Origin: Haloferax elongans ATCC BAA-1513
GTDB taxonomy: Archaea > Halobacteriota > Halobacteria > Halobacteriales > Haloferacaceae
NCBI RefSeq assembly: GCF_000336755.1
Contig: NZ_AOLK01000015.1
Location: 605,658-667,521, forward strand
Direction: 5' to 3'
DNA length: 61,864 nt
The notes below the pieces were generated by a model. It was given only the letters and a program-made list of their open reading frames with translations, was not told the DNA's origin and made no database searches. Made by a program: the position numbers and the translations under genes. Positions 1 to 61,864 of this stretch are shown one piece after another (the first letter of the stretch is position 1; the number at the start of each line of letters is the position of its first letter).

Positions 1-300
1 TCCGAGACAGACGATATCAACGAATCCGAGACAGACGATATCAACGAATCCGAGACAGACGATATCAACGAATCCGAGACAGACGATATCAACGAATCCG
101 ACCCTGACGACACCAACGAAACTGACCCCGACGATACCAACGAAACTGACCCCGACGATACCAACGAATCCGACACGACGACCGAAGAGACAGACACGTC
201 ATCGACCGACCCCGACGACGACTCGGAGACAACAGAGACTGAGACGACAGCGGCGGTGGTCGCAGAAAGCGAGACGTTCACCGTGACCGCGGTGGGCTGA
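1..300 (+). CDS. C-terminal fragment of a sequon-rich, probably surface-exposed protein
   Basis: The frame is open from the first base and ends at TGA 298-300, so the gene begins outside the window. Seven 24-bp units (1-168) encode an eight-residue repeat, SETDDINE in the first four, which are identical in DNA, then SDPDDTNE and TDPDDTNE variants. Each unit creates an N-E-S or N-E-T sequon, seven in all, so the tail could be densely N-glycosylated by the AglB encoded in this window. A Thr/Asp/Glu-rich stretch follows and the protein ends without an obvious membrane anchor. The function of the missing part cannot be told from here. Confidence 0.8.
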   Translation, partial: SETDDINESETDDINESETDDINESETDDINESDPDDTNETDPDDTNETDPDDTNESDTTTEETDTSSTDPDDDSETTETETTAAVVAESETFTVTAVG

Positions 301-323
301 CCGAATACAGTCGGTGAGGAAGC

Positions 324-1550
324 TCAGTCGACGAGGAGATTCAGCGCGTAGATGGTTCGGAGCATCGACGAGGCGTCGCCTCGGTCGAAGACGAGCCCAT
401 CTGTGTCACGGACGTGGTCGAGAACACCCGGTGAAGAGTGGTCCGGCGCGGCGGAGATACCGCAGTCGTTCGCCGCGACCCACTCCATCACGTCGAGGTC
501 GGACTTGGAATCGCCCATGACGAGTACGAACGGGTCGTCGACGCCGAGGACGTCGAGGGCGGCTTCGACACCCGCGGCTTTGTTGAGGTCCACGGCCGAG
601 AGTTCCGCAGCGTCGGCATGGTAGTAGGCGATAGTGACGCGGTCGAACGTCGCCCGGACGTCGTCCGGAATCTCGTCAGTCACGCCCGCTTCGGGGAGCG
701 CGTCGCGGTCGGAGAGAACCGATTCGATTTCCGGGTCCGATTCGGCGTAGAAAGCCCGTGCCCACGTCGGTCCTGCCGGGTCGTCGGTGACGGCTTCGCC
801 GAGCAAGTCGAGCATGTAGACCAGTCCGCCGTCGATGACTGCCTCGGCGTCGTCGCTGCCGGTCTCGAAGTTCGGCTTGAGCGTGACGTTGAACTCGTTT
901 CCTTGCAGGTGGACGTTGCCCCGAAGTTCGTCCGGGAGGTCCCGGATGACACGACCACGGACGGACTCGAAGACCGATTGGACCGACTCGTCGAGCGTCT
1001 CGTAGAGCAGGCGCTTCGTGTCAGACCCGTGGCCCGGTGTGAACACGCCGGTTCCTGCCTCGTAAACGATGCTCACGTCGCCGGAGTGGACGAGTTCGTT
1101 ACCCAGTCCCTGAATCGCGAATCCCTTGACGTTCTCCAGCGTCTGGCCCGTGCAGATGACGATGGGGACGCCCGACTCGTGGAACTCGGTGAGGAGGTGC
1201 AGCACCTCCCGTGGAATCTCGTTGTCCGTGCTCCCGGCCGACCGGAGTGTCTCGTCCACGTCGAGGACGAGGGCGTTCACAGCGCGACCGTACTTGGTGT
1301 AGAGGTCGAGGGCAGTGAACGCCTGGTCTCGGGTCGCTCGTGCCGCGAGTTCGGCATAGCGGTCGCCATCTGGAAGCGACCGGCGAATGCGCGCCTTTTC
1401 GTTGGATAGTTCGTCGGCAACCGCCTGCCAGTGTGAGAGTCCGACCCGCGAGTCCAGCGGCGGCAGCAAGTCGACGAAGTCCTGCTCCTCGCGGACACCC
1501 GCGGCGTCGAAGGTGTCGTACAGCCGATACAGAAGGTCGTACCGCTCCAT
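324..1550 (-). CDS. HAD-superfamily phosphatase of unknown substrate (408 aa)
   Basis: About 95 N-terminal residues without a recognised domain precede a HAD fold. Motif I is LVLDVDETL (about 95-103, nucleophile and acid Asp), motif II lies near VPIVICTGQT, and motif IV is MGDSKSDLDVM (about 345-355). The Cof/sucrose-phosphatase-like type is the best guess, and a sugar-phosphate substrate is inference only. It stands alone between the glycoprotein tail and a divergently transcribed DUF5799 gene. The first ATG of the frame is used. Confidence 0.75.
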   Translation of the reverse strand: MERYDLLYRLYDTFDAAGVREEQDFVDLLPPLDSRVGLSHWQAVADELSNEKARIRRSLPDGDRYAELAARATRDQAFTALDLYTKYGRAVNALVLDVDETLRSAGSTDNEIPREVLHLLTEFHESGVPIVICTGQTLENVKGFAIQGLGNELVHSGDVSIVYEAGTGVFTPGHGSDTKRLLYETLDESVQSVFESVRGRVIRDLPDELRGNVHLQGNEFNVTLKPNFETGSDDAEAVIDGGLVYMLDLLGEAVTDDPAGPTWARAFYAESDPEIESVLSDRDALPEAGVTDEIPDDVRATFDRVTIAYYHADAAELSAVDLNKAAGVEAALDVLGVDDPFVLVMGDSKSDLDVMEWVAANDCGISAAPDHSSPGVLDHVRDTDGLVFDRGDASSMLRTIYALNLLVD

Positions 1551-1694
1551 GTGTCGGTGTGGTCACCCCCTGCCATTAAATCCGCGTCGTTCGGTGAATA
1601 CCGCCGCCGGTGTGGTCCGGTTTGCAATCGTGCCGTCTCCATCTACTCGACAGACCCCGCAACCCTGATACGGTCCGACCGACGACATGTGCAC

Positions 1695-2150
1695 ATGGCA
1701 CACTGGACCGACAGCATCGTCGGCGACCGAATGACGGTGGACCGCGAGTTCAACGACCACGTGATGAACTCCCGATTCTCCAGCCAGGAGTGGGGGCTCA
1801 TCATGACGGCCACCGAGTTCGAAATCGAACACGCCGACGACCCAGAGCAAGCGCGCATCGTCGCCAACACCGACAAAGTACCGCAGATTATCCCTGAACT
1901 CGACAACATCCGCAAGCAGATGGGGTCGATGGGTGGCGCACCACAGGAGTCTGGCGGCGATGGTGGCGGAAGCGGCCTCGTCGACTCTATCAAAGGCGCG
2001 CTCGGTCTCGGAAACGGCGGCGGTGAGAAGGCGTCCGAAGAGAAACTCGAAGATGCAGAACGACTGACCCAAGCCTACGCGGACGCGCTTCAGGAGCACC
2101 TCGAAAGCAAGGGGAAGTGGGAGCAGGTCAGACTCGCGTACCAGGAGTAA
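1695..2150 (+). CDS. DUF5799-like conserved haloarchaeal protein (151 aa)
   Basis: Small acidic protein starting MAHWTDSIVGDRMTVDREF, with a Gly/Ser-rich linker at about residues 80-110 and a charged C-terminal helix. I recall this as the haloarchaeal DUF5799 family, whose function is unknown. The ATG at 1695 is preferred over upstream in-frame codons because a TATA-like CTGATACGG lies about 28 nt upstream, as expected for a leaderless transcript, and because the extra upstream residues are basic and unlike the rest of the protein. Confidence 0.8.
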   Translation: MAHWTDSIVGDRMTVDREFNDHVMNSRFSSQEWGLIMTATEFEIEHADDPEQARIVANTDKVPQIIPELDNIRKQMGSMGGAPQESGGDGGGSGLVDSIKGALGLGNGGGEKASEEKLEDAERLTQAYADALQEHLESKGKWEQVRLAYQE

Positions 2151-2244
2151 TCGGCCGCCTCGCGACTCGTTCTCTCGCTAATTGAGCGCTGTTCTCGCGA
2201 CGTGTGACTGCCGGCCGTTCAGTCGGTGGCTGTCTCTCACGCAG

Positions 2245-2394
2245 TCAGTACTCGTCGCCCGCGTGGAACAGCGTCCGCTCGCTGGCCTCGTAGATGTTCA
2301 TCAACTCGGTTATGAGTTCGTCGTACTCTTCGTCTTCTTCGCGGAGATTGTCGAGTCGGGCGATTGTCTCGTCGTCGAGGTGAATCTGAGGCAT
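2245..2394 (-). CDS. Small DUF7557-like protein (49 aa)
   Basis: Starts MPQIHLDDETIARLDNLREE and ends FHAGDEY. The N-terminal beta strand followed by a charged helix (TIARLDNL) resembles ribbon-helix-helix antitoxin-like small proteins; I recall similar haloarchaeal sequences named DUF7557. No partner toxin gene is seen beside it. The short start is chosen because the residues upstream in frame show no acidic haloarchaeal character. Confidence 0.65.
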   Translation of the reverse strand: MPQIHLDDETIARLDNLREEDEEYDELITELMNIYEASERTLFHAGDEY

Positions 2395-2509
2395 GGTTGG
2401 AATCACGTCATCAGACGACTTAAGCGGCAGGGCAGTCCCGAAATCGGGAGGTCTCCCCACCAGACGGACCTGAACCGTTAACACACTCGACACCGTATCT
2501 GTCGATATT

Positions 2510-5500
2510 GTGGATGGTCTGGAAGACAGACGCGGGCAGCCGATTTGCGTCCTCTACGTAGACGACGACGCGGAATTCGCGGAGGTCGTCGAAACGGAGC
2601 TTCCTCGAATTGATTCGCGCTTCGATGTTACTCTTGCAGGCACTGTCGACGAGGTGTTCGAAACGCTGGCCGCACAGCCGGTCGACTGCGTCGTGACTGC
2701 GTCTTCTCTCGGTGAACAAACTGGTATCGACCTCGTCGATTCGGTGCGGAAGTCCGACGAGAATCTGCCGACTATTCTGTGTACTGACGGCCAACACGAG
2801 CAGCTTACCCCGAGGGAATACGGTGTTGGCGTCTCCGACCACGTTACGATTCACGTGAGGCGAGACACTCTCAGACTGCTCGCATCTGCTATCGGGACCC
2901 TCGTCGATGCTTCCCGGGCTACGAAGCGTGCAGACGAGACCATCGACAGATTCCGTCGAACGCTCGAACGCGCGACCGACGCGGTCTACTCTGTCGACAC
3001 CGAGTGGCGCATCGAGTACCTGAACCAGAAGATGGCAGAGCGCGTGGGCTGTGACCCAGACGCCGTCATGGGTTCGATACTCTGGGAGGAGTTCCCGTCT
3101 ATCGTCGGCACCGAACTGGAGACGAAGTATCGAACCGCGATGGAGACCGGCGAGCCGGTGTCCTTCGAGCAGTACCTCGAACCGCCGTTCGACTACTGGG
3201 TCGAAATCCGGGCTTTTCCGGACGACGACGGACTGACCGTGTTCTCCCGCGAGATAACCCACGAGCGGGAGCAAACACACGAACTGGAGCGAAGCAAGGC
3301 GATTTTAGAGCAGGTTCACGACGTCGTGTTCGTCCTCGATTCGTCGTTCGATATCCAGTATGCGAACCCATCGGCTGCCCGTGCTCGCGGTGGCCCCGAC
3401 GAGATGCGTGGGATGAACATTCTCGACATCGTCGACGACCGCGTCCCGGACGAGGATCTCGCCCGATTCCGCGAGGCGGTTTCGAAGACGGTTTCGCGAA
3501 CCAACGTGCGGGGCGACGGAGCCCAAACGGGACTGTACGATACCGACCTTCAGGTGACGTTCGACGCAGCAGACGGTCCCCGGACGTTCGACGTCAGACT
3601 CACACCCCTCACCGAGACAGACGAGGACCGAGTACTCGTCGTCGGCCGAGACGTGACCAGCCATCAGGAGATAAAGCGACAGCTCGAACGCGAGCGAGAC
3701 GCGCTACAAGCGGTCCAACGAGTGATGGGCGACGCCGACCTCTCGACCGACGAGCGGTTAGCGAAGTTGCTCGATGTCGGCCGGTGGACACTCGACCTGG
3801 ATGTCGGTATCGTCTCCGACATCGGCGGGTCAGATTACGTCGTTCGGGCAGTCTCCCCAGCCGGTGGTGGTGTCTCTGTCGGCGACCGGTTCGACCTCGA
3901 ATCGACGTACTGCGAAGCGGTCGTCGCCAGCGACGAGGTGTGTTCGTTCGTGGACGCTGTTGAGGCCGGACGAGAGAGCCATCCGGCGTATCGGGAGTTC
4001 GAACTGGAGTCGTACATCGGCGCACCACTGTCGGTCGACGGTGAACGGTTCGGGACGGTGAACTTCTCAAGTCCGAACTCCAGAGACGTTGCGTTTGGAG
4101 AGATAGAACGAACGTTTGTCGAGCTCCTCGGCGAACTCGTGAGCGCCGAGTTGGCGCGGGAGCAGAGTCGATGCAGGCTCGAACAGACGAACCAACGACT
4201 CGAATCGCTGATTCAGGCCGCACCGATGGCGATTATGGAAGTCGACGAGGATGGACACGTCCACCACTGGAATCACGGTGCTGAAGCGATGTTCGGGTGG
4301 ACGAGTGACGAAGTCGTCGGTGAGCAAAACCCACTCATCCCCGAGGACAAAACAGACGAGTTCGAAATACACCGAAAACAGACGTTCTCTGGCGACCGCA
4401 TCCGTGGGAAAGAGGTCCGCCGCCAGACGAAATCCGGCGAGGTGCGTGACTACCTCCTCTCGACTGCGCCCGTCGAGTCGGCAGACGGCGATATCGACCG
4501 AACAATCGCCGTCCTCGAAGACATCACTCGGCAAAAAGCACTCGAAGCAAACCTCAGAGCACTCCAACAGACGACACAGGAACTCAGCATCGCGTCGTCG
4601 GTCGACGACATCGCCGAGATTGCCGTCGACGCTGCGGCGACGGTTCTCGACCTCGATGTGACCAGCATCTGGCAGTACGACGATCACAGGGAGATGCTCG
4701 TACCGCTTACAGAGACGAGTGCAGCACGTGGGCTCTACGGGGAGACACCACCGCTCACTCCCGGTGAAAGCCTCGCGTGGGATGCGTTCGAAGCTGGCGA
4801 GGTTCGCGCCTACGACGACATCCGCGAATACGACAACCGCTACAACGACGACACCGAGATTCGAAGCGAGATAATCGTTCCACTCGGGCAGGACGGACTC
4901 CTCCTCACCGGGTCGACGTCGCCACACGAGTTTAACGAACAGGACGTCGACCTCTTTCGAATCCTCGCGTCGTCGGTGGGAGCGGCACTCGTGAGAGCGA
5001 AGCGGGAAGGCGAACTTCGACAGCAGAACGAACGACTCGACCAGTTCGCATCGGTCGTCTCACACGACCTCCGTAACCCACTGTCTGTCGCAACCGGGTT
5101 CCTCGAAATCGCCGAAGAGACAGGTGAGAAAGCGTACTTCGAAAAGGTTGAATCTGCCCACGAACGCATCGAGGACCTTATCGACGACCTCCTGAGCCTC
5201 GCCCGAGGCGAGCGACCTGTCGAAGACGGAGTCGACGTCGGTCTCGATTCGATAGCGAACGAGGCGTGGGAGTACGTCGACACTGCCGATGCAACCCTCT
5301 CGGTTGGGGAGCTACCGACGATTACTGGCGACCCGAGTCGGTTGAAGCAACTGTTCGAGAATCTGTTTCGAAATGCCGCCGAACACAGTGGTGACGACGT
5401 GAGTATCACTGTCGACAGCCTAGACCGCGGCCACGGATTCTACGTCGAAGACGACGGCGTCGGTATCCCACCAACCCATCGAGAGAACATCTTCGAACAC

Positions 5501-5677
5501 GGTGTCTCGTACAGTCGGTCTGGAACTGGCTTCGGGCTGAGTATCGTGGCCGCCATCGCTCGCGCACACGGCTGGACAGTTACAGTCACTGACGGCGCGG
5601 ACGGTGGTGCACGGTTCGAATTCGAACCAAGACGTATCCACGGGACCGCCTCGAAAGAGGCGCATTCGACCCGGTGA
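2510..5677 (+). CDS. Multidomain PAS/GAF sensor histidine kinase with degenerate receiver (1055 aa)
   Basis: Domains in order: receiver-like 13-125, PAS about 145-255, PAS 265-385, GAF 400-550, PAS 565-680, GAF 690-835, HisKA about 845-905 with phospho-acceptor FASVVSHDLRNP, and HATPase 935-1040 (N box NLFRNAAEHS, G boxes DDGVGIP and GTGFGLSIV). In the receiver the acidic pocket DDD (18-20) is present but the phospho-acceptor Asp at the end of strand 3 is replaced (DCVVTASS), so it should not accept phosphate in the normal way. No membrane segment is visible, so it is probably a cytosolic sensor. The start codon is GTG. No cognate regulator is adjacent. Confidence 0.9.
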   Translation: MDGLEDRRGQPICVLYVDDDAEFAEVVETELPRIDSRFDVTLAGTVDEVFETLAAQPVDCVVTASSLGEQTGIDLVDSVRKSDENLPTILCTDGQHEQLTPREYGVGVSDHVTIHVRRDTLRLLASAIGTLVDASRATKRADETIDRFRRTLERATDAVYSVDTEWRIEYLNQKMAERVGCDPDAVMGSILWEEFPSIVGTELETKYRTAMETGEPVSFEQYLEPPFDYWVEIRAFPDDDGLTVFSREITHEREQTHELERSKAILEQVHDVVFVLDSSFDIQYANPSAARARGGPDEMRGMNILDIVDDRVPDEDLARFREAVSKTVSRTNVRGDGAQTGLYDTDLQVTFDAADGPRTFDVRLTPLTETDEDRVLVVGRDVTSHQEIKRQLERERDALQAVQRVMGDADLSTDERLAKLLDVGRWTLDLDVGIVSDIGGSDYVVRAVSPAGGGVSVGDRFDLESTYCEAVVASDEVCSFVDAVEAGRESHPAYREFELESYIGAPLSVDGERFGTVNFSSPNSRDVAFGEIERTFVELLGELVSAELAREQSRCRLEQTNQRLESLIQAAPMAIMEVDEDGHVHHWNHGAEAMFGWTSDEVVGEQNPLIPEDKTDEFEIHRKQTFSGDRIRGKEVRRQTKSGEVRDYLLSTAPVESADGDIDRTIAVLEDITRQKALEANLRALQQTTQELSIASSVDDIAEIAVDAAATVLDLDVTSIWQYDDHREMLVPLTETSAARGLYGETPPLTPGESLAWDAFEAGEVRAYDDIREYDNRYNDDTEIRSEIIVPLGQDGLLLTGSTSPHEFNEQDVDLFRILASSVGAALVRAKREGELRQQNERLDQFASVVSHDLRNPLSVATGFLEIAEETGEKAYFEKVESAHERIEDLIDDLLSLARGERPVEDGVDVGLDSIANEAWEYVDTADATLSVGELPTITGDPSRLKQLFENLFRNAAEHSGDDVSITVDSLDRGHGFYVEDDGVGIPPTHRENIFEHGVSYSRSGTGFGLSIVAAIARAHGWTVTVTDGADGGARFEFEPRRIHGTASKEAHSTR

Positions 5678-5703
5678 TAAGGCGCTCGACGGGTCGAAAC
5701 TGA

Positions 5704-6696
5704 TTATTTGAAGAGCGTCTGACCGGCGCTGCCAGAGACAGTCGTCAGGTCAGCGTGCACGTCGGCGATGCGTGCGCGAATGTCGCGACCGGCGACACGG
5801 GGGTCGAACACAGACTTATCGGGCGACCAGTCGGTCTCGTTGAAGAAGGTGTCACGGGCGTCCTCGACGCCTTCCGGCGGGACGATGGCGTGTGGGTCTT
5901 CGCTGTAGAGGTCGTACGCGGTTCGGGTGTATTCGTACTGGTAGCGCGTGTCTTTGTTGACCTTGCAGATGCCGTGTTTGAGCATCTCCTGCAGTTGGTC
6001 GGGCTGGACGCCGGACGAGCCGTGGAGGACGAGCGGCGTGTCGAGACCGTGGTCCCGAAGGGCGACGCGGATGTCGTGGGCGAGGTCGGGGCGAAGTTCG
6101 AGGTCCTTGCCCTTGGCGACGCCGTGCTGGGTTCCGACGGAGATAGCAAGCAGGTCGGCACCCGTCCGGTCGACGAACTCGACGGCCTGTTCGGGGTCCG
6201 TGTAGAATGCTTCTTCAGCCTCGATTTCGTCTTCGACACCCTTGATTTGGCCGAGTTCGGCCTCGATGAGGATGTCGGAATTAGCTTCCTCGACCATCTC
6301 GACGACTTCGCGACTCGTCGCGACGTTCTCCTCGAACGGTTCGTGAGAGGCGTCGATCATGATAGACGACGGGATGTCGAGTTCGATTTGCTGCTGGATG
6401 AACTCGAGGTCCGTCTGGTGGTCCATGTTGAGGAAGACACCGATGTCGTACCGTTCGGCGATGGTCTCGATGTAGGTTCCCATCGCCTTCAGGCCCGCGA
6501 CCGGGTCGCCGTCACCTGCGAACTTGCAGGCCCCGCCGCTGAGTTGGAGAAGGAGGTCCGAATCCATCCGATCGGCACCTTCCATGAGACCCATCATGAT
6601 GCTCGGCTCTGCGATGTTGCTCGCGATGAGACCGAACCCTTCGTCGAGCGCCTCGTCGTACACTGTGGCGAGTTCGTCCCCGCCGTAGAACGGCAT
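5704..6696 (-). CDS. fba: Fructose-bisphosphate aldolase, class II
   Basis: 330 aa. Cleaves fructose-1,6-bisphosphate to glyceraldehyde-3-phosphate and DHAP in the cytosol. Class II signs are the metal-site region FLNMDHQTD (about 90-98), the acidic [10 protein letters not shown] segment, [17 protein letters not shown] and GICKVNKDT. It is convergent with the kinase gene, 26 bp apart. Unlike most genes here it has a strong Shine-Dalgarno, GAGGTGA (complement of 6704-6710), 7 nt before ATG. In H. volcanii, fba lies at the end of a fructose PTS cluster; here pfkB and glpR follow after only 369 bp. Confidence 0.93.
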
Positions 6697-6703
6697 TATG
6701 CGT

Positions 6704-6754
6704 TCACCTCGTGTCGGCCAACGACTGCGAGGATAATAATCTATGGGAATATGG
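6704..6754 (-). promoter_or_regulatory. fba promoter and Shine-Dalgarno region
   Basis: On the minus strand two AT-rich boxes (6731-6740 and about 6744-6754) precede GAGGTGA at 6704-6710 and the ATG at 6696. The distances imply a short 5' untranslated leader rather than a leaderless start. The exact TATA box cannot be chosen by eye. Confidence 0.4.
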
Positions 6755-6770
6755 TTTTGATTTTGCTCGT

Positions 6771-6786
6771 TAGTGTTCGTTCACTA
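6771..6786. promoter_or_regulatory. Inverted repeat upstream of fba
   Basis: TAGTG-TTCGTT-CACTA, perfect 5-bp arms around a 6-nt centre, 75-90 bp ahead of the fba start codon. It is a possible operator; it does not match the GlpR motif I remember. Confidence 0.25.
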
Positions 6787-7065
6787 CCGAGTTAATTTTT
6801 CGAGACACCGTATTCTTCCACACAGATTTACCGTCTCTGTGTCTCCACGAGAATTGACCACTCATACACCGAAACCCACCAACCGCGGTCGTCTTAGTCG
6901 ACCAGAACCATTCGAGTTCTTCCGGTGTGATATCGTTCCGTCAACGGCACCACTTATTACTATTTTTACACATCCTCGACAGACAAAGCGGGTGACTTCA
7001 CTCGGTGATGATTGTTTTTGATTGATACAGCGAGGCGGTCGACACACTCCGTCTCGACACCTCAC
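6787..7065. other. Non-coding stretch between pfkB and fba
   Basis: Relatively AT-rich with no convincing gene. Short ORFs here lack acidic composition or a promoter. This is where the fructose PTS genes would be expected by comparison with H. volcanii as I remember it, and no remnant of them was recognised. Confidence 0.5.
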
Positions 7066-7974
7066 TCAGTACACTTGCACGTCGACATGGGCGTCACTTT
7101 CGAGGACGTCTTCGAGGTCAGGAACACGTGTCCCGGCGACACCGACCACGCGCGCTGCAGTGAGCATCCCCATCCGAAGCGCCGCCACAGTGTCGTGTCC
7201 ATGGTCGAGACCCGCGAGGAAGCCTGAAAGAACAGCGTCACCAGCACCGACAGTGTCGACGACATCCACATCCAGCGCCGACGCTGCCACGGTTTCGTCC
7301 GGGCCGACAAGGACTGCGCCATCAGCGCCAAGCGAGGCAAGGACGTACTCGAATCCCTGCTCACGGAGAGCGTTCGCCGCCGAAATCGTCTCTTCTCTCG
7401 TCTCGACCGTCTGGCCGGTCGCCGCTTCGAGTTCCGACCGATTGGGTTTGCAGACGAAGTACGAGGCGTCGAGTTCCGTGAGCGACTCACCACCCATGTC
7501 GACCGCCATCCGCCAGTCACCCGCTTCAGCAAGCCTGTCGACCGCCGACAACGGCATGCCCGGCGGAAGACTCCCGCCGACGAGGACCGTCTCTGGGTCG
7601 TGTTTCTGTACGATGCTGAGCAGTTCGTCCACATCGGCGTCTCGTACGGTCGGGCCGTTGTGGTTGAGTTTGTACTCGCCGTCTTCGGCGAGCACAGTCG
7701 TGTTGAGTCGTGTCTCTGCATCGATGTGCACGAACGCACTCGGAATGCCGTCGTCGTCGAGTCGGGTTTCGATAAATTTCCCGAAGTAGCCACCCAGAAA
7801 CCCGGACGCAGTGACGTCGACAGCCAGCGCGGACACGTACTTGGCGACGTTGATACCCTTGCCGCCGGCGGTGAACACCTGGTCGTCGGTCCGGTGGACG
7901 ACGTCGGTCTGAAGTGGTTCGTCGAAGTGGATGGTGTGGTCGATAGCGGGATTCGGTGTGACAGAGAAAATCAT
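7066..7974 (-). CDS. pfkB: 1-phosphofructokinase (PfkB family)
   Basis: 302 aa. Phosphorylates fructose-1-phosphate to fructose-1,6-bisphosphate, which fba then cleaves. Family signs: N-terminal MIFSVTPNPAIDHTI, the GGKGINVAKYV signature (about 37-47) and the C-terminal catalytic DTVGAGDAVLSGFL with the base Asp (about 244). Its start overlaps the glpR stop by 4 bp (ATGA), so the two are cotranscribed and GlpR very likely controls it. A fructose-1-phosphate source (PTS) is not visible nearby. Confidence 0.9.
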   Translation of the reverse strand: MIFSVTPNPAIDHTIHFDEPLQTDVVHRTDDQVFTAGGKGINVAKYVSALAVDVTASGFLGGYFGKFIETRLDDDGIPSAFVHIDAETRLNTTVLAEDGEYKLNHNGPTVRDADVDELLSIVQKHDPETVLVGGSLPPGMPLSAVDRLAEAGDWRMAVDMGGESLTELDASYFVCKPNRSELEAATGQTVETREETISAANALREQGFEYVLASLGADGAVLVGPDETVAASALDVDVVDTVGAGDAVLSGFLAGLDHGHDTVAALRMGMLTAARVVGVAGTRVPDLEDVLESDAHVDVQVY

Positions 7975-8738
7975 CGGCCGACCCCGTCGACGATGTCGAC
8001 ACCTGCGTTTTCGAGTTCGTCTCGGGTTTCGCCGTCGATGACGGCGTCCGTAATAAATCGGTCAACGTCTTCGAACGACGCGAACTGCACGAAGCTCCTG
8101 CGGCCGAGTTTCGATTCGTCGGCGACGAGAACGACACGCGCCGCCTTCTCGACCATCAATTCCTTCATCCGTGCTTCGTCCTCGTTCGGCGTCGTGAGAC
8201 CGGATTCGACGTCGATGGCGTTCGTCCCCAGAAACAGGAGGTCGAAGTTGGTCCGCTGCATGAACGATTCTGCAGTCGGGCCGACGAGCGAGCGTGTCCG
8301 CCGTCGGAGTGTGCCACCGGTGAGCTTCACCTCGTTGTCCTCCTCGTTCAGTTCGATTGCGAGACGCGGCGAGTTCGTGACACCGAGGATGCCCCCGTCG
8401 TTCGGGACCTGCTTTGCGATTTGAATCGTCGTCGTTCCCGCGTCGAAGAAGACGACCTGTCCGTTTGCAAGTTCCTCGGTGGCATGCTCGGCGATTGCTC
8501 GCTTCGCGTCGAGATGCTGTACCTCTTTTTGTCCGTACGTCTGCTCTCGGCCGACAGACGTCACCGGAACTGCGCCACCGTGGGAGCGCTCTATGAGGCC
8601 GCGGTCTTCGAGTTTGCGCAGGTCTCGGCGAATCGTCGCTTTCGAGTAGCCAAGTTCGCTGGCGAGTGCTTCGACCGACCGGCCATCAGACTCCGAGACA
8701 AGTTCGACGATACGGCGTTTTCGCTCTGCTGGTAACAT
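7971..8738 (-). CDS. glpR: DeoR/GlpR-family transcriptional repressor
   Basis: 255 aa. The N-terminal winged helix (MLPAERKRRIVELV to about 60, with YSKATIRRDLRKLE as the recognition region) is followed by a DeoR-type sugar-phosphate sensor domain (FFDAGTTT, FLGTNAID, LVADESKLGR). In H. volcanii the homologue represses fructose and glucose catabolic genes when glycerol is used. First gene of a glpR-pfkB pair with ATGA overlap. An AT-rich box near 8781-8795 is the likely promoter. Confidence 0.9.
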   Translation of the reverse strand: MLPAERKRRIVELVSESDGRSVEALASELGYSKATIRRDLRKLEDRGLIERSHGGAVPVTSVGREQTYGQKEVQHLDAKRAIAEHATEELANGQVVFFDAGTTTIQIAKQVPNDGGILGVTNSPRLAIELNEEDNEVKLTGGTLRRRTRSLVGPTAESFMQRTNFDLLFLGTNAIDVESGLTTPNEDEARMKELMVEKAARVVLVADESKLGRRSFVQFASFEDVDRFITDAVIDGETRDELENAGVDIVDGVGR

Positions 8739-9012
8739 CGATAACGGTTCCTCGTTGTCTGTTGGATAGGTCAGTGTGCATTGTTAATTGTTTGTGTTGG
8801 GTTTCGTGTGAATCTGCTCGGAATCGCCTTCGATTCACTCAATAACGAAAAACAGTACGACTGAGAACAGAATCGAAAGGCGAGAGCGAGGAAACGACGG
8901 GCGAGAGTCGTGACTCTCGGGGTGACTGAGAGTGAGAGTGAGACTGAGAGTGAGTGAATCGAAAGAAGGCGGTCGGAGTGGTCGGTGCGCAGCGATTCGA
9001 AGGTCGGGCGGC
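8739..9012. other. Intergenic region between leuB end and glpR start
   Basis: No gene seen. It holds the glpR promoter side (8739-8800), a run of five A at 8848-8852 (U-tract for leuB transcripts), a palindrome at 8902-8919 and a GAGAGTGAGA-type simple repeat at about 8926-8955. Confidence 0.5.
8902..8919. terminator. Perfect 8-bp palindrome downstream of leuB
   Basis: CGAGAGTC-GT-GACTCTCG. As RNA it folds into a 7-bp stem with a four-base loop about 95 nt beyond the leuB stop, with a T5 tract further on (minus strand, complement of 8848-8852). Terminator or operator; the evidence is structural only. Confidence 0.35.
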
Positions 9013-9987
9013 TTACAGGCGGTCGATGATGGCCGCCGTGACCTCCTCGGTGGAGGCGTCGCCGCCGAGGTCGGGCGTCCGCGGTCCGTCTTCGAGGACG
9101 CCTTCGACGGCAGTTCTGACCTGCTGTGCCTCGTCCTCGTAGTCGAGGTAGTCGAGGAGCATCGCGGCCGAGAGAATCGTCGCCGCCGGGTTGGCGATGC
9201 CTTCGCCAGCGATGTCGGGGGCGGAGCCGTGAACCGGTTCGAACAGCGCACTGTCCGGGCCGATGTTCGCCGAGGGGAGCAGACCGAGGCCGCCGACGAG
9301 ACCCGCCGCGAGGTCCGACAGCACGTCGCCCGCGAGGTTCGGACAGACGATAGTGTCGAACTGGGCCGGGTCGAGACAGACACGCGTCGCGAACGCGTCC
9401 ATCAGGACTTCCTCGACCTCAACGCCGTTCTCGTCGGCGACCGAGACGACGGCGTCGCGGAAGCGACCGTCGGTCTCGCGCATCACGTTCGCCTTGTGAG
9501 CGACTTGGAAACTGCCGCCCTCGCCGCCGACGTAGTCACAGGCGTACTCGGCGAGTCGCTCGGATGCGGACGTGGTCACGACGCGCGTGAGCGTCGAGAG
9601 GTCGTCGGAAAGGCGGTCTTCGTGACCCGAGTAGACGCCTTCGGTGTTCTCACGGAGGAAGACGAGGTCCGTCTCCGGGCGCAGGGCGTCCACGCCGGGG
9701 TAGGCCTTCGCGGGTCGGACGTTGACGAAGGAGTCCACTGCAGTTCGAAGTGGGAGAATAACGTCCGCCGCCGTCTCGCCCGCGGCCCCGAACAGGGTCG
9801 CGTCGGCCTCTGCCGCGAGGTCGTAGGTCTCCTGCGGGAGCGCCTCGCCGGTTTCTGCTTTCACGTGGTCGCCCGCGTCGGCTTCGACGAATTCGAAGTC
9901 ACCGACCGCTTTCAGTACGTCCACGGCGGCCGGGACGACCTCCGCCCCGATTCCATCGCCGGGGATGACGACAATCTCGTGAGTCAT
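9013..9987 (-). CDS. leuB: 3-isopropylmalate dehydrogenase
   Basis: 324 aa. NAD-dependent oxidative decarboxylation of 3-isopropylmalate in leucine synthesis. Family signs: [13 protein letters not shown] (9-21), [24 protein letters not shown] (about 110-120), [18 protein letters not shown] with the metal Asp, and [14 protein letters not shown] near the C terminus. It is separated from leuD by an oppositely oriented gene, so it has its own promoter, probably the AT-rich box near 10085-10098. That would give a leader of about 70 nt containing the hairpin at 10027-10054. Confidence 0.93.
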
Positions 9988-10026
9988 GTCAAACCGTGGG
10001 ATGGGCGACGGAAAGAGTGTGTCGAT

Positions 10027-10054
10027 ACCCCCGAAAACCGCCTTTCACCGGGGT
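10027..10054 (-). promoter_or_regulatory. Hairpin in the presumed leuB 5' leader
   Basis: ACCCC and GGGGT arms enclose GAAA and TTTC arms around a six-base loop, two stacked stems separated by a small internal loop. It lies 40-67 nt before the leuB ATG and downstream of the candidate TATA box. No leader ORF was found between that box and leuB. Confidence 0.35.
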
Positions 10055-10254
10055 GTGAACTTCAGCCCAAAAATGACTTCTTCCCGAATGTTTTTATCCT
10101 CTCCGTGAGAATAATTACGTGTAGTAAGTATTCGAAAATAAATCAGTGTTTTCTTGTATCATGTTCCTGTAGCTATTGCTCCGGAGCACCGACCTCCGGG
10201 AACGACCTGCTCTGTGGGTCGGGGTTCGCCGTCTACGAGCGTCTGCCACGCGAA

Positions 10255-10359
10255 GCGTCTATCACGCGAATAGCGACGCGACACGAAGAGCGTCTATCAC
10301 GCGAATAGCGACGCGACACGAAGAGCGTCTATCACGTGAACAGCGACGCGTATAGCCAG
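10255..10359. repeat. Three tandem 35-bp repeats
   Basis: Units at 10255-10289 and 10290-10324 are identical and begin GCGTCTATCACGCGAATAG. The third, 10325-10359, starts the same but diverges at several bases in its second half. They lie between the divergent leuB and Nudix-like genes. Partial echoes (GCGTCT, CGAAG) precede the array at about 10238-10254. Confidence 0.85.
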
Positions 10360-10414
10360 CGATTCGACACGAAGAGCCACACGGTCACCCCGACTCACGA
10401 GCCACCAACAAGCT

Positions 10415-10954
10415 ATGTCCGAACACACCCACCCAGACGAGATTGCAGCCGAATCAGCGACCGAACGACACCTCCCGGACCCGGCGGTACTCGCCGACCG
10501 CGAGGACATCGACTACTGCGAGCATACGTTCGTCCACGAAGACGGTGACTTCTGTGAGCGCGACTACGCCGGTCGAGCCATCGTCGGCGTCACGAACGAC
10601 GCGGGTGAGGTTCTCCTGCAAATTCATCAAGAATCCGGGGCCGGTGTTCTCCCGAACGTGAAAGTCGCCTCGGACGACGACTACGTCGCCGAAGCTGTTC
10701 GGGGAGTCAGCGAACAGACCGGCATCGACGTCGAAATCGAGGGTATCGAGTGCTGTCGGCTCGCCAAACACGACGTCGAAGGCGAGGACACGTCCATCGA
10801 CGCGACGACTCACGTCGTACTCAGCGCTTCCCCCGTCTCCGACGACGACCCACACTCTGACACCGACGGTGTGACCGCCGAATGGCGCGACGCCGTCCCG
10901 GAGGCGAACCGTGGCCTCCCAGCCGACGACGACGTGCGACTGTTCGTCGAGTAA
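10415..10954 (+). CDS. Nudix-like protein with a degenerate Nudix box (179 aa)
   Basis: The middle of the protein (GRAIVGVTNDAGEVLLQIH, about 49-67, then VKVASDDDYVAEAVRGVSEQ) has the layout of a Nudix fold, but the REx2EExGU residues that bind metal are absent: where the box should be there is AVRGVSEQTGI. It may bind rather than hydrolyse a nucleotide, or the resemblance may be only structural. It sits between leuB and leuD on the opposite strand and splits the leu genes into two units. Confidence 0.6.
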   Translation: MSEHTHPDEIAAESATERHLPDPAVLADREDIDYCEHTFVHEDGDFCERDYAGRAIVGVTNDAGEVLLQIHQESGAGVLPNVKVASDDDYVAEAVRGVSEQTGIDVEIEGIECCRLAKHDVEGEDTSIDATTHVVLSASPVSDDDPHSDTDGVTAEWRDAVPEANRGLPADDDVRLFVE

Positions 10955-11059
10955 GCAACAGAGTCACACAGCAGCCGTCGCGTCACGCTCACAATCAGGT
11001 CGAAACGCTCGCCAGAAACAGTGCGGTGCGTCTGTGACTGCCGAAGAAACAGCGACCGG

Positions 11060-11664
11060 TCAGCCGTCCACGTAGGGGAGGCTGTCTGCCGTGTCCTGTA
11101 CCGCGTCGGCGTTCGACTTCATGAGCGCCGTCGTGTCCCAGACTCCCTCGGTGAGCGCCTTTCTCTGTGCGTCGTCAACGGTCACGTCCACAGTCTTCTC
11201 GTCGTAGGTGACTGTCTCGTTTTCCACGTCCACGTCGATGTCTGCGCCGGGGTTCTCGTCGACCCAGTCCTGCAGTTCGACGATGGTGTCGTGGTCGGCG
11301 GTGACAGTTGGAATACCCAGTGCGAGGCAGTTACCCGCGAAGATTTCCGCGAAGGACTCACCGATGATGGCGTCGATACCCCAGCGCATGAGCGCCTGTG
11401 GAGCGTGTTCGCGCGACGAGCCACAGCCGAAGTTGGCGTTGACGACCATGATAGAGGCCTCCTGGAAGTGCGGCTCGTTCATCGGGTGGTCCTTGGGGTC
11501 GTCGTGCTCGTCGTACCGCTTGTCGAAGAACGCGAACTCACCGAGGCCGTCGAACGTGACGACCTTCATGAACCGCGCCGGGATAATCTGGTCGGTGTCG
11601 ATGTCGTTACCGCGGATGGGGACGCCCGTCCCGGATGCGGAGTCGATTGCTGGGATTTCGTCGG

Positions 11665-11668
<4 letters not shown>
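11060..11668 (-). CDS. leuD: 3-isopropylmalate dehydratase small subunit
   Basis: 202 aa. Swivel-domain subunit of isopropylmalate isomerase. Signs: [16 protein letters not shown] (about 19-34) and the [15 protein letters not shown] loop (about 79-93). Overlaps leuC by 4 bp, indicating translational coupling, and is the last gene of the ilvB-to-leuD operon. Confidence 0.93.
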
Positions 11669-13078
<1,410 letters not shown>

Positions 13079-13086
<8 letters not shown>

Positions 13087-13396
13087 CTACGTCACCTGTC
13101 TCCGCCGGATTCCCGCCCGTCTCTCCGGGGTGGCGATGGTCGGTCAATTCGGTGCGACCGCGGTTCCAGACGCGGTTCGTGTCGTTTCCGTGCGGCGGTG
13201 TGTGGTCCACGTCGTCCATCGTGTCGGAGCCACCAGTCATCGCTGGGGATGAGTCGGTCGAGTCCACGGCACCGCCGTCTGTGACGGCCGGGCCGCGTTC
13301 GTAGACCGTCGTGAAGGTCTCTCCCGTGTAGGGATTCGTGTGGCTAACATCTCGCATGCGGGTCGGTGTGTTGCTTCGGTTCTCGTTTCGAGTCAT
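13079..13396 (-). CDS. Small hydrophilic protein inside the ilv-leu operon (105 aa)
   Basis: Not recognised. Rich in Asn, Thr, Gly, Asp and His (for example [20 protein letters not shown] near residues 20-38), with no hydrophobic core and probably mostly disordered. It sits 29 bp after ilvC, and its stop codon overlaps the leuC start region by 8 bp, so translation is probably coupled to leuC. A shorter start ([10 protein letters not shown]) is possible. It may be a coupling ORF or a small accessory protein. Confidence 0.55.
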
Positions 13397-13425
13397 GGTA
13401 CTGAATAGGGTGTATTAGGGGGTGG

Positions 13426-14466
13426 TCAGTCGTCTGCCGGTGCTTCTGCTTTCTCTGTGTCGTCGGCCTCGTCGGCCCACGCGAACAACTCGCGCAGGCG
13501 ACCGCCGACGTCCTCGATGTCGTGGTTCTCTTCGGCTTCCTTGAGCTGGGAGTACGACGGGCGGCCCGCCTGGTTCTCCAGAATCCACTCGCGGGCGAAG
13601 GTGCCGTCTTGGACCTCTTCGAGGACTTCCTCCATGCGCTCGCGGCTGTGTTCGTCGACCACGCGGTCACCGCGGGTCAGGCCGCCGAATTCGGCGGTGT
13701 CGGACACCGAGTGCCACATGCCGCCGAGCCCGTCTTCGTACATCAGGTCGACGATGAGCTTCAGTTCGTTCAGGCACTCGAAGTAGGCCATCTCGGGGGA
13801 GTAGCCTGCATCGACGAGCGTCTCGTAGCCCTGCTTGACCAGCGAGGTGACGCCGCCGCAGAGGACGGCCTGCTCGCCGAACAGGTCGGTCTCGGTCTCC
13901 TCGCGGAACGAGGTCTGGATGACACCAGCGCGGGTACAGCCGATTCCGTGGGCGTACGCTAGTGCTTCCTCCTTGGCCTCGCCGGTCGTGTCCTGATAAA
14001 CGGCGATGAGACCGGGCGTTCCCTCGCCACTCTCGTAGTTGCGGCGGACGAGGTGGCCGGGCGACTTGGGCGCGACGAGCGTCACGTCCACGTCCTCCGG
14101 GGGACGAATCTGGTTGTAGTGGATGTTGAACCCGTGAGCGAACTGGAGCGTGTCGCCAGCGTCGAGTTCGTCGCGAATCTCCTCGAAGACCGCTGGCTGG
14201 ACGGTGTCGGGGACGAGCACGGAGACGATGTCCGCCTCTGCTGCGGCCTCGGTGGGCGTCGCAACGCGGAGTCCGTCTTCGCGTGCGGCGTCACGGGACG
14301 AGGAATCTTCGCGGAGGCCGACGACCACGTCGACCCCGCTTTCGTCGAGGTTCTGTGCGTGGGCGTGGCCTTGGCTGCCGTACCCGAGGATGGCTACGGT
14401 CTTGTCGTCGATGTGCGTTCGGTCTGCGTCGTCGTCGTAGTAGACAGTCGTGGTGAAATCGGTCAT
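13426..14466 (-). CDS. ilvC: Ketol-acid reductoisomerase
   Basis: 346 aa. Second step of valine/isoleucine synthesis. The NADP-binding [13 protein letters not shown] (about 28-40), the APKSPGH segment and the catalytic acids in [15 protein letters not shown] (about 215-230) are all present. Class I length, with an acidic C-terminal tail. Starts within the ilvN stop (4-bp overlap). Confidence 0.95.
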
Positions 14467-15116
14467 TGTGTATCAGTCGTTGGTGTCGTCGGTTCGCCGG
14501 ACGTGCCGGGTTCCTCTCCGGGGACGGTCTTCTTCGCACCGTGGGCGAGGGCGGTCTGGCCGGTTCGGGCGATTTCGATGATGCCGAACCGCCGGAACGC
14601 GTCCACGGCGTCGTCTATCTTGCGCTCGTCGCCGGTCAGTTGGACCGTGATGGTCTCCGGGCCGACGTCGAGGGTCTGGCCGTCGTACATCTCCGTGACG
14701 GCGTGGACCTTGTCGGGGTCTTCGCCGCGAACCTTCAGGAGGACGAGTTCGGCGCGGATGGCGTCGTCGTCCAGTTCGCCGATGGAGATGACTGGCTTCA
14801 GCTTGGCCAGCTGTTTTTCGATTTGGTCGATGCCGGGGTCGGGCTCCTCGACGACCATCGTGATGCGCGCGTGGCCGTCGACGGTGGTCGGCCCGACAGT
14901 GAGGCTCTCGATGTTGAACTGTCGGCGAGCGGCGAGGCCAGCGACTCGGGAGAGGACGCCGGGTTCGTGCTCGACGATGGCCGACAGCACGGTTCTGCGT
15001 GGTTCGTGTTCGGCTTCTGCTTCGGGGTCGATGCGGATGCCCTGGGAGTTCCGGCGACCGTCGGGGTGTGGCCGCTCTTCCGGGGCAGGCCCCTGCAGTC
15101 CTTGTTCGTTGCTCAT
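14463..15116 (-). CDS. ilvN: Acetolactate synthase small (regulatory) subunit
   Basis: 217 aa. The ACT domain starts at about residue 40 ([23 protein letters not shown]), followed by the C-terminal IlvH-type domain ([20 protein letters not shown]). An N-terminal extension of about 35 residues is disordered. It confers feedback control on the IlvB catalytic subunit. Overlaps ilvB and ilvC by 4 bp each. Confidence 0.94.
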
Positions 15117-16873
15117 AACTGGTCCTCCGAGAGTGCGAATTTTCCGTTCGCGCCACCCGACGAGACCATCGGGTAGACGTTCTCCGCCGGGTCGACGTGG
15201 AAGTCGATGACCGACGGGCCGTCGTAGGCGAGCGCTTCTTCGATGGCGTCCGGGACTTCCTCGTAGGAGTCGACGGCCCAGCCGCGGGCACCGAACGCCT
15301 CAGCGAGCTTGTCGAACTGCGGACACCAGTCGTAGCCAGCGGCCATGCGCCGGCCTTCGAAGAAGGCGTCCTGCCACTGGCGAACCATCCCGATGTACTC
15401 GTTGTTCAGGATGGCGACGGTGATGTCGAGGTCTTCGCGGACGGCGACCGACAGTTCCTGAATCGTCATCAGGAACGAGGCATCGCCGTCGACGCAGACG
15501 ACGGTCTCGTCGTCGTCGGCAGCGAGCCGTGCACCGATGGCGGCAGGCAAGCCGTATCCCATCGTGCCCAGCCCGTGCGAGGACACCCAACGCCGCGGTT
15601 CACGGAAGGTCCAGTACTGAGCGGCCCACATCTGGTGTTGGCCAACGCCGCTCGTGACGATTGTTTCGTCGGGCGTGGCTTCGTCCAGCGCCTCGACGAC
15701 GAACTGCGGTTTCAGCGGTTCGTCGTCGGGTGCTGCGTAGTCCATCGGGTACTCGTCTTTCCACGTCAGGCACTGTTCGCGCCACTCGCGGGCGTCGGGC
15801 GTCTGGTCCATCTCGGCGTCGATTGCCTCGATAGCTCGGCCTGCGTCGCCGACGACCGGATAGTCCGCGTGGACGTTCTTGGAAATCTCCGCCGGGTCGA
15901 TGTCGATGTGCACGACTTCCGCCTCGGGTGCGAACGTGTCGATACCACCAGTCAAGCGGTCGTCGAAGCGAGTGCCGACTGCGATGAGGCAGTCGGTGTG
16001 AGTGATGGCCATGTTCGCGTATCCGGTGCCGTGCATGCCCGCCCACGAGAGACACAGGTCGTCGTCTTCGGGCATCGCGCCGATGCCGGGCATCGTCGTG
16101 ACGACCGGAATCTGGTGCTCGGTCGCAAACGCCCGTGCTTCGTCGGTCGCATCCCCTTTGACGACGCCGCCACCGAACAGGAGCAGTGGCTTCTCTGCGC
16201 GCTCGATGGCGCGAGCAGCCGCTTCGACCTCGTGGCTGTCGGGGTTGGTCTTGGGACGGCACGTCGCTGGCGCGCGCACCTCACCGGGTTCTCTGTCTGT
16301 CTCGCCCAGCGAGACGTCTTTCGGGAGGTCGACCAGCGTCGGCCCGGGGCGACCCTCAGCCGCCAGCGCGAACGCTTCGCCGACAACGTCGCCAACCGTG
16401 TCGGACGACGAGGCGAAGTAGTTGTGCTTCGTGATAGGCGCGGTGACGCCGGTGGTGTCGGTCTCCTGGAACGCGTCGGAGCCGACCATCTCGGAGGGGA
16501 CCTGTCCGGTGAGTGCGAGCATCGCGTCGGAGTCCATGTTGGCGTCAGCGATGCCGGTCACGAGGTTCGTCGCGCCGGGGCCGGACGTTGCGAGGCAAAC
16601 ACCGGGGTCGCCCTTGACGACACCGTAGGCGTCTGCTGCGTGCGAGGCACCCTGTTCGTGGGCCATCGTGACGTGCCGGATGTCGGAGTGATACAGGGCG
16701 TCGTAGATTGGCATGATAGCGCCACCCTGCACACCGAACGCGGTCTCGACACCTGCGTTCTCCAGTGCTCGAACGACCGACGTCGCACCCGAGGTGACGT
16801 CCGTCTCTGTCGGGTCGTCGTCTGCGGGCGTCGGCGCGTCAGTCTCGGTCGGTGGTGCTGTACGTTCGCTCAT
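15113..16873 (-). CDS. ilvB: Acetolactate synthase large (catalytic) subunit
   Basis: 586 aa. ThDP enzyme joining pyruvate with pyruvate or 2-oxobutyrate. A disordered acidic N-terminus of about 28 residues is followed by the PYR domain with catalytic Glu in MAHEQGASHAADAYG, the central domain, and the ThDP motif GDASFLMTIQELSVAV ending in NNEY. First gene of an overlapping ilvB-ilvN-ilvC-orf-leuC-leuD unit. The start is supported by GGAG (complement of 16881-16884) 7 nt before ATG. It is preceded by a 33-codon leader ORF. Confidence 0.95.
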   Translation of the reverse strand: MSERTAPPTETDAPTPADDDPTETDVTSGATSVVRALENAGVETAFGVQGGAIMPIYDALYHSDIRHVTMAHEQGASHAADAYGVVKGDPGVCLATSGPGATNLVTGIADANMDSDAMLALTGQVPSEMVGSDAFQETDTTGVTAPITKHNYFASSSDTVGDVVGEAFALAAEGRPGPTLVDLPKDVSLGETDREPGEVRAPATCRPKTNPDSHEVEAAARAIERAEKPLLLFGGGVVKGDATDEARAFATEHQIPVVTTMPGIGAMPEDDDLCLSWAGMHGTGYANMAITHTDCLIAVGTRFDDRLTGGIDTFAPEAEVVHIDIDPAEISKNVHADYPVVGDAGRAIEAIDAEMDQTPDAREWREQCLTWKDEYPMDYAAPDDEPLKPQFVVEALDEATPDETIVTSGVGQHQMWAAQYWTFREPRRWVSSHGLGTMGYGLPAAIGARLAADDDETVVCVDGDASFLMTIQELSVAVREDLDITVAILNNEYIGMVRQWQDAFFEGRRMAAGYDWCPQFDKLAEAFGARGWAVDSYEEVPDAIEEALAYDGPSVIDFHVDPAENVYPMVSSGGANGKFALSEDQL

Positions 16874-16880
16874 GTGCGGG

Positions 16881-16884
16881 CTCC
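16881..16884 (-). promoter_or_regulatory. ilvB ribosome binding site
   Basis: GGAG, 7 nt upstream of the ilvB ATG. Notable because the leader ORF ahead of it appears leaderless, so the two starts use different initiation modes, and because the CTCCAC motif at 17003-17008 contains its complement. Confidence 0.5.
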
Positions 16885-17002
16885 GTGGTGGTGTGTTCGT
16901 TGTGGTCGATACGCGTGCTGTCGGTCGGTTTCGTGGTGCTGGTGCTCCATATTGGGGACTCCAAACGTGGCTGAAAACGGTGCAAACCCGTGGGACTGAG
17001 AA

Positions 17003-17008
17003 GTGGAG
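17003..17008 (-). promoter_or_regulatory. CTCCAC motif shared with the ileS leader
   Basis: CTCCAC on the minus strand, 5 nt beyond the stop-codon hairpin; the same motif lies 4 nt beyond the equivalent hairpin upstream of ileS (54055-54060). It could pair with the GGAG of the ilvB ribosome binding site, or with GGAGTG inside the leader ORF (complement of 17070-17075). Confidence 0.45.
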
Positions 17009-17013
17009 TGGTG

Positions 17014-17028
17014 AGGGGCTATGCCCCT
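17014..17028 (-). promoter_or_regulatory. Hairpin holding the ilvB leader stop codon
   Basis: RNA AGGGGC-AUA-GCCCCU, 6 bp with a three-base loop. The UAG stop of the leader ORF straddles the loop and 3' arm, and the tandem AUU codons sit 2 nt before the 5' arm. Confidence 0.55.
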
Positions 17029-17120
17029 ACAATAATGAGCGACCGAACAGCAGCGACGGCGGCACCGCACACTCCGGACTGCGGAGCGGCGAGTGCCAGG
17101 GTGTCGTCGTGCTGATTCAT
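17019..17120 (-). CDS. Candidate leader peptide of the ilvBNC-leuCD operon (33 aa)
   Basis: ORF beginning MNQHDDTLAL and ending VRSLIIVGA-TAG, 145 nt before ilvB. A TATA-like GTAATAAC (17146-17153) centred 29 nt upstream places transcription start at or next to the ATG, so it should be translated leaderless. The two adjacent Ile codons are both ATT, whereas ATC is the normal choice in this genome. The 10 bases GCATACGATG at the start and a 40-nt block at the end match the ORF upstream of ileS. The likely role is sensing Ile supply through ribosome progress. It is shorter than the usual annotation cut-off. Confidence 0.6.
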   Translation of the reverse strand: MNQHDDTLALAAPQSGVCGAAVAAVRSLIIVGA

Positions 17121-17145
17121 CGTATGCCACACGTACTCCCGGTCT

Positions 17146-17153
17146 GTAATAAC
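17146..17153 (-). promoter_or_regulatory. TATA box of the ilvB leader transcript
   Basis: GTTATTAC on the minus strand, centre about 29 nt before the leader ATG, the usual spacing for a leaderless haloarchaeal start. Confidence 0.55.
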
Positions 17154-17240
17154 CCTTTCGCGGGGCGCAACGATTGCACGCCCTCGGGGCCGGAGAGGCA
17201 GTGTGGGGCAGTCGCCCAGTAGGGCCACAGCCCGACGCCA

Positions 17241-18467
17241 TCAGGCGCGGACCTCCTCCTCCTTGTCGTCTACGTGGGCTACACCCACGTCGCGGGCGAA
17301 CGACCTGAGCGTCACGTCGTCGACGCGCTCTTTCTCCGCGCCGTGGTCTTTGACGCGACGGGTTACCTCTCGGACCTCGGCGTCCGAGGGGTCGAACCCA
17401 ATGTCCGCCAGGCGCTTGCGAACCGAGTGAGTCCCCGTGTGCTTGCCGAGTACGAACTCGCGGGTCGCCCCGACCATCTCGGGGGTCATGACGCCCGGTT
17501 CGAACGTATCGGCGTTCTCGATGACGCCGGCAGCGTGGATGCCGCTCTCGTGAGAGAAGGCGTTCTGTCCGACGACCGGCTTGTTCGCCGGAATCGGGAT
17601 GTCGGACGCCGCCTCGACGATACGAGCTAACTCGGTGATTCGAGTGGTATCGATGCCGGTGTCGACGCCGTAGAGGGATTCTGCGGCCATGACGACCTCC
17701 TCGTAGGCGGCGTTGCCGGCACGTTCGCCGATGCCGTTGACCGAAACCTGTGCCTGTGCGGCACCGGCTTCGAACCCGGCCATCGCGTTGGCCGACGCCA
17801 GTCCGAAGTCGTCGTGTGCGTGCACGTCGATTCGGGCGTCGGTGTGTTCGCGGACGGTTTCGACCATCCGGGCGAACCGCGTCGGCGTCGCCACGCCGCA
17901 CGTGTCGGGGAGGTTAATCCAGTCGACGCCGGCCTCGGAGACCGCTTCGACGACTTCGATGAGGAACTCCTCGTCCGTTCGGGTGGCGTCCATCGGCGAG
18001 AACATTACTTCGACGCCCGCGTCGCGGACGCGTTCGACACTACGGACGGCGCGCTCGACGGCTTCTGCGCGAGAAGCGTGCATCGAGTCGGCCAGTTGGA
18101 CATCGCTGGTGCTCACGAACGTGTGCACCATGTCCACGCCGGAATCCAGCGCGGCTTCGATATCCTTGTCGACGACGCGGGCCAACCCGCACGTCGTCGT
18201 GTCCGTCGAAGCAGCGATATCGGCGACTGCGTCGAACTCCGCGTCAGAGTTGACCGGGAACCCTGCCTCGATGACGTGGGTACCCATGTCGTCGAGGGTG
18301 GCGGCCATATCCCGTTTCTCCTCGTAACTGAACGAGGTTCGGGGTGACTGTTCGCCGTCGCGGAGTGTCGTGTCGAAGATTCGTACGTCTTCGATTTCAG
18401 ATTGTTGGGCTAATGTGCCCTGGAAGAACTCGACCCGCCGGGGAACCCGACGAATCCTCCGTGTCAT
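17241..18467 (-). CDS. leuA: 2-isopropylmalate synthase / (R)-citramalate synthase family
   Basis: 408 aa. Condenses acetyl-CoA with a 2-oxo acid. Signs: FDTTLRDGEQSPRTSFS (about 32-48), HAHDDFGLASANAMAG with metal His residues (about 215-230) and GQNAFSHESGIHAAGV (about 305-320). The C-terminal LeuA regulatory domain (about 120 residues in full-length enzymes) is missing, so feedback by leucine may be absent; short forms include citramalate synthases, so substrate choice is open. The ATG at 18467 has no Shine-Dalgarno and lies 10 nt inside another ATG better placed for the TATA box. Confidence 0.88.
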   Translation of the reverse strand: MTRRIRRVPRRVEFFQGTLAQQSEIEDVRIFDTTLRDGEQSPRTSFSYEEKRDMAATLDDMGTHVIEAGFPVNSDAEFDAVADIAASTDTTTCGLARVVDKDIEAALDSGVDMVHTFVSTSDVQLADSMHASRAEAVERAVRSVERVRDAGVEVMFSPMDATRTDEEFLIEVVEAVSEAGVDWINLPDTCGVATPTRFARMVETVREHTDARIDVHAHDDFGLASANAMAGFEAGAAQAQVSVNGIGERAGNAAYEEVVMAAESLYGVDTGIDTTRITELARIVEAASDIPIPANKPVVGQNAFSHESGIHAAGVIENADTFEPGVMTPEMVGATREFVLGKHTGTHSVRKRLADIGFDPSDAEVREVTRRVKDHGAEKERVDDVTLRSFARDVGVAHVDDKEEEVRA

Positions 18468-18477
18468 TGTGAGACAT
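18397..18477 (-). CDS. Possible 26-codon upstream ORF overlapping the leuA start
   Basis: ATG at 18477 is 28 nt from the TATA-like CTTAAATATG and so sits at the predicted transcript end. The ORF (MSHNDTEDSS to HISPTI-TGA) runs through the leuA start in a different frame. It may be a decoy or regulatory ORF, or chance. leuA protein in this overlap looks conserved by memory (VEFFQGTL), which argues that the leuA frame is really used. Confidence 0.25.
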   Translation of the reverse strand: MSHNDTEDSSGSPAGRVLPGHISPTI

Positions 18478-18500
18478 CGTGTCAGTCAGGTGCCCGAACT

Positions 18501-18510
18501 CATATTTAAG
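18501..18510 (-). promoter_or_regulatory. leuA TATA box
   Basis: CTTAAATATG on the minus strand, a close match to haloarchaeal TATA boxes, 38 nt from the leuA ATG and 28 nt from the overlapping upstream ATG. Confidence 0.55.
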
Positions 18511-18833
18511 TGTTTCTCCCAGACAGTATCACGAATGTTCTCGGTGGACCGAATGACACGGATTCACGAGCCTAATCGCACGACATAAACGTCCTTATAC
18601 AACACCATGACATACTGTGTCTTGATATAGCGACACAGCATTCTCCATCATGTAGACCATAAACCAATCACCTAAGGTTTAGAAATAATAGTTCGACCCC
18701 ATCACGCGCGCCACCAAGTGGACGATTGTGAATCGCGTCGTCGCCAGAGAATTGTCAGTGGGAAGTCAACCAGCGGTCGTGAACTGTCCGACGCGACCGA
18801 ACGCTTTTCTCGTCTGTTGCCCACGCAGGGGGT
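18511..18833. other. AT-rich intergenic region upstream of leuA and the DUF5779 gene
   Basis: No gene seen. It contains an inverted repeat CTGTGTC-N10-GACACAG (arms 18615-18621 and 18632-18638), an AT-rich block at about 18655-18695, and a TATA-like GCTTTTCT about 30 nt before the DUF5779 start. Confidence 0.5.
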
Positions 18834-19121
18834 ATGGGCGATTTCAACCTCAACTTACAGACGGCCGAAGAACACCTCGATAGTGACGACGCCGAGGGTG
18901 ACGTAGTACTTGGCGTCCTCGACGGGTCGACGCCACCGGAAGAGTGGGTCGAATCCATCGCACGCGGGAACACGCTCGTGCTCGCCATCGAGGGTGACCT
19001 GAACAAGCTCGCCTCCAGCTTCGCACGCGAAGTCAAGGATATGGGCGGTCAACTGATGCACTTCCGGAAGTTCCTCATCGTCTCTCCACCGGGTGTCGAT
19101 ATCGACACTGGCAATCTCTGA
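18834..19121 (+). CDS. DUF5779-like conserved haloarchaeal protein (95 aa)
   Basis: Acidic alpha/beta protein, MGDFNLNLQTAEEHLDS at the N-terminus, with a hydrophobic core strand NTLVLAIEGDLNKLA (about 46-60) and HFRKFLIVSPPGVDID near the C-terminus. I recall this family as DUF5779, of unknown function. No adjacent partner suggests a role. Confidence 0.75.
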   Translation: MGDFNLNLQTAEEHLDSDDAEGDVVLGVLDGSTPPEEWVESIARGNTLVLAIEGDLNKLASSFAREVKDMGGQLMHFRKFLIVSPPGVDIDTGNL

Positions 19122-19311
19122 GTACGGACCTCCTCTAGGTATCCCGATTCGACACCGACAGTGGGCTTCTCGTTTCTCGTTTCCCCACCACCGACTGCAT
19201 CGGCCAGGATTGCCAACATCGCTGCGACGTCTCATTTGCAACTGACAGCCGAAACCGGGTGAGAACGCTGCAGGGCGAGGGCTTATCCGGCGTCCACCCG
19301 TTACTACGGTC

Positions 19312-19998
19312 ATGCCGATGAAAGGTCGCGGAACGGCACAGCTCCGCGAAATCGACCGTTGGGAGGACGGCGTCGGATGGCTCGCGTATCCCGACGAGAC
19401 GATGCAACGCGCCAGCCACGCGGTTCGCGTCGACGGCGACGTGTGGGTATTCGACCCCGTCGATGCACCCGGCGTCGACGACCTACTAGCCGAGTTCGGC
19501 GACGTTGCGGGCGTCGTCATCGGACTCGACAGGCACAAACGCGATGCTGCGGCCATCGCGAACCGCCACGAGGTTCCGGTCTACGTAGCCTCGTGGATGA
19601 CCGGCGTCGCGGACAAACTCGACGCCAACGTCGAACGGTTCGGAGGAACTCTCTCAGATTCGGGGTTCAAGACGTTCCGAATCGTCGACCGGACGTTCCC
19701 GCCGTGGCAGGAAGTCGGCTTCTACCACGACGAGTTGCGGACGCTCGTCGTCCCCGAAACCGTGGGGAGCGTCGGCTACTTCTGCGCCCCCGGAGAGCGA
19801 CTGGGCGTCCATCCGATGCTCCGCCCGTTCCCACCGCGTCAGACACTCACCGGGTTCGACCCCGAGCGCCTCCTCGTCGGACACGGTGCTGGAGTGACAG
19901 AAGATGCTGGCGATGCGCTTCGTGAGGCGCTGTTGAACGCGCGGAAGAATCTCCCCGGTGCGTACGTTCGGGCGTTCAAATCGATGCTCACGAACTGA
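19312..19998 (+). CDS. Degenerate metallo-beta-lactamase-fold-like protein (228 aa)
   Basis: Layout resembles the MBL fold: a first strand pair with DGDVWVFDPVDAPGV (about 41-55), then VVIGLDRHKRDAAAIANRH (about 68-86) where HxHxDH would be expected, then ASWM. Only D-R-H-K-R-D remains, so the usual two-zinc site is incomplete. A TATA-like GCTTATCCGG lies 27 nt before the ATG. Its stop codon overlaps the next start (TGATG), so the two form an operon. Function unknown. Confidence 0.55.
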   Translation: MPMKGRGTAQLREIDRWEDGVGWLAYPDETMQRASHAVRVDGDVWVFDPVDAPGVDDLLAEFGDVAGVVIGLDRHKRDAAAIANRHEVPVYVASWMTGVADKLDANVERFGGTLSDSGFKTFRIVDRTFPPWQEVGFYHDELRTLVVPETVGSVGYFCAPGERLGVHPMLRPFPPRQTLTGFDPERLLVGHGAGVTEDAGDALREALLNARKNLPGAYVRAFKSMLTN

Positions 19999-20579
19999 TG
20001 TCCGAGTCTGACGACGTCCGTGTCCAAAGCGACAGCGACCACGGGAGTGTCCAGAATAACGGTGCTCATGGGAGCGTCCAGAACAACGGTGACCATAGGG
20101 GCGCATCCCCGACCAACGAGGTTGGCACCGAATCGTCCGGTTCGGAGACCGAGGCAGAGCACCGCCGAGTCTACGTTACTCGCGGCCTTGTCGATGTGCT
20201 CTTGGAGATGGCGGAGGCAGCCGAGCCGAACGACGTGAACGTCGTTCTCGCGCCGACACCCGCCGGTGAGTTCGATGCCGACCTCGGTATCGACCCGGAC
20301 ACGCCGGTCCTCACGCACTTCTACATGTCTGAGGCGGGCGGGTCGGTCAGCGCCGTCTTCGGGATGGACCTCGGAACCCCCGCAGGTCGAGGGCGCGCCC
20401 GGTTCCTGACCCACCCACAGGGACCGTTCGAACTCACAGAACGCGACGACCTCGCTGCGGTCGTCTTGCTCGCCGTCCCGCCGTGGGAAGACGAGACGTT
20501 CGGTGCCTTCGACCGCGCCGGGCGAACACTCGAACTCACGATTCTCGACGCGGAACCACCGACAGAAGAACTTGCGTGA
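19998..20579 (+). CDS. Protein with a possible degenerate JAB/MPN fold (193 aa)
   Basis: A disordered, Asn/Gly/Ser-rich N-terminus (1-55) includes a duplicated GSVQNNG segment. From about 58 (VYVTRGLVDVLLEMAEAAEPNDVNVVLAP) it resembles the start of JAB/MPN domains, and FLTHPQGPFELTERDDL (about 134-150) resembles HxHP(x)nSxxD with the first His replaced by Leu and Ser by Thr. A classic JAMM zinc site is therefore unlikely. Translationally coupled to the preceding gene. Confidence 0.5.
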   Translation: MSESDDVRVQSDSDHGSVQNNGAHGSVQNNGDHRGASPTNEVGTESSGSETEAEHRRVYVTRGLVDVLLEMAEAAEPNDVNVVLAPTPAGEFDADLGIDPDTPVLTHFYMSEAGGSVSAVFGMDLGTPAGRGRARFLTHPQGPFELTERDDLAAVVLLAVPPWEDETFGAFDRAGRTLELTILDAEPPTEELA

Positions 20580-20605
20580 CTTGACACACGAAACCGCCGC
20601 CTCAA

Positions 20606-20818
20606 CTACCGAAGGTATCCGAGGTCCGTCAACTGCTCTGCAATCTCTTGGAACTCCGACTCAGAAAGTTCGCCGCCGGACCGCTCGTGCTGGATGACGA
20701 TGCTGCGGAGGAGGAATCGAACCAAGTCGCTCGTGCTGGAGAACGTCGTTCCCTCGATTGTGTCGTCGACGCGAGCGGCCAGTTCCTTCGGAATCGAGAC
20801 CGTCGTGTACTCCGTCAT
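20606..20818 (-). CDS. Ribbon-helix-helix (CopG-like) small regulator (70 aa)
   Basis: MTEYTTVSIPKELAARVDDT is a typical beta strand plus helix A of CopG/MetJ folds, and TSDLVRFLLRSIVIQHE is helix B. Probably a dimeric DNA-binding protein. The start is the Met before the strand, because residues further upstream do not fit. Divergent from the following gene across 76 bp. Confidence 0.7.
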   Translation of the reverse strand: MTEYTTVSIPKELAARVDDTIEGTTFSSTSDLVRFLLRSIVIQHERSGGELSESEFQEIAEQLTDLGYLR

Positions 20819-20894
20819 GACAGATTGGAAGTCCTGCCGAGGGTTAACCCCAACGGTCGGGGATTTTTCAAGGGGGGTTCCGTACTCCGACGCG

Positions 20895-21221
20895 ATGGCT
20901 GCTAGACCGCCGCAAGACAACACGTCGGAACCGGACACGATTGAGTTCGGTATCGCTGCACTGGCCGACGACGTCGACGAGGCGGACATCGACTTTCCGG
21001 CGGACGCGAAGACGATTGCGCGTGCGCTCGGCCACGTCGACGTTCCGATAGACGCTGCCGGAAACACCGTCTCTATCGACGAGGCACTCGAAGCCACCGG
21101 GCGAACCACCTTCGAGTCGCGTCGGGAGTTACTCGACGTTCTCCACCCTGTCTTCGAAGAGTTCCGGGCGAAGGCCTCGACGAGCCTCCTCGGTCGGCTC
21201 CGTGCCCTCGTTCCGTTCTAA
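20895..21221 (+). CDS. Conserved-looking haloarchaeal protein of unknown function (108 aa)
   Basis: Not recognised. MAARPPQDNTSEPDTIEFGI at the N-terminus, an acidic stretch LADDVDEADIDFPADAKTIA (about 25-44) and a basic, hydrophobic C-terminus (LLGRLRALVPF). An AT-rich box near 20862-20869 is about 30 nt before the ATG. It is tail-to-tail with aglJ. Confidence 0.6.
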   Translation: MAARPPQDNTSEPDTIEFGIAALADDVDEADIDFPADAKTIARALGHVDVPIDAAGNTVSIDEALEATGRTTFESRRELLDVLHPVFEEFRAKASTSLLGRLRALVPF

Positions 21222-21262
21222 GACCCACGTTTCGACGCCGTCAGAACGACCGGCGACGACCC

Positions 21263-22174
21263 TTACTCTAACTCCTCGATTCGCTTCATCTGCTCGCGGT
21301 GCAAAGACAGAATAAGGTCTGAGAGCACCCCGAACATCAGCAATTGAATGCCGAAGAGGATTCCTGCTGCCGAGACGACGGCGATGACTTCGTGTGAGAC
21401 AGTTCGAACGATCCACTCGTAGGCGACGTACGCCGCGAGTCCGAGACCGGTCGCCGTCGACGCGAACCCGACGCTCCCGAAGTAGAAAAGTGGGTTGTTG
21501 GTCTTCGCCCGGCGGTAGAGTTCGAGGAAGATGATACCGCCGTCGCGGACGGGGTTGAGGTTGGTGTCCGACCCGTCCGGCCGCGGGAGGTACGTCGTCG
21601 GGACGACAGTGGTCTTGATGCCGCGTTTCGCACACTCGACTGCCATCTCCGTCTCGATACCGAACCCGTCAGACGTGAGCGTCATTTCGAGGAACGACTC
21701 CCGTGTGAACGCCCGGTACCCACTGAGAATGTCTTCGTAGTCCGTGCCGTGGATGTAGGCGAACGCCCGGTTGATGATTCGGTTTCCAACTTTGTTCAGC
21801 GAGGTCATCGCCCCCTCGCGCATGTCGGCGAACCGGTCGCCGATGACGTGGTCGAATCCCTCGTCGAGGGGAGCGAGCATCTTCTCGGCGTCCTTCGCGA
21901 GATAGGTCCCGTCGCCGTCGAGCATCAGGACGTACTCCGCGACGATGTGCTCTTCGATGGCTTCTCTGACAGCCTGTCCCTTCCCAGATCCGGACTGCAT
22001 GACCACGTGCGCGCCCGCCTCTTCGGCGAGTTCACGCGTGCCGTCTGTCGAGCCGCCGTCGATGACGAGGATGTTCGTGAATCCTTCCTCTCTGTAGTCG
22101 GCAACGACGTCGGCAATCGTCTCGGCCTCGTCGTACGTGGGGACGAGGACGCAGACGGAGTCTGGGTTGGGCAT
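21263..22174 (-). CDS. aglJ: Dolichol-phosphate glycosyltransferase that starts the N-glycan
   Basis: 303 aa. GT2 domain with CVLVPTYDEAETIADVV at the N-terminus, DGGSTDG (about 39-45), the DxD motif MLDGDGTYL (about 83-91) and SGYRAFTRE (about 147-155), then two C-terminal membrane segments (about 218-275) and a charged tail. In H. volcanii AglJ adds the first hexose to dolichol phosphate on the cytosolic face. The ATG at 22174 is 31 nt from a TATA-like CTTTTCAAAA; the ATG at 22189 is too close to it. Confidence 0.87.
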   Translation of the reverse strand: MPNPDSVCVLVPTYDEAETIADVVADYREEGFTNILVIDGGSTDGTRELAEEAGAHVVMQSGSGKGQAVREAIEEHIVAEYVLMLDGDGTYLAKDAEKMLAPLDEGFDHVIGDRFADMREGAMTSLNKVGNRIINRAFAYIHGTDYEDILSGYRAFTRESFLEMTLTSDGFGIETEMAVECAKRGIKTTVVPTTYLPRPDGSDTNLNPVRDGGIIFLELYRRAKTNNPLFYFGSVGFASTATGLGLAAYVAYEWIVRTVSHEVIAVVSAAGILFGIQLLMFGVLSDLILSLHREQMKRIEELE

Positions 22175-22283
22175 TAGAAGTCCATCCACGGCCGGTTTTG
22201 AAAAGCGTTATCTCTCGTAATACCAACGGTGAGTCCCGGAACCCGAACCTACTTATCCCGAAACGAGAGACAGCAGGGCAAAG

Positions 22284-23207
22284 ATGACGTTTTCTGATTG
22301 GGTCGAGAATACGCTCTCTGACGTCAGTAACCATGGTTTACGGCGAGGAATGCGAAATTCCGTCTACCAGCTTCGACTGGGGTTGTTCAGAAAATATTAC
22401 AACAGTTTCCAACGAGGGGAAGAAGAATCGATTTTCGACCGAGAGTGGGACGTGATGATTATCCTCGACGCATGCCGGTGCGACCTCATTGAGTCCGTCG
22501 AAGACGAGTACGGGTTCCTCACGGAGAATAACCGATTCCGATCTCGTGGTACACACTCGAAAGAGTGGATGCGACGGAACTTCATTTCAGAGCACCGTGA
22601 CGATCTCAGAAAGCTGGCCTATGTCACGGGGAATATATGGACCGAAGAGTACGTCGATCCGAACGACCTACGCGTACTGGATGAGGTGTGGCGCTACGCC
22701 TGGAACACAGAGCACGGGACGATTCTTCCTCGGTCGATTACGGAGCGGGCAATCGCGACGCACCGAGAGCACAACCCAGAACGACTTTTAGTACACTACA
22801 TGCAACCGCATGCCCCCTCAATTCCAGACCCAATCGGAGAGGGAATGAATACTCCAGAGACAGATGGCGAGTGGCGCGCTGCCCCATTCCTGCTTCAGGA
22901 TGGTGAAGTGACAAGAGAACGCCTTGTGGAGTCCTACAAAGCCAACCTTCGGTGCGTTCTCGACGAAGTAGAGCTACTGTTGGAGAATGTTGACGCCGAA
23001 ACAGTCGTCGTGACGGCAGATCACGGTGAGGCGTTCGGGGAGTTTGGCGTCTACGAACATCCGTTCGGGATGCCGTTCGACGTCCTTAGAACGGTACCGT
23101 GGTACGTGACTTCGGCGACAGACAAACAGACGTTCGAGCCAACTCTCGAACCGGGCCAAGAACACGGTGACACCAAAGAGAAGTTGCGGGCCCTCGGATA
23201 CGCGTGA
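22284..23207 (+). CDS. Alkaline phosphatase/sulfatase-superfamily protein in the glycan cassette (307 aa)
   Basis: Metal-site motif VMIILDACRCDLIESV (about 57-72), a candidate nucleophile region SRGTHSKEWMRRNF (about 87-100), HYMQPHAPSIPDP and the C-terminal VVTADHGEAFGE. The layout matches sulfatase/phosphoglycerol-transferase-like enzymes, but the sulfatase CxPSR formylglycine motif is absent. No signal peptide or membrane segment. TATA-like CTTATCCCG lies 28 nt upstream of ATG. Paralogue of the gene at 25887-26867. A role in adding or removing a sulfate or phosphate group on the glycan is inference. Confidence 0.7.
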   Translation: MTFSDWVENTLSDVSNHGLRRGMRNSVYQLRLGLFRKYYNSFQRGEEESIFDREWDVMIILDACRCDLIESVEDEYGFLTENNRFRSRGTHSKEWMRRNFISEHRDDLRKLAYVTGNIWTEEYVDPNDLRVLDEVWRYAWNTEHGTILPRSITERAIATHREHNPERLLVHYMQPHAPSIPDPIGEGMNTPETDGEWRAAPFLLQDGEVTRERLVESYKANLRCVLDEVELLLENVDAETVVVTADHGEAFGEFGVYEHPFGMPFDVLRTVPWYVTSATDKQTFEPTLEPGQEHGDTKEKLRALGYA

Positions 23208-23220
23208 AAATCAGCGGTAA

Positions 23221-24309
23221 TTACAGCTCTTCGATTACTCGTTCGTAATTCTCGATTACTGACTCTACTGAGAAGGCCGCTGCGCGCTCTCTCGTGACTA
23301 CCTCTGGCGTAGGATTGGCCAACATATTATCGATTGCAGTGCTCAGTTGGTCGGCGTCACCGACTGGGACTAGTGACCCGTATTTTCCATCTGCTAATAT
23401 CTCTGCAGGCCCACTTGGGCAGTCGGTCGAGACAACCGGCGTCCCGCAAGCTAACGCCTCTGCGATAACCATTCCAAAGCCCTCATTCAGCGATGAGAGG
23501 ACGAACACGTCGGCGTTCGACATGTACTTGTACACGTTATCGACGAATCCAGCGAACTCGACGGACTCTTCGAGGCCACGCGACTTGACGAGTTGTTCGA
23601 GTGTGTCCCGTTCAGGTCCTGCACCAGTTATGACGAGTCGAGCGTCACGTTTCTCCGTGAGCCTGTCGAACGCACGTATGAGAGTTGGGAAGTCTTTTTC
23701 AGGAGCTAGCCGTCCAGCACCAAGAACCACTGGAGTCTTACTATCGAACCATGGATGTTCGAGTGGTTCTTCGGCGTCTCGGAGAAGTTGCTCTGAGACG
23801 ATTGGATTGTACACTACTTCTGCGTTACCTCGATAACCAACCTCACTCCGAAGTTCATCAAGAACACCTTGACTCACGGCTACAACACAGTCCGAGAGCG
23901 GATAGAAAACCCGCGCGAGTACTTTCATTAGCGACGCCTTCCTTTCGTCAGGCATCCTCTTCATGATGCTATGCTCAGTGAGCAGGAGAGTCGGAGACGC
24001 CATGGTTGTGAGTCGCCCCCAAACAGAAACGAGATTCACGTGAGCACCGATTGAGATGACCACGTCAGGACGGTGTGTAGAGAGGTATCCCCGTAGAGGT
24101 GCAAGGCTCCGAAGAACGCGCTCTGCGCCCAGATCGACGACTGAAACCGATTCGTCAACTTCACTCAACAATTCACCCTGCTCTGAAACCAGGACTAAAT
24201 CGACGTTATGGCCGGTATTTGCAAACCCGTTCGCGAGATTCAGTGCGACGCGTTCTGCGCCACCTAGTCGGAGACTATTTGCGAAGATGGCGATGTGGCG
24301 CGAGTCCAT
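23221..24309 (-). CDS. GT4-family glycosyltransferase (362 aa)
   Basis: GT-B enzyme: IAIFANSLRLGGAERVALNL at the N-terminus (about 4-23), the Rossmann half with VVLGAGRLAPEKDFPTLI (about 205-222), VFVLSSLNEGFGMVIAEALACGTPVV (about 290-315) containing the EX7E nucleotide-sugar site. Predicted to add a sugar to the lipid-linked glycan on the cytosolic side. The ATG at 24309 is 29 nt from TATA-like ATATTTTTAA; the ATG five codons upstream would be too near. AT-richer than the flanking agl genes. Confidence 0.85.
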   Translation of the reverse strand: MDSRHIAIFANSLRLGGAERVALNLANGFANTGHNVDLVLVSEQGELLSEVDESVSVVDLGAERVLRSLAPLRGYLSTHRPDVVISIGAHVNLVSVWGRLTTMASPTLLLTEHSIMKRMPDERKASLMKVLARVFYPLSDCVVAVSQGVLDELRSEVGYRGNAEVVYNPIVSEQLLRDAEEPLEHPWFDSKTPVVLGAGRLAPEKDFPTLIRAFDRLTEKRDARLVITGAGPERDTLEQLVKSRGLEESVEFAGFVDNVYKYMSNADVFVLSSLNEGFGMVIAEALACGTPVVSTDCPSGPAEILADGKYGSLVPVGDADQLSTAIDNMLANPTPEVVTRERAAAFSVESVIENYERVIEEL

Positions 24310-24412
24310 GAGCCAGGATTCCATACCGGCTTAAAAATATCTACTTGTTCTCGACGCGGTTCCAAACGAGTCACCGAACGTATAACAACCAACCGTGAAT
24401 AGGGGAACCTGA

Positions 24413-25828
24413 ATGAAGCGTGGCCAGACATCGATTGTTCACTTTGCTGGACAAATAATCCTCTCTGTCTCTGGATTTGCGGTCAACCTGTATGTCGCAC
24501 GGACGCTCGGGTCGGAAGTTCTTGGCCGGTATGCACTCGTCGTTTCGGTTATCGCGTGGCTCACCATCAGCTCTGATTTGGGACTTCACCAATCAGTGAA
24601 GAAGCGATTGAGTGAACTCGATAGCCGGGCGGGAGTCTTGAATGCAAGCGCGATAGCTCAGTTTGGGCTGATTTTTATCATCGGCAGTGTCGTGTATATA
24701 TTTCGAGGACAAGTTGACCGATATATCGGGGCTCCTGTCGGTGAATTCGTCGTCGCAATGTTCATCGTTAACGTCCTTTTTCGATTCGTACAATCAGTTC
24801 TCGTCGGGCAACACAAAGTCCATATCTCAGGGCTGATCCCAGCCGTCTGGTGGGGTGGAAGGGCGATATTCCAAATCGCGCTCGTCATCTTAGGATACTC
24901 TCTGCTGGGCCTTCTTTGGGGATACCTCATTTCAGGTATCATCGCAGTTGCCGTCGCTGTGTACTTCGTCTCATATCAACCAACGCTACCGAGTCGTGCT
25001 GATTTCGCTGCACTCACATCGTTTGCAAAATACTCCTGGGTCGGACCGTTAAAGAGCCGTTCGTGGCTTTCGATGGATACGATAATCCTGGGATTCTTCA
25101 TCACAAAGGGATTGATCGGAGTCTACGAGATTGCATGGAACATTGCCTCCCTGTTTGCGATATTCGGTAACTCAATCAGTGTCACGCACTTCCCTGAGAT
25201 TAGTTCTCTCGCAGATGAGAACGAGACGGAGAAGGTCCGCGATGCTATTTCGAATTCACTCGCGTACGCTGGCCTCTTTTTGATTCCTGGCCTCCTCGGA
25301 AGTGCACTCGTCGGTGAGCAGATTCTTTCGATATACGGAGACGAGTTCACTGTCGGCGTGGAGATACTGTTACTACTCGTTTCGGCTCGACTCGTCTATT
25401 CGTACGAACAACAACTGTCGAACGCGTTAGATGCGATGGATCACCCAGAGTCAACGTTTCGGATAAATTCGGTTTTCATCGGATTAAACCTCTTGTTGAA
25501 TATCGTTCTCGTATATCTCTACGGCTGGTATGGAGCTGCTGTCGCAACAGCAACTTCTGCCACGGTGAGTCTTCTCTTCGCGTATACCGAGATCAACCGG
25601 TACTTGACGATCAACATCCCGTTCCGTGAAATCGGAAAGCAAGTAGTTGCAGCTACTTTGATGGGAGGGGTAGTCGCACTTGGAAAGGAAACTCTCGGCA
25701 CCAGTCTACCGGTGGTTCTCGTTCTCGTTGCCGTGGGTAGTGGGATCTACTTTGGGTTGTTGTTCGGTATCTCTCGGCAGTTCCGGAAGACAGTTCGGGA
25801 CAACCTCCCGGCATTCCTCACGTCATAA
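24413..25828 (+). CDS. Polysaccharide-type flippase, AglR-like by position (471 aa)
   Basis: Integral membrane protein with about 12-14 hydrophobic segments and Wzx/MATE-like architecture (MKRGQTSIVHFAGQIILSVS at the N-terminus, then YVARTLGSEVLGRYALVV). Predicted to move lipid-linked sugars across the membrane, the role proposed for AglR in H. volcanii at the same locus. TATA-like CGTATAAC is 29 nt upstream of ATG. Base composition and use of ATT, ATA and TTA-type codons differ from the GC-rich neighbours, suggesting transfer. Confidence 0.85.
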   Translation: MKRGQTSIVHFAGQIILSVSGFAVNLYVARTLGSEVLGRYALVVSVIAWLTISSDLGLHQSVKKRLSELDSRAGVLNASAIAQFGLIFIIGSVVYIFRGQVDRYIGAPVGEFVVAMFIVNVLFRFVQSVLVGQHKVHISGLIPAVWWGGRAIFQIALVILGYSLLGLLWGYLISGIIAVAVAVYFVSYQPTLPSRADFAALTSFAKYSWVGPLKSRSWLSMDTIILGFFITKGLIGVYEIAWNIASLFAIFGNSISVTHFPEISSLADENETEKVRDAISNSLAYAGLFLIPGLLGSALVGEQILSIYGDEFTVGVEILLLLVSARLVYSYEQQLSNALDAMDHPESTFRINSVFIGLNLLLNIVLVYLYGWYGAAVATATSATVSLLFAYTEINRYLTINIPFREIGKQVVAATLMGGVVALGKETLGTSLPVVLVLVAVGSGIYFGLLFGISRQFRKTVRDNLPAFLTS

Positions 25829-25886
25829 CGATTTCGGGGAAACCTCAACCGGTCATTTCTTACTGTCTGCCTGACCACCGACGAGT

Positions 25887-26867
25887 ATGCAACTGTCGGT
25901 CAGAGAATGGTTCAGCGAGATGCAAGAACGAGTTAGCGACCTTGGTTTGCGGGGTCTGCTCTACATTCCTTTCACCATCTACCTATCTCTGTGGTATGGA
26001 GTGACCTCTCGGTACGAACCGGGTGAAAATGTCTTCGAAGATGAGTGGGACTTACTCATAATCCTCGATGCGTGCCGGATAGATACACTACGTGAAGTGG
26101 CAGACGAATATGAATTCATTCGAGAAATCGACACCCGGTGGTCAGTCGGGACGCAATCAGCAGAATGGATCGCGAAGACGTTTACAAAAACCTACGAGAG
26201 AGAGATTCAGAAAACATCGTACATTACCGGGAACCCATTCTCAGATAGAGTACTCAAAGAAAAACGGTATCCGCCAGTCGTCAACAACACGATACCTTTC
26301 GATATCGCCAACTGGAACGTGGCCGAAGGCACGGACTTCAACGACCTAGACATCGTCTGGCAGGAAAGCGACGACACGTACAATGTGGTGCTTCCAGACG
26401 TTTTGACCGACAGAGTCATCAAAGCTGGACGGGAGGGAACGCAGGACAAAATAATCGTCCACTACATGCAACCCCACTTACCATACATTGGAGAAGCTAT
26501 CAAAACGGGACGACCCGCAACCGAAGTTGAAGCCAAGGGGTACGAACTGATGGAGCGCGGTCAAGCGCAGAGAGAAGAGGTCTACCCACTCTATCGAGAG
26601 ACACTCAGATACGTTCTTGATGACGTTGAAGAGCTCTTAGAGAACATTGACGCTGAGAAAGTGGCGATTACGGCTGACCACGGAGAAGCGTTCGGAGAAA
26701 TGTCTTTGTACGGCCATCCTGAGGGTCTTCCTCTCCCCATCGTCAAGCGGGTTCCCTGGGTCGAAACCACGGCGAAAGACCTCGGAACACGAGACCCAAA
26801 AGAAACTGAAAGCCAGTCACTCGACAAGAATATCGAAAGCCAGCTTCGTGACCTAGGGTACGTCTGA
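25887..26867 (+). CDS. Second alkaline phosphatase/sulfatase-superfamily protein (326 aa)
   Basis: Same motif order as the paralogue at 22284-23207: LLIILDACRIDTLREV, SVGTQSAEWIAKTF, IVHYMQPHLPYIG, AITADHGEAFGE and a C-terminal LRDLGYV. The Cys in DACRCD of the paralogue is Ile here, so that Cys is not catalytic. An N-terminal hydrophobic patch (LLYIPFTIYLSLWYGV, about 20-35) may attach it to the membrane. A TATA-like ATTTCTTA lies about 30 nt upstream. Substrate unknown. Confidence 0.7.
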   Translation: MQLSVREWFSEMQERVSDLGLRGLLYIPFTIYLSLWYGVTSRYEPGENVFEDEWDLLIILDACRIDTLREVADEYEFIREIDTRWSVGTQSAEWIAKTFTKTYEREIQKTSYITGNPFSDRVLKEKRYPPVVNNTIPFDIANWNVAEGTDFNDLDIVWQESDDTYNVVLPDVLTDRVIKAGREGTQDKIIVHYMQPHLPYIGEAIKTGRPATEVEAKGYELMERGQAQREEVYPLYRETLRYVLDDVEELLENIDAEKVAITADHGEAFGEMSLYGHPEGLPLPIVKRVPWVETTAKDLGTRDPKETESQSLDKNIESQLRDLGYV

Positions 26868-26895
26868 GCAATTCTACTGGCTAGATTCACCCCAA

Positions 26896-28077
26896 TCAAT
26901 CGTTCCTGATCGAGTCGGGGATAGTTACGTCAGGTAGGAACGATATCAAATAAATATTTGAAGCCTGAAGTTCCGGATCGGCAGCGTTTCTATTCAGTTC
27001 TTGCTGCTCGAAGTCGTAAGCTCGTCTGAGTTGTTCTCTAACCCACCAGTCTCGACGGTCGTCGTCAATATCGAATACTGTGTGGCAGACCGCATTGTGG
27101 AAACCAGAAGGAGTGTTTACCAGCCCTCGGTCAAGTTCGAGAATCTGCTCTCGGTATGATTCTGTTGTGGAGTAATTTACTGCATCGATTATTTTCTGGT
27201 GGTTCCATACATCTAGATTGGGGAAATTCCTCTTCAAAATAGACAATCCAAACAGATTTACTGAATGATAACCGACTTCTTTCGACCGGATACTGTTGGC
27301 TGGATAGTGATGTCGCTTATATAATAAGTAACCCAGTGCAAGTTTCCAATAGGATTTTGTCTGAGAGAGTAGCCGGGTTTCAGACAATCCAGTACAGAGG
27401 TGGTGTTTTACGAGTCCATCGCGGTAAACACCCATTCGAACCGGGAGCTTCCGGACGAACTGTTCGAGCTCGTCAGCGACTGATTCGTAATGCTCAGCAA
27501 GTGGAGAAGCACTTGCTGCGAATATCAACTGGTGGTTGAACGTTCGGTCTATCCCGAGATTTTCACCAGTGACTTCAATTTTGTCCCAAAGAGCAACGCT
27601 CGGATCAAATGAGTGATGATGATAGACATCCGCCGCTATTTCGAGATACTCGTCACTCTCTAGTACCTGACCTCCACGGGCGAGTGCCAGTATCGGTGTT
27701 GCTTGGCCAAGTAGCCCATTACACAGGTCCTTTTCTGGAGTCAACCGACAGAGGAATGTCCGTCTCGACGGTCGAACCTCGTCAGACGCTAAGTAGTCGA
27801 GTGCATCGGCAGCAGCACACCGGTATCGTTCGTTTTCGGTCAATTCAAACGCACGAAGAGATGCAAGCGCCCAGTTAGCAGTCGTGCGAACACGAGTGGA
27901 CTCTTCTTTATAGAGACCGTTGTGTGCTGGAGGAAACGAGCCATCAGAACGTTGCCGTTCGAGGCCTACCTCTACGGCGTCAACGAGAATATCGTAGAGA
28001 GACGCGGGCATGTGTAGAGCTACTTGGACCTCTGTGTTAACCTTTCGTCTTATACGTGCCTGGTGTTCCTGAGACAT
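26896..28077 (-). CDS. Helical-toroid-like protein of unknown function in the glycan cassette (393 aa)
   Basis: Repeated amphipathic helices with small-residue turns, such as RTTANWALASLRAFELTENERYR written across about 63-85, DALDYLAS and QATPILALARGG, recall (alpha/alpha) toroid enzymes such as epimerases, lyases and glycoside hydrolases. No catalytic signature was identified. It lies at the 3' edge of the AT-rich cassette, convergent with the sulfatase-like gene. An alternative start at 28011 (MPASLYDI) is possible; AT-rich boxes exist for both. Confidence 0.55.
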   Translation of the reverse strand: MSQEHQARIRRKVNTEVQVALHMPASLYDILVDAVEVGLERQRSDGSFPPAHNGLYKEESTRVRTTANWALASLRAFELTENERYRCAAADALDYLASDEVRPSRRTFLCRLTPEKDLCNGLLGQATPILALARGGQVLESDEYLEIAADVYHHHSFDPSVALWDKIEVTGENLGIDRTFNHQLIFAASASPLAEHYESVADELEQFVRKLPVRMGVYRDGLVKHHLCTGLSETRLLSQTKSYWKLALGYLLYKRHHYPANSIRSKEVGYHSVNLFGLSILKRNFPNLDVWNHQKIIDAVNYSTTESYREQILELDRGLVNTPSGFHNAVCHTVFDIDDDRRDWWVREQLRRAYDFEQQELNRNAADPELQASNIYLISFLPDVTIPDSIRND

Positions 28078-28200
28078 CTCTCGACGTCTACCGAAGCCGT
28101 ACGGAATTTCTAACTCTACTCAGCTCTATTGAACTCCAAATACTACTCTAAGACGGCCGAGGAATCGACCAACCTCACAAGTTCAGAATGAGTCCCACAC

Positions 28201-28212
28201 AAGATATATTAC
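28201..28212 (+). promoter_or_regulatory. aglF TATA box
   Basis: AAGATATATTAC, centred 28 nt before the aglF ATG, consistent with a leaderless transcript. Confidence 0.6.
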
Positions 28213-28234
28213 AATCTCTGAGTTACTTCCTTTA

Positions 28235-28966
28235 ATGCAAGCAGTCGTCCTCGCCGCCGGCAAAGGAACTCGACTCCGGCCACTCACGGAAGACAAACCG
28301 AAGGGAATGGTCGAAGTCGACGGCAAGCCCATCCTCACCCACTGTTTCGACCAACTCGTCGACCTCGGTGCAGAGAAACTCGTCGTCGTCGTCGGATACA
28401 AAAAAGAGGTCATCATCGAACACTACGACGACGAATACCGCGGTGTCCCTATCACGTACTCCCACCAGCGTGAACAGAAAGGACTCGCACACGCTCTCTT
28501 GACTGTCGAAGAGCACGTCGACGAGGACTTCATGCTCATGCTCGGCGACAACATCTTCCAGGCGAACCTCGCCGACGTTGTCAAGCGCCAGCGAGAAGAC
28601 CGTGCTGACGCCGCGTTCCTCGTCGAGGAAGTCGATTGGGACGAAGCGTCCCGCTACGGTGTCTGTGTGACGAACGATTACGGCGAGATTACGGAAGTCA
28701 TCGAGAAACCGGAAGAGCCGCCGTCGAACTTGGTGATGACCGGCTTCTACACGTTCACCCCCGCAATCTTCCACGCGTGCCACCTCGTCCAACCATCGAA
28801 CCGCGGCGAGTACGAGATTAGCGAGGCAATCGACCTGTTGATTCGCTCGGGGCGGACTATCGACGCGATTCGAATCGACGGCTGGCGGATGGACATCGGA
28901 TACCCAGAAGACCGGGACGAAGCGGAGAACCGACTGCAAGATGAAACAGAAGCCACATCTGAATAG
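28235..28966 (+). CDS. aglF: Glucose-1-phosphate uridylyltransferase for N-glycan precursors
   Basis: 243 aa. Nucleotidyltransferase with [18 protein letters not shown] (1-18), [15 protein letters not shown] (about 19-33) and MLGDNIF (about 104-110). In H. volcanii AglF makes UDP-glucose from UTP and glucose-1-phosphate, and AglM oxidises it to UDP-glucuronate. Lacks the C-terminal hexapeptide domain seen in the GlmU-like enzyme at 46477-47652. Marks the return to GC-rich conserved agl genes after the cassette. Confidence 0.88.
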
Positions 28967-29013
28967 CAGCTAACCACGGCGCCTTTTTATTGGCGCGCGT
29001 CAACCGACTGCTA

Positions 29014-29904
29014 ATGTCGGGCTCCGACCGTCCCCGTGTCTCGGTCATCATCCCAGTCTATAACGACCCCGAGGGAATCGAGGATACGCTGACTGCACTC
29101 ACCAACCAGACGTATCCAGCAGACAAGCTCGAACTCCTCCCCGTCGACAACGGGTCGACAGACAACACTCGTGAGGTCATTCGCCAGTTTGCTGCTGAAA
29201 ACGAAACAGTCGAACTCGTCGTCGAAGATGAGATTCAAGGCTCGTATGCCGCTCGAAACACCGGGATTGAACGAGCAACCGGTGATGTGCTCGCCTTCGT
29301 CGACGCTGATATGTACATGGACGAGACGTGGTTGGAGACAGCGGTCGAGGCCGTCGAAGACGCTCCATACGTCGGGTGCAACGTCGAACTCGTCGTTGAC
29401 GGCGACGAAACGTTCGCGGCGAGATTCGACTCCCGAACGGCATTTCCCATCGAGCAGTACATCACCGAGCAGCAGTACGCACCAACCTGCTGTCTTCTCG
29501 TCCACCGGTCGGTGTTCGAAGACGTCGGACCGTTCGACGCGCTGTTAGTCTCTGGTGGCGACTCAGAGTTTGGAAACCGGGTCGCACAAGCAGGGTACGA
29601 CCAGCAGTTCGCCGCCGGAGCGACGCTGTACCATCCCGTTCGAGATTCGTTCTCGTCTCTCGTCAAAAAAGAACTACGCGTCGGGCGGGGGCTGTGTCAG
29701 CGACAGGAGTTCTACCCAGAGCGCTTCGGACGGCCCGGTATCCCACCGCGCCCGAGTGGTGCAAAATCTCCCGATAAGTCCTCGAATCGAGAGCGTCCGC
29801 GAGAGCAGATTCTGTTTGCGATACTCTCGGTGGCGATGACCGGTGTTCGTGCACTCGGATACTTCCGTGAGTACGTTCGCTACGTTCGCGGAAACGCGCG
29901 GTGA
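29014..29904 (+). CDS. aglI: GT2 glycosyltransferase of the N-glycan pathway
   Basis: 296 aa. GT-A fold: [18 protein letters not shown] at the N-terminus, [30 protein letters not shown] with DAD as the DxD equivalent (about 90-100). No N-terminal membrane segment; a weakly hydrophobic C-terminal helix. The symbol rests on position between aglF and aglG, where AglI adds a hexuronic acid in H. volcanii. ATG at 29014 is 27 nt from TATA-like TTTTTAT; the upstream in-frame TTG is rejected. Confidence 0.78.
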
Positions 29905-29940
29905 GTCACCGCGTCGTTCTGACAGAACTATTCGGTCGAA

Positions 29941-30882
29941 CTACGCGTTCGTCTTCTCTACCAAGTCCGGCGTCAACAACCCGTAGACGTAGCCAAAGCC
30001 GACAGCGGCGGTGAACACGAAGATAGCAATCAGTTGTTGAACCTTCGCCATCGACGGCTCTTTGACGAGTTTGACGAGGCGGTCGACGACGTAGACGAGC
30101 ATCAAGTCCCGCAGGTAGTCGTTCTTGTCGCCCGAGGCTTCGGGATACAGCAGGTCCATCACGCGCTTGGAGTACCCCTGCCAGAACGACCGGAAGGTGA
30201 GCCAGCGGAACTTAGTACGGTACTCGAAGAGTTTGTGGTCGACGCGAGCGCGCTTGTTGTAGATAACGCGCTTACCGGTGTTGTTGTAGATGCGGATACA
30301 GACGGGTGCTTCGTGGGCCTGCACGTGTTTGTCGCCCTTGCGCCCGGTGTTCGTGTCGTAGCCACCGGCTTCGAGGAACACGTCCCGCTTGAACGAGATG
30401 TTCGAGCCGTAGGTGTTTCGGACCCGTTCCATGTGGTGTCCGAACCCGCGTTCGTCACAGCCAACGAGCCAGTAGAACTCCTCGGGGAAGAAGTCGGGCT
30501 TGCGAGCGACCCAGTCGGGGACGACAGTACCGCCGACGGCGACAGCCTCGGGGTTCTCCTCGTAGGTCTCGACCAGCGTCTCGATCCAATCTGGTCGGGC
30601 CGTCGCGTCGTCGTCGATCATCGCGACGACGTCGCCCGAAGCGAGTTCAGCACCCTTCGTACGACTGTAGGAGATACCTCGGTTTTCGTCGTTGCAGTGG
30701 AGGACGACGTTCTCTCTGTCACCGAAGTCTTCCTCGACACGCGCAAACACTTCCTCGTTCCCGTCGACGACGAGAACCACTTCGAGGGGTTCGTAGGTCT
30801 GTTCGAGCACGCTCTCGACGGCTTCGGTAAACGGTTCGTACCGTTCCATCGAGTAGGTACAGACCACGACGGAGACTTTCAT
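29941..30882 (-). CDS. aglG: GT2 glycosyltransferase of the N-glycan pathway
   Basis: 313 aa. MKVSVVVCTYSMERYEPF at the N-terminus, NENRGISYSRTKGAEL-type donor site (about 65-80), DDDAT as DxD (about 90-94), and C-terminal membrane segments (about 270-305). AglG adds a hexuronic acid to the dolichol-linked glycan in H. volcanii. A TATA-like GCTTATTCGG is 29 nt upstream of the start. Divergent from aglB. Confidence 0.85.
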   Translation of the reverse strand: MKVSVVVCTYSMERYEPFTEAVESVLEQTYEPLEVVLVVDGNEEVFARVEEDFGDRENVVLHCNDENRGISYSRTKGAELASGDVVAMIDDDATARPDWIETLVETYEENPEAVAVGGTVVPDWVARKPDFFPEEFYWLVGCDERGFGHHMERVRNTYGSNISFKRDVFLEAGGYDTNTGRKGDKHVQAHEAPVCIRIYNNTGKRVIYNKRARVDHKLFEYRTKFRWLTFRSFWQGYSKRVMDLLYPEASGDKNDYLRDLMLVYVVDRLVKLVKEPSMAKVQQLIAIFVFTAAVGFGYVYGLLTPDLVEKTNA

Positions 30883-30997
30883 CGCCCGGTGCTACCGAGG
30901 ACGGCCGAATAAGCATTGTCCTTCGGCCGAATTCACCCAAATCGGTCGAAATCGCCTATCACAAGGCTTATGAAAGGCTTGACAGTTGTTGGGCACA

Positions 30998-33900
30998 ATG
31001 AGCGACGAGCAACGAGAGTATTCGCCTTCCATAGCGGATCTCGCTCGCGACTGGTATCACATACCGGTCCTCTCGGCTATCGTCCTCGTCATGCTGTGGA
31101 TACGGCTCCGCAGCTACGAGGCGTTTACCCGAGCGGGCTCGGTGTATTTCTCAGGAAACGACGCCTGGTATCACCTCCGCCAGGTAGAATACACGGTCAA
31201 GCACTGGCCTGCAACCATGCCGTTCGACCCGTGGACAGAGTTCCCATTCGGTCGAACGGCCGGTCAGTTCGGAACGATTTACGACCAACTCGTTGCGACC
31301 GCAGCACTCGTCGTCGGGCTCGGTAGCCCGTCGTCCGACTTGATCGCCAAGACGCTGTTGGTCGCCCCGCCCATCTTCGGTGCCCTGATTGCGATTCCGA
31401 CGTATCTCATCGGGAAGCGTCTCGGTGGCCGACTCGCCGGTCTCTTCGGCGCAGCTATCCTGATGCTCCTCCCCGGAACGTTCCTCCAGCGCGGTCTGGT
31501 CGGATTCGCCGACCACAACATTGTCGAGCCGCTGTTCCAAGGCTTCGCCGTCCTCGCTGTCATGATTGCCCTCACGGTCGCCGAACGCGAGAAACCCGTC
31601 TGGGAACTCGTTCAAGCCCGCGACCTCGACGCCCTCCGTGAGCCACTGAAGTGGTCTGCACTCGCTGGTGTCGCAATTGCGCTGTACATGTGGTCGTGGC
31701 CGCCGGGCATCCTTCTGGTCGGTATCTTCGGTCTCTTCCTCGTCTTGAAGATGACCTCCGACTACGTTCGCGGACGCTCGCCCGAGCACGCCGCGTTCGT
31801 CGGAGCGGTGTCGATGCTCGTCACCGCGGTCCTGATGGTCGTTCCGTTCGAAGAACCGACGTTCGGTGTCACCGACTTCGGTTTCCTCCAGCCGCTTTTC
31901 TCCCTCGGTGTCGGTCTTGGTGCTGTGTTCCTCGCTGGCCTCGCCCGCTGGTGGGAGTCGAACGATATCGACGACCGCGGCTACCCGGCTGCGGTCGGTG
32001 GTATCGCAGTCGTCGGACTTGTGCTGTTCTCGGTGGTTCTTCCGGACGTATTCGGGAGAATCGCGCGGAACTTCCTCCGCACCGTTGGCTTCAGCGCCGG
32101 TGCGGCGACGCGAACCATCGGTGAGGCACAACCGTTCCTCGCCCAGAACACGCTACAGGCAGCCGGTATCTCCGCCGTCGACCGCATCATGTCGGAGTAC
32201 GGCTTCACGTTCTTCACCGGTGTTGCCGCTGCCATCTGGTTCGTCGCCAAACCGCTCGTCCGCGACGGTGAGACGCGCAAGATTGGCTACGCTGCAGGTG
32301 GTCTCGCAGGCATCGGCCTCCTCTTTTTGCTCCCGGTTATCCCGGACAGCATCGGCGGCCTCGTCGGTCTCGACTCCTCGCTTATCAGCCTCGGTATCGT
32401 CAGCGCCATCATCGTCGGCGCGGTAATGCAGGCTGACTACGAGAGCGAACACCTCTTCGTCCTCGTGTGGGCGGCCATCATGACGTCGGCCGCGTTCACG
32501 CAGGTTCGTTTCAACTACTACCTCGCGGTCGTCGTCGCGGTCATGAACGCGTACCTCCTCCGCGAGGTGCTCGCCATCGACTTCGTCGGTCTCGCTGACG
32601 TCGACCGACTCGACGACGTTTCGACGGGACAGGTCGCCGCGGTCGCTATCGCGGTGCTCCTCGTCCTCACGCCAGTCCTCGTCGTCCCGGTTCAACTCGG
32701 GAACGGACAGGCGACCGACACTGCGTATCAGGCCGCCGAAACCGGTCCTGGCCCAGTCACGCAGTGGGACGGAACTCTCGGTTGGATGCAGAACAACACC
32801 CCGAAGGAAGGTGCCTTCGGCGGCGCATCGAACGAGATGGACTACTACGGGACGTACAAGTACACGAGTGACTTCGACTACCCTGAAGGCGCCTACGGCG
32901 TGATGTCGTGGTGGGACTACGGTCACTGGATTACCCTCCTCGGCGAACGGATTCCGAACGCGAACCCGTTCCAGGGTGGTGCGACGGAGGCGGCAAACTT
33001 CCTGCTCGCCCCCAACGAGGAGCAGGCGTCTGATGTCCTCTCCTCGATGGGTGACGACGGTGAAGGCGAAGAAACCCGCTACGTCATGGTCGACTGGCAG
33101 ATGGCCTCGACCGAGTCGAAGTTCGGTGCACCGACTGTCTGGTACGACCAGGAGAACGTCTCCACCTCAGACTTCTACAACCGCGTCTACCGCCTGCAGG
33201 AGCAGAACGGCCAGACGCAACTCGTCTCCTCTGCGAACGTTCACGACCAGCGGTACTACGAGAGCCTCATGGTTCGGCTCTACAAGTTCCACGGGAGTGC
33301 AACGGCACCCTCGCCCATCGTCGTCGACTGGGAGGAACGCACCAGTGCCGACGGTTCGGTGACGTTCCGCACGACGCCCGCTGACGGACAAGCCGTCAAG
33401 ACGTTCGACAACATGAGCGCAGCCGAAGAGTACGTCGCCAACGACCCATCCTCGCAGATTGGCGGCATCGGCTCGTTCCCCGAAGAGCGCGTCGAGGCAC
33501 TCGAACACTACCGCCTCGTGAAGTCGTCGAACAGTTCGTCGCTCCGCTCTGGCTCGTACCAGAACTCGCTCGTCCGCGCACGCAGCACCTACGGCATCCA
33601 GCCACAGGCGCTGCTCGGAAACAACCCGGCGTGGGTCAAGACGTTCGAGCGCGTCCCCGGTGCGACGGTCGAAGGCAGCGGTGCCCCGGCCAACACGACG
33701 GTGACTGCTCGCGTTCAGATGCGCGACCTAACGAAGGGCACGAACTTCACCTACACCCAGCAGGCGCAGACCAACGAGAACGGTGAGTTCACGATGACGC
33801 TGCCGTACTCGACGACTGGCTACGACGACTACGGTCCCGAAAACGGCTACACGAACGTCAGCGTCCGCGCGACGGGCGACTACACCTTCGCCGGACCGAC

Positions 33901-34177
33901 GTCGTTCGAAGGTAACAACACCATCGTCAGATATCAGGCACAGAACGTCAGTGTGGACGAGGGCCTCGTCAACGGTGCTGAAGACGGCACCGTCGAGGTG
34001 ACGCTCGAACGCGCCGAGTCTGAACTCACGTTCAACGACGACGCGTCCTCGAACGAAACCGCCACGAACGAGACGGCAACTAACGAGACTGCGACCAACG
34101 AAACCGCGACGAACGACACGTCGACCAACGAGTCGGCCGCCATCGACGCGAGCGCGCTGACCGCGGTCGTCGCGTAA
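30998..34177 (+). CDS. aglB: Archaeal oligosaccharyltransferase
   Basis: 1059 aa. Transfers the dolichol-linked glycan to Asn in N-x-S/T sequons on the outer face of the membrane. The N-terminal half has about 13 membrane segments; the first external loop carries the GNDAWYHLRQ acidic motif (about 53-62). The catalytic WWDYG is at 638-642 in the soluble domain. The C-terminal tail (about 1010-1059) is a repeat of NETAT units with NDT and NES, all of them sequons. ATG at 30998 lies 29 nt from an AT-rich box; the upstream in-frame TTG is rejected. Confidence 0.95.
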   Translation: MSDEQREYSPSIADLARDWYHIPVLSAIVLVMLWIRLRSYEAFTRAGSVYFSGNDAWYHLRQVEYTVKHWPATMPFDPWTEFPFGRTAGQFGTIYDQLVATAALVVGLGSPSSDLIAKTLLVAPPIFGALIAIPTYLIGKRLGGRLAGLFGAAILMLLPGTFLQRGLVGFADHNIVEPLFQGFAVLAVMIALTVAEREKPVWELVQARDLDALREPLKWSALAGVAIALYMWSWPPGILLVGIFGLFLVLKMTSDYVRGRSPEHAAFVGAVSMLVTAVLMVVPFEEPTFGVTDFGFLQPLFSLGVGLGAVFLAGLARWWESNDIDDRGYPAAVGGIAVVGLVLFSVVLPDVFGRIARNFLRTVGFSAGAATRTIGEAQPFLAQNTLQAAGISAVDRIMSEYGFTFFTGVAAAIWFVAKPLVRDGETRKIGYAAGGLAGIGLLFLLPVIPDSIGGLVGLDSSLISLGIVSAIIVGAVMQADYESEHLFVLVWAAIMTSAAFTQVRFNYYLAVVVAVMNAYLLREVLAIDFVGLADVDRLDDVSTGQVAAVAIAVLLVLTPVLVVPVQLGNGQATDTAYQAAETGPGPVTQWDGTLGWMQNNTPKEGAFGGASNEMDYYGTYKYTSDFDYPEGAYGVMSWWDYGHWITLLGERIPNANPFQGGATEAANFLLAPNEEQASDVLSSMGDDGEGEETRYVMVDWQMASTESKFGAPTVWYDQENVSTSDFYNRVYRLQEQNGQTQLVSSANVHDQRYYESLMVRLYKFHGSATAPSPIVVDWEERTSADGSVTFRTTPADGQAVKTFDNMSAAEEYVANDPSSQIGGIGSFPEERVEALEHYRLVKSSNSSSLRSGSYQNSLVRARSTYGIQPQALLGNNPAWVKTFERVPGATVEGSGAPANTTVTARVQMRDLTKGTNFTYTQQAQTNENGEFTMTLPYSTTGYDDYGPENGYTNVSVRATGDYTFAGPTSFEGNNTIVRYQAQNVSVDEGLVNGAEDGTVEVTLERAESELTFNDDASSNETATNETATNETATNETATNDTSTNESAAIDASALTAVVA

Positions 34178-34190
34178 GTTCGCTCGACGC

Positions 34191-34247
34191 GATTCGCAGT
34201 CCGCAACTCGATTCGCAGTCCGCAACTCGACTCGCCGTCCGAAACGC
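34191..34247. repeat. 19-bp tandem repeat downstream of aglB
   Basis: GATTCGCAGTCCGCAACTC occurs exactly at 34191-34209 and 34210-34228, then a diverged third copy at 34229-34247. It lies 14 bp after the aglB stop. Confidence 0.8.
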
Positions 34248-34257
34248 AATTCTTCCA

Positions 34258-34262
34258 TTTTT
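34258..34262 (+). terminator. T5 tract, likely aglB terminator
   Basis: A run of five T, 81 nt after the aglB stop. Haloarchaeal terminators are mainly such T-tracts; no strong stem precedes it. Confidence 0.4.
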
Positions 34263-34362
34263 CGACCCGCGAGCGACAGCACTCGCTTCGGGACGCGAGC
34301 CGACGAGAAAACAGTGAAAAGAGCGCTGAGTAGCTAGATTGGGGTGAGCCCCCTTCTTCCCC

Positions 34363-35655
34363 TCAGACCAGCGATTCGTAGTCGATACCGTCGCGGCGGG
34401 TGACGATGCGGCGACCGTCGATGACGACGGGCTCGCGCATCTCGTCGAACTGCTCGTCGAGCGCGGCGAACTCGTCCCAGTCGGTTGCGACGAGCGCAGC
34501 GTCCGCATCGACGAGTGCGGCGGCCGCAGAGTCCGCATAGTCGATGTCGGGGAACAGCTCGCGCATGTTCTCGGTCGCGACGGGGTCGTAGCCGACGACG
34601 TCCGCGCCAGCGTCGAGCAGTGCCTCGACGAGCGGAATCGACCGCGACCCGCGAATGTCGTCGGTTCCGGGCTTGAACGAAAGGCCGAGGACGGCAACAC
34701 GCTTGCCTTCGGGGTCGAACCGCTCGCGAAGGAGGTCGAGCATCCGTTCGGGTTGGCCGTCGTTGACGTCGACAGCGGCTTGGAGGAGACGCGGTTCGTA
34801 GCCGCGCCCGCGGGCAGCAGCGATGATGGCTGCGGTGTCTTTCGGGAAGCACGATCCGCCCCAACCGAGACCGGCACCGAGGAACGCCGAGCCGATACGG
34901 GAGTCGAGGCCGATAGCGTCGAGCACTTCCGCGGAGTCGACGCCGAACTCCTTGCAGATGTTCGCGAGGTCGTTCGCGAGGCTGATTTTCGCGGCGAGGA
35001 AGGCGTTGTTCGCGTACTTTATCATCTCCGCTTCGCGGATACCGGTCTTGACGACCGGCGGTTCGTCGGCGCGCTCGACCAGTGGAGCGAAGATGTCGTC
35101 GAGGAGGTCGTACGCACGGTCGGTGTGGGCACCGAGGACGATTTTGTCGGGGGCGAGGAAGTCCTCGACTGCGGTCCCTTCGCGCTGGAACTCAGGGTTC
35201 ATCGCGATGTCGAACTCCTCACCGACGGTCTTGCCGGAGGCCGCCGCGATTCGCGGCCCGACCACCTCTTCGGTCGTGGTCGGAACGACCGTACTCTTCG
35301 TGACGACGAGGTGATAGTCGTCCTTGGCGGCGAGGGTCTCTCCGAGCGACGTGGACGCCGCCTTCACCGCACCGAGGTCGATGCTGCCGTCGTCGGTGGC
35401 CGGCGTCGGGAGCGCGAGGAACGTGGCATCCGTGTCGAGAATTTCTTCATAGTCGGTCGTCGCTCGAAGTCGGTCGCCGGCGTGCTCGGCGACGAGTTCG
35501 TCGAGGCCGGGTTCGTGAATCGGCGACCGGCCATCGTTGAGTGCGGCGACGATGTCCTCGTCGATGTCGACGTTGACCACGTCATGTCCCAACTCCGCGA
35601 AACAGGCCGCGATTGTGGTGCCGACGTACCCACTCCCAATGATGCTGAGCTTCAT
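34363..35655 (-). CDS. aglM: UDP-glucose 6-dehydrogenase
   Basis: 430 aa. NAD-binding GSGYVGTTIAACFAELG (7-23), the Lys motif MIKYANNAFLAAKIS (about 208-222), the catalytic Cys loop GGSCFPKDT (about 255-263) and the C-terminal domain with GLSFKPGTDDIRGS (about 320-333). Makes UDP-glucuronate for the hexuronic acids of the glycan. A clear Shine-Dalgarno AGGTGA lies 4 nt ahead of ATG. Convergent with aglB. Confidence 0.93.
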   Translation of the reverse strand: MKLSIIGSGYVGTTIAACFAELGHDVVNVDIDEDIVAALNDGRSPIHEPGLDELVAEHAGDRLRATTDYEEILDTDATFLALPTPATDDGSIDLGAVKAASTSLGETLAAKDDYHLVVTKSTVVPTTTEEVVGPRIAAASGKTVGEEFDIAMNPEFQREGTAVEDFLAPDKIVLGAHTDRAYDLLDDIFAPLVERADEPPVVKTGIREAEMIKYANNAFLAAKISLANDLANICKEFGVDSAEVLDAIGLDSRIGSAFLGAGLGWGGSCFPKDTAAIIAAARGRGYEPRLLQAAVDVNDGQPERMLDLLRERFDPEGKRVAVLGLSFKPGTDDIRGSRSIPLVEALLDAGADVVGYDPVATENMRELFPDIDYADSAAAALVDADAALVATDWDEFAALDEQFDEMREPVVIDGRRIVTRRDGIDYESLV

Positions 35656-35760
35656 TAGGTCACCTGTCGCTTTCGAGTGGTTTCATTCTTTCCGACGGGC
35701 GCGTTCGGCGACTCGGCGTGACGCACACCGTCCGAACAGAGTGGCGAGATAGCGTGTCTA

Positions 35761-35784
35761 AACGTACTTTCTGAACGTACTTTC
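35761..35784. repeat. Direct repeat in the aglM-DUF368 divergent region
   Basis: AACGTACTTTC at 35761-35771 and again at 35774-35784, a 13-nt period. Possible binding site between two divergent genes. Confidence 0.4.
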
Positions 35785-35837
35785 GCAGACACGAACGGTG
35801 GACTCATATCCCTCGCGGAAAAGCTTCGGAACACGAA

Positions 35838-36806
35838 ATGACGACGGGAACCGACGAACGGTCCGCGCTCGTGCCCTGGGTAATCCTCTATCTGAAAGGT
35901 GTCTGTATGGGTACGGCCGACGCCGTTCCGGGCGTCTCCGGCGGTACAATCGCACTCATTACCGGCATCTACGAACGTCTCATCAGTGCCCTCACTGCCA
36001 TCACACCGGCGCGCATCCAGCGCGTTCTCTCGGGTATCGCATCGACCCGGCGCGAGGACGCCCTGTCGGCCCTCCGCGAGATAGACGTCGGATTCCTGCT
36101 CGTCCTCGGTGCGGGTATCGCCACGGCCGTCATCACCGTGACGCGCGTTCTCGACACCGCTATCGACCAGTATCCGGTCATCACGTTCGGGTTCTTCTTC
36201 GGCCTTATCGGCGCGTCGGCCGTCGTGTTGTACGCGCAAGTCTCTCTCGACGGTCCGCGCCAACTCGCTGCGGCCGCCGCCGGGTTCCTCCTCGCATTCT
36301 TCGCGTCGGGGACTGCAGGTACCGCACTCGGACACTCGCCACCGGCGACCATGTTCGCGGGCGCAATCGCGGTGAGTGCGATGATTCTCCCCGGTATCTC
36401 GGGGTCGCTCCTCCTGTTGCTCCTCGGTCAGTACGAGTTCATGACGGGGACGCTCAAGACGTTCGTCGACGCGCTTTTGGACGTTGTGACGGGTGGCCCA
36501 GTCGCCGCACTCGTCGAACCGGGTGCCATCGTCGTCGCGTTCATCAGCGGCGCGCTCGTCGGCCTGTTCACTATCGCCCACGCCGTTCGCTGGGCGCTCG
36601 AACACTACCGGCGTGCGACCCTCGCGTTCCTCGTGAGCCTCATCGTCGGCGCACTCCGCGCACCAATCGTCAAAGCCAGCGAAAAGCTCGCTGAAGGGAA
36701 TCAGCCGTGGACTGCCGAACTCATCGGTATCTTTGCCGTGACGGCGGTTATCGGAGCTGCGCTGGTCCTCCTCGTGGACCGATACACGTCGGTCATCGAG
36801 TCCTAA
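35838..36806 (+). CDS. DUF368 membrane protein, candidate polyprenyl-phosphate transporter
   Basis: 322 aa with about 8-9 hydrophobic segments. The family signature GTADAVPGVSGGTIALITG is at about 26-44 and a second inverted-type motif, ILPGISGSLLLLLLGQYEF, at about 185-203. Bacterial DUF368 (PopT) proteins recycle undecaprenyl phosphate across the membrane. Here it is divergent from aglM and close to aglB, so recycling dolichol phosphate after glycan transfer is a reasonable inference. Confidence 0.85.
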   Translation: MTTGTDERSALVPWVILYLKGVCMGTADAVPGVSGGTIALITGIYERLISALTAITPARIQRVLSGIASTRREDALSALREIDVGFLLVLGAGIATAVITVTRVLDTAIDQYPVITFGFFFGLIGASAVVLYAQVSLDGPRQLAAAAAGFLLAFFASGTAGTALGHSPPATMFAGAIAVSAMILPGISGSLLLLLLGQYEFMTGTLKTFVDALLDVVTGGPVAALVEPGAIVVAFISGALVGLFTIAHAVRWALEHYRRATLAFLVSLIVGALRAPIVKASEKLAEGNQPWTAELIGIFAVTAVIGAALVLLVDRYTSVIES

Positions 36807-36839
36807 GTCGGGAAGAAAGCAGTCTTTTCTGAGACCGAT

Positions 36840-37394
36840 TTACCGCCGAGCCACGCAGACGAACGTCTCGCGTCGCGTCGCCCCGTGGGTGACAGTGAAT
36901 CCGGCCGCCTCGAAGGCTTCGACGGCGTCTCCGAGTCCGAATCGTTCGTCAGTCGGTGGGCCTGCCTCTCCGTCACCAGCGGCGGACCAGTCGATAGTGA
37001 CGACGTGACCACCGGGCGCGACGACTCTGGCAATTTCGGCCAGCGCCTCGTCGGTGGCGAACTCGTGGTAGGTCATCGTCGAGAACGCGGCGTCGAGGTG
37101 GTCGTCGTCGAAGGGCAGCGAGGCGACGTCCGCGGTGACGAACTCCACGTTCTCCGGTGTGCCCTTGTCGCGGTAGAAGTCGTGCATCGCCTCCTGTACG
37201 TCCACGGCGTACATCGTGTCGACGGACGGCGCGACGTCGTCAGTGAAGAAACCAGTTCCACTCCCGAGGTCGGCGACGACGTCCCCCGGACGCGGGTCGA
37301 GCAGGGAGAGTAATTCTTCACGAGAGACGAACCGGTACCGACTTGGGTCGTCGAGCTTCGCCGCAGAGTCGACGTCGAAAGTGTGAAACCCCAT
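36840..37394 (-). CDS. Class I SAM-dependent methyltransferase (184 aa)
   Basis: MGFHTFDVDSAAKLDDPSRY at the N-terminus, motif I VVADLGSGTGFFTDDVA (about 40-56), VTADVASLPFDDDHLDAAFS (about 83-102) and a post-motif TMTYHEF. Methyl acceptor unknown; related haloarchaeal proteins are small-molecule type. The inner ATG is preferred: homologues, as I remember them, begin at this point and a weak TATA-like GACTTAGCA is about 28 nt upstream. Confidence 0.8.
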   Translation of the reverse strand: MGFHTFDVDSAAKLDDPSRYRFVSREELLSLLDPRPGDVVADLGSGTGFFTDDVAPSVDTMYAVDVQEAMHDFYRDKGTPENVEFVTADVASLPFDDDHLDAAFSTMTYHEFATDEALAEIARVVAPGGHVVTIDWSAAGDGEAGPPTDERFGLGDAVEAFEAAGFTVTHGATRRETFVCVARR

Positions 37395-37522
37395 ACGAGA
37401 GGTGTGTTCGGAAGGTGCTAAGTCCCATCGGTCGGCTGAGGGTGTGTAGAAATCACGCACAAACGCGACCGAATATGCCGTCGGCGATGGGCTTTTGCGT
37501 GCCGACAGATACCATTTGAGAT

Positions 37523-37711
37523 ATGGAACCCCAACTTCGACGACCGACTCGACGCGCCTGCGAGCGCTGTGGTCGCGTGGAACGATGGGACGGCGACGCA
37601 GCGACGTGGCGTGTCGCGTCCGAAGACGGCGACAAGCAGGTCGGAAACCCCTACTGCATCCACGAGTGGGACATCAACGGCCGCTTTGCGCCCTTCGAAG
37701 AACCGGCGTAA
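37523..37711 (+). CDS. HEWD-family small zinc-ribbon-like protein (62 aa)
   Basis: Contains CERCGRVERWD (about 13-23), a later Cys in NPYCIHEWDING with the HEWD tetrad that names the family. Two CxxC-type Cys plus Cys/His suggest metal binding; function unknown. TATA-like box GGCTTTTGCG is about 29 nt upstream. Followed 24 bp later by cutA in the same direction. Confidence 0.75.
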   Translation: MEPQLRRPTRRACERCGRVERWDGDAATWRVASEDGDKQVGNPYCIHEWDINGRFAPFEEPA

Positions 37712-37735
37712 CACGACGAGACGAGTTACACAGCG

Positions 37736-38050
37736 ATGCCGACAGCATACGTGACCGCGCCACCCGACGCGGCAGACGAACTCGCCCGAACGCTCGTCGA
37801 GGAACGACTCGCGGCGTGTGTGAACCGCGTTCCTTGCCAGTCGGTGTATCGGTGGGACGGCGAGGTCCACGACGACGACGAGGTCATCCTGCTCGCGAAG
37901 ACGACCGACGACCGATACGACGAGTTCGTCTCGCGGGTGGTCGAACTCCATCCATACGACGTGCCCTGCATCGAACGCTTCGACGAATCCCACGTCCTCG
38001 ACGAGTACGCGACGTGGGTCGCAACCGAAGTATCGGACCCCGAAAACTAG
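37736..38050 (+). CDS. cutA: CutA1 divalent-cation-tolerance-like protein
   Basis: 104 aa, the usual length of the trimeric ferredoxin-like CutA fold. Signs: TAPPDAADELARTLVEERLAACVNR (about 7-31), YRWDGEVHDDDEVILLAKT (about 38-56) and a HPYDVPCI segment (about 72-79). Cytosolic; metal-binding in the family, though its true role is unclear. Probably cotranscribed with the HEWD gene. Confidence 0.9.
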   Translation: MPTAYVTAPPDAADELARTLVEERLAACVNRVPCQSVYRWDGEVHDDDEVILLAKTTDDRYDEFVSRVVELHPYDVPCIERFDESHVLDEYATWVATEVSDPEN

Positions 38051-38081
38051 CCGCAGGCCGGCGGTTCCGTTGCTGTCGATT

Positions 38082-38753
38082 CTACGACTCCTGTAGCGAC
38101 TGAAGGACCGAGAGCGTGCCGTCCATGTACGAGTCTTCGAGCACTTCGTCTGCGGCCGCTTTCGCCACGTCGTCGGCGTTCGCGACGGCGTAGGACTGCC
38201 CGGCGACGCCGAAGGTGGAGGCGTCGTTTTCGCTGTCGCCGATTGCAACGAAGTCGGCGGGGTCGTAGTCGAGGCGGTCACAGACGTGTTCGAGGCCGAC
38301 CGCCTTCTCGACGCCCGGACTCTTTACGTGGTAGGCAAAGCCCGTATCGACGACTTCGAGGTCGAACTCGGCAGAGACCTCCCGAAGAAGCGCTTCGTCC
38401 GCATCGAGGCTGATGGCAATCTCCGTCTCGCGCCAGCGGTTGACAGTGTCGGCGGGACCCCAGCCGAGGTCGCCACCGCGGGCGACGAACTCGTCTGCGG
38501 CGGCCTGTGCGTCCTCGCGGTCGCCCGCGAAGGTCACGTCGCCCTCGACGAGGACGACCCCGCCATTTTCGGCGACGACCGTCTCGGGGAGTCCGAGGTA
38601 GTGACACAGAGAGACAGGGTACGGGAACGCCTTTCCGGTGGCTAAGACCACGGGCGCGTCCCACGAGGGGAGCACGTCGAAGGCGCGGGGGTCGAGATGA
38701 CCGTCGGCGTCGGTGAGTGTGCCGTCGATATCGAGTACGAGCGGTGGAACCAT
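38082..38753 (-). CDS. Phosphoglycolate phosphatase-like HAD hydrolase (223 aa)
   Basis: Motif I LVLDIDGTLTDADG (about 5-18), motif II VVLATGKAFP (about 34-43), the cap with IAISLDADEALLREV, and motif IV FVAIGDSENDASTFGVAG (about 168-185). The length and layout match archaeal phosphoglycolate phosphatases, though related Cof-type sugar phosphatases cannot be excluded. Convergent with cutA. Confidence 0.8.
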   Translation of the reverse strand: MVPPLVLDIDGTLTDADGHLDPRAFDVLPSWDAPVVLATGKAFPYPVSLCHYLGLPETVVAENGGVVLVEGDVTFAGDREDAQAAADEFVARGGDLGWGPADTVNRWRETEIAISLDADEALLREVSAEFDLEVVDTGFAYHVKSPGVEKAVGLEHVCDRLDYDPADFVAIGDSENDASTFGVAGQSYAVANADDVAKAAADEVLEDSYMDGTLSVLQSLQES

Positions 38754-38783
38754 ACCACCGCTTGGGAGACAGGGGAAAAAGAG

Positions 38784-39953
38784 TCAGCGGTCGGAGCCGT
38801 CGATTCCGCGGAAGACCAGCGTCGAGAAGTTCGGCACGGGACGCGTCGCGGGTCGTCCCGGCCCGTCTGTCGTCCCAGCGACCGCGACGCGCCGGACGAT
38901 TCCGAGGTCCGACAGTTCGTAGAGGACGCGCCGAACGGTCGTCTGCGAGAGCGACACGGACGGTTGGGCGGCGATTGCCTCGGTCGCCGCCGTGACGGAC
39001 TCACACTCGTCGTCGTCGAGTTCGACGAACGCCCGAAGCACCTGTCGGCGGTTCTCGGAGAGGGCGAAGACGCGGCCGAGCGAGCACCCGTCTTCGGGGA
39101 CTGCGTCGATTCCGGCAGTCACGTACTCCGGGTCGATAGTGTCTGCCTCGTCTGCCGCGGCGAGCGTCGCCGCACCGTAGAGTGCGGAGAGCGCGTCGTG
39201 TGCATCGCCGTCGGCCCAATCGGCGATAGTGTTCGTCACGTCGTGCGTGAGCGCGGTTCGCGTGATGGCGTCCGACCCGCGCTCGGCGAGAACGTCGGCG
39301 AGTGCGTGCCGCTCGTAGGCTGGAATCTCGATGTCCGCCACGTCCGCTTCCAGCGCCGGTCGTTCGTCTCGCCCGATTGCGATGACAGAGACGTGCGGTG
39401 AGGCGTCGGCAAGCGTCTCGATAGCAGTTTCCGCACTGTACGTCATCGGTTCGCCGACGTGGTCGACCGCGACGACCGCCCGATTGTCGTGCGTAAGTCG
39501 GTCCGCTAGTCGGGTGCGGAGCGACTCGACGCCCACGCCCTGCGAGGGGACGTCCTCCTCGCTGAGGTCGTCGAGGACGGCGTGGAGGAGCGTAAACTCC
39601 GTCTGGGCCGCGCGGGCGTCGACGTAGGAAAACGAGATGGTCGGTGGTTGGACCGCGCGCGTCGTCGTGTAAATCACCGACTGAGGGGACGGTATCGCCC
39701 GCGAGATGTGGTCGAACAGTGAAGTTACGAGTGCGGACTTCCCAGCGCCCTTCGGCCCGTGGACGTACGCGTGCGTCGGAAGCGACCCGTCGAAGACGGG
39801 GTCGAGATGGTCGAGAAGCATCTCGAGTGTTGGCCCGCGACCAGTCGGTTCGTCCGGGTGGACCGTCGGGTTCAATACGGTCACGTCGCGGACGATACGG
39901 CGTCTCGACTCACCTCGGTTCCGGCGTCGCGCGATTCGGTCTTCGAGTCGCAT
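38784..39953 (-). CDS. Orc1/Cdc6-type AAA protein with altered ATPase motifs (389 aa)
   Basis: Walker A is intact: VHGPKGAGKSALV (about 64-76). Walker B reads AVVAVDHV where DE is expected, and the sensor-1 position in VIAIGRDERP has Arg rather than Asn. The C-terminal winged helix (about 300-389, VSLSQTTVRRVLYELSDLGIV) fits Cdc6. Haloarchaea carry many Orc paralogues, not all tied to origins; this one probably has weak or no ATP hydrolysis. No clear origin repeat was found next to it. Confidence 0.82.
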   Translation of the reverse strand: MRLEDRIARRRNRGESRRRIVRDVTVLNPTVHPDEPTGRGPTLEMLLDHLDPVFDGSLPTHAYVHGPKGAGKSALVTSLFDHISRAIPSPQSVIYTTTRAVQPPTISFSYVDARAAQTEFTLLHAVLDDLSEEDVPSQGVGVESLRTRLADRLTHDNRAVVAVDHVGEPMTYSAETAIETLADASPHVSVIAIGRDERPALEADVADIEIPAYERHALADVLAERGSDAITRTALTHDVTNTIADWADGDAHDALSALYGAATLAAADEADTIDPEYVTAGIDAVPEDGCSLGRVFALSENRRQVLRAFVELDDDECESVTAATEAIAAQPSVSLSQTTVRRVLYELSDLGIVRRVAVAGTTDGPGRPATRPVPNFSTLVFRGIDGSDR

Positions 39954-40168
39954 GAGGAATTGTCTCTTACGTGGCCGGTTTTCCGTGCATGGATAAAAAT
40001 GAACGTACTGTCGTCTCGGGATTTTCCAGAGACCGCTGTCCTCCCGGCAGTGTCACTCTCGGCCGCCGTGAGGGAGTACTGTGAGCAACTGTGAACGCCA
40101 CTGATTCACCCGTAGATTCGGAGTGCCAATAACTATTTTGAATGTTCATTTTGAAAACTTCCTGTCCT
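39954..40168. other. Intergenic region between the Orc gene and glp operon
   Basis: No gene and no recognisable origin recognition box. The right end is AT-rich and carries the direct repeat at 40135-40155. Confidence 0.45.
40135..40155 (+). promoter_or_regulatory. ATTTTGAA direct repeat upstream of the small ORF and glpA
   Basis: ATTTTGAA at 40135-40142 and 40148-40155, 13-nt period, with TGAATGTTCA in between. Could supply a TATA box for the ORF at 40169 and/or an operator for glycerol control. Confidence 0.4.
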
Positions 40169-40258
40169 ATGCGACCCACTGAGAAACCGCATACTCCGCT
40201 ATTCTACGGGGTTGAACAGCGCACCGGGACAGAAAAAGCAGTCCAGAAGTTGAACTAA
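40169..40258 (+). CDS. Possible small ORF upstream of glpA (29 aa)
   Basis: ATG 14 nt after the ATTTTGAA repeat, ending TAA. The peptide begins MRPTEKPHTPLFYGVEQR and ends VQKLN; it is basic, unlike most proteins here. It ends 62 bp before glpA and after the AT-rich promoter box, so it could be a leaderless leader ORF or an independent small protein. No homology was recognised. Confidence 0.35.
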   Translation: MRPTEKPHTPLFYGVEQRTGTEKAVQKLN

Positions 40259-40276
40259 ACCGCCTCGTTAGCCAGT

Positions 40277-40290
40277 GAAGGTAAAATAAA
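40277..40290 (+). promoter_or_regulatory. Candidate glpA promoter
   Basis: The AT-rich string AAGGTAAAATAAAG lies about 37 nt before the glpA ATG, giving a predicted 5' leader of roughly 10 nt. Confidence 0.45.
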
Positions 40291-40320
40291 GTGCCCGCAG
40301 TTCTTTTTCACGAAAGACGG

Positions 40321-42048
40321 ATGAGTACATCGCCGAGCGTTCTCGTCATCGGCGGGGGGTCGACCGGAACCGGCATCGCGCGCGACCTCGCGATGCGCGG
40401 TCTTGACGTCACCCTCGTCGAGAAGGGGAACCTCACACACGGGACAACGGGGCGGATGCACGGGCTCCTCCACAGCGGTGGACGCTACGCGGTATCTGAC
40501 CAGGCGTCCGCAAAGGAGTGTATCGTGGAGAATCGCGTCCTGCGACGAATCGCCGGGCACTGCGTCGAAATGACCGGCGGGCTGTTCGTCCAGCGACCCG
40601 AGGACTCGGACGAGTACTTCGAGAAGAAACTCGAAGGCTGTCGGGAGTGCGGCATTCCCGTCGAAGTCCTCTCGGCCGAGGAGGCGCGCGAGCAAGAGCC
40701 GTACCTCGCGAAAGACATCAAACGCGCCATCAGAGTTCCTGACGGTGCTATCGACCCGTTCCGGCTCTGTGTCGCGAACGCCGCGAGCGCGGTCGAACAC
40801 GGCGCGCGCATCGAGACGCACTCGGAGGTCACAGACGTGCTCGTCGAGGACGGCGAAGTCGTCGGCGTCGAAGTCACACACAAGTCTGGAACCGGCCCGT
40901 ACGTCCACGGGAATCCCGGCGAAGTCGAAGAGATTCGCGCCGACTACGTCGTCAACGCGACGGGCGCGTGGGCGGGTCAAATCGGCGACCTCGCGGGCGT
41001 GGACGTCGAAGTCCGCCCCTCGAAGGGTGTCATGACTATCATGAACACCCGGCAGGTCGACACGGTCGTCAACCGCTGTCGGCCGAAGGGCGACGCGGAC
41101 ATCATCGTCCCCCACGAGACGACCTGTATCCTCGGCACGACCGACGAAGAGGTCGAAGACCCCGAAGACTACCCCGAAGAGGGCTGGGAAGTCGACCTCA
41201 TGATAGACACGCTCTCCGAACTCGTTCCGATGCTGAAAGACGCGCGGACGATTCGGTCGTTCTGGGGCGTGCGCCCGCTCTACGAGCCCCCGGGAACCGG
41301 CACCGAGGACCCGACGGACATCACCCGCGAGTTCTTCTTGCTCGACCACGCCGACCGCGACGACCTCCCCGGCATGACGAGCATCGTCGGCGGCAAACTC
41401 ACCACCTACCGGATGATGGCCGAGAAGATTTCCGACCACGTCTGCGAGAAGGTCGGCGTCGACGCCGAGTGCCGCACCGCCGACGTCCCGCTTCCCGGAA
41501 GCGAGGACTTCAGCGTCCTCCGCGACTACATGGACGACTTCGGCCTGCGCTCGCCAATCGGCCGCCGCTCGGTCCAGCGTCTCGGCTCTCGGGCCGACGA
41601 CGTGCTGACCAGCATCGACCCGAACCCGGTCGTCTGCGAGTGCGAGGCCGTCACCCGCGCGGAGATTCAAGACTCGCTCGACACGGCTGGAACCGACCTC
41701 AACTCGGTTCGCATCCAGACGCGCGCCTCGATGGGGAACTGTCAGGGCGCGATTTGCTGTCACCGGATGGCGAGCGAACTCGCACCCGAATACGACGAAG
41801 ACGTTGTCCGCGCCTCGCTCGACGACCTGTATCAGGAGCGCTGGAAGGGCGAGCGTCACGGTATGTGGGGTGAACAACTCTCGCAAGCCGCGCTCAAGCA
41901 CATGCTGCATGCGACGACGATGAACCGCGACGCGGACCCGGCGGCAACCGAATCCGGCGTCGACTTCGCGGCGTTCGACGACGGGGCCGTCGCGGACGGC
42001 GGCCGCGACGCACACGCTGTTTCGGAGGTGGACGATGGCGATTACTGA
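40321..42048 (+). CDS. glpA: Anaerobic-type glycerol-3-phosphate dehydrogenase subunit A
   Basis: 575 aa. FAD-binding [19 protein letters not shown] (about 7-25), the DAO domain with [11 protein letters not shown] (about 47-57), [12 protein letters not shown], and a C-terminal BFD-like [2Fe-2S] domain ([12 protein letters not shown] about 440 and GNCQGAICC about 475). Oxidises glycerol-3-phosphate to DHAP. Overlaps glpB by 14 bp. The ATG before [12 protein letters not shown] is chosen over an upstream in-frame codon because of its position after the promoter box. Confidence 0.93.
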
Positions 42049-43303
42049 CGACGTGCTCGTCATCGGCGGCGGTATCGCCGCCTGTACGGCCGCGCTCTCG
42101 GCCGCTGAGACCGGCGCGCAGGTTCGACTGCTCGCACACAAGAAGAGCACGCTCCGACAGGCCAGCGGCCTCGTGGACGTCCTCGGGTACGCGGGCGACG
42201 ACGGACCACTCGCGAACCCCTACGACGGCCTCGACGAACTGCCCGAAGACCACCCCTACCGAATCGTCGGCGAAGACGGCATCCGCGACGGTCTGCGCCT
42301 CTTCGACGAGGCCGTGGGCGACGCCTACCGCGGCGGCCACACCGACGACAACGCGCTCGTGGCGACCTACGGCGGTACGATGAAACCGACTGCTCGGTAT
42401 CCCGAGTCGGTCGCGTCCGGTCTCGTGAGCGCGTCCGGCGACATGCTGCTCGTCGGCTTCGAGAGCCTCACCGACTTCGACGCGCCGGTCGCCGCAGACC
42501 ATCTGGAAGCCGCTGGCGTCCCCTTCTCGGTGCGCGGCGTAACCCTCTCGTTCCCCAAAGCGTTCCGCGCGGACGCCAAACTGACGCGCTTCGCCAAGGC
42601 GCTCGACCGCGACGAGTCAGTCGAGGGGGAAACGGTTCGTTCGGCCCTCGCTGACGCCGTCGCCGACGAACTCGACGGTGAGTCGCGTGTCGGCTTCCCG
42701 GCCATGCTCGGCGACGACCACGACACGGAAGTCCGCGACGAACTTGCCGACCGCCTCGGCGTTCCCGTCTTCGAAGTCCCTACCGGCCCGCCGAGCCTCC
42801 TCGGCCTGAAACTCGAAGACATGCTGTTCGACGCCCTCGACGAGGCGGGCGTCCGCATCGCGTCCGGCAATCCCGCGGTCGACTTCGAGGCCGACGGCGA
42901 CCGAATCGAGACGGTTCTCGTCGACCAGAAGAGTCGGATGACGCCCTACGAGGCCGACCAAATCGTCCTCGCGACGGGTGGCCTCGTCGGCAAAGGCCTC
43001 GACTCTGACAGAGAGCACGTGACCGAACCGGTGTTCGGCTGCCACGTCCCGCATCCCGAGGACCGCTACGACTGGTCGGAACCCGAGGCCTTCGGCGACC
43101 ACGAGTTCGCTCGCTTCGGTGTCGTACCGGACGACGAACTCCGGCCAACTGACGCAGACGGCGAATCGCACTTCGAAAACCTGCGTGCGGCGGGTGGCGT
43201 CGTCGGTGGCGCACACGTCGCACGCGAGAAATCCGCGAGCGGCGTCTCGTTGGCGACTGGTGCGGTTGCCGGCCGCCTCGCGGGGGAGGACGCAACCCAA
43301 TGA
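42035..43303 (+). CDS. glpB: Glycerol-3-phosphate dehydrogenase subunit B
   Basis: 422 aa flavoprotein: [20 protein letters not shown] (about 6-25), an interior [17 protein letters not shown] (about 309-325) and a C-terminal [20 protein letters not shown] (about 382-401). Passes electrons from GlpA towards the GlpC membrane/iron-sulfur subunit. Overlaps both neighbours. Confidence 0.92.
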
Positions 43304-44613
43304 GTGACGCAGAGACACCACCAGACACGACACCCACACCCGGCGAACAGGGCGAAGACGACTTCGAACCAGTAGAGGTGTTCCCCGAGAGCACCGAGAT
43401 GGACCTCCGACCCGGCGCGGACAACTGTTACAAGTGCACCTCCTGTGACGTGTCCTGTCCGGTCGCGGAAGTCGACGACGAGTTCCCCGGCCCGAAGTTC
43501 CAAGGACCGGAACAGTGGCGCTTGAAGCGCAAAGAGGACGCCTCGGTCGACGACTCCATCATGTCGTGTTCGAACTGCATGCGCTGTGACGACGCCTGTC
43601 CGTCCGGCGTCCCGCTCAGCCAGATGCACAACACGGCTCGCGGCGAGTACGTCGACGAGGAGATGGACAAACTCTCCCGTGAATACATCCGCAACCGCAT
43701 CCTCGCAAATTACCGGACGCTGGCCGAACTCGGCAGCATGTTCCCCCGCCTGACGAACGCCGTCATGGGGAACTCGCTGGTCCAGCAGATAAACGAGAAA
43801 GTCCTCGGCATCACCGCCGAGCGCGAATTCCCGGACTTCGCCACGCAGACGTTCCGCGAGTGGTGGAACGAACGCGGCGGCCCGCAGGTCCGCTCCGAAG
43901 ACAAGCGCGTCGCCTACTTCCACGGGTGTTATTCGAACTATAACACCCCGGAAGTCGGGAAGGCGATGGTCCGCGTCTTCGAGGAGTTCGGCTACGAAGT
44001 CGTCGTCCCCAAGCAGCGCTGTTCGGGGACGCCGATGTTCGCAAACGGCATGATAGACGACGCGAAGCGCGCCGCGGGCATCAACGCCGAGAACTTCGCC
44101 GGTCTCATCCCCGAGGGCTACGACATCATCGCCTCGTGTACCTCGTGTTCGATGTCGCTCAGACAGGAGTACCCCGAACTGTTCGACATCGACGGGCTCG
44201 AAGACATCTCCGAGCACACCTACGAAGCCATGGAGTATCTCCGCATCCACGAGGACCTCGACAGCGCCATCGCCGACGCGTCGGTCTCCGAGCAGTCCTT
44301 CGCGTACCACGCCCCGTGTCACGCCCGCAATCAGGGTCTCGACCGGCAGGCAGTCGAGCTGTTCCGCGACCTCGACGGTGTCAACATCGAGGACGTGGGC
44401 GACTCCTGTTCCGGCATCTCCGGCACGTACGGCTGGAAAGAAGAGAAGTACGACAAGTCGATGCAAATCGGCTCGGACATGTTCGACCACATGGAGCACG
44501 CCGAGGGCAACGTCGGGATGACCGAGTGTCCGACCTGTTCGATGCAGATGGAACACGGCACCGGCTACGACATCAAACACCCGCTGCAACTGCTCGAGGA
44601 GGCGCTGGTCTGA
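43300..44613 (+). CDS. glpC: Glycerol-3-phosphate dehydrogenase subunit C
   Basis: 437 aa. Two 4Fe-4S motifs, NCYKCTSCDVSCPV (about 45-58) and SCSNCMRCDDACPSG (about 88-102), then two CCG domains (HGCYSNYNTP, CTSCSMSLRQEY, HAPCHARNQ, CPTCSMQMEHGTG) likely to hold a noncubane cluster and hand electrons to quinone. Last gene of glpABC; a strong hairpin and T-tract follow. Confidence 0.93.
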   Translation: MSDAETPPDTTPTPGEQGEDDFEPVEVFPESTEMDLRPGADNCYKCTSCDVSCPVAEVDDEFPGPKFQGPEQWRLKRKEDASVDDSIMSCSNCMRCDDACPSGVPLSQMHNTARGEYVDEEMDKLSREYIRNRILANYRTLAELGSMFPRLTNAVMGNSLVQQINEKVLGITAEREFPDFATQTFREWWNERGGPQVRSEDKRVAYFHGCYSNYNTPEVGKAMVRVFEEFGYEVVVPKQRCSGTPMFANGMIDDAKRAAGINAENFAGLIPEGYDIIASCTSCSMSLRQEYPELFDIDGLEDISEHTYEAMEYLRIHEDLDSAIADASVSEQSFAYHAPCHARNQGLDRQAVELFRDLDGVNIEDVGDSCSGISGTYGWKEEKYDKSMQIGSDMFDHMEHAEGNVGMTECPTCSMQMEHGTGYDIKHPLQLLEEALV

Positions 44614-44627
44614 ATCGGAACACCACC

Positions 44628-44667
44628 GCGCGGTGAGAACCGCGCACCGGCTTGCGGCCCCGCTTTT
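44628..44667. terminator. Hairpin plus T-tract between convergent glpC and glmS
   Basis: GCGCGGT-GAGA-ACCGCGC (44628-44645), a perfect 7-bp stem, followed on the plus strand by TTTT at 44664-44667. Lies 15 nt after the glpC stop. Confidence 0.6.
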
Positions 44668-46477
44668 ATTCGACGGTGACGCTTTTGGCGAGATTCCGCG
44701 GTTTGTCTATCGGTCGGCCGAGCGACGCGGCCATCTCGTAGGCGACGAGCTGGAGTTGGACGTTGGCGAGGAGCGACCCGAGGTTGCCGTCAGTTTCGGG
44801 GACGCGAAGCACCTCGTCGGCGAAGCGCTCGACTTCGAGGACGCCGTCTGTGACTGCAACCACGGGCGCGCCGCGAGCCTGTACCTCTTTGATGTTGCCG
44901 AGAGTCTTCCGCGCCGCCTCGTCGTCGCCGGTGACGACGGCAAACACGGGCGTCTCGTCGGTGATGAGCGCGAGCGGGCCGTGTTTCAGTTCGCCCGCCG
45001 GGAAGCCCTCGGCGTGTTCGTACGTTATCTCCTTGAACTTCAGCGCGCCTTCGAGCGCGACGGGGGCGTTGTAGCCGCGACCGATGAAGAAGTACGCGTC
45101 AGAACCGCCGAGTTCGTCGACGAGTTCTTCGATTTCGCCTTCGCTGTCGTCGAGGACTGACTGCACGTCGCCCGCGACATCCCGCAGGGACTCTACGAGA
45201 GCGCGCGTCCGTCCGCTTCCGGTGTTCGAGGTAACGCTCTCGACGAAGAGCGACAGCGACACGAGTTGCGACGAGAACGTCTTCGTCGCGGCGACACCGA
45301 TTTCGGGACCCGACCGGATGTACATCACGTGGTCACACTCGCGGGAGGCGGTGCTCCCGACGACGTTCGTCACCGCGAGCGTCTCCGCACCTCGCCCCTG
45401 TGCCGTTCTGAGCGCCGAGAGCGTGTCCGCGGTCTCGCCACTCTGTGTGACGCCGACGACGAGTTCGTCGTCGGCAATCGGCGGCGGCGCAGTCGCGTAC
45501 TCGCTGGCGAGGAACGCCTGCGCGGGGATGCCGACTTCTCTGAATCGCATCGCACCGTACAGTGCAGCGTGATATGAGGTGCCGCAGGCGACGAACTGGA
45601 CCGCTCCCGGCGTGTCGAGGTCCGAGAGTTCTTCGACAATCACGTCACCTTCGAGCGGGTCGAGGCGGCCGCTCAGACACTGCCGAAGCGCGGTCGGCTG
45701 TTCGTGAATCTCCTTGAGCATGAAGTGCTCGTACCCGCTTTTGCCGGTCTGTTCGGCGTCCCACTCGACGGTGTGGACCGGCGGTTCGACGACCGCCCCG
45801 TCGCCGTTTTTGACCTGCCATCCGTTCGGGCGAAGCGTCACGGACTGGCCGTCTTCGAGGTAGACGACGTTTCGCGTGTACGAGAGGAACGCCGGAACGT
45901 CGCTTCCGAGGTAGTAAGCGTCCTCGCCGATGCCGAGGACGAGCGGCGAGTCCTGCCGCGTCGCGAAGATGGAGTCCTCGCCCGCGACGATGACGGCGAG
46001 CGCGTAGCTTCCCTCCAGACGCGAGACCGCTCGTGAGAAACTCTCTGCGGCGTCGTAGCCCTCGTCGAGGAACGACGCGACGAGGTTCGGGACGACTTCG
46101 GTGTCAGTGTCGCTCACGAACTCGTATCCGGCCGCTTCGAGTTCGTCGCGGAGTTCCTGATAGTTCTCGATGATGCCGTTGTGGACGACCGCCACGCGCC
46201 AGTCAGCGTCCGTGTGCGGGTGTGCGTTCTCGTCTGTCGGCGGGCCGTGAGTGCTCCAGCGTGTGTGTCCGATACCGAACGTGCCAGAGATGGGGTCTGT
46301 GTCCACCGCATCGTGGAGGTTGTCGAGTTCACCCTCGCGCTTTCGGACGTCTAGTGTCCCGTTGGAGACGGCGATACCGGCGGAGTCGTAGCCGCGGTAT
46401 TCGAGCGACGAAAGCCCCGAAAGCAGCACGTCGACGGTGTCGTCCGTGTGGCCGATACAGGCGATGATTCCACACAT
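44666..46477 (-). CDS. glmS: Glutamine-fructose-6-phosphate aminotransferase
   Basis: 603 aa. Class II glutaminase with catalytic Cys2 (MCGIIACIGHTDDTV), HTRWSTHGPP (about 72-81), HNGIIENYQELR, then two SIS domains (FVACGTSYHAALYGAMRF about 300-317, VGVTQSGETADTLSALR) and the C-terminal KPRNLAKSVTVE. Makes glucosamine-6-phosphate for UDP-GlcNAc. The start codon shares one base with the glmU stop (TAATG), indicating coupling. Confidence 0.95.
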   Translation of the reverse strand: MCGIIACIGHTDDTVDVLLSGLSSLEYRGYDSAGIAVSNGTLDVRKREGELDNLHDAVDTDPISGTFGIGHTRWSTHGPPTDENAHPHTDADWRVAVVHNGIIENYQELRDELEAAGYEFVSDTDTEVVPNLVASFLDEGYDAAESFSRAVSRLEGSYALAVIVAGEDSIFATRQDSPLVLGIGEDAYYLGSDVPAFLSYTRNVVYLEDGQSVTLRPNGWQVKNGDGAVVEPPVHTVEWDAEQTGKSGYEHFMLKEIHEQPTALRQCLSGRLDPLEGDVIVEELSDLDTPGAVQFVACGTSYHAALYGAMRFREVGIPAQAFLASEYATAPPPIADDELVVGVTQSGETADTLSALRTAQGRGAETLAVTNVVGSTASRECDHVMYIRSGPEIGVAATKTFSSQLVSLSLFVESVTSNTGSGRTRALVESLRDVAGDVQSVLDDSEGEIEELVDELGGSDAYFFIGRGYNAPVALEGALKFKEITYEHAEGFPAGELKHGPLALITDETPVFAVVTGDDEAARKTLGNIKEVQARGAPVVAVTDGVLEVERFADEVLRVPETDGNLGSLLANVQLQLVAYEMAASLGRPIDKPRNLAKSVTVE

Positions 46478-47652
46478 TAGCGGACGACCTCCACACCGTC
46501 TTCGACGACACCGTCGAGGACGACCCCGGTTGCGACGGACGCTTCCGCGCCGACGATGGTTCCGGGTTCGACCGAGACGCCGCCGCCGAGTTCGGTTCGG
46601 TCTGCGACGACCGCCCCCAGTTCGACCTCCTCGTGGATTCGGTCGCCGATACGAACGTCGCCGTCTCCGCCTTCGATAGTGACGCCAGCGGCGATATCGA
46701 CGCCGCGGCCCGTGACGGAGTCGACGAGCGTCGCGTTCGGTCCGATGCGCGTGTCTTCGTCGACGATAGTGTGCTCGACGACGGCGTTACACCCGATAGA
46801 GGCGTTTCGACCGACCGTCGTGTACGGACCGACGACAGCGCCGGGCGCAACGACGGCATCGGGGCCGACGACGACTGGAGCGCGGACGATAGCCCCGTCT
46901 GCGACAGTCGCAGACGAATCGATAGTGACTGCCTCGTCGCTCCGGTCGAGCATTTCGGCGCTGAGCGACAGCAGGTCCCACGGATACGTCGCATCGCGCC
47001 ACAGTCCTTCAGTTCGGACACCCATGAGCGTCGAACCGGCTTCGATGGCCGACGTGAGTGCGGTCGTGAGCGAGCGCTCGCCATCCTCTGCGGGCGTCGA
47101 AGCGATACGGTCGAAGATGGCTGGTTCGAACGCGTAGACACCGGCGTTGAGGAGGTGGTGGTGGCCTTCACCGGGCTTTTCGACGAGGTCTGTGACCGTG
47201 TCGCCATCGAGAGAGACCGCACCGTACTTCGAAGCTAACTCGGATTCGACGACACTTATCGTCCCGAGTTGCTCGCCTGCGGCGTGGGCTTCGACGACCG
47301 CATCGACGATTTCCGGCGACGTTAGCTGGTCGCCGTTGACGACCAAGAACGGGCCGTCGACGCCGGGTTGGGCCTGTAAAACCGCGTGTCCAGACCCGAG
47401 TTGCTGCTCTTGGACGTGGTAGGTGAGCGGGACCCCGTCGTATTCGAACCCAAAGTACTCCTGGACGCGGTCGCGTTTGTAGCCGACCACGACGTGTATC
47501 TCAGAGATGCCGCTGGCGACGAGCACGCCGAAGACGTGTTCCAAGATGGGAACGTTCGTCACCGGCAACATCGGTTTGGGCCGGTACTTCGTGAGCGGTC
47601 GAAGCCGCATCCCCTCCCCGGCGGCGAGGACCACGGCAGACTCGATGTGCAT
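46477..47652 (-). CDS. glmU: GlmU-type bifunctional sugar-1-phosphate nucleotidyltransferase/acetyltransferase
   Basis: 391 aa. N-terminal nucleotidyltransferase (VVLAAGEGMRLRPLTKYRPK about 7-26, LVVNGDQLTS) and a C-terminal left-handed beta helix of hexapeptide repeats from about residue 245 (VVVGPDAVVAPGAVVGPYTT). Makes UDP-GlcNAc from glucosamine-1-phosphate in archaea. Related UTP-glucose enzymes with the same fold exist, but coupling to glmS favours GlmU. Confidence 0.9.
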   Translation of the reverse strand: MHIESAVVLAAGEGMRLRPLTKYRPKPMLPVTNVPILEHVFGVLVASGISEIHVVVGYKRDRVQEYFGFEYDGVPLTYHVQEQQLGSGHAVLQAQPGVDGPFLVVNGDQLTSPEIVDAVVEAHAAGEQLGTISVVESELASKYGAVSLDGDTVTDLVEKPGEGHHHLLNAGVYAFEPAIFDRIASTPAEDGERSLTTALTSAIEAGSTLMGVRTEGLWRDATYPWDLLSLSAEMLDRSDEAVTIDSSATVADGAIVRAPVVVGPDAVVAPGAVVGPYTTVGRNASIGCNAVVEHTIVDEDTRIGPNATLVDSVTGRGVDIAAGVTIEGGDGDVRIGDRIHEEVELGAVVADRTELGGGVSVEPGTIVGAEASVATGVVLDGVVEDGVEVVR

Positions 47653-47824
47653 GCACAGTTCTCGACAGCTCGGAACCTAACTAGCCACATTTTTATCCGC
47701 GTTTGTGAATGGAGAATTCAATGACGAATCGACCACCAGTACAAAATACGGCGGCCGAAATACCGGCACAAGAGCGGCCTACCTAACATAATCATAAATG
47801 GTGGCTAGTATCCAGTAGTAAAGA

Positions 47825-47851
47825 AACATTTATCATGGTTTTTCCACCATG
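47825..47851 (+). promoter_or_regulatory. glpK promoter with an operator-like palindrome
   Basis: A TATA-like AACATTTATC (47825-47834) runs straight into CATGGT-N6-ACCATG (47834-47851), an exact inverted repeat sitting between TATA box and expected transcription start. ATGGTGG at 47798-47804 also matches the complement of CCACCAT inside it. A repressor bound here would block initiation. Confidence 0.5.
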
Positions 47852-47862
47852 TACTGACGTTC

Positions 47863-47883
47863 GGACTCTCACCGCGGGAGTCC
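47863..47883 (+). promoter_or_regulatory. Hairpin in the glpK 5' leader
   Basis: GGACTC-N9-GAGTCC, 6-bp stem, ending 5 nt before the Shine-Dalgarno GAGGT (47889-47893), which is 8 nt before the glpK ATG. glpK therefore has a structured leader of about 45-50 nt. Confidence 0.4.
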
Positions 47884-47901
47884 ACCACGAGGTTGGTTAA
47901 A

Positions 47902-49440
47902 ATGTCAGGAGAAAAATACGTTGGTGCCATCGACCAAGGTACCACAGGCACGCGATTCATGGTGTTCGACCACGACGGTAAGGTGGTTGCTAACGCCTAC
48001 GAGAAGCACGAACAGATCTACCCCGAACCCGGTTGGGTCGAACACGACGCAAACGAGATTTGGGGCAACACGAAGAAGGTCATTAACGAGGCGCTCGACG
48101 ACGCGCTTCTCGACGCCGACCAACTGGAAGCAATCGGTATCACGAACCAGCGCGAGACGACCATCGTCTGGGACCGTGAGACTGGACAGCCGATTCACAA
48201 CGCCATCGTCTGGCAGGACCGCCGGACGACCGACCGCATCGAGACGCTCGAAGCGGACGACAAGACCGACGACGTGCGCGCGAAGACGGGTCTCGAACCC
48301 GACGCGTACTTCTCTGCGACGAAGGCCGAGTGGCTGCTCGACAACTCTGACCCCATCAAGCTCCAGCGCTCGCGGCCGGAAGATATCCGCGACCGCGCCG
48401 AGGAAGGCGAACTCGCCTTCGGTACCATCGACACGTGGCTCATCTACAATCTCACTGGGAACCACATCACCGACGTGACCAACGCGTCGCGGACGATGTT
48501 GTTCAACATCCACGACATGGAGTGGGACGACGAACTCCTCGACGAGTTCAACGTGCCCCGCGAGATTCTGCCCGAAGTCCGCCCGTCGTCTGACGACAAC
48601 TACTACGGGACGACCGACGCAGACGGCTTCCTCGGTGCCGAGATTCCCGTCGCGGGTGCCCTCGGTGACCAGCAGGCCGCCCTGTTCGGCCAGACCTGTT
48701 TCGACGCCGGTGACGCCAAGAACACCTACGGAACCGGGTCGTTCATGCTCATGAACACCGGCGAAGAGGCCGTCATGTCCGAACACGGCCTTCTCACTAC
48801 CGTCGGCTTCCAGCGCTCCGGCGAACCCGTGCAGTACGCCCTCGAAGGCTCTATCTTCATCACGGGCGCGGCAATCGAGTGGCTCGAAGACATGACGCTC
48901 ATCGAGAGCGCCGCCGAGTCCGAAAAGCTCGCCCGCTCTGTCGATTCGACCGACGGCGTCTACTTCGTGCCCGCCTTCGCCGGTCTCGGTGCCCCGCACT
49001 GGGACCAGCGCGCACGCGGTACCATCGTCGGCATGACCCGCGGTACCCGCCGCGAGCACATCGTTCGCGCGACGCTCGAATCCATTGCGTTCCAGACGCG
49101 CGACGTGGCCGAAGCCATGCAGTCCGACAGCGACATCGACCTCGCCAGCCTCCGCGTGGACGGCGGGGCGGTCAAGAACAACTTCCTCTGTCAGCTTCAG
49201 TCGAACATCCTCGACACCGAAATCGTCCGCCCGCAGGTCGACGAGACGACGGCGCTCGGATCCGCCTACGCCGCCGGCCTCGCAGTCGGCTACTGGGAGA
49301 ATCTGGACGAACTCCGCGCGAACTGGCAGGTCGACCGCGAGTTCGAGCCGAAAGACCCCCAGAACGTCGAGCACCGCTACGGCCGCTGGAAGGAAGCAGT
49401 CGACCGCTCGCTCGACTGGGCGCGCGACACGGAGGAATAA
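47902..49440 (+). CDS. glpK: Glycerol kinase
   Basis: 512 aa. FGGY family: [18 protein letters not shown] (about 5-22), [17 protein letters not shown] (about 76-92), the first FGGY-type region and [20 protein letters not shown] (about 353-372), then [15 protein letters not shown] (about 416-430). Phosphorylates glycerol in the cytosol, feeding glpABC. ATG at 47902 is supported by GAGGT at 8-nt spacing; the in-frame TTG three codons earlier lies inside that spacer. Confidence 0.95.
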
Positions 49441-49443
49441 CAC

Positions 49444-50496
49444 ATGGCACTGGACCAACTCTGGGCGCTCGAAATGCTCATCGCCGCCTTCGCTGGCGGT
49501 GCCTTCGGCGCAGCAATCGGTGCGCTTCCGGCGTTTATCTTCACCGGCTTCATGGTCATCGCTGGCGAGACGGCGAACCTCGCGAGCAAGTCCCTCGGTG
49601 GCGTCATCAGCGCCGAGTCGGGCGCGCTCGGCTCGGTCGGCATCACCGGCGCAATCGCCTTCGGCGTCCCGTTCTCCCCGGCAATCAGCTTCGCCGGCGG
49701 CGCGGCTGCCGCAGCCTACGCGGCGAACCGCGGCTACATGGAATCCGGATTCGACTACCACAACGCGAAGGACATCGGCTTCGCCCTCGGTTCGAAGCCT
49801 GACGTGCTCGCGGTCGGTGGTATCTTCGGCATCATCGGCTACTGGCTGACCGTCGTCTCGGCGTCGTTCAACATGCCGTACGACCACATCGCGATGGGTG
49901 TCGTGCTCTCGGCGCTCATCCACCGCGTCGCCTTCGGCTACGACATCATCGGCAAGGCACGCGGCAGCAGCCTCCTCGACATGACCCCGTTCGAACGCGG
50001 CGAGACCCGCAGTAACGCGGTCGCCGACGGCGGCGAGGCCGCACGCATGAGCGTCGAGCCGTGGCTGCCGAACATGTACAAGTGGGAAGAAGTGACCGCT
50101 ATCGGCATCGTCGTCGGTCTCGTGGCCGCGTACATCGCGCTCTCGACCGGCAGCCCGTTCCTCGCGTTCGGTATCTCGGCCGCGAGCCTCATCTTCCTGA
50201 ACCTGGGCGTCGAGCGCGTCCCCGTCACGCACCACATGTCGCTTCCCGCGTCGACGGCGGCACTCGCGTTCACCGCGGGTGCGGCTGAACTCGGTGCTGC
50301 GGCGCTCCTCGTCGGCGGCGTCTTCGGTGGCATCTGTGCCATCTTCGGTGAAGCCTTCCAGCGCGTCTTCTACGCGCACGGCGACACCCACTGGGACCCG
50401 CCGGCCGCCGCAATCGTCTTCGGGACGTTCCTCGTCGCGATGCTCGCCATCGCAGGCGTCTTCCCCGGTTCGTCTTGGGTCGCGATTCCGTTCTAA
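49444..50496 (+). CDS. Putative glycerol uptake membrane protein, GlpX-like (350 aa)
   Basis: About 9-10 hydrophobic segments very rich in Gly and Ala (GGAFGAAIGALPAFIFTGFM about 16-35; GGVFGGICAIFGEAF near the C-terminus). Not an aquaporin: no NPA motifs. It starts 3 nt after the glpK stop, so it is cotranslated with glycerol kinase; in H. volcanii the equivalent protein is considered a likely glycerol transporter. The dhaKLM genes that I recall nearby in H. volcanii are not present here. Confidence 0.75.
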   Translation: MALDQLWALEMLIAAFAGGAFGAAIGALPAFIFTGFMVIAGETANLASKSLGGVISAESGALGSVGITGAIAFGVPFSPAISFAGGAAAAAYAANRGYMESGFDYHNAKDIGFALGSKPDVLAVGGIFGIIGYWLTVVSASFNMPYDHIAMGVVLSALIHRVAFGYDIIGKARGSSLLDMTPFERGETRSNAVADGGEAARMSVEPWLPNMYKWEEVTAIGIVVGLVAAYIALSTGSPFLAFGISAASLIFLNLGVERVPVTHHMSLPASTAALAFTAGAAELGAAALLVGGVFGGICAIFGEAFQRVFYAHGDTHWDPPAAAIVFGTFLVAMLAIAGVFPGSSWVAIPF

Positions 50497-50643
50497 CGCG
50501 ACCTGACACGTCCCACTGCAACTGACTCACGTCCCCACTCGTTTTCGCCGATTTGCTACGGTTCGAGCGACAATTCGACTGATTGAGACGTCGCTCAGTG
50601 TGATGTCACTCAGGTGGCGTCGCTCCGCGGTCCGAGACTGGGC

Positions 50644-50649
50644 AAAAAA
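50644..50649 (-). terminator. T6 tract downstream of ileS
   Basis: Six T on the minus strand (complement of A6), 18-24 nt after the ileS stop codon. Fits the T-tract terminators of haloarchaea. Confidence 0.55.
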
Positions 50650-50667
50650 TCGTTTGTAGCGAGCCGT

Positions 50668-53600
50668 TCAGCCGAGTTGCGTGACCGCGATAGTCACAGA
50701 GACGTCTTCGACGTCCCACTCTTCGACTGTCTCGCCTTCGGCGCGGCCGAGTTCGAGTTCGCGGGCGCGAACCTCATCGGCGATGAGGTCGCGGTTCTCC
50801 TCGACAAAGGCGGCGACGCGCTCGTCTGCGACGTCGATGCCGACGTCGATTTCCTCTTCGACGTCGAGGTCGAGTTGCTTGCGCATCTCCTGAATACGCC
50901 GGATGACATCGCGGGCGTAGCCCTCGGACTCGATGTCGTCGGTGAGGGCGGTGTCCACGTAGACGGTACCACCTTCGAACTCGGCACCCGAGACGTTCTC
51001 CGGCGGTTCGGCCGCGTAGGAGACCATCTCGTCTGTGAGTTCGTAGGTCTCACCGTCGACTTCGACGCCGGATTCGACGTCGGCGCGGGTGAGCCCTTCG
51101 ACAGCGCCCATGATTTTCTGGGCGTCAGCGCCGAACTCCGGCCCGATGACGCTCATTTGCGGTTCGGCCTTCTCGACGAGTTCGTCGAAGACCTCGACGA
51201 CTTCCACCGACTGGGTGTTCACGCGCTCCGAGAGGAGGTCCGAGAGGGCAGTGACTGCTTCAGCCACGTCCTCGTCGTCGGACTCGACGACGATGCGCGA
51301 GACAGGCCAGCGGAGCTTGCGGCCGCCCAGCTGACGGGCGTGGGCCGCGGCCTCCTCGACATCGCGGAGAACCGCCATGTTGGTTTCGAGCGTCTCGTTG
51401 CGAAGGTCCTCGTCGACCTCGGGGTACGAGAGCATGTGGACGGTCGTCTCGCCGCCGTCGAGACGCTGGTACATCCGCTCGGCCATGTACGGCGTGTACG
51501 GCGCGATGAGTCGGAGCGACTCGGAGAGGACCGTCGAAAGCGTGGCGTACGCGCCGAGTTTCGACGCGGACTCCTCTTCGTCCCACATGCGCTCGCGGAT
51601 GGCCTTCACGTAGAAGCGCGACACGTCTTCGGTAATGAAGTCCAGAAGCGTGTTGAGCGCGGTGGAGACCTCGTAGTCGTCCCACGCGTCGTGCATCTCA
51701 GCCTTGACGGTCTGGAGACGCGAAAGCACCCACTCGTCGACGACGGTGAGTTCACCCTCCGAGAGGTCAGCCTCGGCGGGGTCGTAACCGTCCAGTTCCA
51801 TGTACGGCAGCGGGAACCGGAAGACGTTCCAGAAGATGTTGAGCGTGGACTGCATGTCCGCGAGGCCACCCCAGTCGAACGAGAGGTCGACACCCTGCTG
51901 GTCGTGGCTGAGCAGGTACGCACGAAGCGGGTCACGACCGGCGCGGTCGATTGCCTCCTCGGGCGTGACGATGTTGCCGACGGACTTCGACATCTTGCGA
52001 CCGTCCTTGTCGTTGGCGAACCCGTGCATGAGGACCTCCTTGTACGGGGATTCGCCCGTCGCGGCGGTGCCCATGCCGAGTTGCGACCAGAACCAGCCGC
52101 GGGTCTGGTCGTGCGCCTCGATGATGAGGTCGGCGGGCCACAGTTCCTCGTAGGCCTCCGTCTCACCGGGGAAGTCGAGCGTACCCCACGTGGCGACCGA
52201 GGAGTCGATCCACACGTCGAACACGTCAGGGACGCGCTCGTAGGTGACGCCGTCTTCCGTGATGGTGATGGGGTCGACAGAGGGTCGGTGGAGGTCCACC
52301 GTCTCGGGGTCGATGTCCTGGTCGGCGCGCTCGGCGAGTTCCTCGCGCGTGCCCACGACAATCATTTCTTTCGCGCTCTCGGCGTCGGGGTCCTGCGGGA
52401 CCCAGATGGGAAGCGGGATGCCCCAGTAGCGCTGCCGGGAGACGTTCCAGTCGGGCGCGTCGGTCACGAAGTCGTGGAAGCGGTTGTCGCGCGCCCACTG
52501 CGGGTGCCACTCGGACTCCTCGATGTTGTCGAGGAGTTCCTCTTTGACGTCCGTGATGGTGATGAACCACTGGTCGGTCGCGAGGAAGATGATGTCCGTG
52601 TCGCAGCGCCAACAGTGCCCGTAGCGGTGGTCGTGTTCGCCTGCGTGGAGCAGGTGGCCGAGTTCGTCGAGGTCCTCGATGACCTGCGGGTTGGCGTCGC
52701 GGACGAAGGTGCCCGCGTAGTCGCCGCCCTGCTCTGTGAACTCACCTTTGTCGTCCACGGGGACGAACACGTCGAGACCGAGTTCCTGCCCGCGGGCGAA
52801 GTCCTCTTGACCGTGGCCGGGCGCGGAGTGAACGAGTCCCGTGCGGTCGGCTTCGACGTACTCGGCGGTGTAGACCTGTCCAGCACCCTCGAAGTCGGCG
52901 TACTCACCCAGCACGTCTTCGAGCGGGTGGTCGTACTCCCAGCCGACCATCTCTTCGCCGGTGACCTCGTCGAGCACTTCGAAGTCCTCGTAGCGGCCCT
53001 TCTTGAGTACGTCCTCGACGCAGGGTTCGGCGAGGTACAGCACCTCGCTCTCGCCGTCCTTCTCGGCGCGGACGGCCTGATAGGTCATCTCGCCGTCGAC
53101 GGCGACGAAGGTGTTCGCGGGGATGGTCCACGGCGTCGTCGTCCAGATGACGAGGTTACCCTCGCGGCCCTGCAGCGGGAACTTGACGTAGATAGACGGC
53201 GACGTGATTTCGTCGTATTCGACCTCGTTGGCGGCGATTGCAGTCTGACAGCGTGGGCAGTAGTTAACCGAGCGCTTGCCCTGCTCGACCAGACCGTTTT
53301 CGGCGACCTTCGAGAACGCCCACCACGCCGACTCCATGTACTCGGGAGACAGCGTCTCGTAGGGGTTGTCCCAGTCCATCCACGTGCCGATAGACTGGAA
53401 GTCGTCGTCCATCGCCTTGCGGTTGCGGACGGCGAACTCCTTGCACTTCTGGATGAACTGCTCCATGCCGAACTCCTCGATATCGCGCTTCGAGGTGAAG
53501 CCGAGTTCCTCTTCGACTTTGACCTCGATGGGGAGGCCGTGCATGTCGTAGCCGGGGCGGTCGGTGACGTGGTGCCCCGTCATGCGCTTGTGCCGGATGA

Positions 53601-53883
53601 CGGCGTCTTTCAGCGTCTTGTTCCAGGCCGTGCCGAGGTGCATCTGGCCGGACGTGTACGGCGGGCCGTCGACGAAGAAGAACGACGGGTCGTCGGCGTG
53701 TGCCTCCTTCGTCGCCTCGTACGCGTCGTTCTCGTCCCAGTACTCGCTGACGGCGGACTCGACGTCCCCCGGCGTGTACTGGTCTGCGATGTCTTCCATA
53801 CCCCGACGTTCTCGTGGATATATATCAAAACGGCGGGTCTCGTCCGCGTCCGTCGGTCGTTCCGTCTGGTCGCTTTCAGACAT
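50668..53883 (-). CDS. ileS: Isoleucyl-tRNA synthetase
   Basis: 1071 aa. Class I enzyme with HIGH-like PPYTSGQMHLGTAW (about 74-87) and KMSKS in DGRKMSKSVGNIV, the editing domain between (WTTTPWTIPANTFVAVDG) and a C-terminal anticodon-binding part. Two starts are possible. The ATG at 53883 has GGAG 8 nt upstream and adds a 28-residue acidic, probably disordered extension. The ATG at 53799 begins at MEDIADQYTPGDVE, where family homology starts, and has TATATAT about 24 nt upstream. Preceded by a 32-codon leader ORF matching that of ilvB. Confidence 0.94.
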   Translation of the reverse strand: MSESDQTERPTDADETRRFDIYPRERRGMEDIADQYTPGDVESAVSEYWDENDAYEATKEAHADDPSFFFVDGPPYTSGQMHLGTAWNKTLKDAVIRHKRMTGHHVTDRPGYDMHGLPIEVKVEEELGFTSKRDIEEFGMEQFIQKCKEFAVRNRKAMDDDFQSIGTWMDWDNPYETLSPEYMESAWWAFSKVAENGLVEQGKRSVNYCPRCQTAIAANEVEYDEITSPSIYVKFPLQGREGNLVIWTTTPWTIPANTFVAVDGEMTYQAVRAEKDGESEVLYLAEPCVEDVLKKGRYEDFEVLDEVTGEEMVGWEYDHPLEDVLGEYADFEGAGQVYTAEYVEADRTGLVHSAPGHGQEDFARGQELGLDVFVPVDDKGEFTEQGGDYAGTFVRDANPQVIEDLDELGHLLHAGEHDHRYGHCWRCDTDIIFLATDQWFITITDVKEELLDNIEESEWHPQWARDNRFHDFVTDAPDWNVSRQRYWGIPLPIWVPQDPDAESAKEMIVVGTREELAERADQDIDPETVDLHRPSVDPITITEDGVTYERVPDVFDVWIDSSVATWGTLDFPGETEAYEELWPADLIIEAHDQTRGWFWSQLGMGTAATGESPYKEVLMHGFANDKDGRKMSKSVGNIVTPEEAIDRAGRDPLRAYLLSHDQQGVDLSFDWGGLADMQSTLNIFWNVFRFPLPYMELDGYDPAEADLSEGELTVVDEWVLSRLQTVKAEMHDAWDDYEVSTALNTLLDFITEDVSRFYVKAIRERMWDEEESASKLGAYATLSTVLSESLRLIAPYTPYMAERMYQRLDGGETTVHMLSYPEVDEDLRNETLETNMAVLRDVEEAAAHARQLGGRKLRWPVSRIVVESDDEDVAEAVTALSDLLSERVNTQSVEVVEVFDELVEKAEPQMSVIGPEFGADAQKIMGAVEGLTRADVESGVEVDGETYELTDEMVSYAAEPPENVSGAEFEGGTVYVDTALTDDIESEGYARDVIRRIQEMRKQLDLDVEEEIDVGIDVADERVAAFVEENRDLIADEVRARELELGRAEGETVEEWDVEDVSVTIAVTQLG
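53818..53830 (-). promoter_or_regulatory. Internal TATA box at the ileS 5' end
   Basis: TTTTGATATATAT on the minus strand lies inside the long-form coding sequence and about 25 nt before the ATG at 53799. It suggests a second, leader-independent leaderless transcript for a shorter IleRS. Confidence 0.45.
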
Positions 53884-53891
53884 GGCGTGCG

Positions 53892-53895
53892 CTCC
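53892..53895 (-). promoter_or_regulatory. Ribosome binding site of the long ileS form
   Basis: GGAG 8 nt upstream of the ATG at 53883, the same arrangement as at ilvB. Supports use of the distal start on leader-containing transcripts. Confidence 0.45.
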
Positions 53896-54054
53896 GCTTT
53901 GCTGGGGTGGTGGCTCGTCGCCACCGCCCGGAGGCTGTCTGTCGTCGATACTGCTGTCGAGTGTGGTGTGTGGATGGCATCATTCGATGTGTTGGGGTCG
54001 ATTCACACGGCGTGCTGTGGGTACTCAGAAACGATGCAAGCGCAGAGAACGAGT

Positions 54055-54060
54055 GTGGAG
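54055..54060 (-). promoter_or_regulatory. CTCCAC motif shared with the ilvB leader
   Basis: CTCCAC on the minus strand, 4 nt beyond the stop-codon hairpin, in the same relative place as the ilvB copy. Contains the complement of the GGAG at 53892-53895. Confidence 0.45.
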
Positions 54061-54064
54061 ATGT

Positions 54065-54082
54065 GCGAGGCTACTGCCCCGC
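54065..54082 (-). promoter_or_regulatory. Hairpin holding the ileS leader stop codon
   Basis: RNA GCGGGGC-AGUA-GCCUCGC, 7 bp including one G-U pair. Sequence differs from the ilvB hairpin on both arms while pairing is kept. The stop UAG lies in the loop and first 3' arm base, and the tandem AUU codons abut the 5' arm. Confidence 0.55.
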
Positions 54083-54169
54083 AATAATCAGCGAGTCGGA
54101 GACGACAGCGCGGCGGAGCGGCTGCTCGACCTCAGTTGGTCGGGTCGCAGCCGGTCCTAAGTGCCGCAT
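54071..54169 (-). CDS. Candidate leader peptide of ileS (32 aa)
   Basis: ORF beginning MRHLGPAATR and ending SDSLIIAGQ-TAG, 187 nt before the ATG at 53883. It shares GCATACGATG at its start and an ungapped 40-nt block at its end (30 identical by my count) with the ilvB leader ORF, including tandem ATT Ile codons. AT-rich bases at 54196-54209 are 27-40 nt upstream, so leaderless translation is plausible although the TATA box is weaker than for ilvB. A strong stem (GGCTGC to GCAGCC, 54120-54152) lies within the ORF. Confidence 0.58.
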   Translation of the reverse strand: MRHLGPAATRPTEVEQPLRRAVVSDSLIIAGQ

Positions 54170-54230
54170 CGTATGCGAAAGCAGACGCGCGGCGGACAAA
54201 ACGTTTACTCCGACGATAGCCCTTGAATAC

Positions 54231-54821
54231 TCACTGCGACGCCGCAGTCTCCTCGTTCGACCACTCGCTGACGCGGTATTCCGCGACGACCTCATTGGAC
54301 TCTCTTTCGCGGACGGAGAGCGTCGCCTGCGACGGTGCTCCGCCACCCTCGACGTCGAATTTCGAGATGTGCGTACAGACGAGTTCGTCGGCGTCGAAGT
54401 CGCGCTCCGAGGTGTCCGGCGAGCGTCGAATCGGTATCTCGGCGTCGCGCCAGCCACTCCATCGCGGTGACGTGCCCACGTTGTAGAACGCGGCGTCTTC
54501 GGCAGCCATCCGAACTTCGAACAGGAGGACGAACGAGTTGCCTTCGGCCCACAGGAGGTCGTTCGAGTACTGCCCCTGCATGGCACGGTCGGTGAACACG
54601 TCGGTCTGGTCGTCCGGTGGCTCAGGAAACAGCCATCCACGGACGTTGCTCCCCTCCGAAAACGAGCCACGGACGTACTGCTCGTCGGCGGGGTGGGGCT
54701 TCGAGTTGCCGTGGGCGGGAGAAATCTCACCGCTCACGGTTCGTCGAACGTCGGCGAGACACCCACTGGTCGCGGCGAGCGAAAGCGTTGCAGTGCTGGC
54801 GAGGAGGGCACGGCGGCGCAT
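54231..54821 (-). CDS. Predicted lipoprotein of unknown function (196 aa)
   Basis: MRRRALLASTATLSLAATSG then Cys: twin-Arg-like start, hydrophobic stretch and lipobox (SGC, Cys about 21), so export and lipid anchoring are likely. The mature part is acidic, rich in Trp and Phe beta strands (NVRGWLFPEP, FVLLFEVRMA). Start chosen at the signal peptide, with TTTATATC 25 nt upstream as TATA box. No domain recognised. Confidence 0.72.
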   Translation of the reverse strand: MRRRALLASTATLSLAATSGCLADVRRTVSGEISPAHGNSKPHPADEQYVRGSFSEGSNVRGWLFPEPPDDQTDVFTDRAMQGQYSNDLLWAEGNSFVLLFEVRMAAEDAAFYNVGTSPRWSGWRDAEIPIRRSPDTSERDFDADELVCTHISKFDVEGGGAPSQATLSVRERESNEVVAEYRVSEWSNEETAASQ

Positions 54822-54876
54822 AGTCTCTCCTGACACTAGAGAGATATAAATTGGCAGTCTGGACGGTGCGGAACAG

Positions 54877-55332
54877 TCACCCGAAGTCCGGCAGGTCGTC
54901 CGGCGCTTCGTACTCTGACTCCCAGTCGATGTAGTCGTCTTTGAGCACGTCACACACCTCTTGGCCGAGTTCGGTGAGCCCGGCGTTGATAGACGACACC
55001 TGTCCCCACGAGGTCAACTCGGGGTGGAGCTGACGCTCCTTCCAGTCCTCGGGGATGCCCGGCGCGTGATAGCCGACACGGTCCGCGAAGTCGTCCCAAA
55101 AGAAGTCGAAGAACGTCAGTAAGTCGAGTTCGACGACGACCTGCCACTGGTCTTCTGTGACGGTTGTCTCGGCCGCCCACGTCTCGAACGCCTCGGCCCA
55201 CGCGCCCTCGTGGAGGAACGCCTCCAGTTCGGTTCGCTTGAAGTCGGCGTCGGCCGCGATGTTCGCGTCGTCGTACTCGTTGGGGTCGACTGTCGGAAGC
55301 GTCGGCGGGTCGGGGACGGGTACGTCGAGCAT
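54877..55332 (-). CDS. Conserved-looking protein of unknown function (151 aa)
   Basis: Starts MLDVPVPDPPTLPTVDPNEY and contains aromatic-rich helices (FLHEGAWAEAFETWAAE about 40-56; LLTFFDFFWDDFADRVGYH about 72-90). Very acidic, no membrane segment. Not recognised. Lies between a lipoprotein gene and a thioesterase gene, all in the same direction but with separate spacing. Confidence 0.6.
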   Translation of the reverse strand: MLDVPVPDPPTLPTVDPNEYDDANIAADADFKRTELEAFLHEGAWAEAFETWAAETTVTEDQWQVVVELDLLTFFDFFWDDFADRVGYHAPGIPEDWKERQLHPELTSWGQVSSINAGLTELGQEVCDVLKDDYIDWESEYEAPDDLPDFG

Positions 55333-55384
55333 ACTTTGGGGTGAGTCGCCGCGCCGGATAAGCGTTCGCCGCGACAGGTAGCAA

Positions 55385-55873
55385 TTACGCCTCGTCCATC
55401 CGCTGGATAACGTCTTCCAACTGGGAGGCACGGGCTTCGACTGCCTCCTGACGGAGCGCCTCTTCTTCGGGCGTCGGGCATTCGAGACGCGGGACCGGCG
55501 TGGTCTCACCGTCGTCGTCAAGCGCGACGAACGTCAGGAACGACGACGTGGTCTTGCGTCGCTCGTCGGTCTTCGGGTTTTCGGCGTGGACATCGACTTT
55601 CACGTCGACACTCGTCTGGCCGACGTTGAACACGTAAGCCTCCATAACCGCCACTTCACCGAGGTCGATGGGGCTGATGAAGTCGACGTGGTCCATCGAG
55701 GCGGTGACACACTGGCGGTTGGAGAATCGCATCGCCGCGATTGCCCCGCAGATGTCCATCCAGTGGAGGACCGCCCCACCGAGCGCGCGCCCGAGGTTGT
55801 TGGTGTCGTTCGGCAGGAGAAGCTCGGTCATCTCGGTTCGCGATTCGGCGAGCGTGGACGTTTTCTGGCTCAT
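55385..55873 (-). CDS. Acyl-CoA thioesterase, hotdog fold (162 aa)
   Basis: MTELLLPNDTNNLGRALGGAVLHWMD near the N-terminus (about 15-40) is the signature of the YciA/BACH group with catalytic Asn/Asp, followed by CVTASMDHVDFISPIDLGEV (about 55-74). Hydrolyses acyl-CoA to free acid and CoA; the chain length is unknown. The start is the Met of MSQKTSTLAESRTEM. Confidence 0.88.
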   Translation of the reverse strand: MSQKTSTLAESRTEMTELLLPNDTNNLGRALGGAVLHWMDICGAIAAMRFSNRQCVTASMDHVDFISPIDLGEVAVMEAYVFNVGQTSVDVKVDVHAENPKTDERRKTTSSFLTFVALDDDGETTPVPRLECPTPEEEALRQEAVEARASQLEDVIQRMDEA

Positions 55874-55976
55874 GCGAGAGCCGTCGCACTGGGGGGGCTT
55901 GAAATCGTGGGACCTGCGTTCGACGGAGAAACTGATGGCTCGAAAGCGAGACCGAAGCCGTGGGCAGGGAGTACCC

Positions 55977-56420
55977 TTACTCGTCGAAGTCGACGTCGAA
56001 GATTTCGGGCGGCTGTCCGGCCGCATCGAGTACCTCGTCGGAGATGAGAATCGGACAATCGACGCGAACGCCGAGCGCGATAGCGTCACTCGGGCGGGCG
56101 TCGAAGACGAACGACCGCACCTCGCCGCCGTGATAGCGCTCAGCATCGACTTTCGCAAAGAACGTCCCCTCAGAGAGGTCGTCGATGCGGATGCTGTCGA
56201 TTGCACCGCCGAACTCTGTCACCATCTCGACCAACAGGTCGTGGGTCAGCGGTCGCTCGAACTTGTCGCCGGACAGGCCGAGCTGAATCGCCTGCGCCTG
56301 GTCAGACGTGATGACGATGGGCAAAAACTCGTCTCGGGCTTCGAGAATCACTGCCGGGACGTTCGACCCGTCCTCGCCGACACCAACCCCGATGCCACGG
56401 ACCACGGCACGGTGTTCCAT
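55977..56420 (-). CDS. BFN (bifunctional nuclease, DUF151) domain protein (147 aa)
   Basis: VILEARDEFLPIVITSDQAQAI (about 24-45) and RPSDAIALGVRVDCPILISDEVLDAAG (about 108-134) are typical of the DUF151/BFN fold. Plant and bacterial relatives have reported nuclease activity; the archaeal role is unknown. ATG at 56420 is 28 nt from TATA-like GTAACTATTC; the GTG two codons upstream is less likely. Confidence 0.85.
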   Translation of the reverse strand: MEHRAVVRGIGVGVGEDGSNVPAVILEARDEFLPIVITSDQAQAIQLGLSGDKFERPLTHDLLVEMVTEFGGAIDSIRIDDLSEGTFFAKVDAERYHGGEVRSFVFDARPSDAIALGVRVDCPILISDEVLDAAGQPPEIFDVDFDE

Positions 56421-56503
56421 ACACACAATAGTTGGCGGGAGTACGAATAGTTACCCCAGCAAAGTGTTGCGGCCGACAAACACAGCACCGACGACTGCCG
56501 ATG

Positions 56504-57133
56504 TCAGCGGCGGTAGTACTGCACGACCGCAATGGCGAGCAAGATGGCAATCCCACCCGCGAAGAACGCGATACCGGGTGGAATCGCCTGTCCGACGACC
56601 GGGGCGGCCTCGGTGGCTGCCTCGGTCGTCGCGAGCGAGACGCTATCGGCTTCTGCCCCGCCAGTTTGCGCAGTGGGAACGAGCCAGTCTAACCCACGGG
56701 TCGCCACCAACTGGACGAACGCCGCGAGGAGCCCTAAGACTGCAACGCCACCGAGAAGGCTCGTCAGGGCTGTCGCGAGCCCAGTTCTCGTCTCCTCGGT
56801 CGCCGCGACGACGACGAGCGGCCGGTCAGCGGGCGCGTAGACTTTCATCTCGCGGCCTTTCTCGGAGTAGACCGTGTCGACGACCTCGATGAGTCCGGCC
56901 TCGTCGAGTTTGCCGAGGTGGTACTGAACGTTCTGTAGCGACGTGTCCACCCGGTCGGCGAGTTCGGCGGGGTTCGTCGGCTCGTCGTGGAGCGCGGCCA
57001 GTACGTGTCGGGCCGTCTCCGACGAGAGCGCCGACAGGAGGTTCGACGCCTCGTCATCGTCGAGGCCGATGACGCGGGGGGAGGGCTCGTCGGCGGCGGA
57101 GGTGTCCGGTGCGGAGGGCAGCAAATCTGCCAT
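56504..57133 (-). CDS. ArsR-like winged-helix regulator with two C-terminal membrane segments (209 aa)
   Basis: Winged helix at about 30-95 (ALSSETARHVLAALHDEPTN, then NVQYHLGKLDEAGLIEVVDT), followed by hydrophobic segments at about 120-145 and 180-205 ending QYYRR. A membrane-tethered DNA-binding protein, possibly sensing the envelope or released by proteolysis. The start is supported by TATA-like TTTGTATCC 27 nt upstream. Target genes unknown. Confidence 0.82.
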   Translation of the reverse strand: MADLLPSAPDTSAADEPSPRVIGLDDDEASNLLSALSSETARHVLAALHDEPTNPAELADRVDTSLQNVQYHLGKLDEAGLIEVVDTVYSEKGREMKVYAPADRPLVVVAATEETRTGLATALTSLLGGVAVLGLLAAFVQLVATRGLDWLVPTAQTGGAEADSVSLATTEAATEAAPVVGQAIPPGIAFFAGGIAILLAIAVVQYYRR

Positions 57134-57200
57134 ACGAGCCGATACTACACCGAAGGATACAAACTTGTTGTCGGGAGCGCGACCGGGCAAGCCCGCGGAA

Positions 57201-58529
57201 TCAACAGAACTCGGCAGGCTCGACCACCAGCACGCGAAGGTCGTTAACGTTCGTGCCGGTCGGTCCCGTCTCCACGAGCGCGTCGGCGTCGCGCAGCACG
57301 GGAAGGGCGTCGTTACGTGCCAACGAAGCGTTCGCCTCGCGGCGCTCGACTGTCTCGGCGTCCACGAGCGCGCCCGCGACGTCGGTGCCGCCGTCTTTGC
57401 CGTCGCTATCGATGCTCGCGAGCACGGTTCCATCTGGAAGGTCTGGTGCGGCTTCGAGACAGAATTCGAGGTTTGGCCCGCCCTGCCCGTCGCCACGGAC
57501 GGTTACGGTACACTCGCCGCCGGAGAGAATCACCGCCGGGGCCTCCAGTGGATTCCCGGTCGCGCGAACCTCTTCCGCGACGGCGACGTGGGTCTTTGCG
57601 GCTTCGCGTGCCTCCCCGCGGACGCGCGACGAGAGAATGAGTGGGTCGTAGCCGCTGTCGCGGGCGACCGTTCTGGCGGCGTCAAGTGCAGTGAACGCGT
57701 CTGCGAGCACGTGGTTCGTCACCCGGTCGAAGACCGAGTCGCCGGGCTTCGGCGTCTCGGGAACCTCGCCCGCAGACCCGCGCGCGAGTCGTGTCCGAAC
57801 CGACCGCGGCACGTCGAGGTCAAATCGGTCGAGCACGTCCAGCGCGTCGTCGAAGGTCGTCTCGTCGGGCGCTGTCGGGCCGGAGGCGATGACGCCGAGG
57901 TCGTTGCCGACCACGTCCGAGAGGACGAGTCCGACCACCGTCGCGGGCGCGGCGAGACGGGCGATTCCGCCGCCCTTGAGGGTCGAGAGGTGCTTTCTGA
58001 CCGCGTTCAGGTCGTCGATTTCAGCGCCGCTTTCCAGAAGCAATTGGGTCGTCTCTCGGAGGTCCGACAGCGAGACGCCTGTCGCGGGCGCAGGGAGAAT
58101 CGCGCTCGCGCCACCAGTGACGGCGACGAGGACCAGTGTTCGTTCGTCGAGGTCCGAGACGAGGTCGATAAGGCGGCGCGTGCTCTCGACGCCCCGGTCC
58201 GACGGGACGGGGTGGTCGCCCGGAAGTCGCCGAATTCGATTCCCGTCTCCGGGCTCGGGCGTGACGACGACGCCATCGTCGATTCGGTCGCCGAGGAGTG
58301 CTTCGAGGGCGTCGGCGACGCCATCGCCCGCTTTCCCGCCGCCGACAACGAGAATCCGGTCGAACTCCGTGAGGTCGTACGTCGTCTCCGCGACCGTGAG
58401 TGTGTCGCCATCGAGCGCCACCGCGTCGCGGACGACGCGCTCGGGACGGACGGATTCGACGCCAGCGCGGAGGCAGTCGAGTGCCACCTCGTGGGTCGTC
58501 GTCGGGGTTCGCGCGTCGAACTCGTGCAT
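57201..58529 (-). CDS. Glycerate 2-kinase (MOFRL family)
   Basis: 442 aa. N-terminal glycerate kinase domain with RILVVGGGKAGDGVADALEA (about 58-77), VAVTGGASAILPAPATGVSL (about 135-154) and VLSDVVGNDLGVIASGPTAPD (about 207-227), and C-terminal MOFRL domain with ILSGGECTVTVRGDGQGGPN (about 338-357). Makes 2-phosphoglycerate from glycerate, as needed for a semi-phosphorylative pathway branch. Head-to-head with the TraB gene, 53 bp apart. Confidence 0.88.
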   Translation of the reverse strand: MHEFDARTPTTTHEVALDCLRAGVESVRPERVVRDAVALDGDTLTVAETTYDLTEFDRILVVGGGKAGDGVADALEALLGDRIDDGVVVTPEPGDGNRIRRLPGDHPVPSDRGVESTRRLIDLVSDLDERTLVLVAVTGGASAILPAPATGVSLSDLRETTQLLLESGAEIDDLNAVRKHLSTLKGGGIARLAAPATVVGLVLSDVVGNDLGVIASGPTAPDETTFDDALDVLDRFDLDVPRSVRTRLARGSAGEVPETPKPGDSVFDRVTNHVLADAFTALDAARTVARDSGYDPLILSSRVRGEAREAAKTHVAVAEEVRATGNPLEAPAVILSGGECTVTVRGDGQGGPNLEFCLEAAPDLPDGTVLASIDSDGKDGGTDVAGALVDAETVERREANASLARNDALPVLRDADALVETGPTGTNVNDLRVLVVEPAEFC

Positions 58530-58582
58530 GGTTCGTGGGTGATGCCGACACGGATAAAAACCGTGGGGCGGTAATCCCGGCG

Positions 58583-60253
58583 ATGAACGATTCGTCGCCC
58601 GGCGAGGGTCACGTCCACGTTGTCGGCACGGCCCACGTCTCGGCCGACAGCGTCCGAGAGGTCGAAGAGACCATCGAAGCGGAGCAACCGGACGTGGTCG
58701 CGGTCGAACTCGACGAAGGTCGATACCGGCAGTTGAAGGGCGGAACGCCCGACGACATCGAAGCGCGCGACCTCCTACGAGGGAACACGGTCTTCCAGTT
58801 TATCGCCTACTGGATGCTCTCGTACGTCCAGTCGCGCATGGGAGAAAAATTCGACGTGAAGCCCGGCGCGGACATGCTCGCGGCCGTCGAGACGGCCGAA
58901 GACGAGGGCATCGACGTCGCGCTCGTCGACCGCGACATCCAAACGACCATCCAACGCTTCTGGCGACGGATGGGCCTCGTCGAGAAGATGCGCATGGCGG
59001 GCGACCTCGCGTTCGGCGTGGCCGACGCGCGTGGTGTCGGAGCCGTCTTCGGCATCGCTGTCGGTGTCTTCCTCGGGCCGCTTATCGGTCTCTACGGTGA
59101 TATCGTCGGCATCTCCGACGTAATCCTCGGTCGAACTGCGACCGGGGCCGTCGTCGGCGTCGCGGCTTCGTATCTCCTCTACACCGTCGCGACGTTCGTC
59201 CTCGACGGCGACGACGCGGTCCTCGCTGGCCTCGGCGGCGGTGCAGCAGTCGGACTCGTCGGTGGGTTCGGCCTTGGACTCGGTTCTGGCTTCGTCTCGT
59301 CCACGCTCGGGAGCCTCGGCGTCGCTATCCTCGGGAGTCTCGTCCTCGGCGTGCTCGCGGGAATCGTCGTGGGTGTCGCGGCCGGAAGCGTCCTAAACGT
59401 ACTCGGCCTGTTCGCACCCGCAGAGGACGTCGAAGAGTTCGACATGGAAGAACTGACCGACGGCGACGTCGTCTCGGCGATGATGGAAGAGTTCCGCCGA
59501 TTCAGTCCCGGCGGTGCGGAGGCGCTCATCGACGAGCGCGACGCCTTCATCGCTCACCAACTCGTCGCACTCCGACAGTCCGGCCACCACGTCGTCGCCA
59601 TCGTCGGCGCGGGCCACAAAGCAGGAATCGAGGGCTACCTCCGAGACCCATCGACGCTCCCGCCGATGGAGTCGCTCGTGGGCGTCGCCGAGAAAGACGG
59701 CTTCCCGTGGGGGAAACTCATCGGCTTCGGTATCACCGTCATCTTCATCGCGTTCTTCGTCCTGCTCGCGATGGCTGGCGTCGGCAACGAACGCCTGCTC
59801 ACCATCTTCGGCGCGTGGTTCCTCATCAATGGCCTCTTCGCCGCCAGTCTCGCCAAACTCGCCGGTGCGCGCTGGACGTCTGCTCTCGTCGGCGGCCTCG
59901 TGGCGTGGATGACGTCCATCAATCCGCTTCTCGCACCCGGTTGGTTCACCGGCTACGTCGAACTCCGACACACGCCGGTCAACGTCGGTGACATCAGCAC
60001 GCTCAACCGAATCCTCTCGGACGAAGAGACGCCGATGCGGGAGCTTATCGGGCAACTGTTCGACGTCCCGCTTTTCAAGCTCATCATGGTCGTCGCGATG
60101 ACGAACATCGGGAGCATGATTGCGAGCTTCCTCTTTGTCACCTACGTGCTCCCGGTCATCGCCGCGGACCTCGGCGGCGTCTCGGGCGTCGCAAACCTGA
60201 TGTTCGAGGGTGCACGAAATAGCGCCGAACTCCTCTGGAGGACACTCGCATGA
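58583..60253 (+). CDS. TraB/PrgY-family membrane protein (556 aa)
   Basis: TraB domain at about 10-240: VHVVGTAHVSADSVREVEET (GTAH motif) and the later VVAIVGAGHKAGIEGYL (GxxH). Gly/Ala-rich membrane segments are inserted (about 150-285) and more follow at about 375-545. The family relates to TIKI/haem-binding-like hydrolases and pheromone shutdown proteins; archaeal substrate unknown. TATA-like GGATAAAAAC lies 27 nt before ATG. Overlaps the M50 gene by 4 bp. Confidence 0.87.
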   Translation: MNDSSPGEGHVHVVGTAHVSADSVREVEETIEAEQPDVVAVELDEGRYRQLKGGTPDDIEARDLLRGNTVFQFIAYWMLSYVQSRMGEKFDVKPGADMLAAVETAEDEGIDVALVDRDIQTTIQRFWRRMGLVEKMRMAGDLAFGVADARGVGAVFGIAVGVFLGPLIGLYGDIVGISDVILGRTATGAVVGVAASYLLYTVATFVLDGDDAVLAGLGGGAAVGLVGGFGLGLGSGFVSSTLGSLGVAILGSLVLGVLAGIVVGVAAGSVLNVLGLFAPAEDVEEFDMEELTDGDVVSAMMEEFRRFSPGGAEALIDERDAFIAHQLVALRQSGHHVVAIVGAGHKAGIEGYLRDPSTLPPMESLVGVAEKDGFPWGKLIGFGITVIFIAFFVLLAMAGVGNERLLTIFGAWFLINGLFAASLAKLAGARWTSALVGGLVAWMTSINPLLAPGWFTGYVELRHTPVNVGDISTLNRILSDEETPMRELIGQLFDVPLFKLIMVVAMTNIGSMIASFLFVTYVLPVIAADLGGVSGVANLMFEGARNSAELLWRTLA

Positions 60254-60873
60254 ACATCACCTTCTCGTCGCGCGAACTTCGTGACCTCGCAGTCGCGTGG
60301 CTCGCGCTCGGGCTCGCGTTCGCCATCTTCTTCGCGGGCGGCGGGCAGCGCGCTATCGGACTGCTCTTGAGCGGGTCGTTCGGACTCGCACTCGTCGTGA
60401 GCCTGCTGACTGCGGGCATCGCGTTTCTGTTCCACGAAGTCGCGCACAAAGTCGTCGCCGTCAGATTCGGTCAGGTCGCCGAGTTCCGCGCCGACTACGG
60501 CATGCTCGGTATCGCGGTCATGAGCGCCCTCATCGGGTTCATCTTCGCGGCACCCGGCGCGGTCCACCACCGCGGGATGCTCACGAAGCGCGAACACGGG
60601 CTTATCGCGCTCGCAGGCCCAGCGATGAACCTCGTGCTCGTCGTCGCCTTCGTCCCGATATTCGTCGCTGGCCTCGTCCTCAATTCGGGGCTCGTCGAAC
60701 TCGTCGGCGCGCGTGGACTCGTTATCAACGCCTTCCTCGCGGCGTTCAACATGCTCCCGTTCGCCTCGCTGGACGGTCGGACTGTCAAGGCGTGGAGCAC
60801 GCCCGTCTTCGCCGGGTTCTTCGCTGTCTCGGCGCTCCTGACGGTCGCACTGCTCCTGTTCGTCGGCTTCTAA
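60250..60873 (+). CDS. M50-type site-2-protease-like membrane metalloprotease (207 aa)
   Basis: Six or so membrane segments with the zinc motif FHEVAHK (about 62-68, HExxH) and NMLPFASLDGR (about 167-177) as the third-ligand region. Intramembrane zinc protease. Translational coupling with the TraB gene (ATGA) suggests a joint function; substrate unknown. Confidence 0.85.
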   Translation: MNITFSSRELRDLAVAWLALGLAFAIFFAGGGQRAIGLLLSGSFGLALVVSLLTAGIAFLFHEVAHKVVAVRFGQVAEFRADYGMLGIAVMSALIGFIFAAPGAVHHRGMLTKREHGLIALAGPAMNLVLVVAFVPIFVAGLVLNSGLVELVGARGLVINAFLAAFNMLPFASLDGRTVKAWSTPVFAGFFAVSALLTVALLLFVGF

Positions 60874-61236
60874 CGCCGACGACAGGGACGGCAGAGAATT
60901 CGCAATTCGCCTTTTGACGCCGGAGACTGGTTCTTTGCGCACTTGCTGTTACTCCCGAGTGAAAATCCCAAGTGAAAGCTGTGGAGAGCCAAAGCGAGGG
61001 GGTGAGTTGGCACGAACGAGGTGGGAGTATTACGAACGAAGGGGAGGCACGGGCGGGAAGGGAGTGCCACGAACGAGGAAGGGTGGGGCAGAGAGCGTGC
61101 CACCATTGGGTAGGAGCGGAGGGTGGACGCCACGAGGGGTGGGGAACGAGGGGGCAGGCAGGGACCAATCGACGCACTTTGGAGGGCAGTCGTCGGCGGG
61201 AACTGAGGGACGACGCCGGAGTTATGCGTCCGAGAC
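60874..61236. other. Purine-rich, repeat-like intergenic region
   Basis: From about 60975 to 61190 the plus strand is strongly G/A-biased, with echoes of CACGAACGAGG (61011-, 61068-) and many GGGG/GGG runs. ORFs crossing it are compositionally odd and not accepted. Could be degenerated repeat DNA or a structured region. Confidence 0.5.
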
Positions 61237-61473
61237 TCAGTCCTGTCCGTGGTCGCGGCCGAGGACCAGTGCCGCCACGTGGAGTGCCAGCAGGCCGGCA
61301 AACAGGGGCAGGTTGCCGCCGCCGAGTCCCTCTGCGAGCAGGGGCAGGTACGCGAGGGGAAGGGCGATTGCTGACCAGAACGCTATCGTCTCGAACGGTG
61401 CGAGCGCAACTCGGCCAAGCGTCGACGCGAGGTCGAGTGCGAGCGAATCTGTCGTGGAGGGGATTCCGGACAT
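61237..61473 (-). CDS. Small membrane protein (78 aa)
   Basis: MSGIPSTTDSLALDLASTLG followed by two hydrophobic helices (about 23-45, TIAFWSAIALPLAYLPLLAE; and about 51-70, LPLFAGLLALHVAALVLG) and a short charged tail GRDHGQD. Not recognised. TATA-like CTTATATGA is 26-32 nt from a GTG at 61479 and the ATG at 61473; either may start it. Confidence 0.65.
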   Translation of the reverse strand: MSGIPSTTDSLALDLASTLGRVALAPFETIAFWSAIALPLAYLPLLAEGLGGGNLPLFAGLLALHVAALVLGRDHGQD

Positions 61474-61864
61474 CGTCACTTCTGCGTATGACCGGGACCA
61501 TCATATAAGGGGTCGAGCGTTGGCGCGATTTCGCTCGGTTTTCTAACGCTTTAGGGAATCCCAGACAATTTACGACCCCTCGATTTGGTGTTTCAGACCT
61601 TTTACGAAGTTCTTAAAATCCATTAGACCATTTATAGATCGTTCTGAGGCCGTAATCGTTAAACAAACAATTTGTAACGATTGGTAATTGATTTTCCTAT
61701 ATGGATCCCTCTAATTAACGTCTGACGCGACAGTCGCAACTCACTCTCCGGCCAGAGGACCAGTCCGCGTCGAGACGAGTGTGTGGTAGAACGGGAGGTG
61801 CTGACCAACGTGTTTCGGGGGAGACGACCGACCGAGCCGGCCGGGGTACTTCGACACGACCCAC
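61474..61864. other. AT-rich promoter-like region at the window edge
   Basis: No ORF accepted. Contains the small membrane gene's promoter (61502-61508), three promoter-like repeats (61563-61637), several AT-rich boxes to about 61720, then GC-rich sequence to the window end. It may be the upstream region of a strongly expressed gene or RNA beyond the window. Confidence 0.45.
61563..61637 (+). repeat. Three promoter-like repeats about 31 nt apart
   Basis: AGACAATTTACGA (61563-61575), AGACCTTTTACGA (61595-61607) and AGACCATTTATAG (61625-61637). Each has a TATA-like core, and spacing is 32 and 30 nt, close to three helical turns. Tandem promoters of this kind precede rRNA operons in some haloarchaea, but nothing here proves that. 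Confidence 0.5.

Follow-up and report, generated by a model that had tools for sequence, protein, structure and literature searches.

A likely leader-peptide attenuator upstream of ilvB in Haloferax elongans, with leaders of the same design in other Halobacteria

What is a short open reading frame (ORF) that ends in isoleucine codons doing directly ahead of genes for branched-chain amino-acid synthesis in an archaeon? An earlier note on this DNA of Haloferax elongans had inferred that ribosome pausing at these codons changes RNA folding and so expression of the ilvBNC-leuCD operon, and had named conservation of the ORF and of an adjoining hairpin as its check. We analyzed the window (the whole stretch of 61,864 nucleotides), and compared the region with its counterparts in other haloarchaea. 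We conclude that it is likely a leader-peptide (ribosome-mediated) attenuator, a reading in which translation in vivo, stalling, termination at the hairpin and coupling of a second upstream ORF are inferred. The genes concerned are the following.

15113..16873, minus strand: ilvB, acetolactate synthase large subunit, the putatively regulated gene (NCBIfam TIGR00118, above cut-off)
13426..15116, minus strand: ilvN and ilvC, next in the operon (TIGR00119 and TIGR00465, above cut-off)
11060..13086, minus strand: leuC and leuD (TIGR00170 and TIGR00171, above cut-off)

These NCBIfam matches bear out the operon as first named; 3' of the leader the gene order is ilvB, ilvN, ilvC, leuC, leuD, then a leuB-type gene. 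A leuA/cimA-type gene lies directly upstream of the leader (17241-18467, minus strand), so the leader promoter sits in a 120-nt gap inside a branched-chain amino-acid cluster.

Anatomy of the ilvB leader

17147..17160, minus strand: leader promoter, BRE-like CGAAAGGG plus TATA element TTATTA, upstream of the leader ATG
17120-17019, minus strand: uORF1, leader peptide MNQHDDTLALAAPQSGVCGAAVAAVRSLIIVGA then stop, 33 codons plus TAG, with in-frame equivalents in 80/80 ilvB loci
17045..17118, minus strand: H1, a large hairpin that takes up uORF1 between its ATG and the sensor codons, stopping just short of both
17028..17039, minus strand: sensor codons CTC ATT ATT GTA (Leu-Ile-Ile-Val), with rare ATT and GTA
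17015..17027, minus strand: H2, hairpin GGGGC-ATA-GCCCC enclosing the TAG stop codon (17021-17019)
16997..17014, minus strand: G-free, C/U-rich tract directly 3' of H2, T-rich about 11-16 nt on
16870..16950, minus strand: uORF2, MEHQHHETDRQHAYRPQRTHHHGART then stop, without Ile, Leu or Val; its stop overlaps the ilvB start (ATGA)

The TATA element (17152-17147) is preceded by BRE-like GAAAGG and lies at -32 to -27 from the leader ATG, which places uORF1 for a leaderless start. The peptide ends Ser-Leu-Ile-Ile-Val-Gly-Ala, with ATT used for both isoleucines. Of what the earlier note had described, the 33-codon ORF, its leaderless placement, its ending, the ATT pair and the hairpin containing the stop codon were confirmed, on the minus strand. 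Two points needed amendment: the hairpin, put at 2 nt after the Ile codons, has a GGGG stem that begins 3 nt after the second ATT, i.e. after GTA, and the description of a 145-nt spacer before ilvB was incomplete, having overlooked uORF2 (16950-16870).

A box, GCACCGTTTTCAG, was also observed about 30 nt 3' of H2 (16983-16971, minus strand). It recurs in several genera and has a related counterpart, GCATCGTTTCTGAG, in the ileS leader described below; these boxes could serve as another T-tract terminator or as a site for a protein.

Conservation of frame, codons and hairpin

The leader region was matched in all 14 other Haloferax genomes searched. For a wider view, 80 haloarchaeal ilvB loci were picked by similarity to the ilvB protein; counts from these loci and from the 391 genomes below are uncorrected for relatedness. 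GTAGGGG...CCCC with an in-frame ATG was present upstream of ilvB in 80/80 loci, and the leader ORF ended with (I)IVG(A/V) at the same hairpin in all of them. An open leader frame was rejected as evidence, being worthless in GC-rich DNA where a second frame is also open. The position of the stop codon is informative: read in the leader frame, 79/80 loci have it within the hairpin, compared with 0/80 for the other informative frame. Only these two frames can be compared because GTAGGGG itself supplies TAG in the remaining one. The codons of the leader end are equally distinctive. GTA is used in 80/80 leaders, compared with 0.2% of the Val codons in ilvB of the same species, and the codon before it is ATT in 59 loci, ATC in 20 and GTA in one; ATT makes up 6.9% of the Ile codons in the 80 ilvB genes, so the earlier description of it as a minor codon held. 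An A/T fraction of 0.91-0.97 at -32 to -29 across the 80 loci indicates a fixed distance from TATA to leader ATG (where several ATGs were available, the one with the better TATA was taken).

From 56 of the 80 loci we built a covariance model, which matched 370/391 Halobacteria genomes at E<=0.01, usually once per genome, although the position before ilvB was not verified for each match. Run on a sample of the phylum, the model found nothing outside the class Halobacteria. In genomes without a match, about one in two ilvB loci has a divergent version of the hairpin. No stop-hairpin leader was recognized at the ilvB loci L156, L158, L162, L164 and L167-L169 (the last three in families f9 and f11). 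At two further ilvB loci, L106 and L155, the hairpin is kept and the stop triplet in its loop is lost, so that the leader ORF runs on.

The same hairpin was also observed at L194 (minus strand, near 1512) and L198 (1512), with leader ORFs that end LIVGV and ILIVGV, followed by stop. These leaders precede a short ORF, MAD(V/I)..HTPP.EAP.ANRVFERG, with no ilvB within the examined DNA.

Could the conserved palindrome, GTAGGGG-N-CCCC(TAC), be a DNA operator of a transcription regulator, with the ORF incidental? In favor, GTAGGGG is invariant across the 80 loci and partly palindromic. Against this, the distance from GGGG to CCCC varies from 5 to 8 nt among ilvB loci, the leader-frame stop is kept using three different triplets (TAG 48, TAA 22, TGA 10), and leaders of ileS and argG share the anatomy despite unrelated stems, with codons that match the gene. 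We regard an operator as very unlikely. A second alternative, that uORF1 encodes a functional small protein acting in trans, draws support from an ORF that looks translated and has a conserved end. However, its N-terminal part varies in length between genera and its N-terminal codons are without protein-level constraint (dN/dS about 0.87, no codon-position bias), and the last residues are set by codons and hairpin. Because the N-terminal codons are unconstrained, yet the last codons and the position of the stop are kept, uORF1 reads as a leader peptide, and the small-protein explanation is all but excluded. That uORF1 is a translated regulatory leader is very likely, its translation in vivo being inferred.

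As to RNA structure, H2 has a mean dG of -11.8 kcal/mol over the 80 loci, and the pair adjoining its loop covaries (C-G 39, U-A 12, U-G 2), the one stem pair to do so. Compensatory change of GGGG/CCCC to GGGC/GCCC on both sides occurs at the ilvB locus L160 and in the valS leaders of G084, G088 and G109. The conservation check was therefore passed: ORF, Ile(-Ile)-Val ending and stop-in-hairpin are kept class-wide, with one covarying stem pair. H1, seen on folding 15 Haloferax sequences, recurs in other species; in 69/80 loci the fold is better than that of dinucleotide-shuffled sequences (mean z -1.41). H1 arms score 16.3 (sd 0.47) with swapped partners and 17.6 with their own partner, the latter value being reached by 0/400 permutations. 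Of three pairings suggested earlier, CTCCG/CGGAG held as the core of H1. GGAGTG/CACTCC and ACTCC/GGAGT (16958-16962) failed: they look incidental, since they are absent in other Haloferax such as L034. A mutually exclusive antiterminator and terminator, the trp-type feature, was not found, as H1 and H2 do not overlap and the alternatives first proposed are unconserved. Directly after H2, a G-free run of at least 12 nt is present in 63/80 loci, compared with 0.9% of random positions, and turns T-rich at 11-16 nt; no long U-tract follows H2.

A structured leader before a biosynthetic operon might also be a ligand-binding riboswitch. An Rfam scan of the window at the gathering threshold gave no family match, sequence conservation is limited to the short hairpin, and the reading frame is constrained; a riboswitch is accordingly all but ruled out.

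uORF2 was found in 66/80 loci and overlaps ilvB by ATGA in 63. The overlap is weak evidence, because an ilvB start of ATGA produces it by itself; we weigh composition as the stronger evidence. Ile, Leu and Val together account for 3.0% of uORF2 read in its own frame, compared with 10.6% and 7.3% when the frame is shifted; in 60/66 loci no other frame has a lower share (Wilcoxon p 2e-8 and 2e-4, relatedness uncorrected). No A/T peak at the distance expected of a second promoter was found before uORF2.

The same anatomy before ileS, valS and argG

A second instance occurs in the same window, ahead of the isoleucyl-tRNA synthetase gene.

54071..54169, minus strand: uORF1 of the ileS leader, MRHLGPAATRPTEVEQPLRRAVVSDSLIIAGQ then stop
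54064..54083, minus strand: H2 of the ileS leader, TGCGGGGCAGTAGCCTCGCA, with the stop codon in the hairpin (dG -13.6 kcal/mol)
53876..53980, minus strand: uORF2 of the ileS leader, MPSTHHTRQQYRRQTASGRWRRATTPAKRSARHV then stop, overlapping the ileS start
50668..53883, minus strand: ileS, isoleucyl-tRNA synthetase (NCBIfam TIGR00392, above cut-off)

In a Haloferax relative, the ileS leader ends SSIIAGH before its stop, with Ile codons ATT ATT. This leader was seen only in Haloferax; a search of 28 loci outside the genus did not find it. Second covariance-model matches in some genomes precede valS, where the leaders end VFVGA(x), VVVGAS or TVVGAA before the stop, and matches to the Phe-Val form of the pattern lay upstream of valS in 13/13 genomes with a known valS position. 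The argG leader of the Haloferax relative ends IRRRRPAL before its stop, with CGA as the Arg codon; the argG motif is present in 15/15 Haloferax genomes and in some other genera, where TGA may replace TAG. In most genomes, DNA upstream of argG and valS was checked by fixed-pattern searches only. The argG motif of G006 and G013 keeps the hairpin and has lost the stop triplet of the loop, and its leader ORF runs on.

A blind scan of 2.4 Mb (78% of the chromosome) of the Haloferax relative, for short ORFs with a TATA-ATG arrangement that end in a hairpin with a G-poor tract behind it, returned about a dozen candidates, including ilvB, ileS and argG. A strict version over the same 2.4 Mb gave three matches, two of them ilvB and argG, with reversed controls giving 1 and 0; a relaxed genome scan gave mostly noise.

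Across the four gene contexts the codons match the gene: Ile/Val before ilvB, Ile-Ile before ileS, Val before valS and CGA Arg before argG. In all four, 0-3 nt separate the last sensor codon from the hairpin, and the ileS and argG leaders have the same anatomy with unrelated stem sequences. Anatomy, conservation, frame and codon match in the four contexts are shown, and the codon-to-gene match is hard to account for otherwise. We therefore consider it likely that the leader senses aminoacyl-tRNA, stalling itself being inferred.

A proposed mechanism and its relation to known systems

In the proposed scheme, the transcript would start at the leader ATG or slightly upstream of it, with a ribosome translating uORF1 close behind RNA polymerase. 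With Ile- and Val-tRNA charged, the ribosome would reach the stop in H2 and leave; H2 would fold, and the G-free pyrimidine tract ahead of ilvB would be where transcription ends (or the message is silenced). Under shortage of Ile or Val, the ribosome would stall on ATT-ATT-GTA with its leading edge over the 5' arm of H2, which could not form, and polymerase would continue into uORF2 and ilvB. Because it avoids Ile, Leu and Val codons, uORF2 could be translated during starvation and may pass ribosomes to ilvB through the ATGA overlap. Given the position of the sensor codons, a stalled ribosome may mask the hairpin directly, without a trp-type antiterminator. The inference of the earlier note that pausing at Ile codons alters operon expression is thus supported from the sequence, with pausing, transcript start and effect on expression inferred; its alternative-pairing (antiterminator) part is unsupported, direct masking being simpler.

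Several points count against an attenuator. A ribosome terminating at the stop would also cover H2, so the scheme needs prompt release; the stop is lost in some species (L106 and L155, and the argG motif of G006 and G013); the leader went unrecognized at the ilvB loci listed above; and many species have a single Ile and a single Val codon in the leader, with no run.

The output is less secure than the sensor. We lean towards H2 acting as a transcription terminator, on the indirect evidence of the G-free, T-rich tract. Work on H. volcanii measured 59% termination for one hairpin and found that T-stretches with a C after them act as terminators (PMC7237163). Without a long U-tract after H2, such termination could be inefficient or rely on a factor; factor-dependent termination by FttA is an alternative (PMC11616081). 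The strongest rival keeps the same sensor with another output: H2 would govern translation or stability, e.g. ribosome access to the ilvB-coupled uORF2, or exposure of C-rich RNA to FttA/aCPSF1 when no ribosome follows. The frequency of uORF2 and its overlap with the ilvB start, the lack of a strong U-tract, the attribution of archaeal polarity to FttA and the known coupling at overlapping start and stop codons in H. volcanii (PMC12548453) favor it. However, H2 lies about 80 nt before uORF2 without overlapping its start, and a G-free then T-rich tract right after H2 suits release of polymerase. We rate this rival as possible but clearly less likely than not, and transcription attenuation remains our preferred reading.

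For bacteria, attenuation by leader peptides is textbook knowledge, and the described systems closest to the present one are the leader peptides of bacterial ilvB (PMC10272879): the attenuators of Corynebacterium ilvBNC and the ilvB-II motif likewise have a short uORF with pathway codons before ilvB and a hairpin, and are thought to work by transcription attenuation (PMC10272879, PMC11857589). The haloarchaeal leader differs from these in its archaeal host, leaderless start, stop codon inside the hairpin, sensor codons abutting the hairpin, lack of a bacterial-type U-tract and second uORF overlapping ilvB, and no competing antiterminator was found. Bacterial aminoacyl-tRNA synthetase attenuators, e.g. 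that of pheST in E. coli, use a leader peptide with cognate codons. The ileS and valS leaders likewise place cognate codons before a synthetase gene, but in an archaeal host; no sequence or structural kinship was seen, although this was not tested. The uORF2-ilvB overlap fits termination-reinitiation at overlapping genes in H. volcanii (Huber et al. 2019, cited in PMC12548453), except that the upstream partner here is a regulatory-looking uORF instead of a full gene. Like the earlier note, which knew of no archaeal amino-acid leader-peptide system, we recognized no archaeal leader-peptide attenuation in the titles and abstracts of the open-licence literature; subscription papers were outside the search, and absence is unproven. 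Attenuation goes unmentioned in a review on coupling in archaea (PMC8116511).

A bolder reading, which we hold with only a modest preference over its negation, is a class-wide attenuation system for several amino acids (ilvB, ileS, valS, argG and probably more), in which leaderless ORFs have their stop in a regulatory hairpin and abutting sensor codons, and a second uORF, from which the limiting amino acids have been removed, would hand ribosomes on in starvation in the case of ilvB and ileS. The shared anatomy with different codons makes a gene-by-gene test possible, and the idea is readily testable in the genetically tractable model Haloferax volcanii. If true, transcription and translation in archaea would be so tightly coupled that a ribosome could determine what becomes of the polymerase in front of it, and the leaders would account for the way in which amino-acid synthesis and tRNA charging are tuned in haloarchaea.
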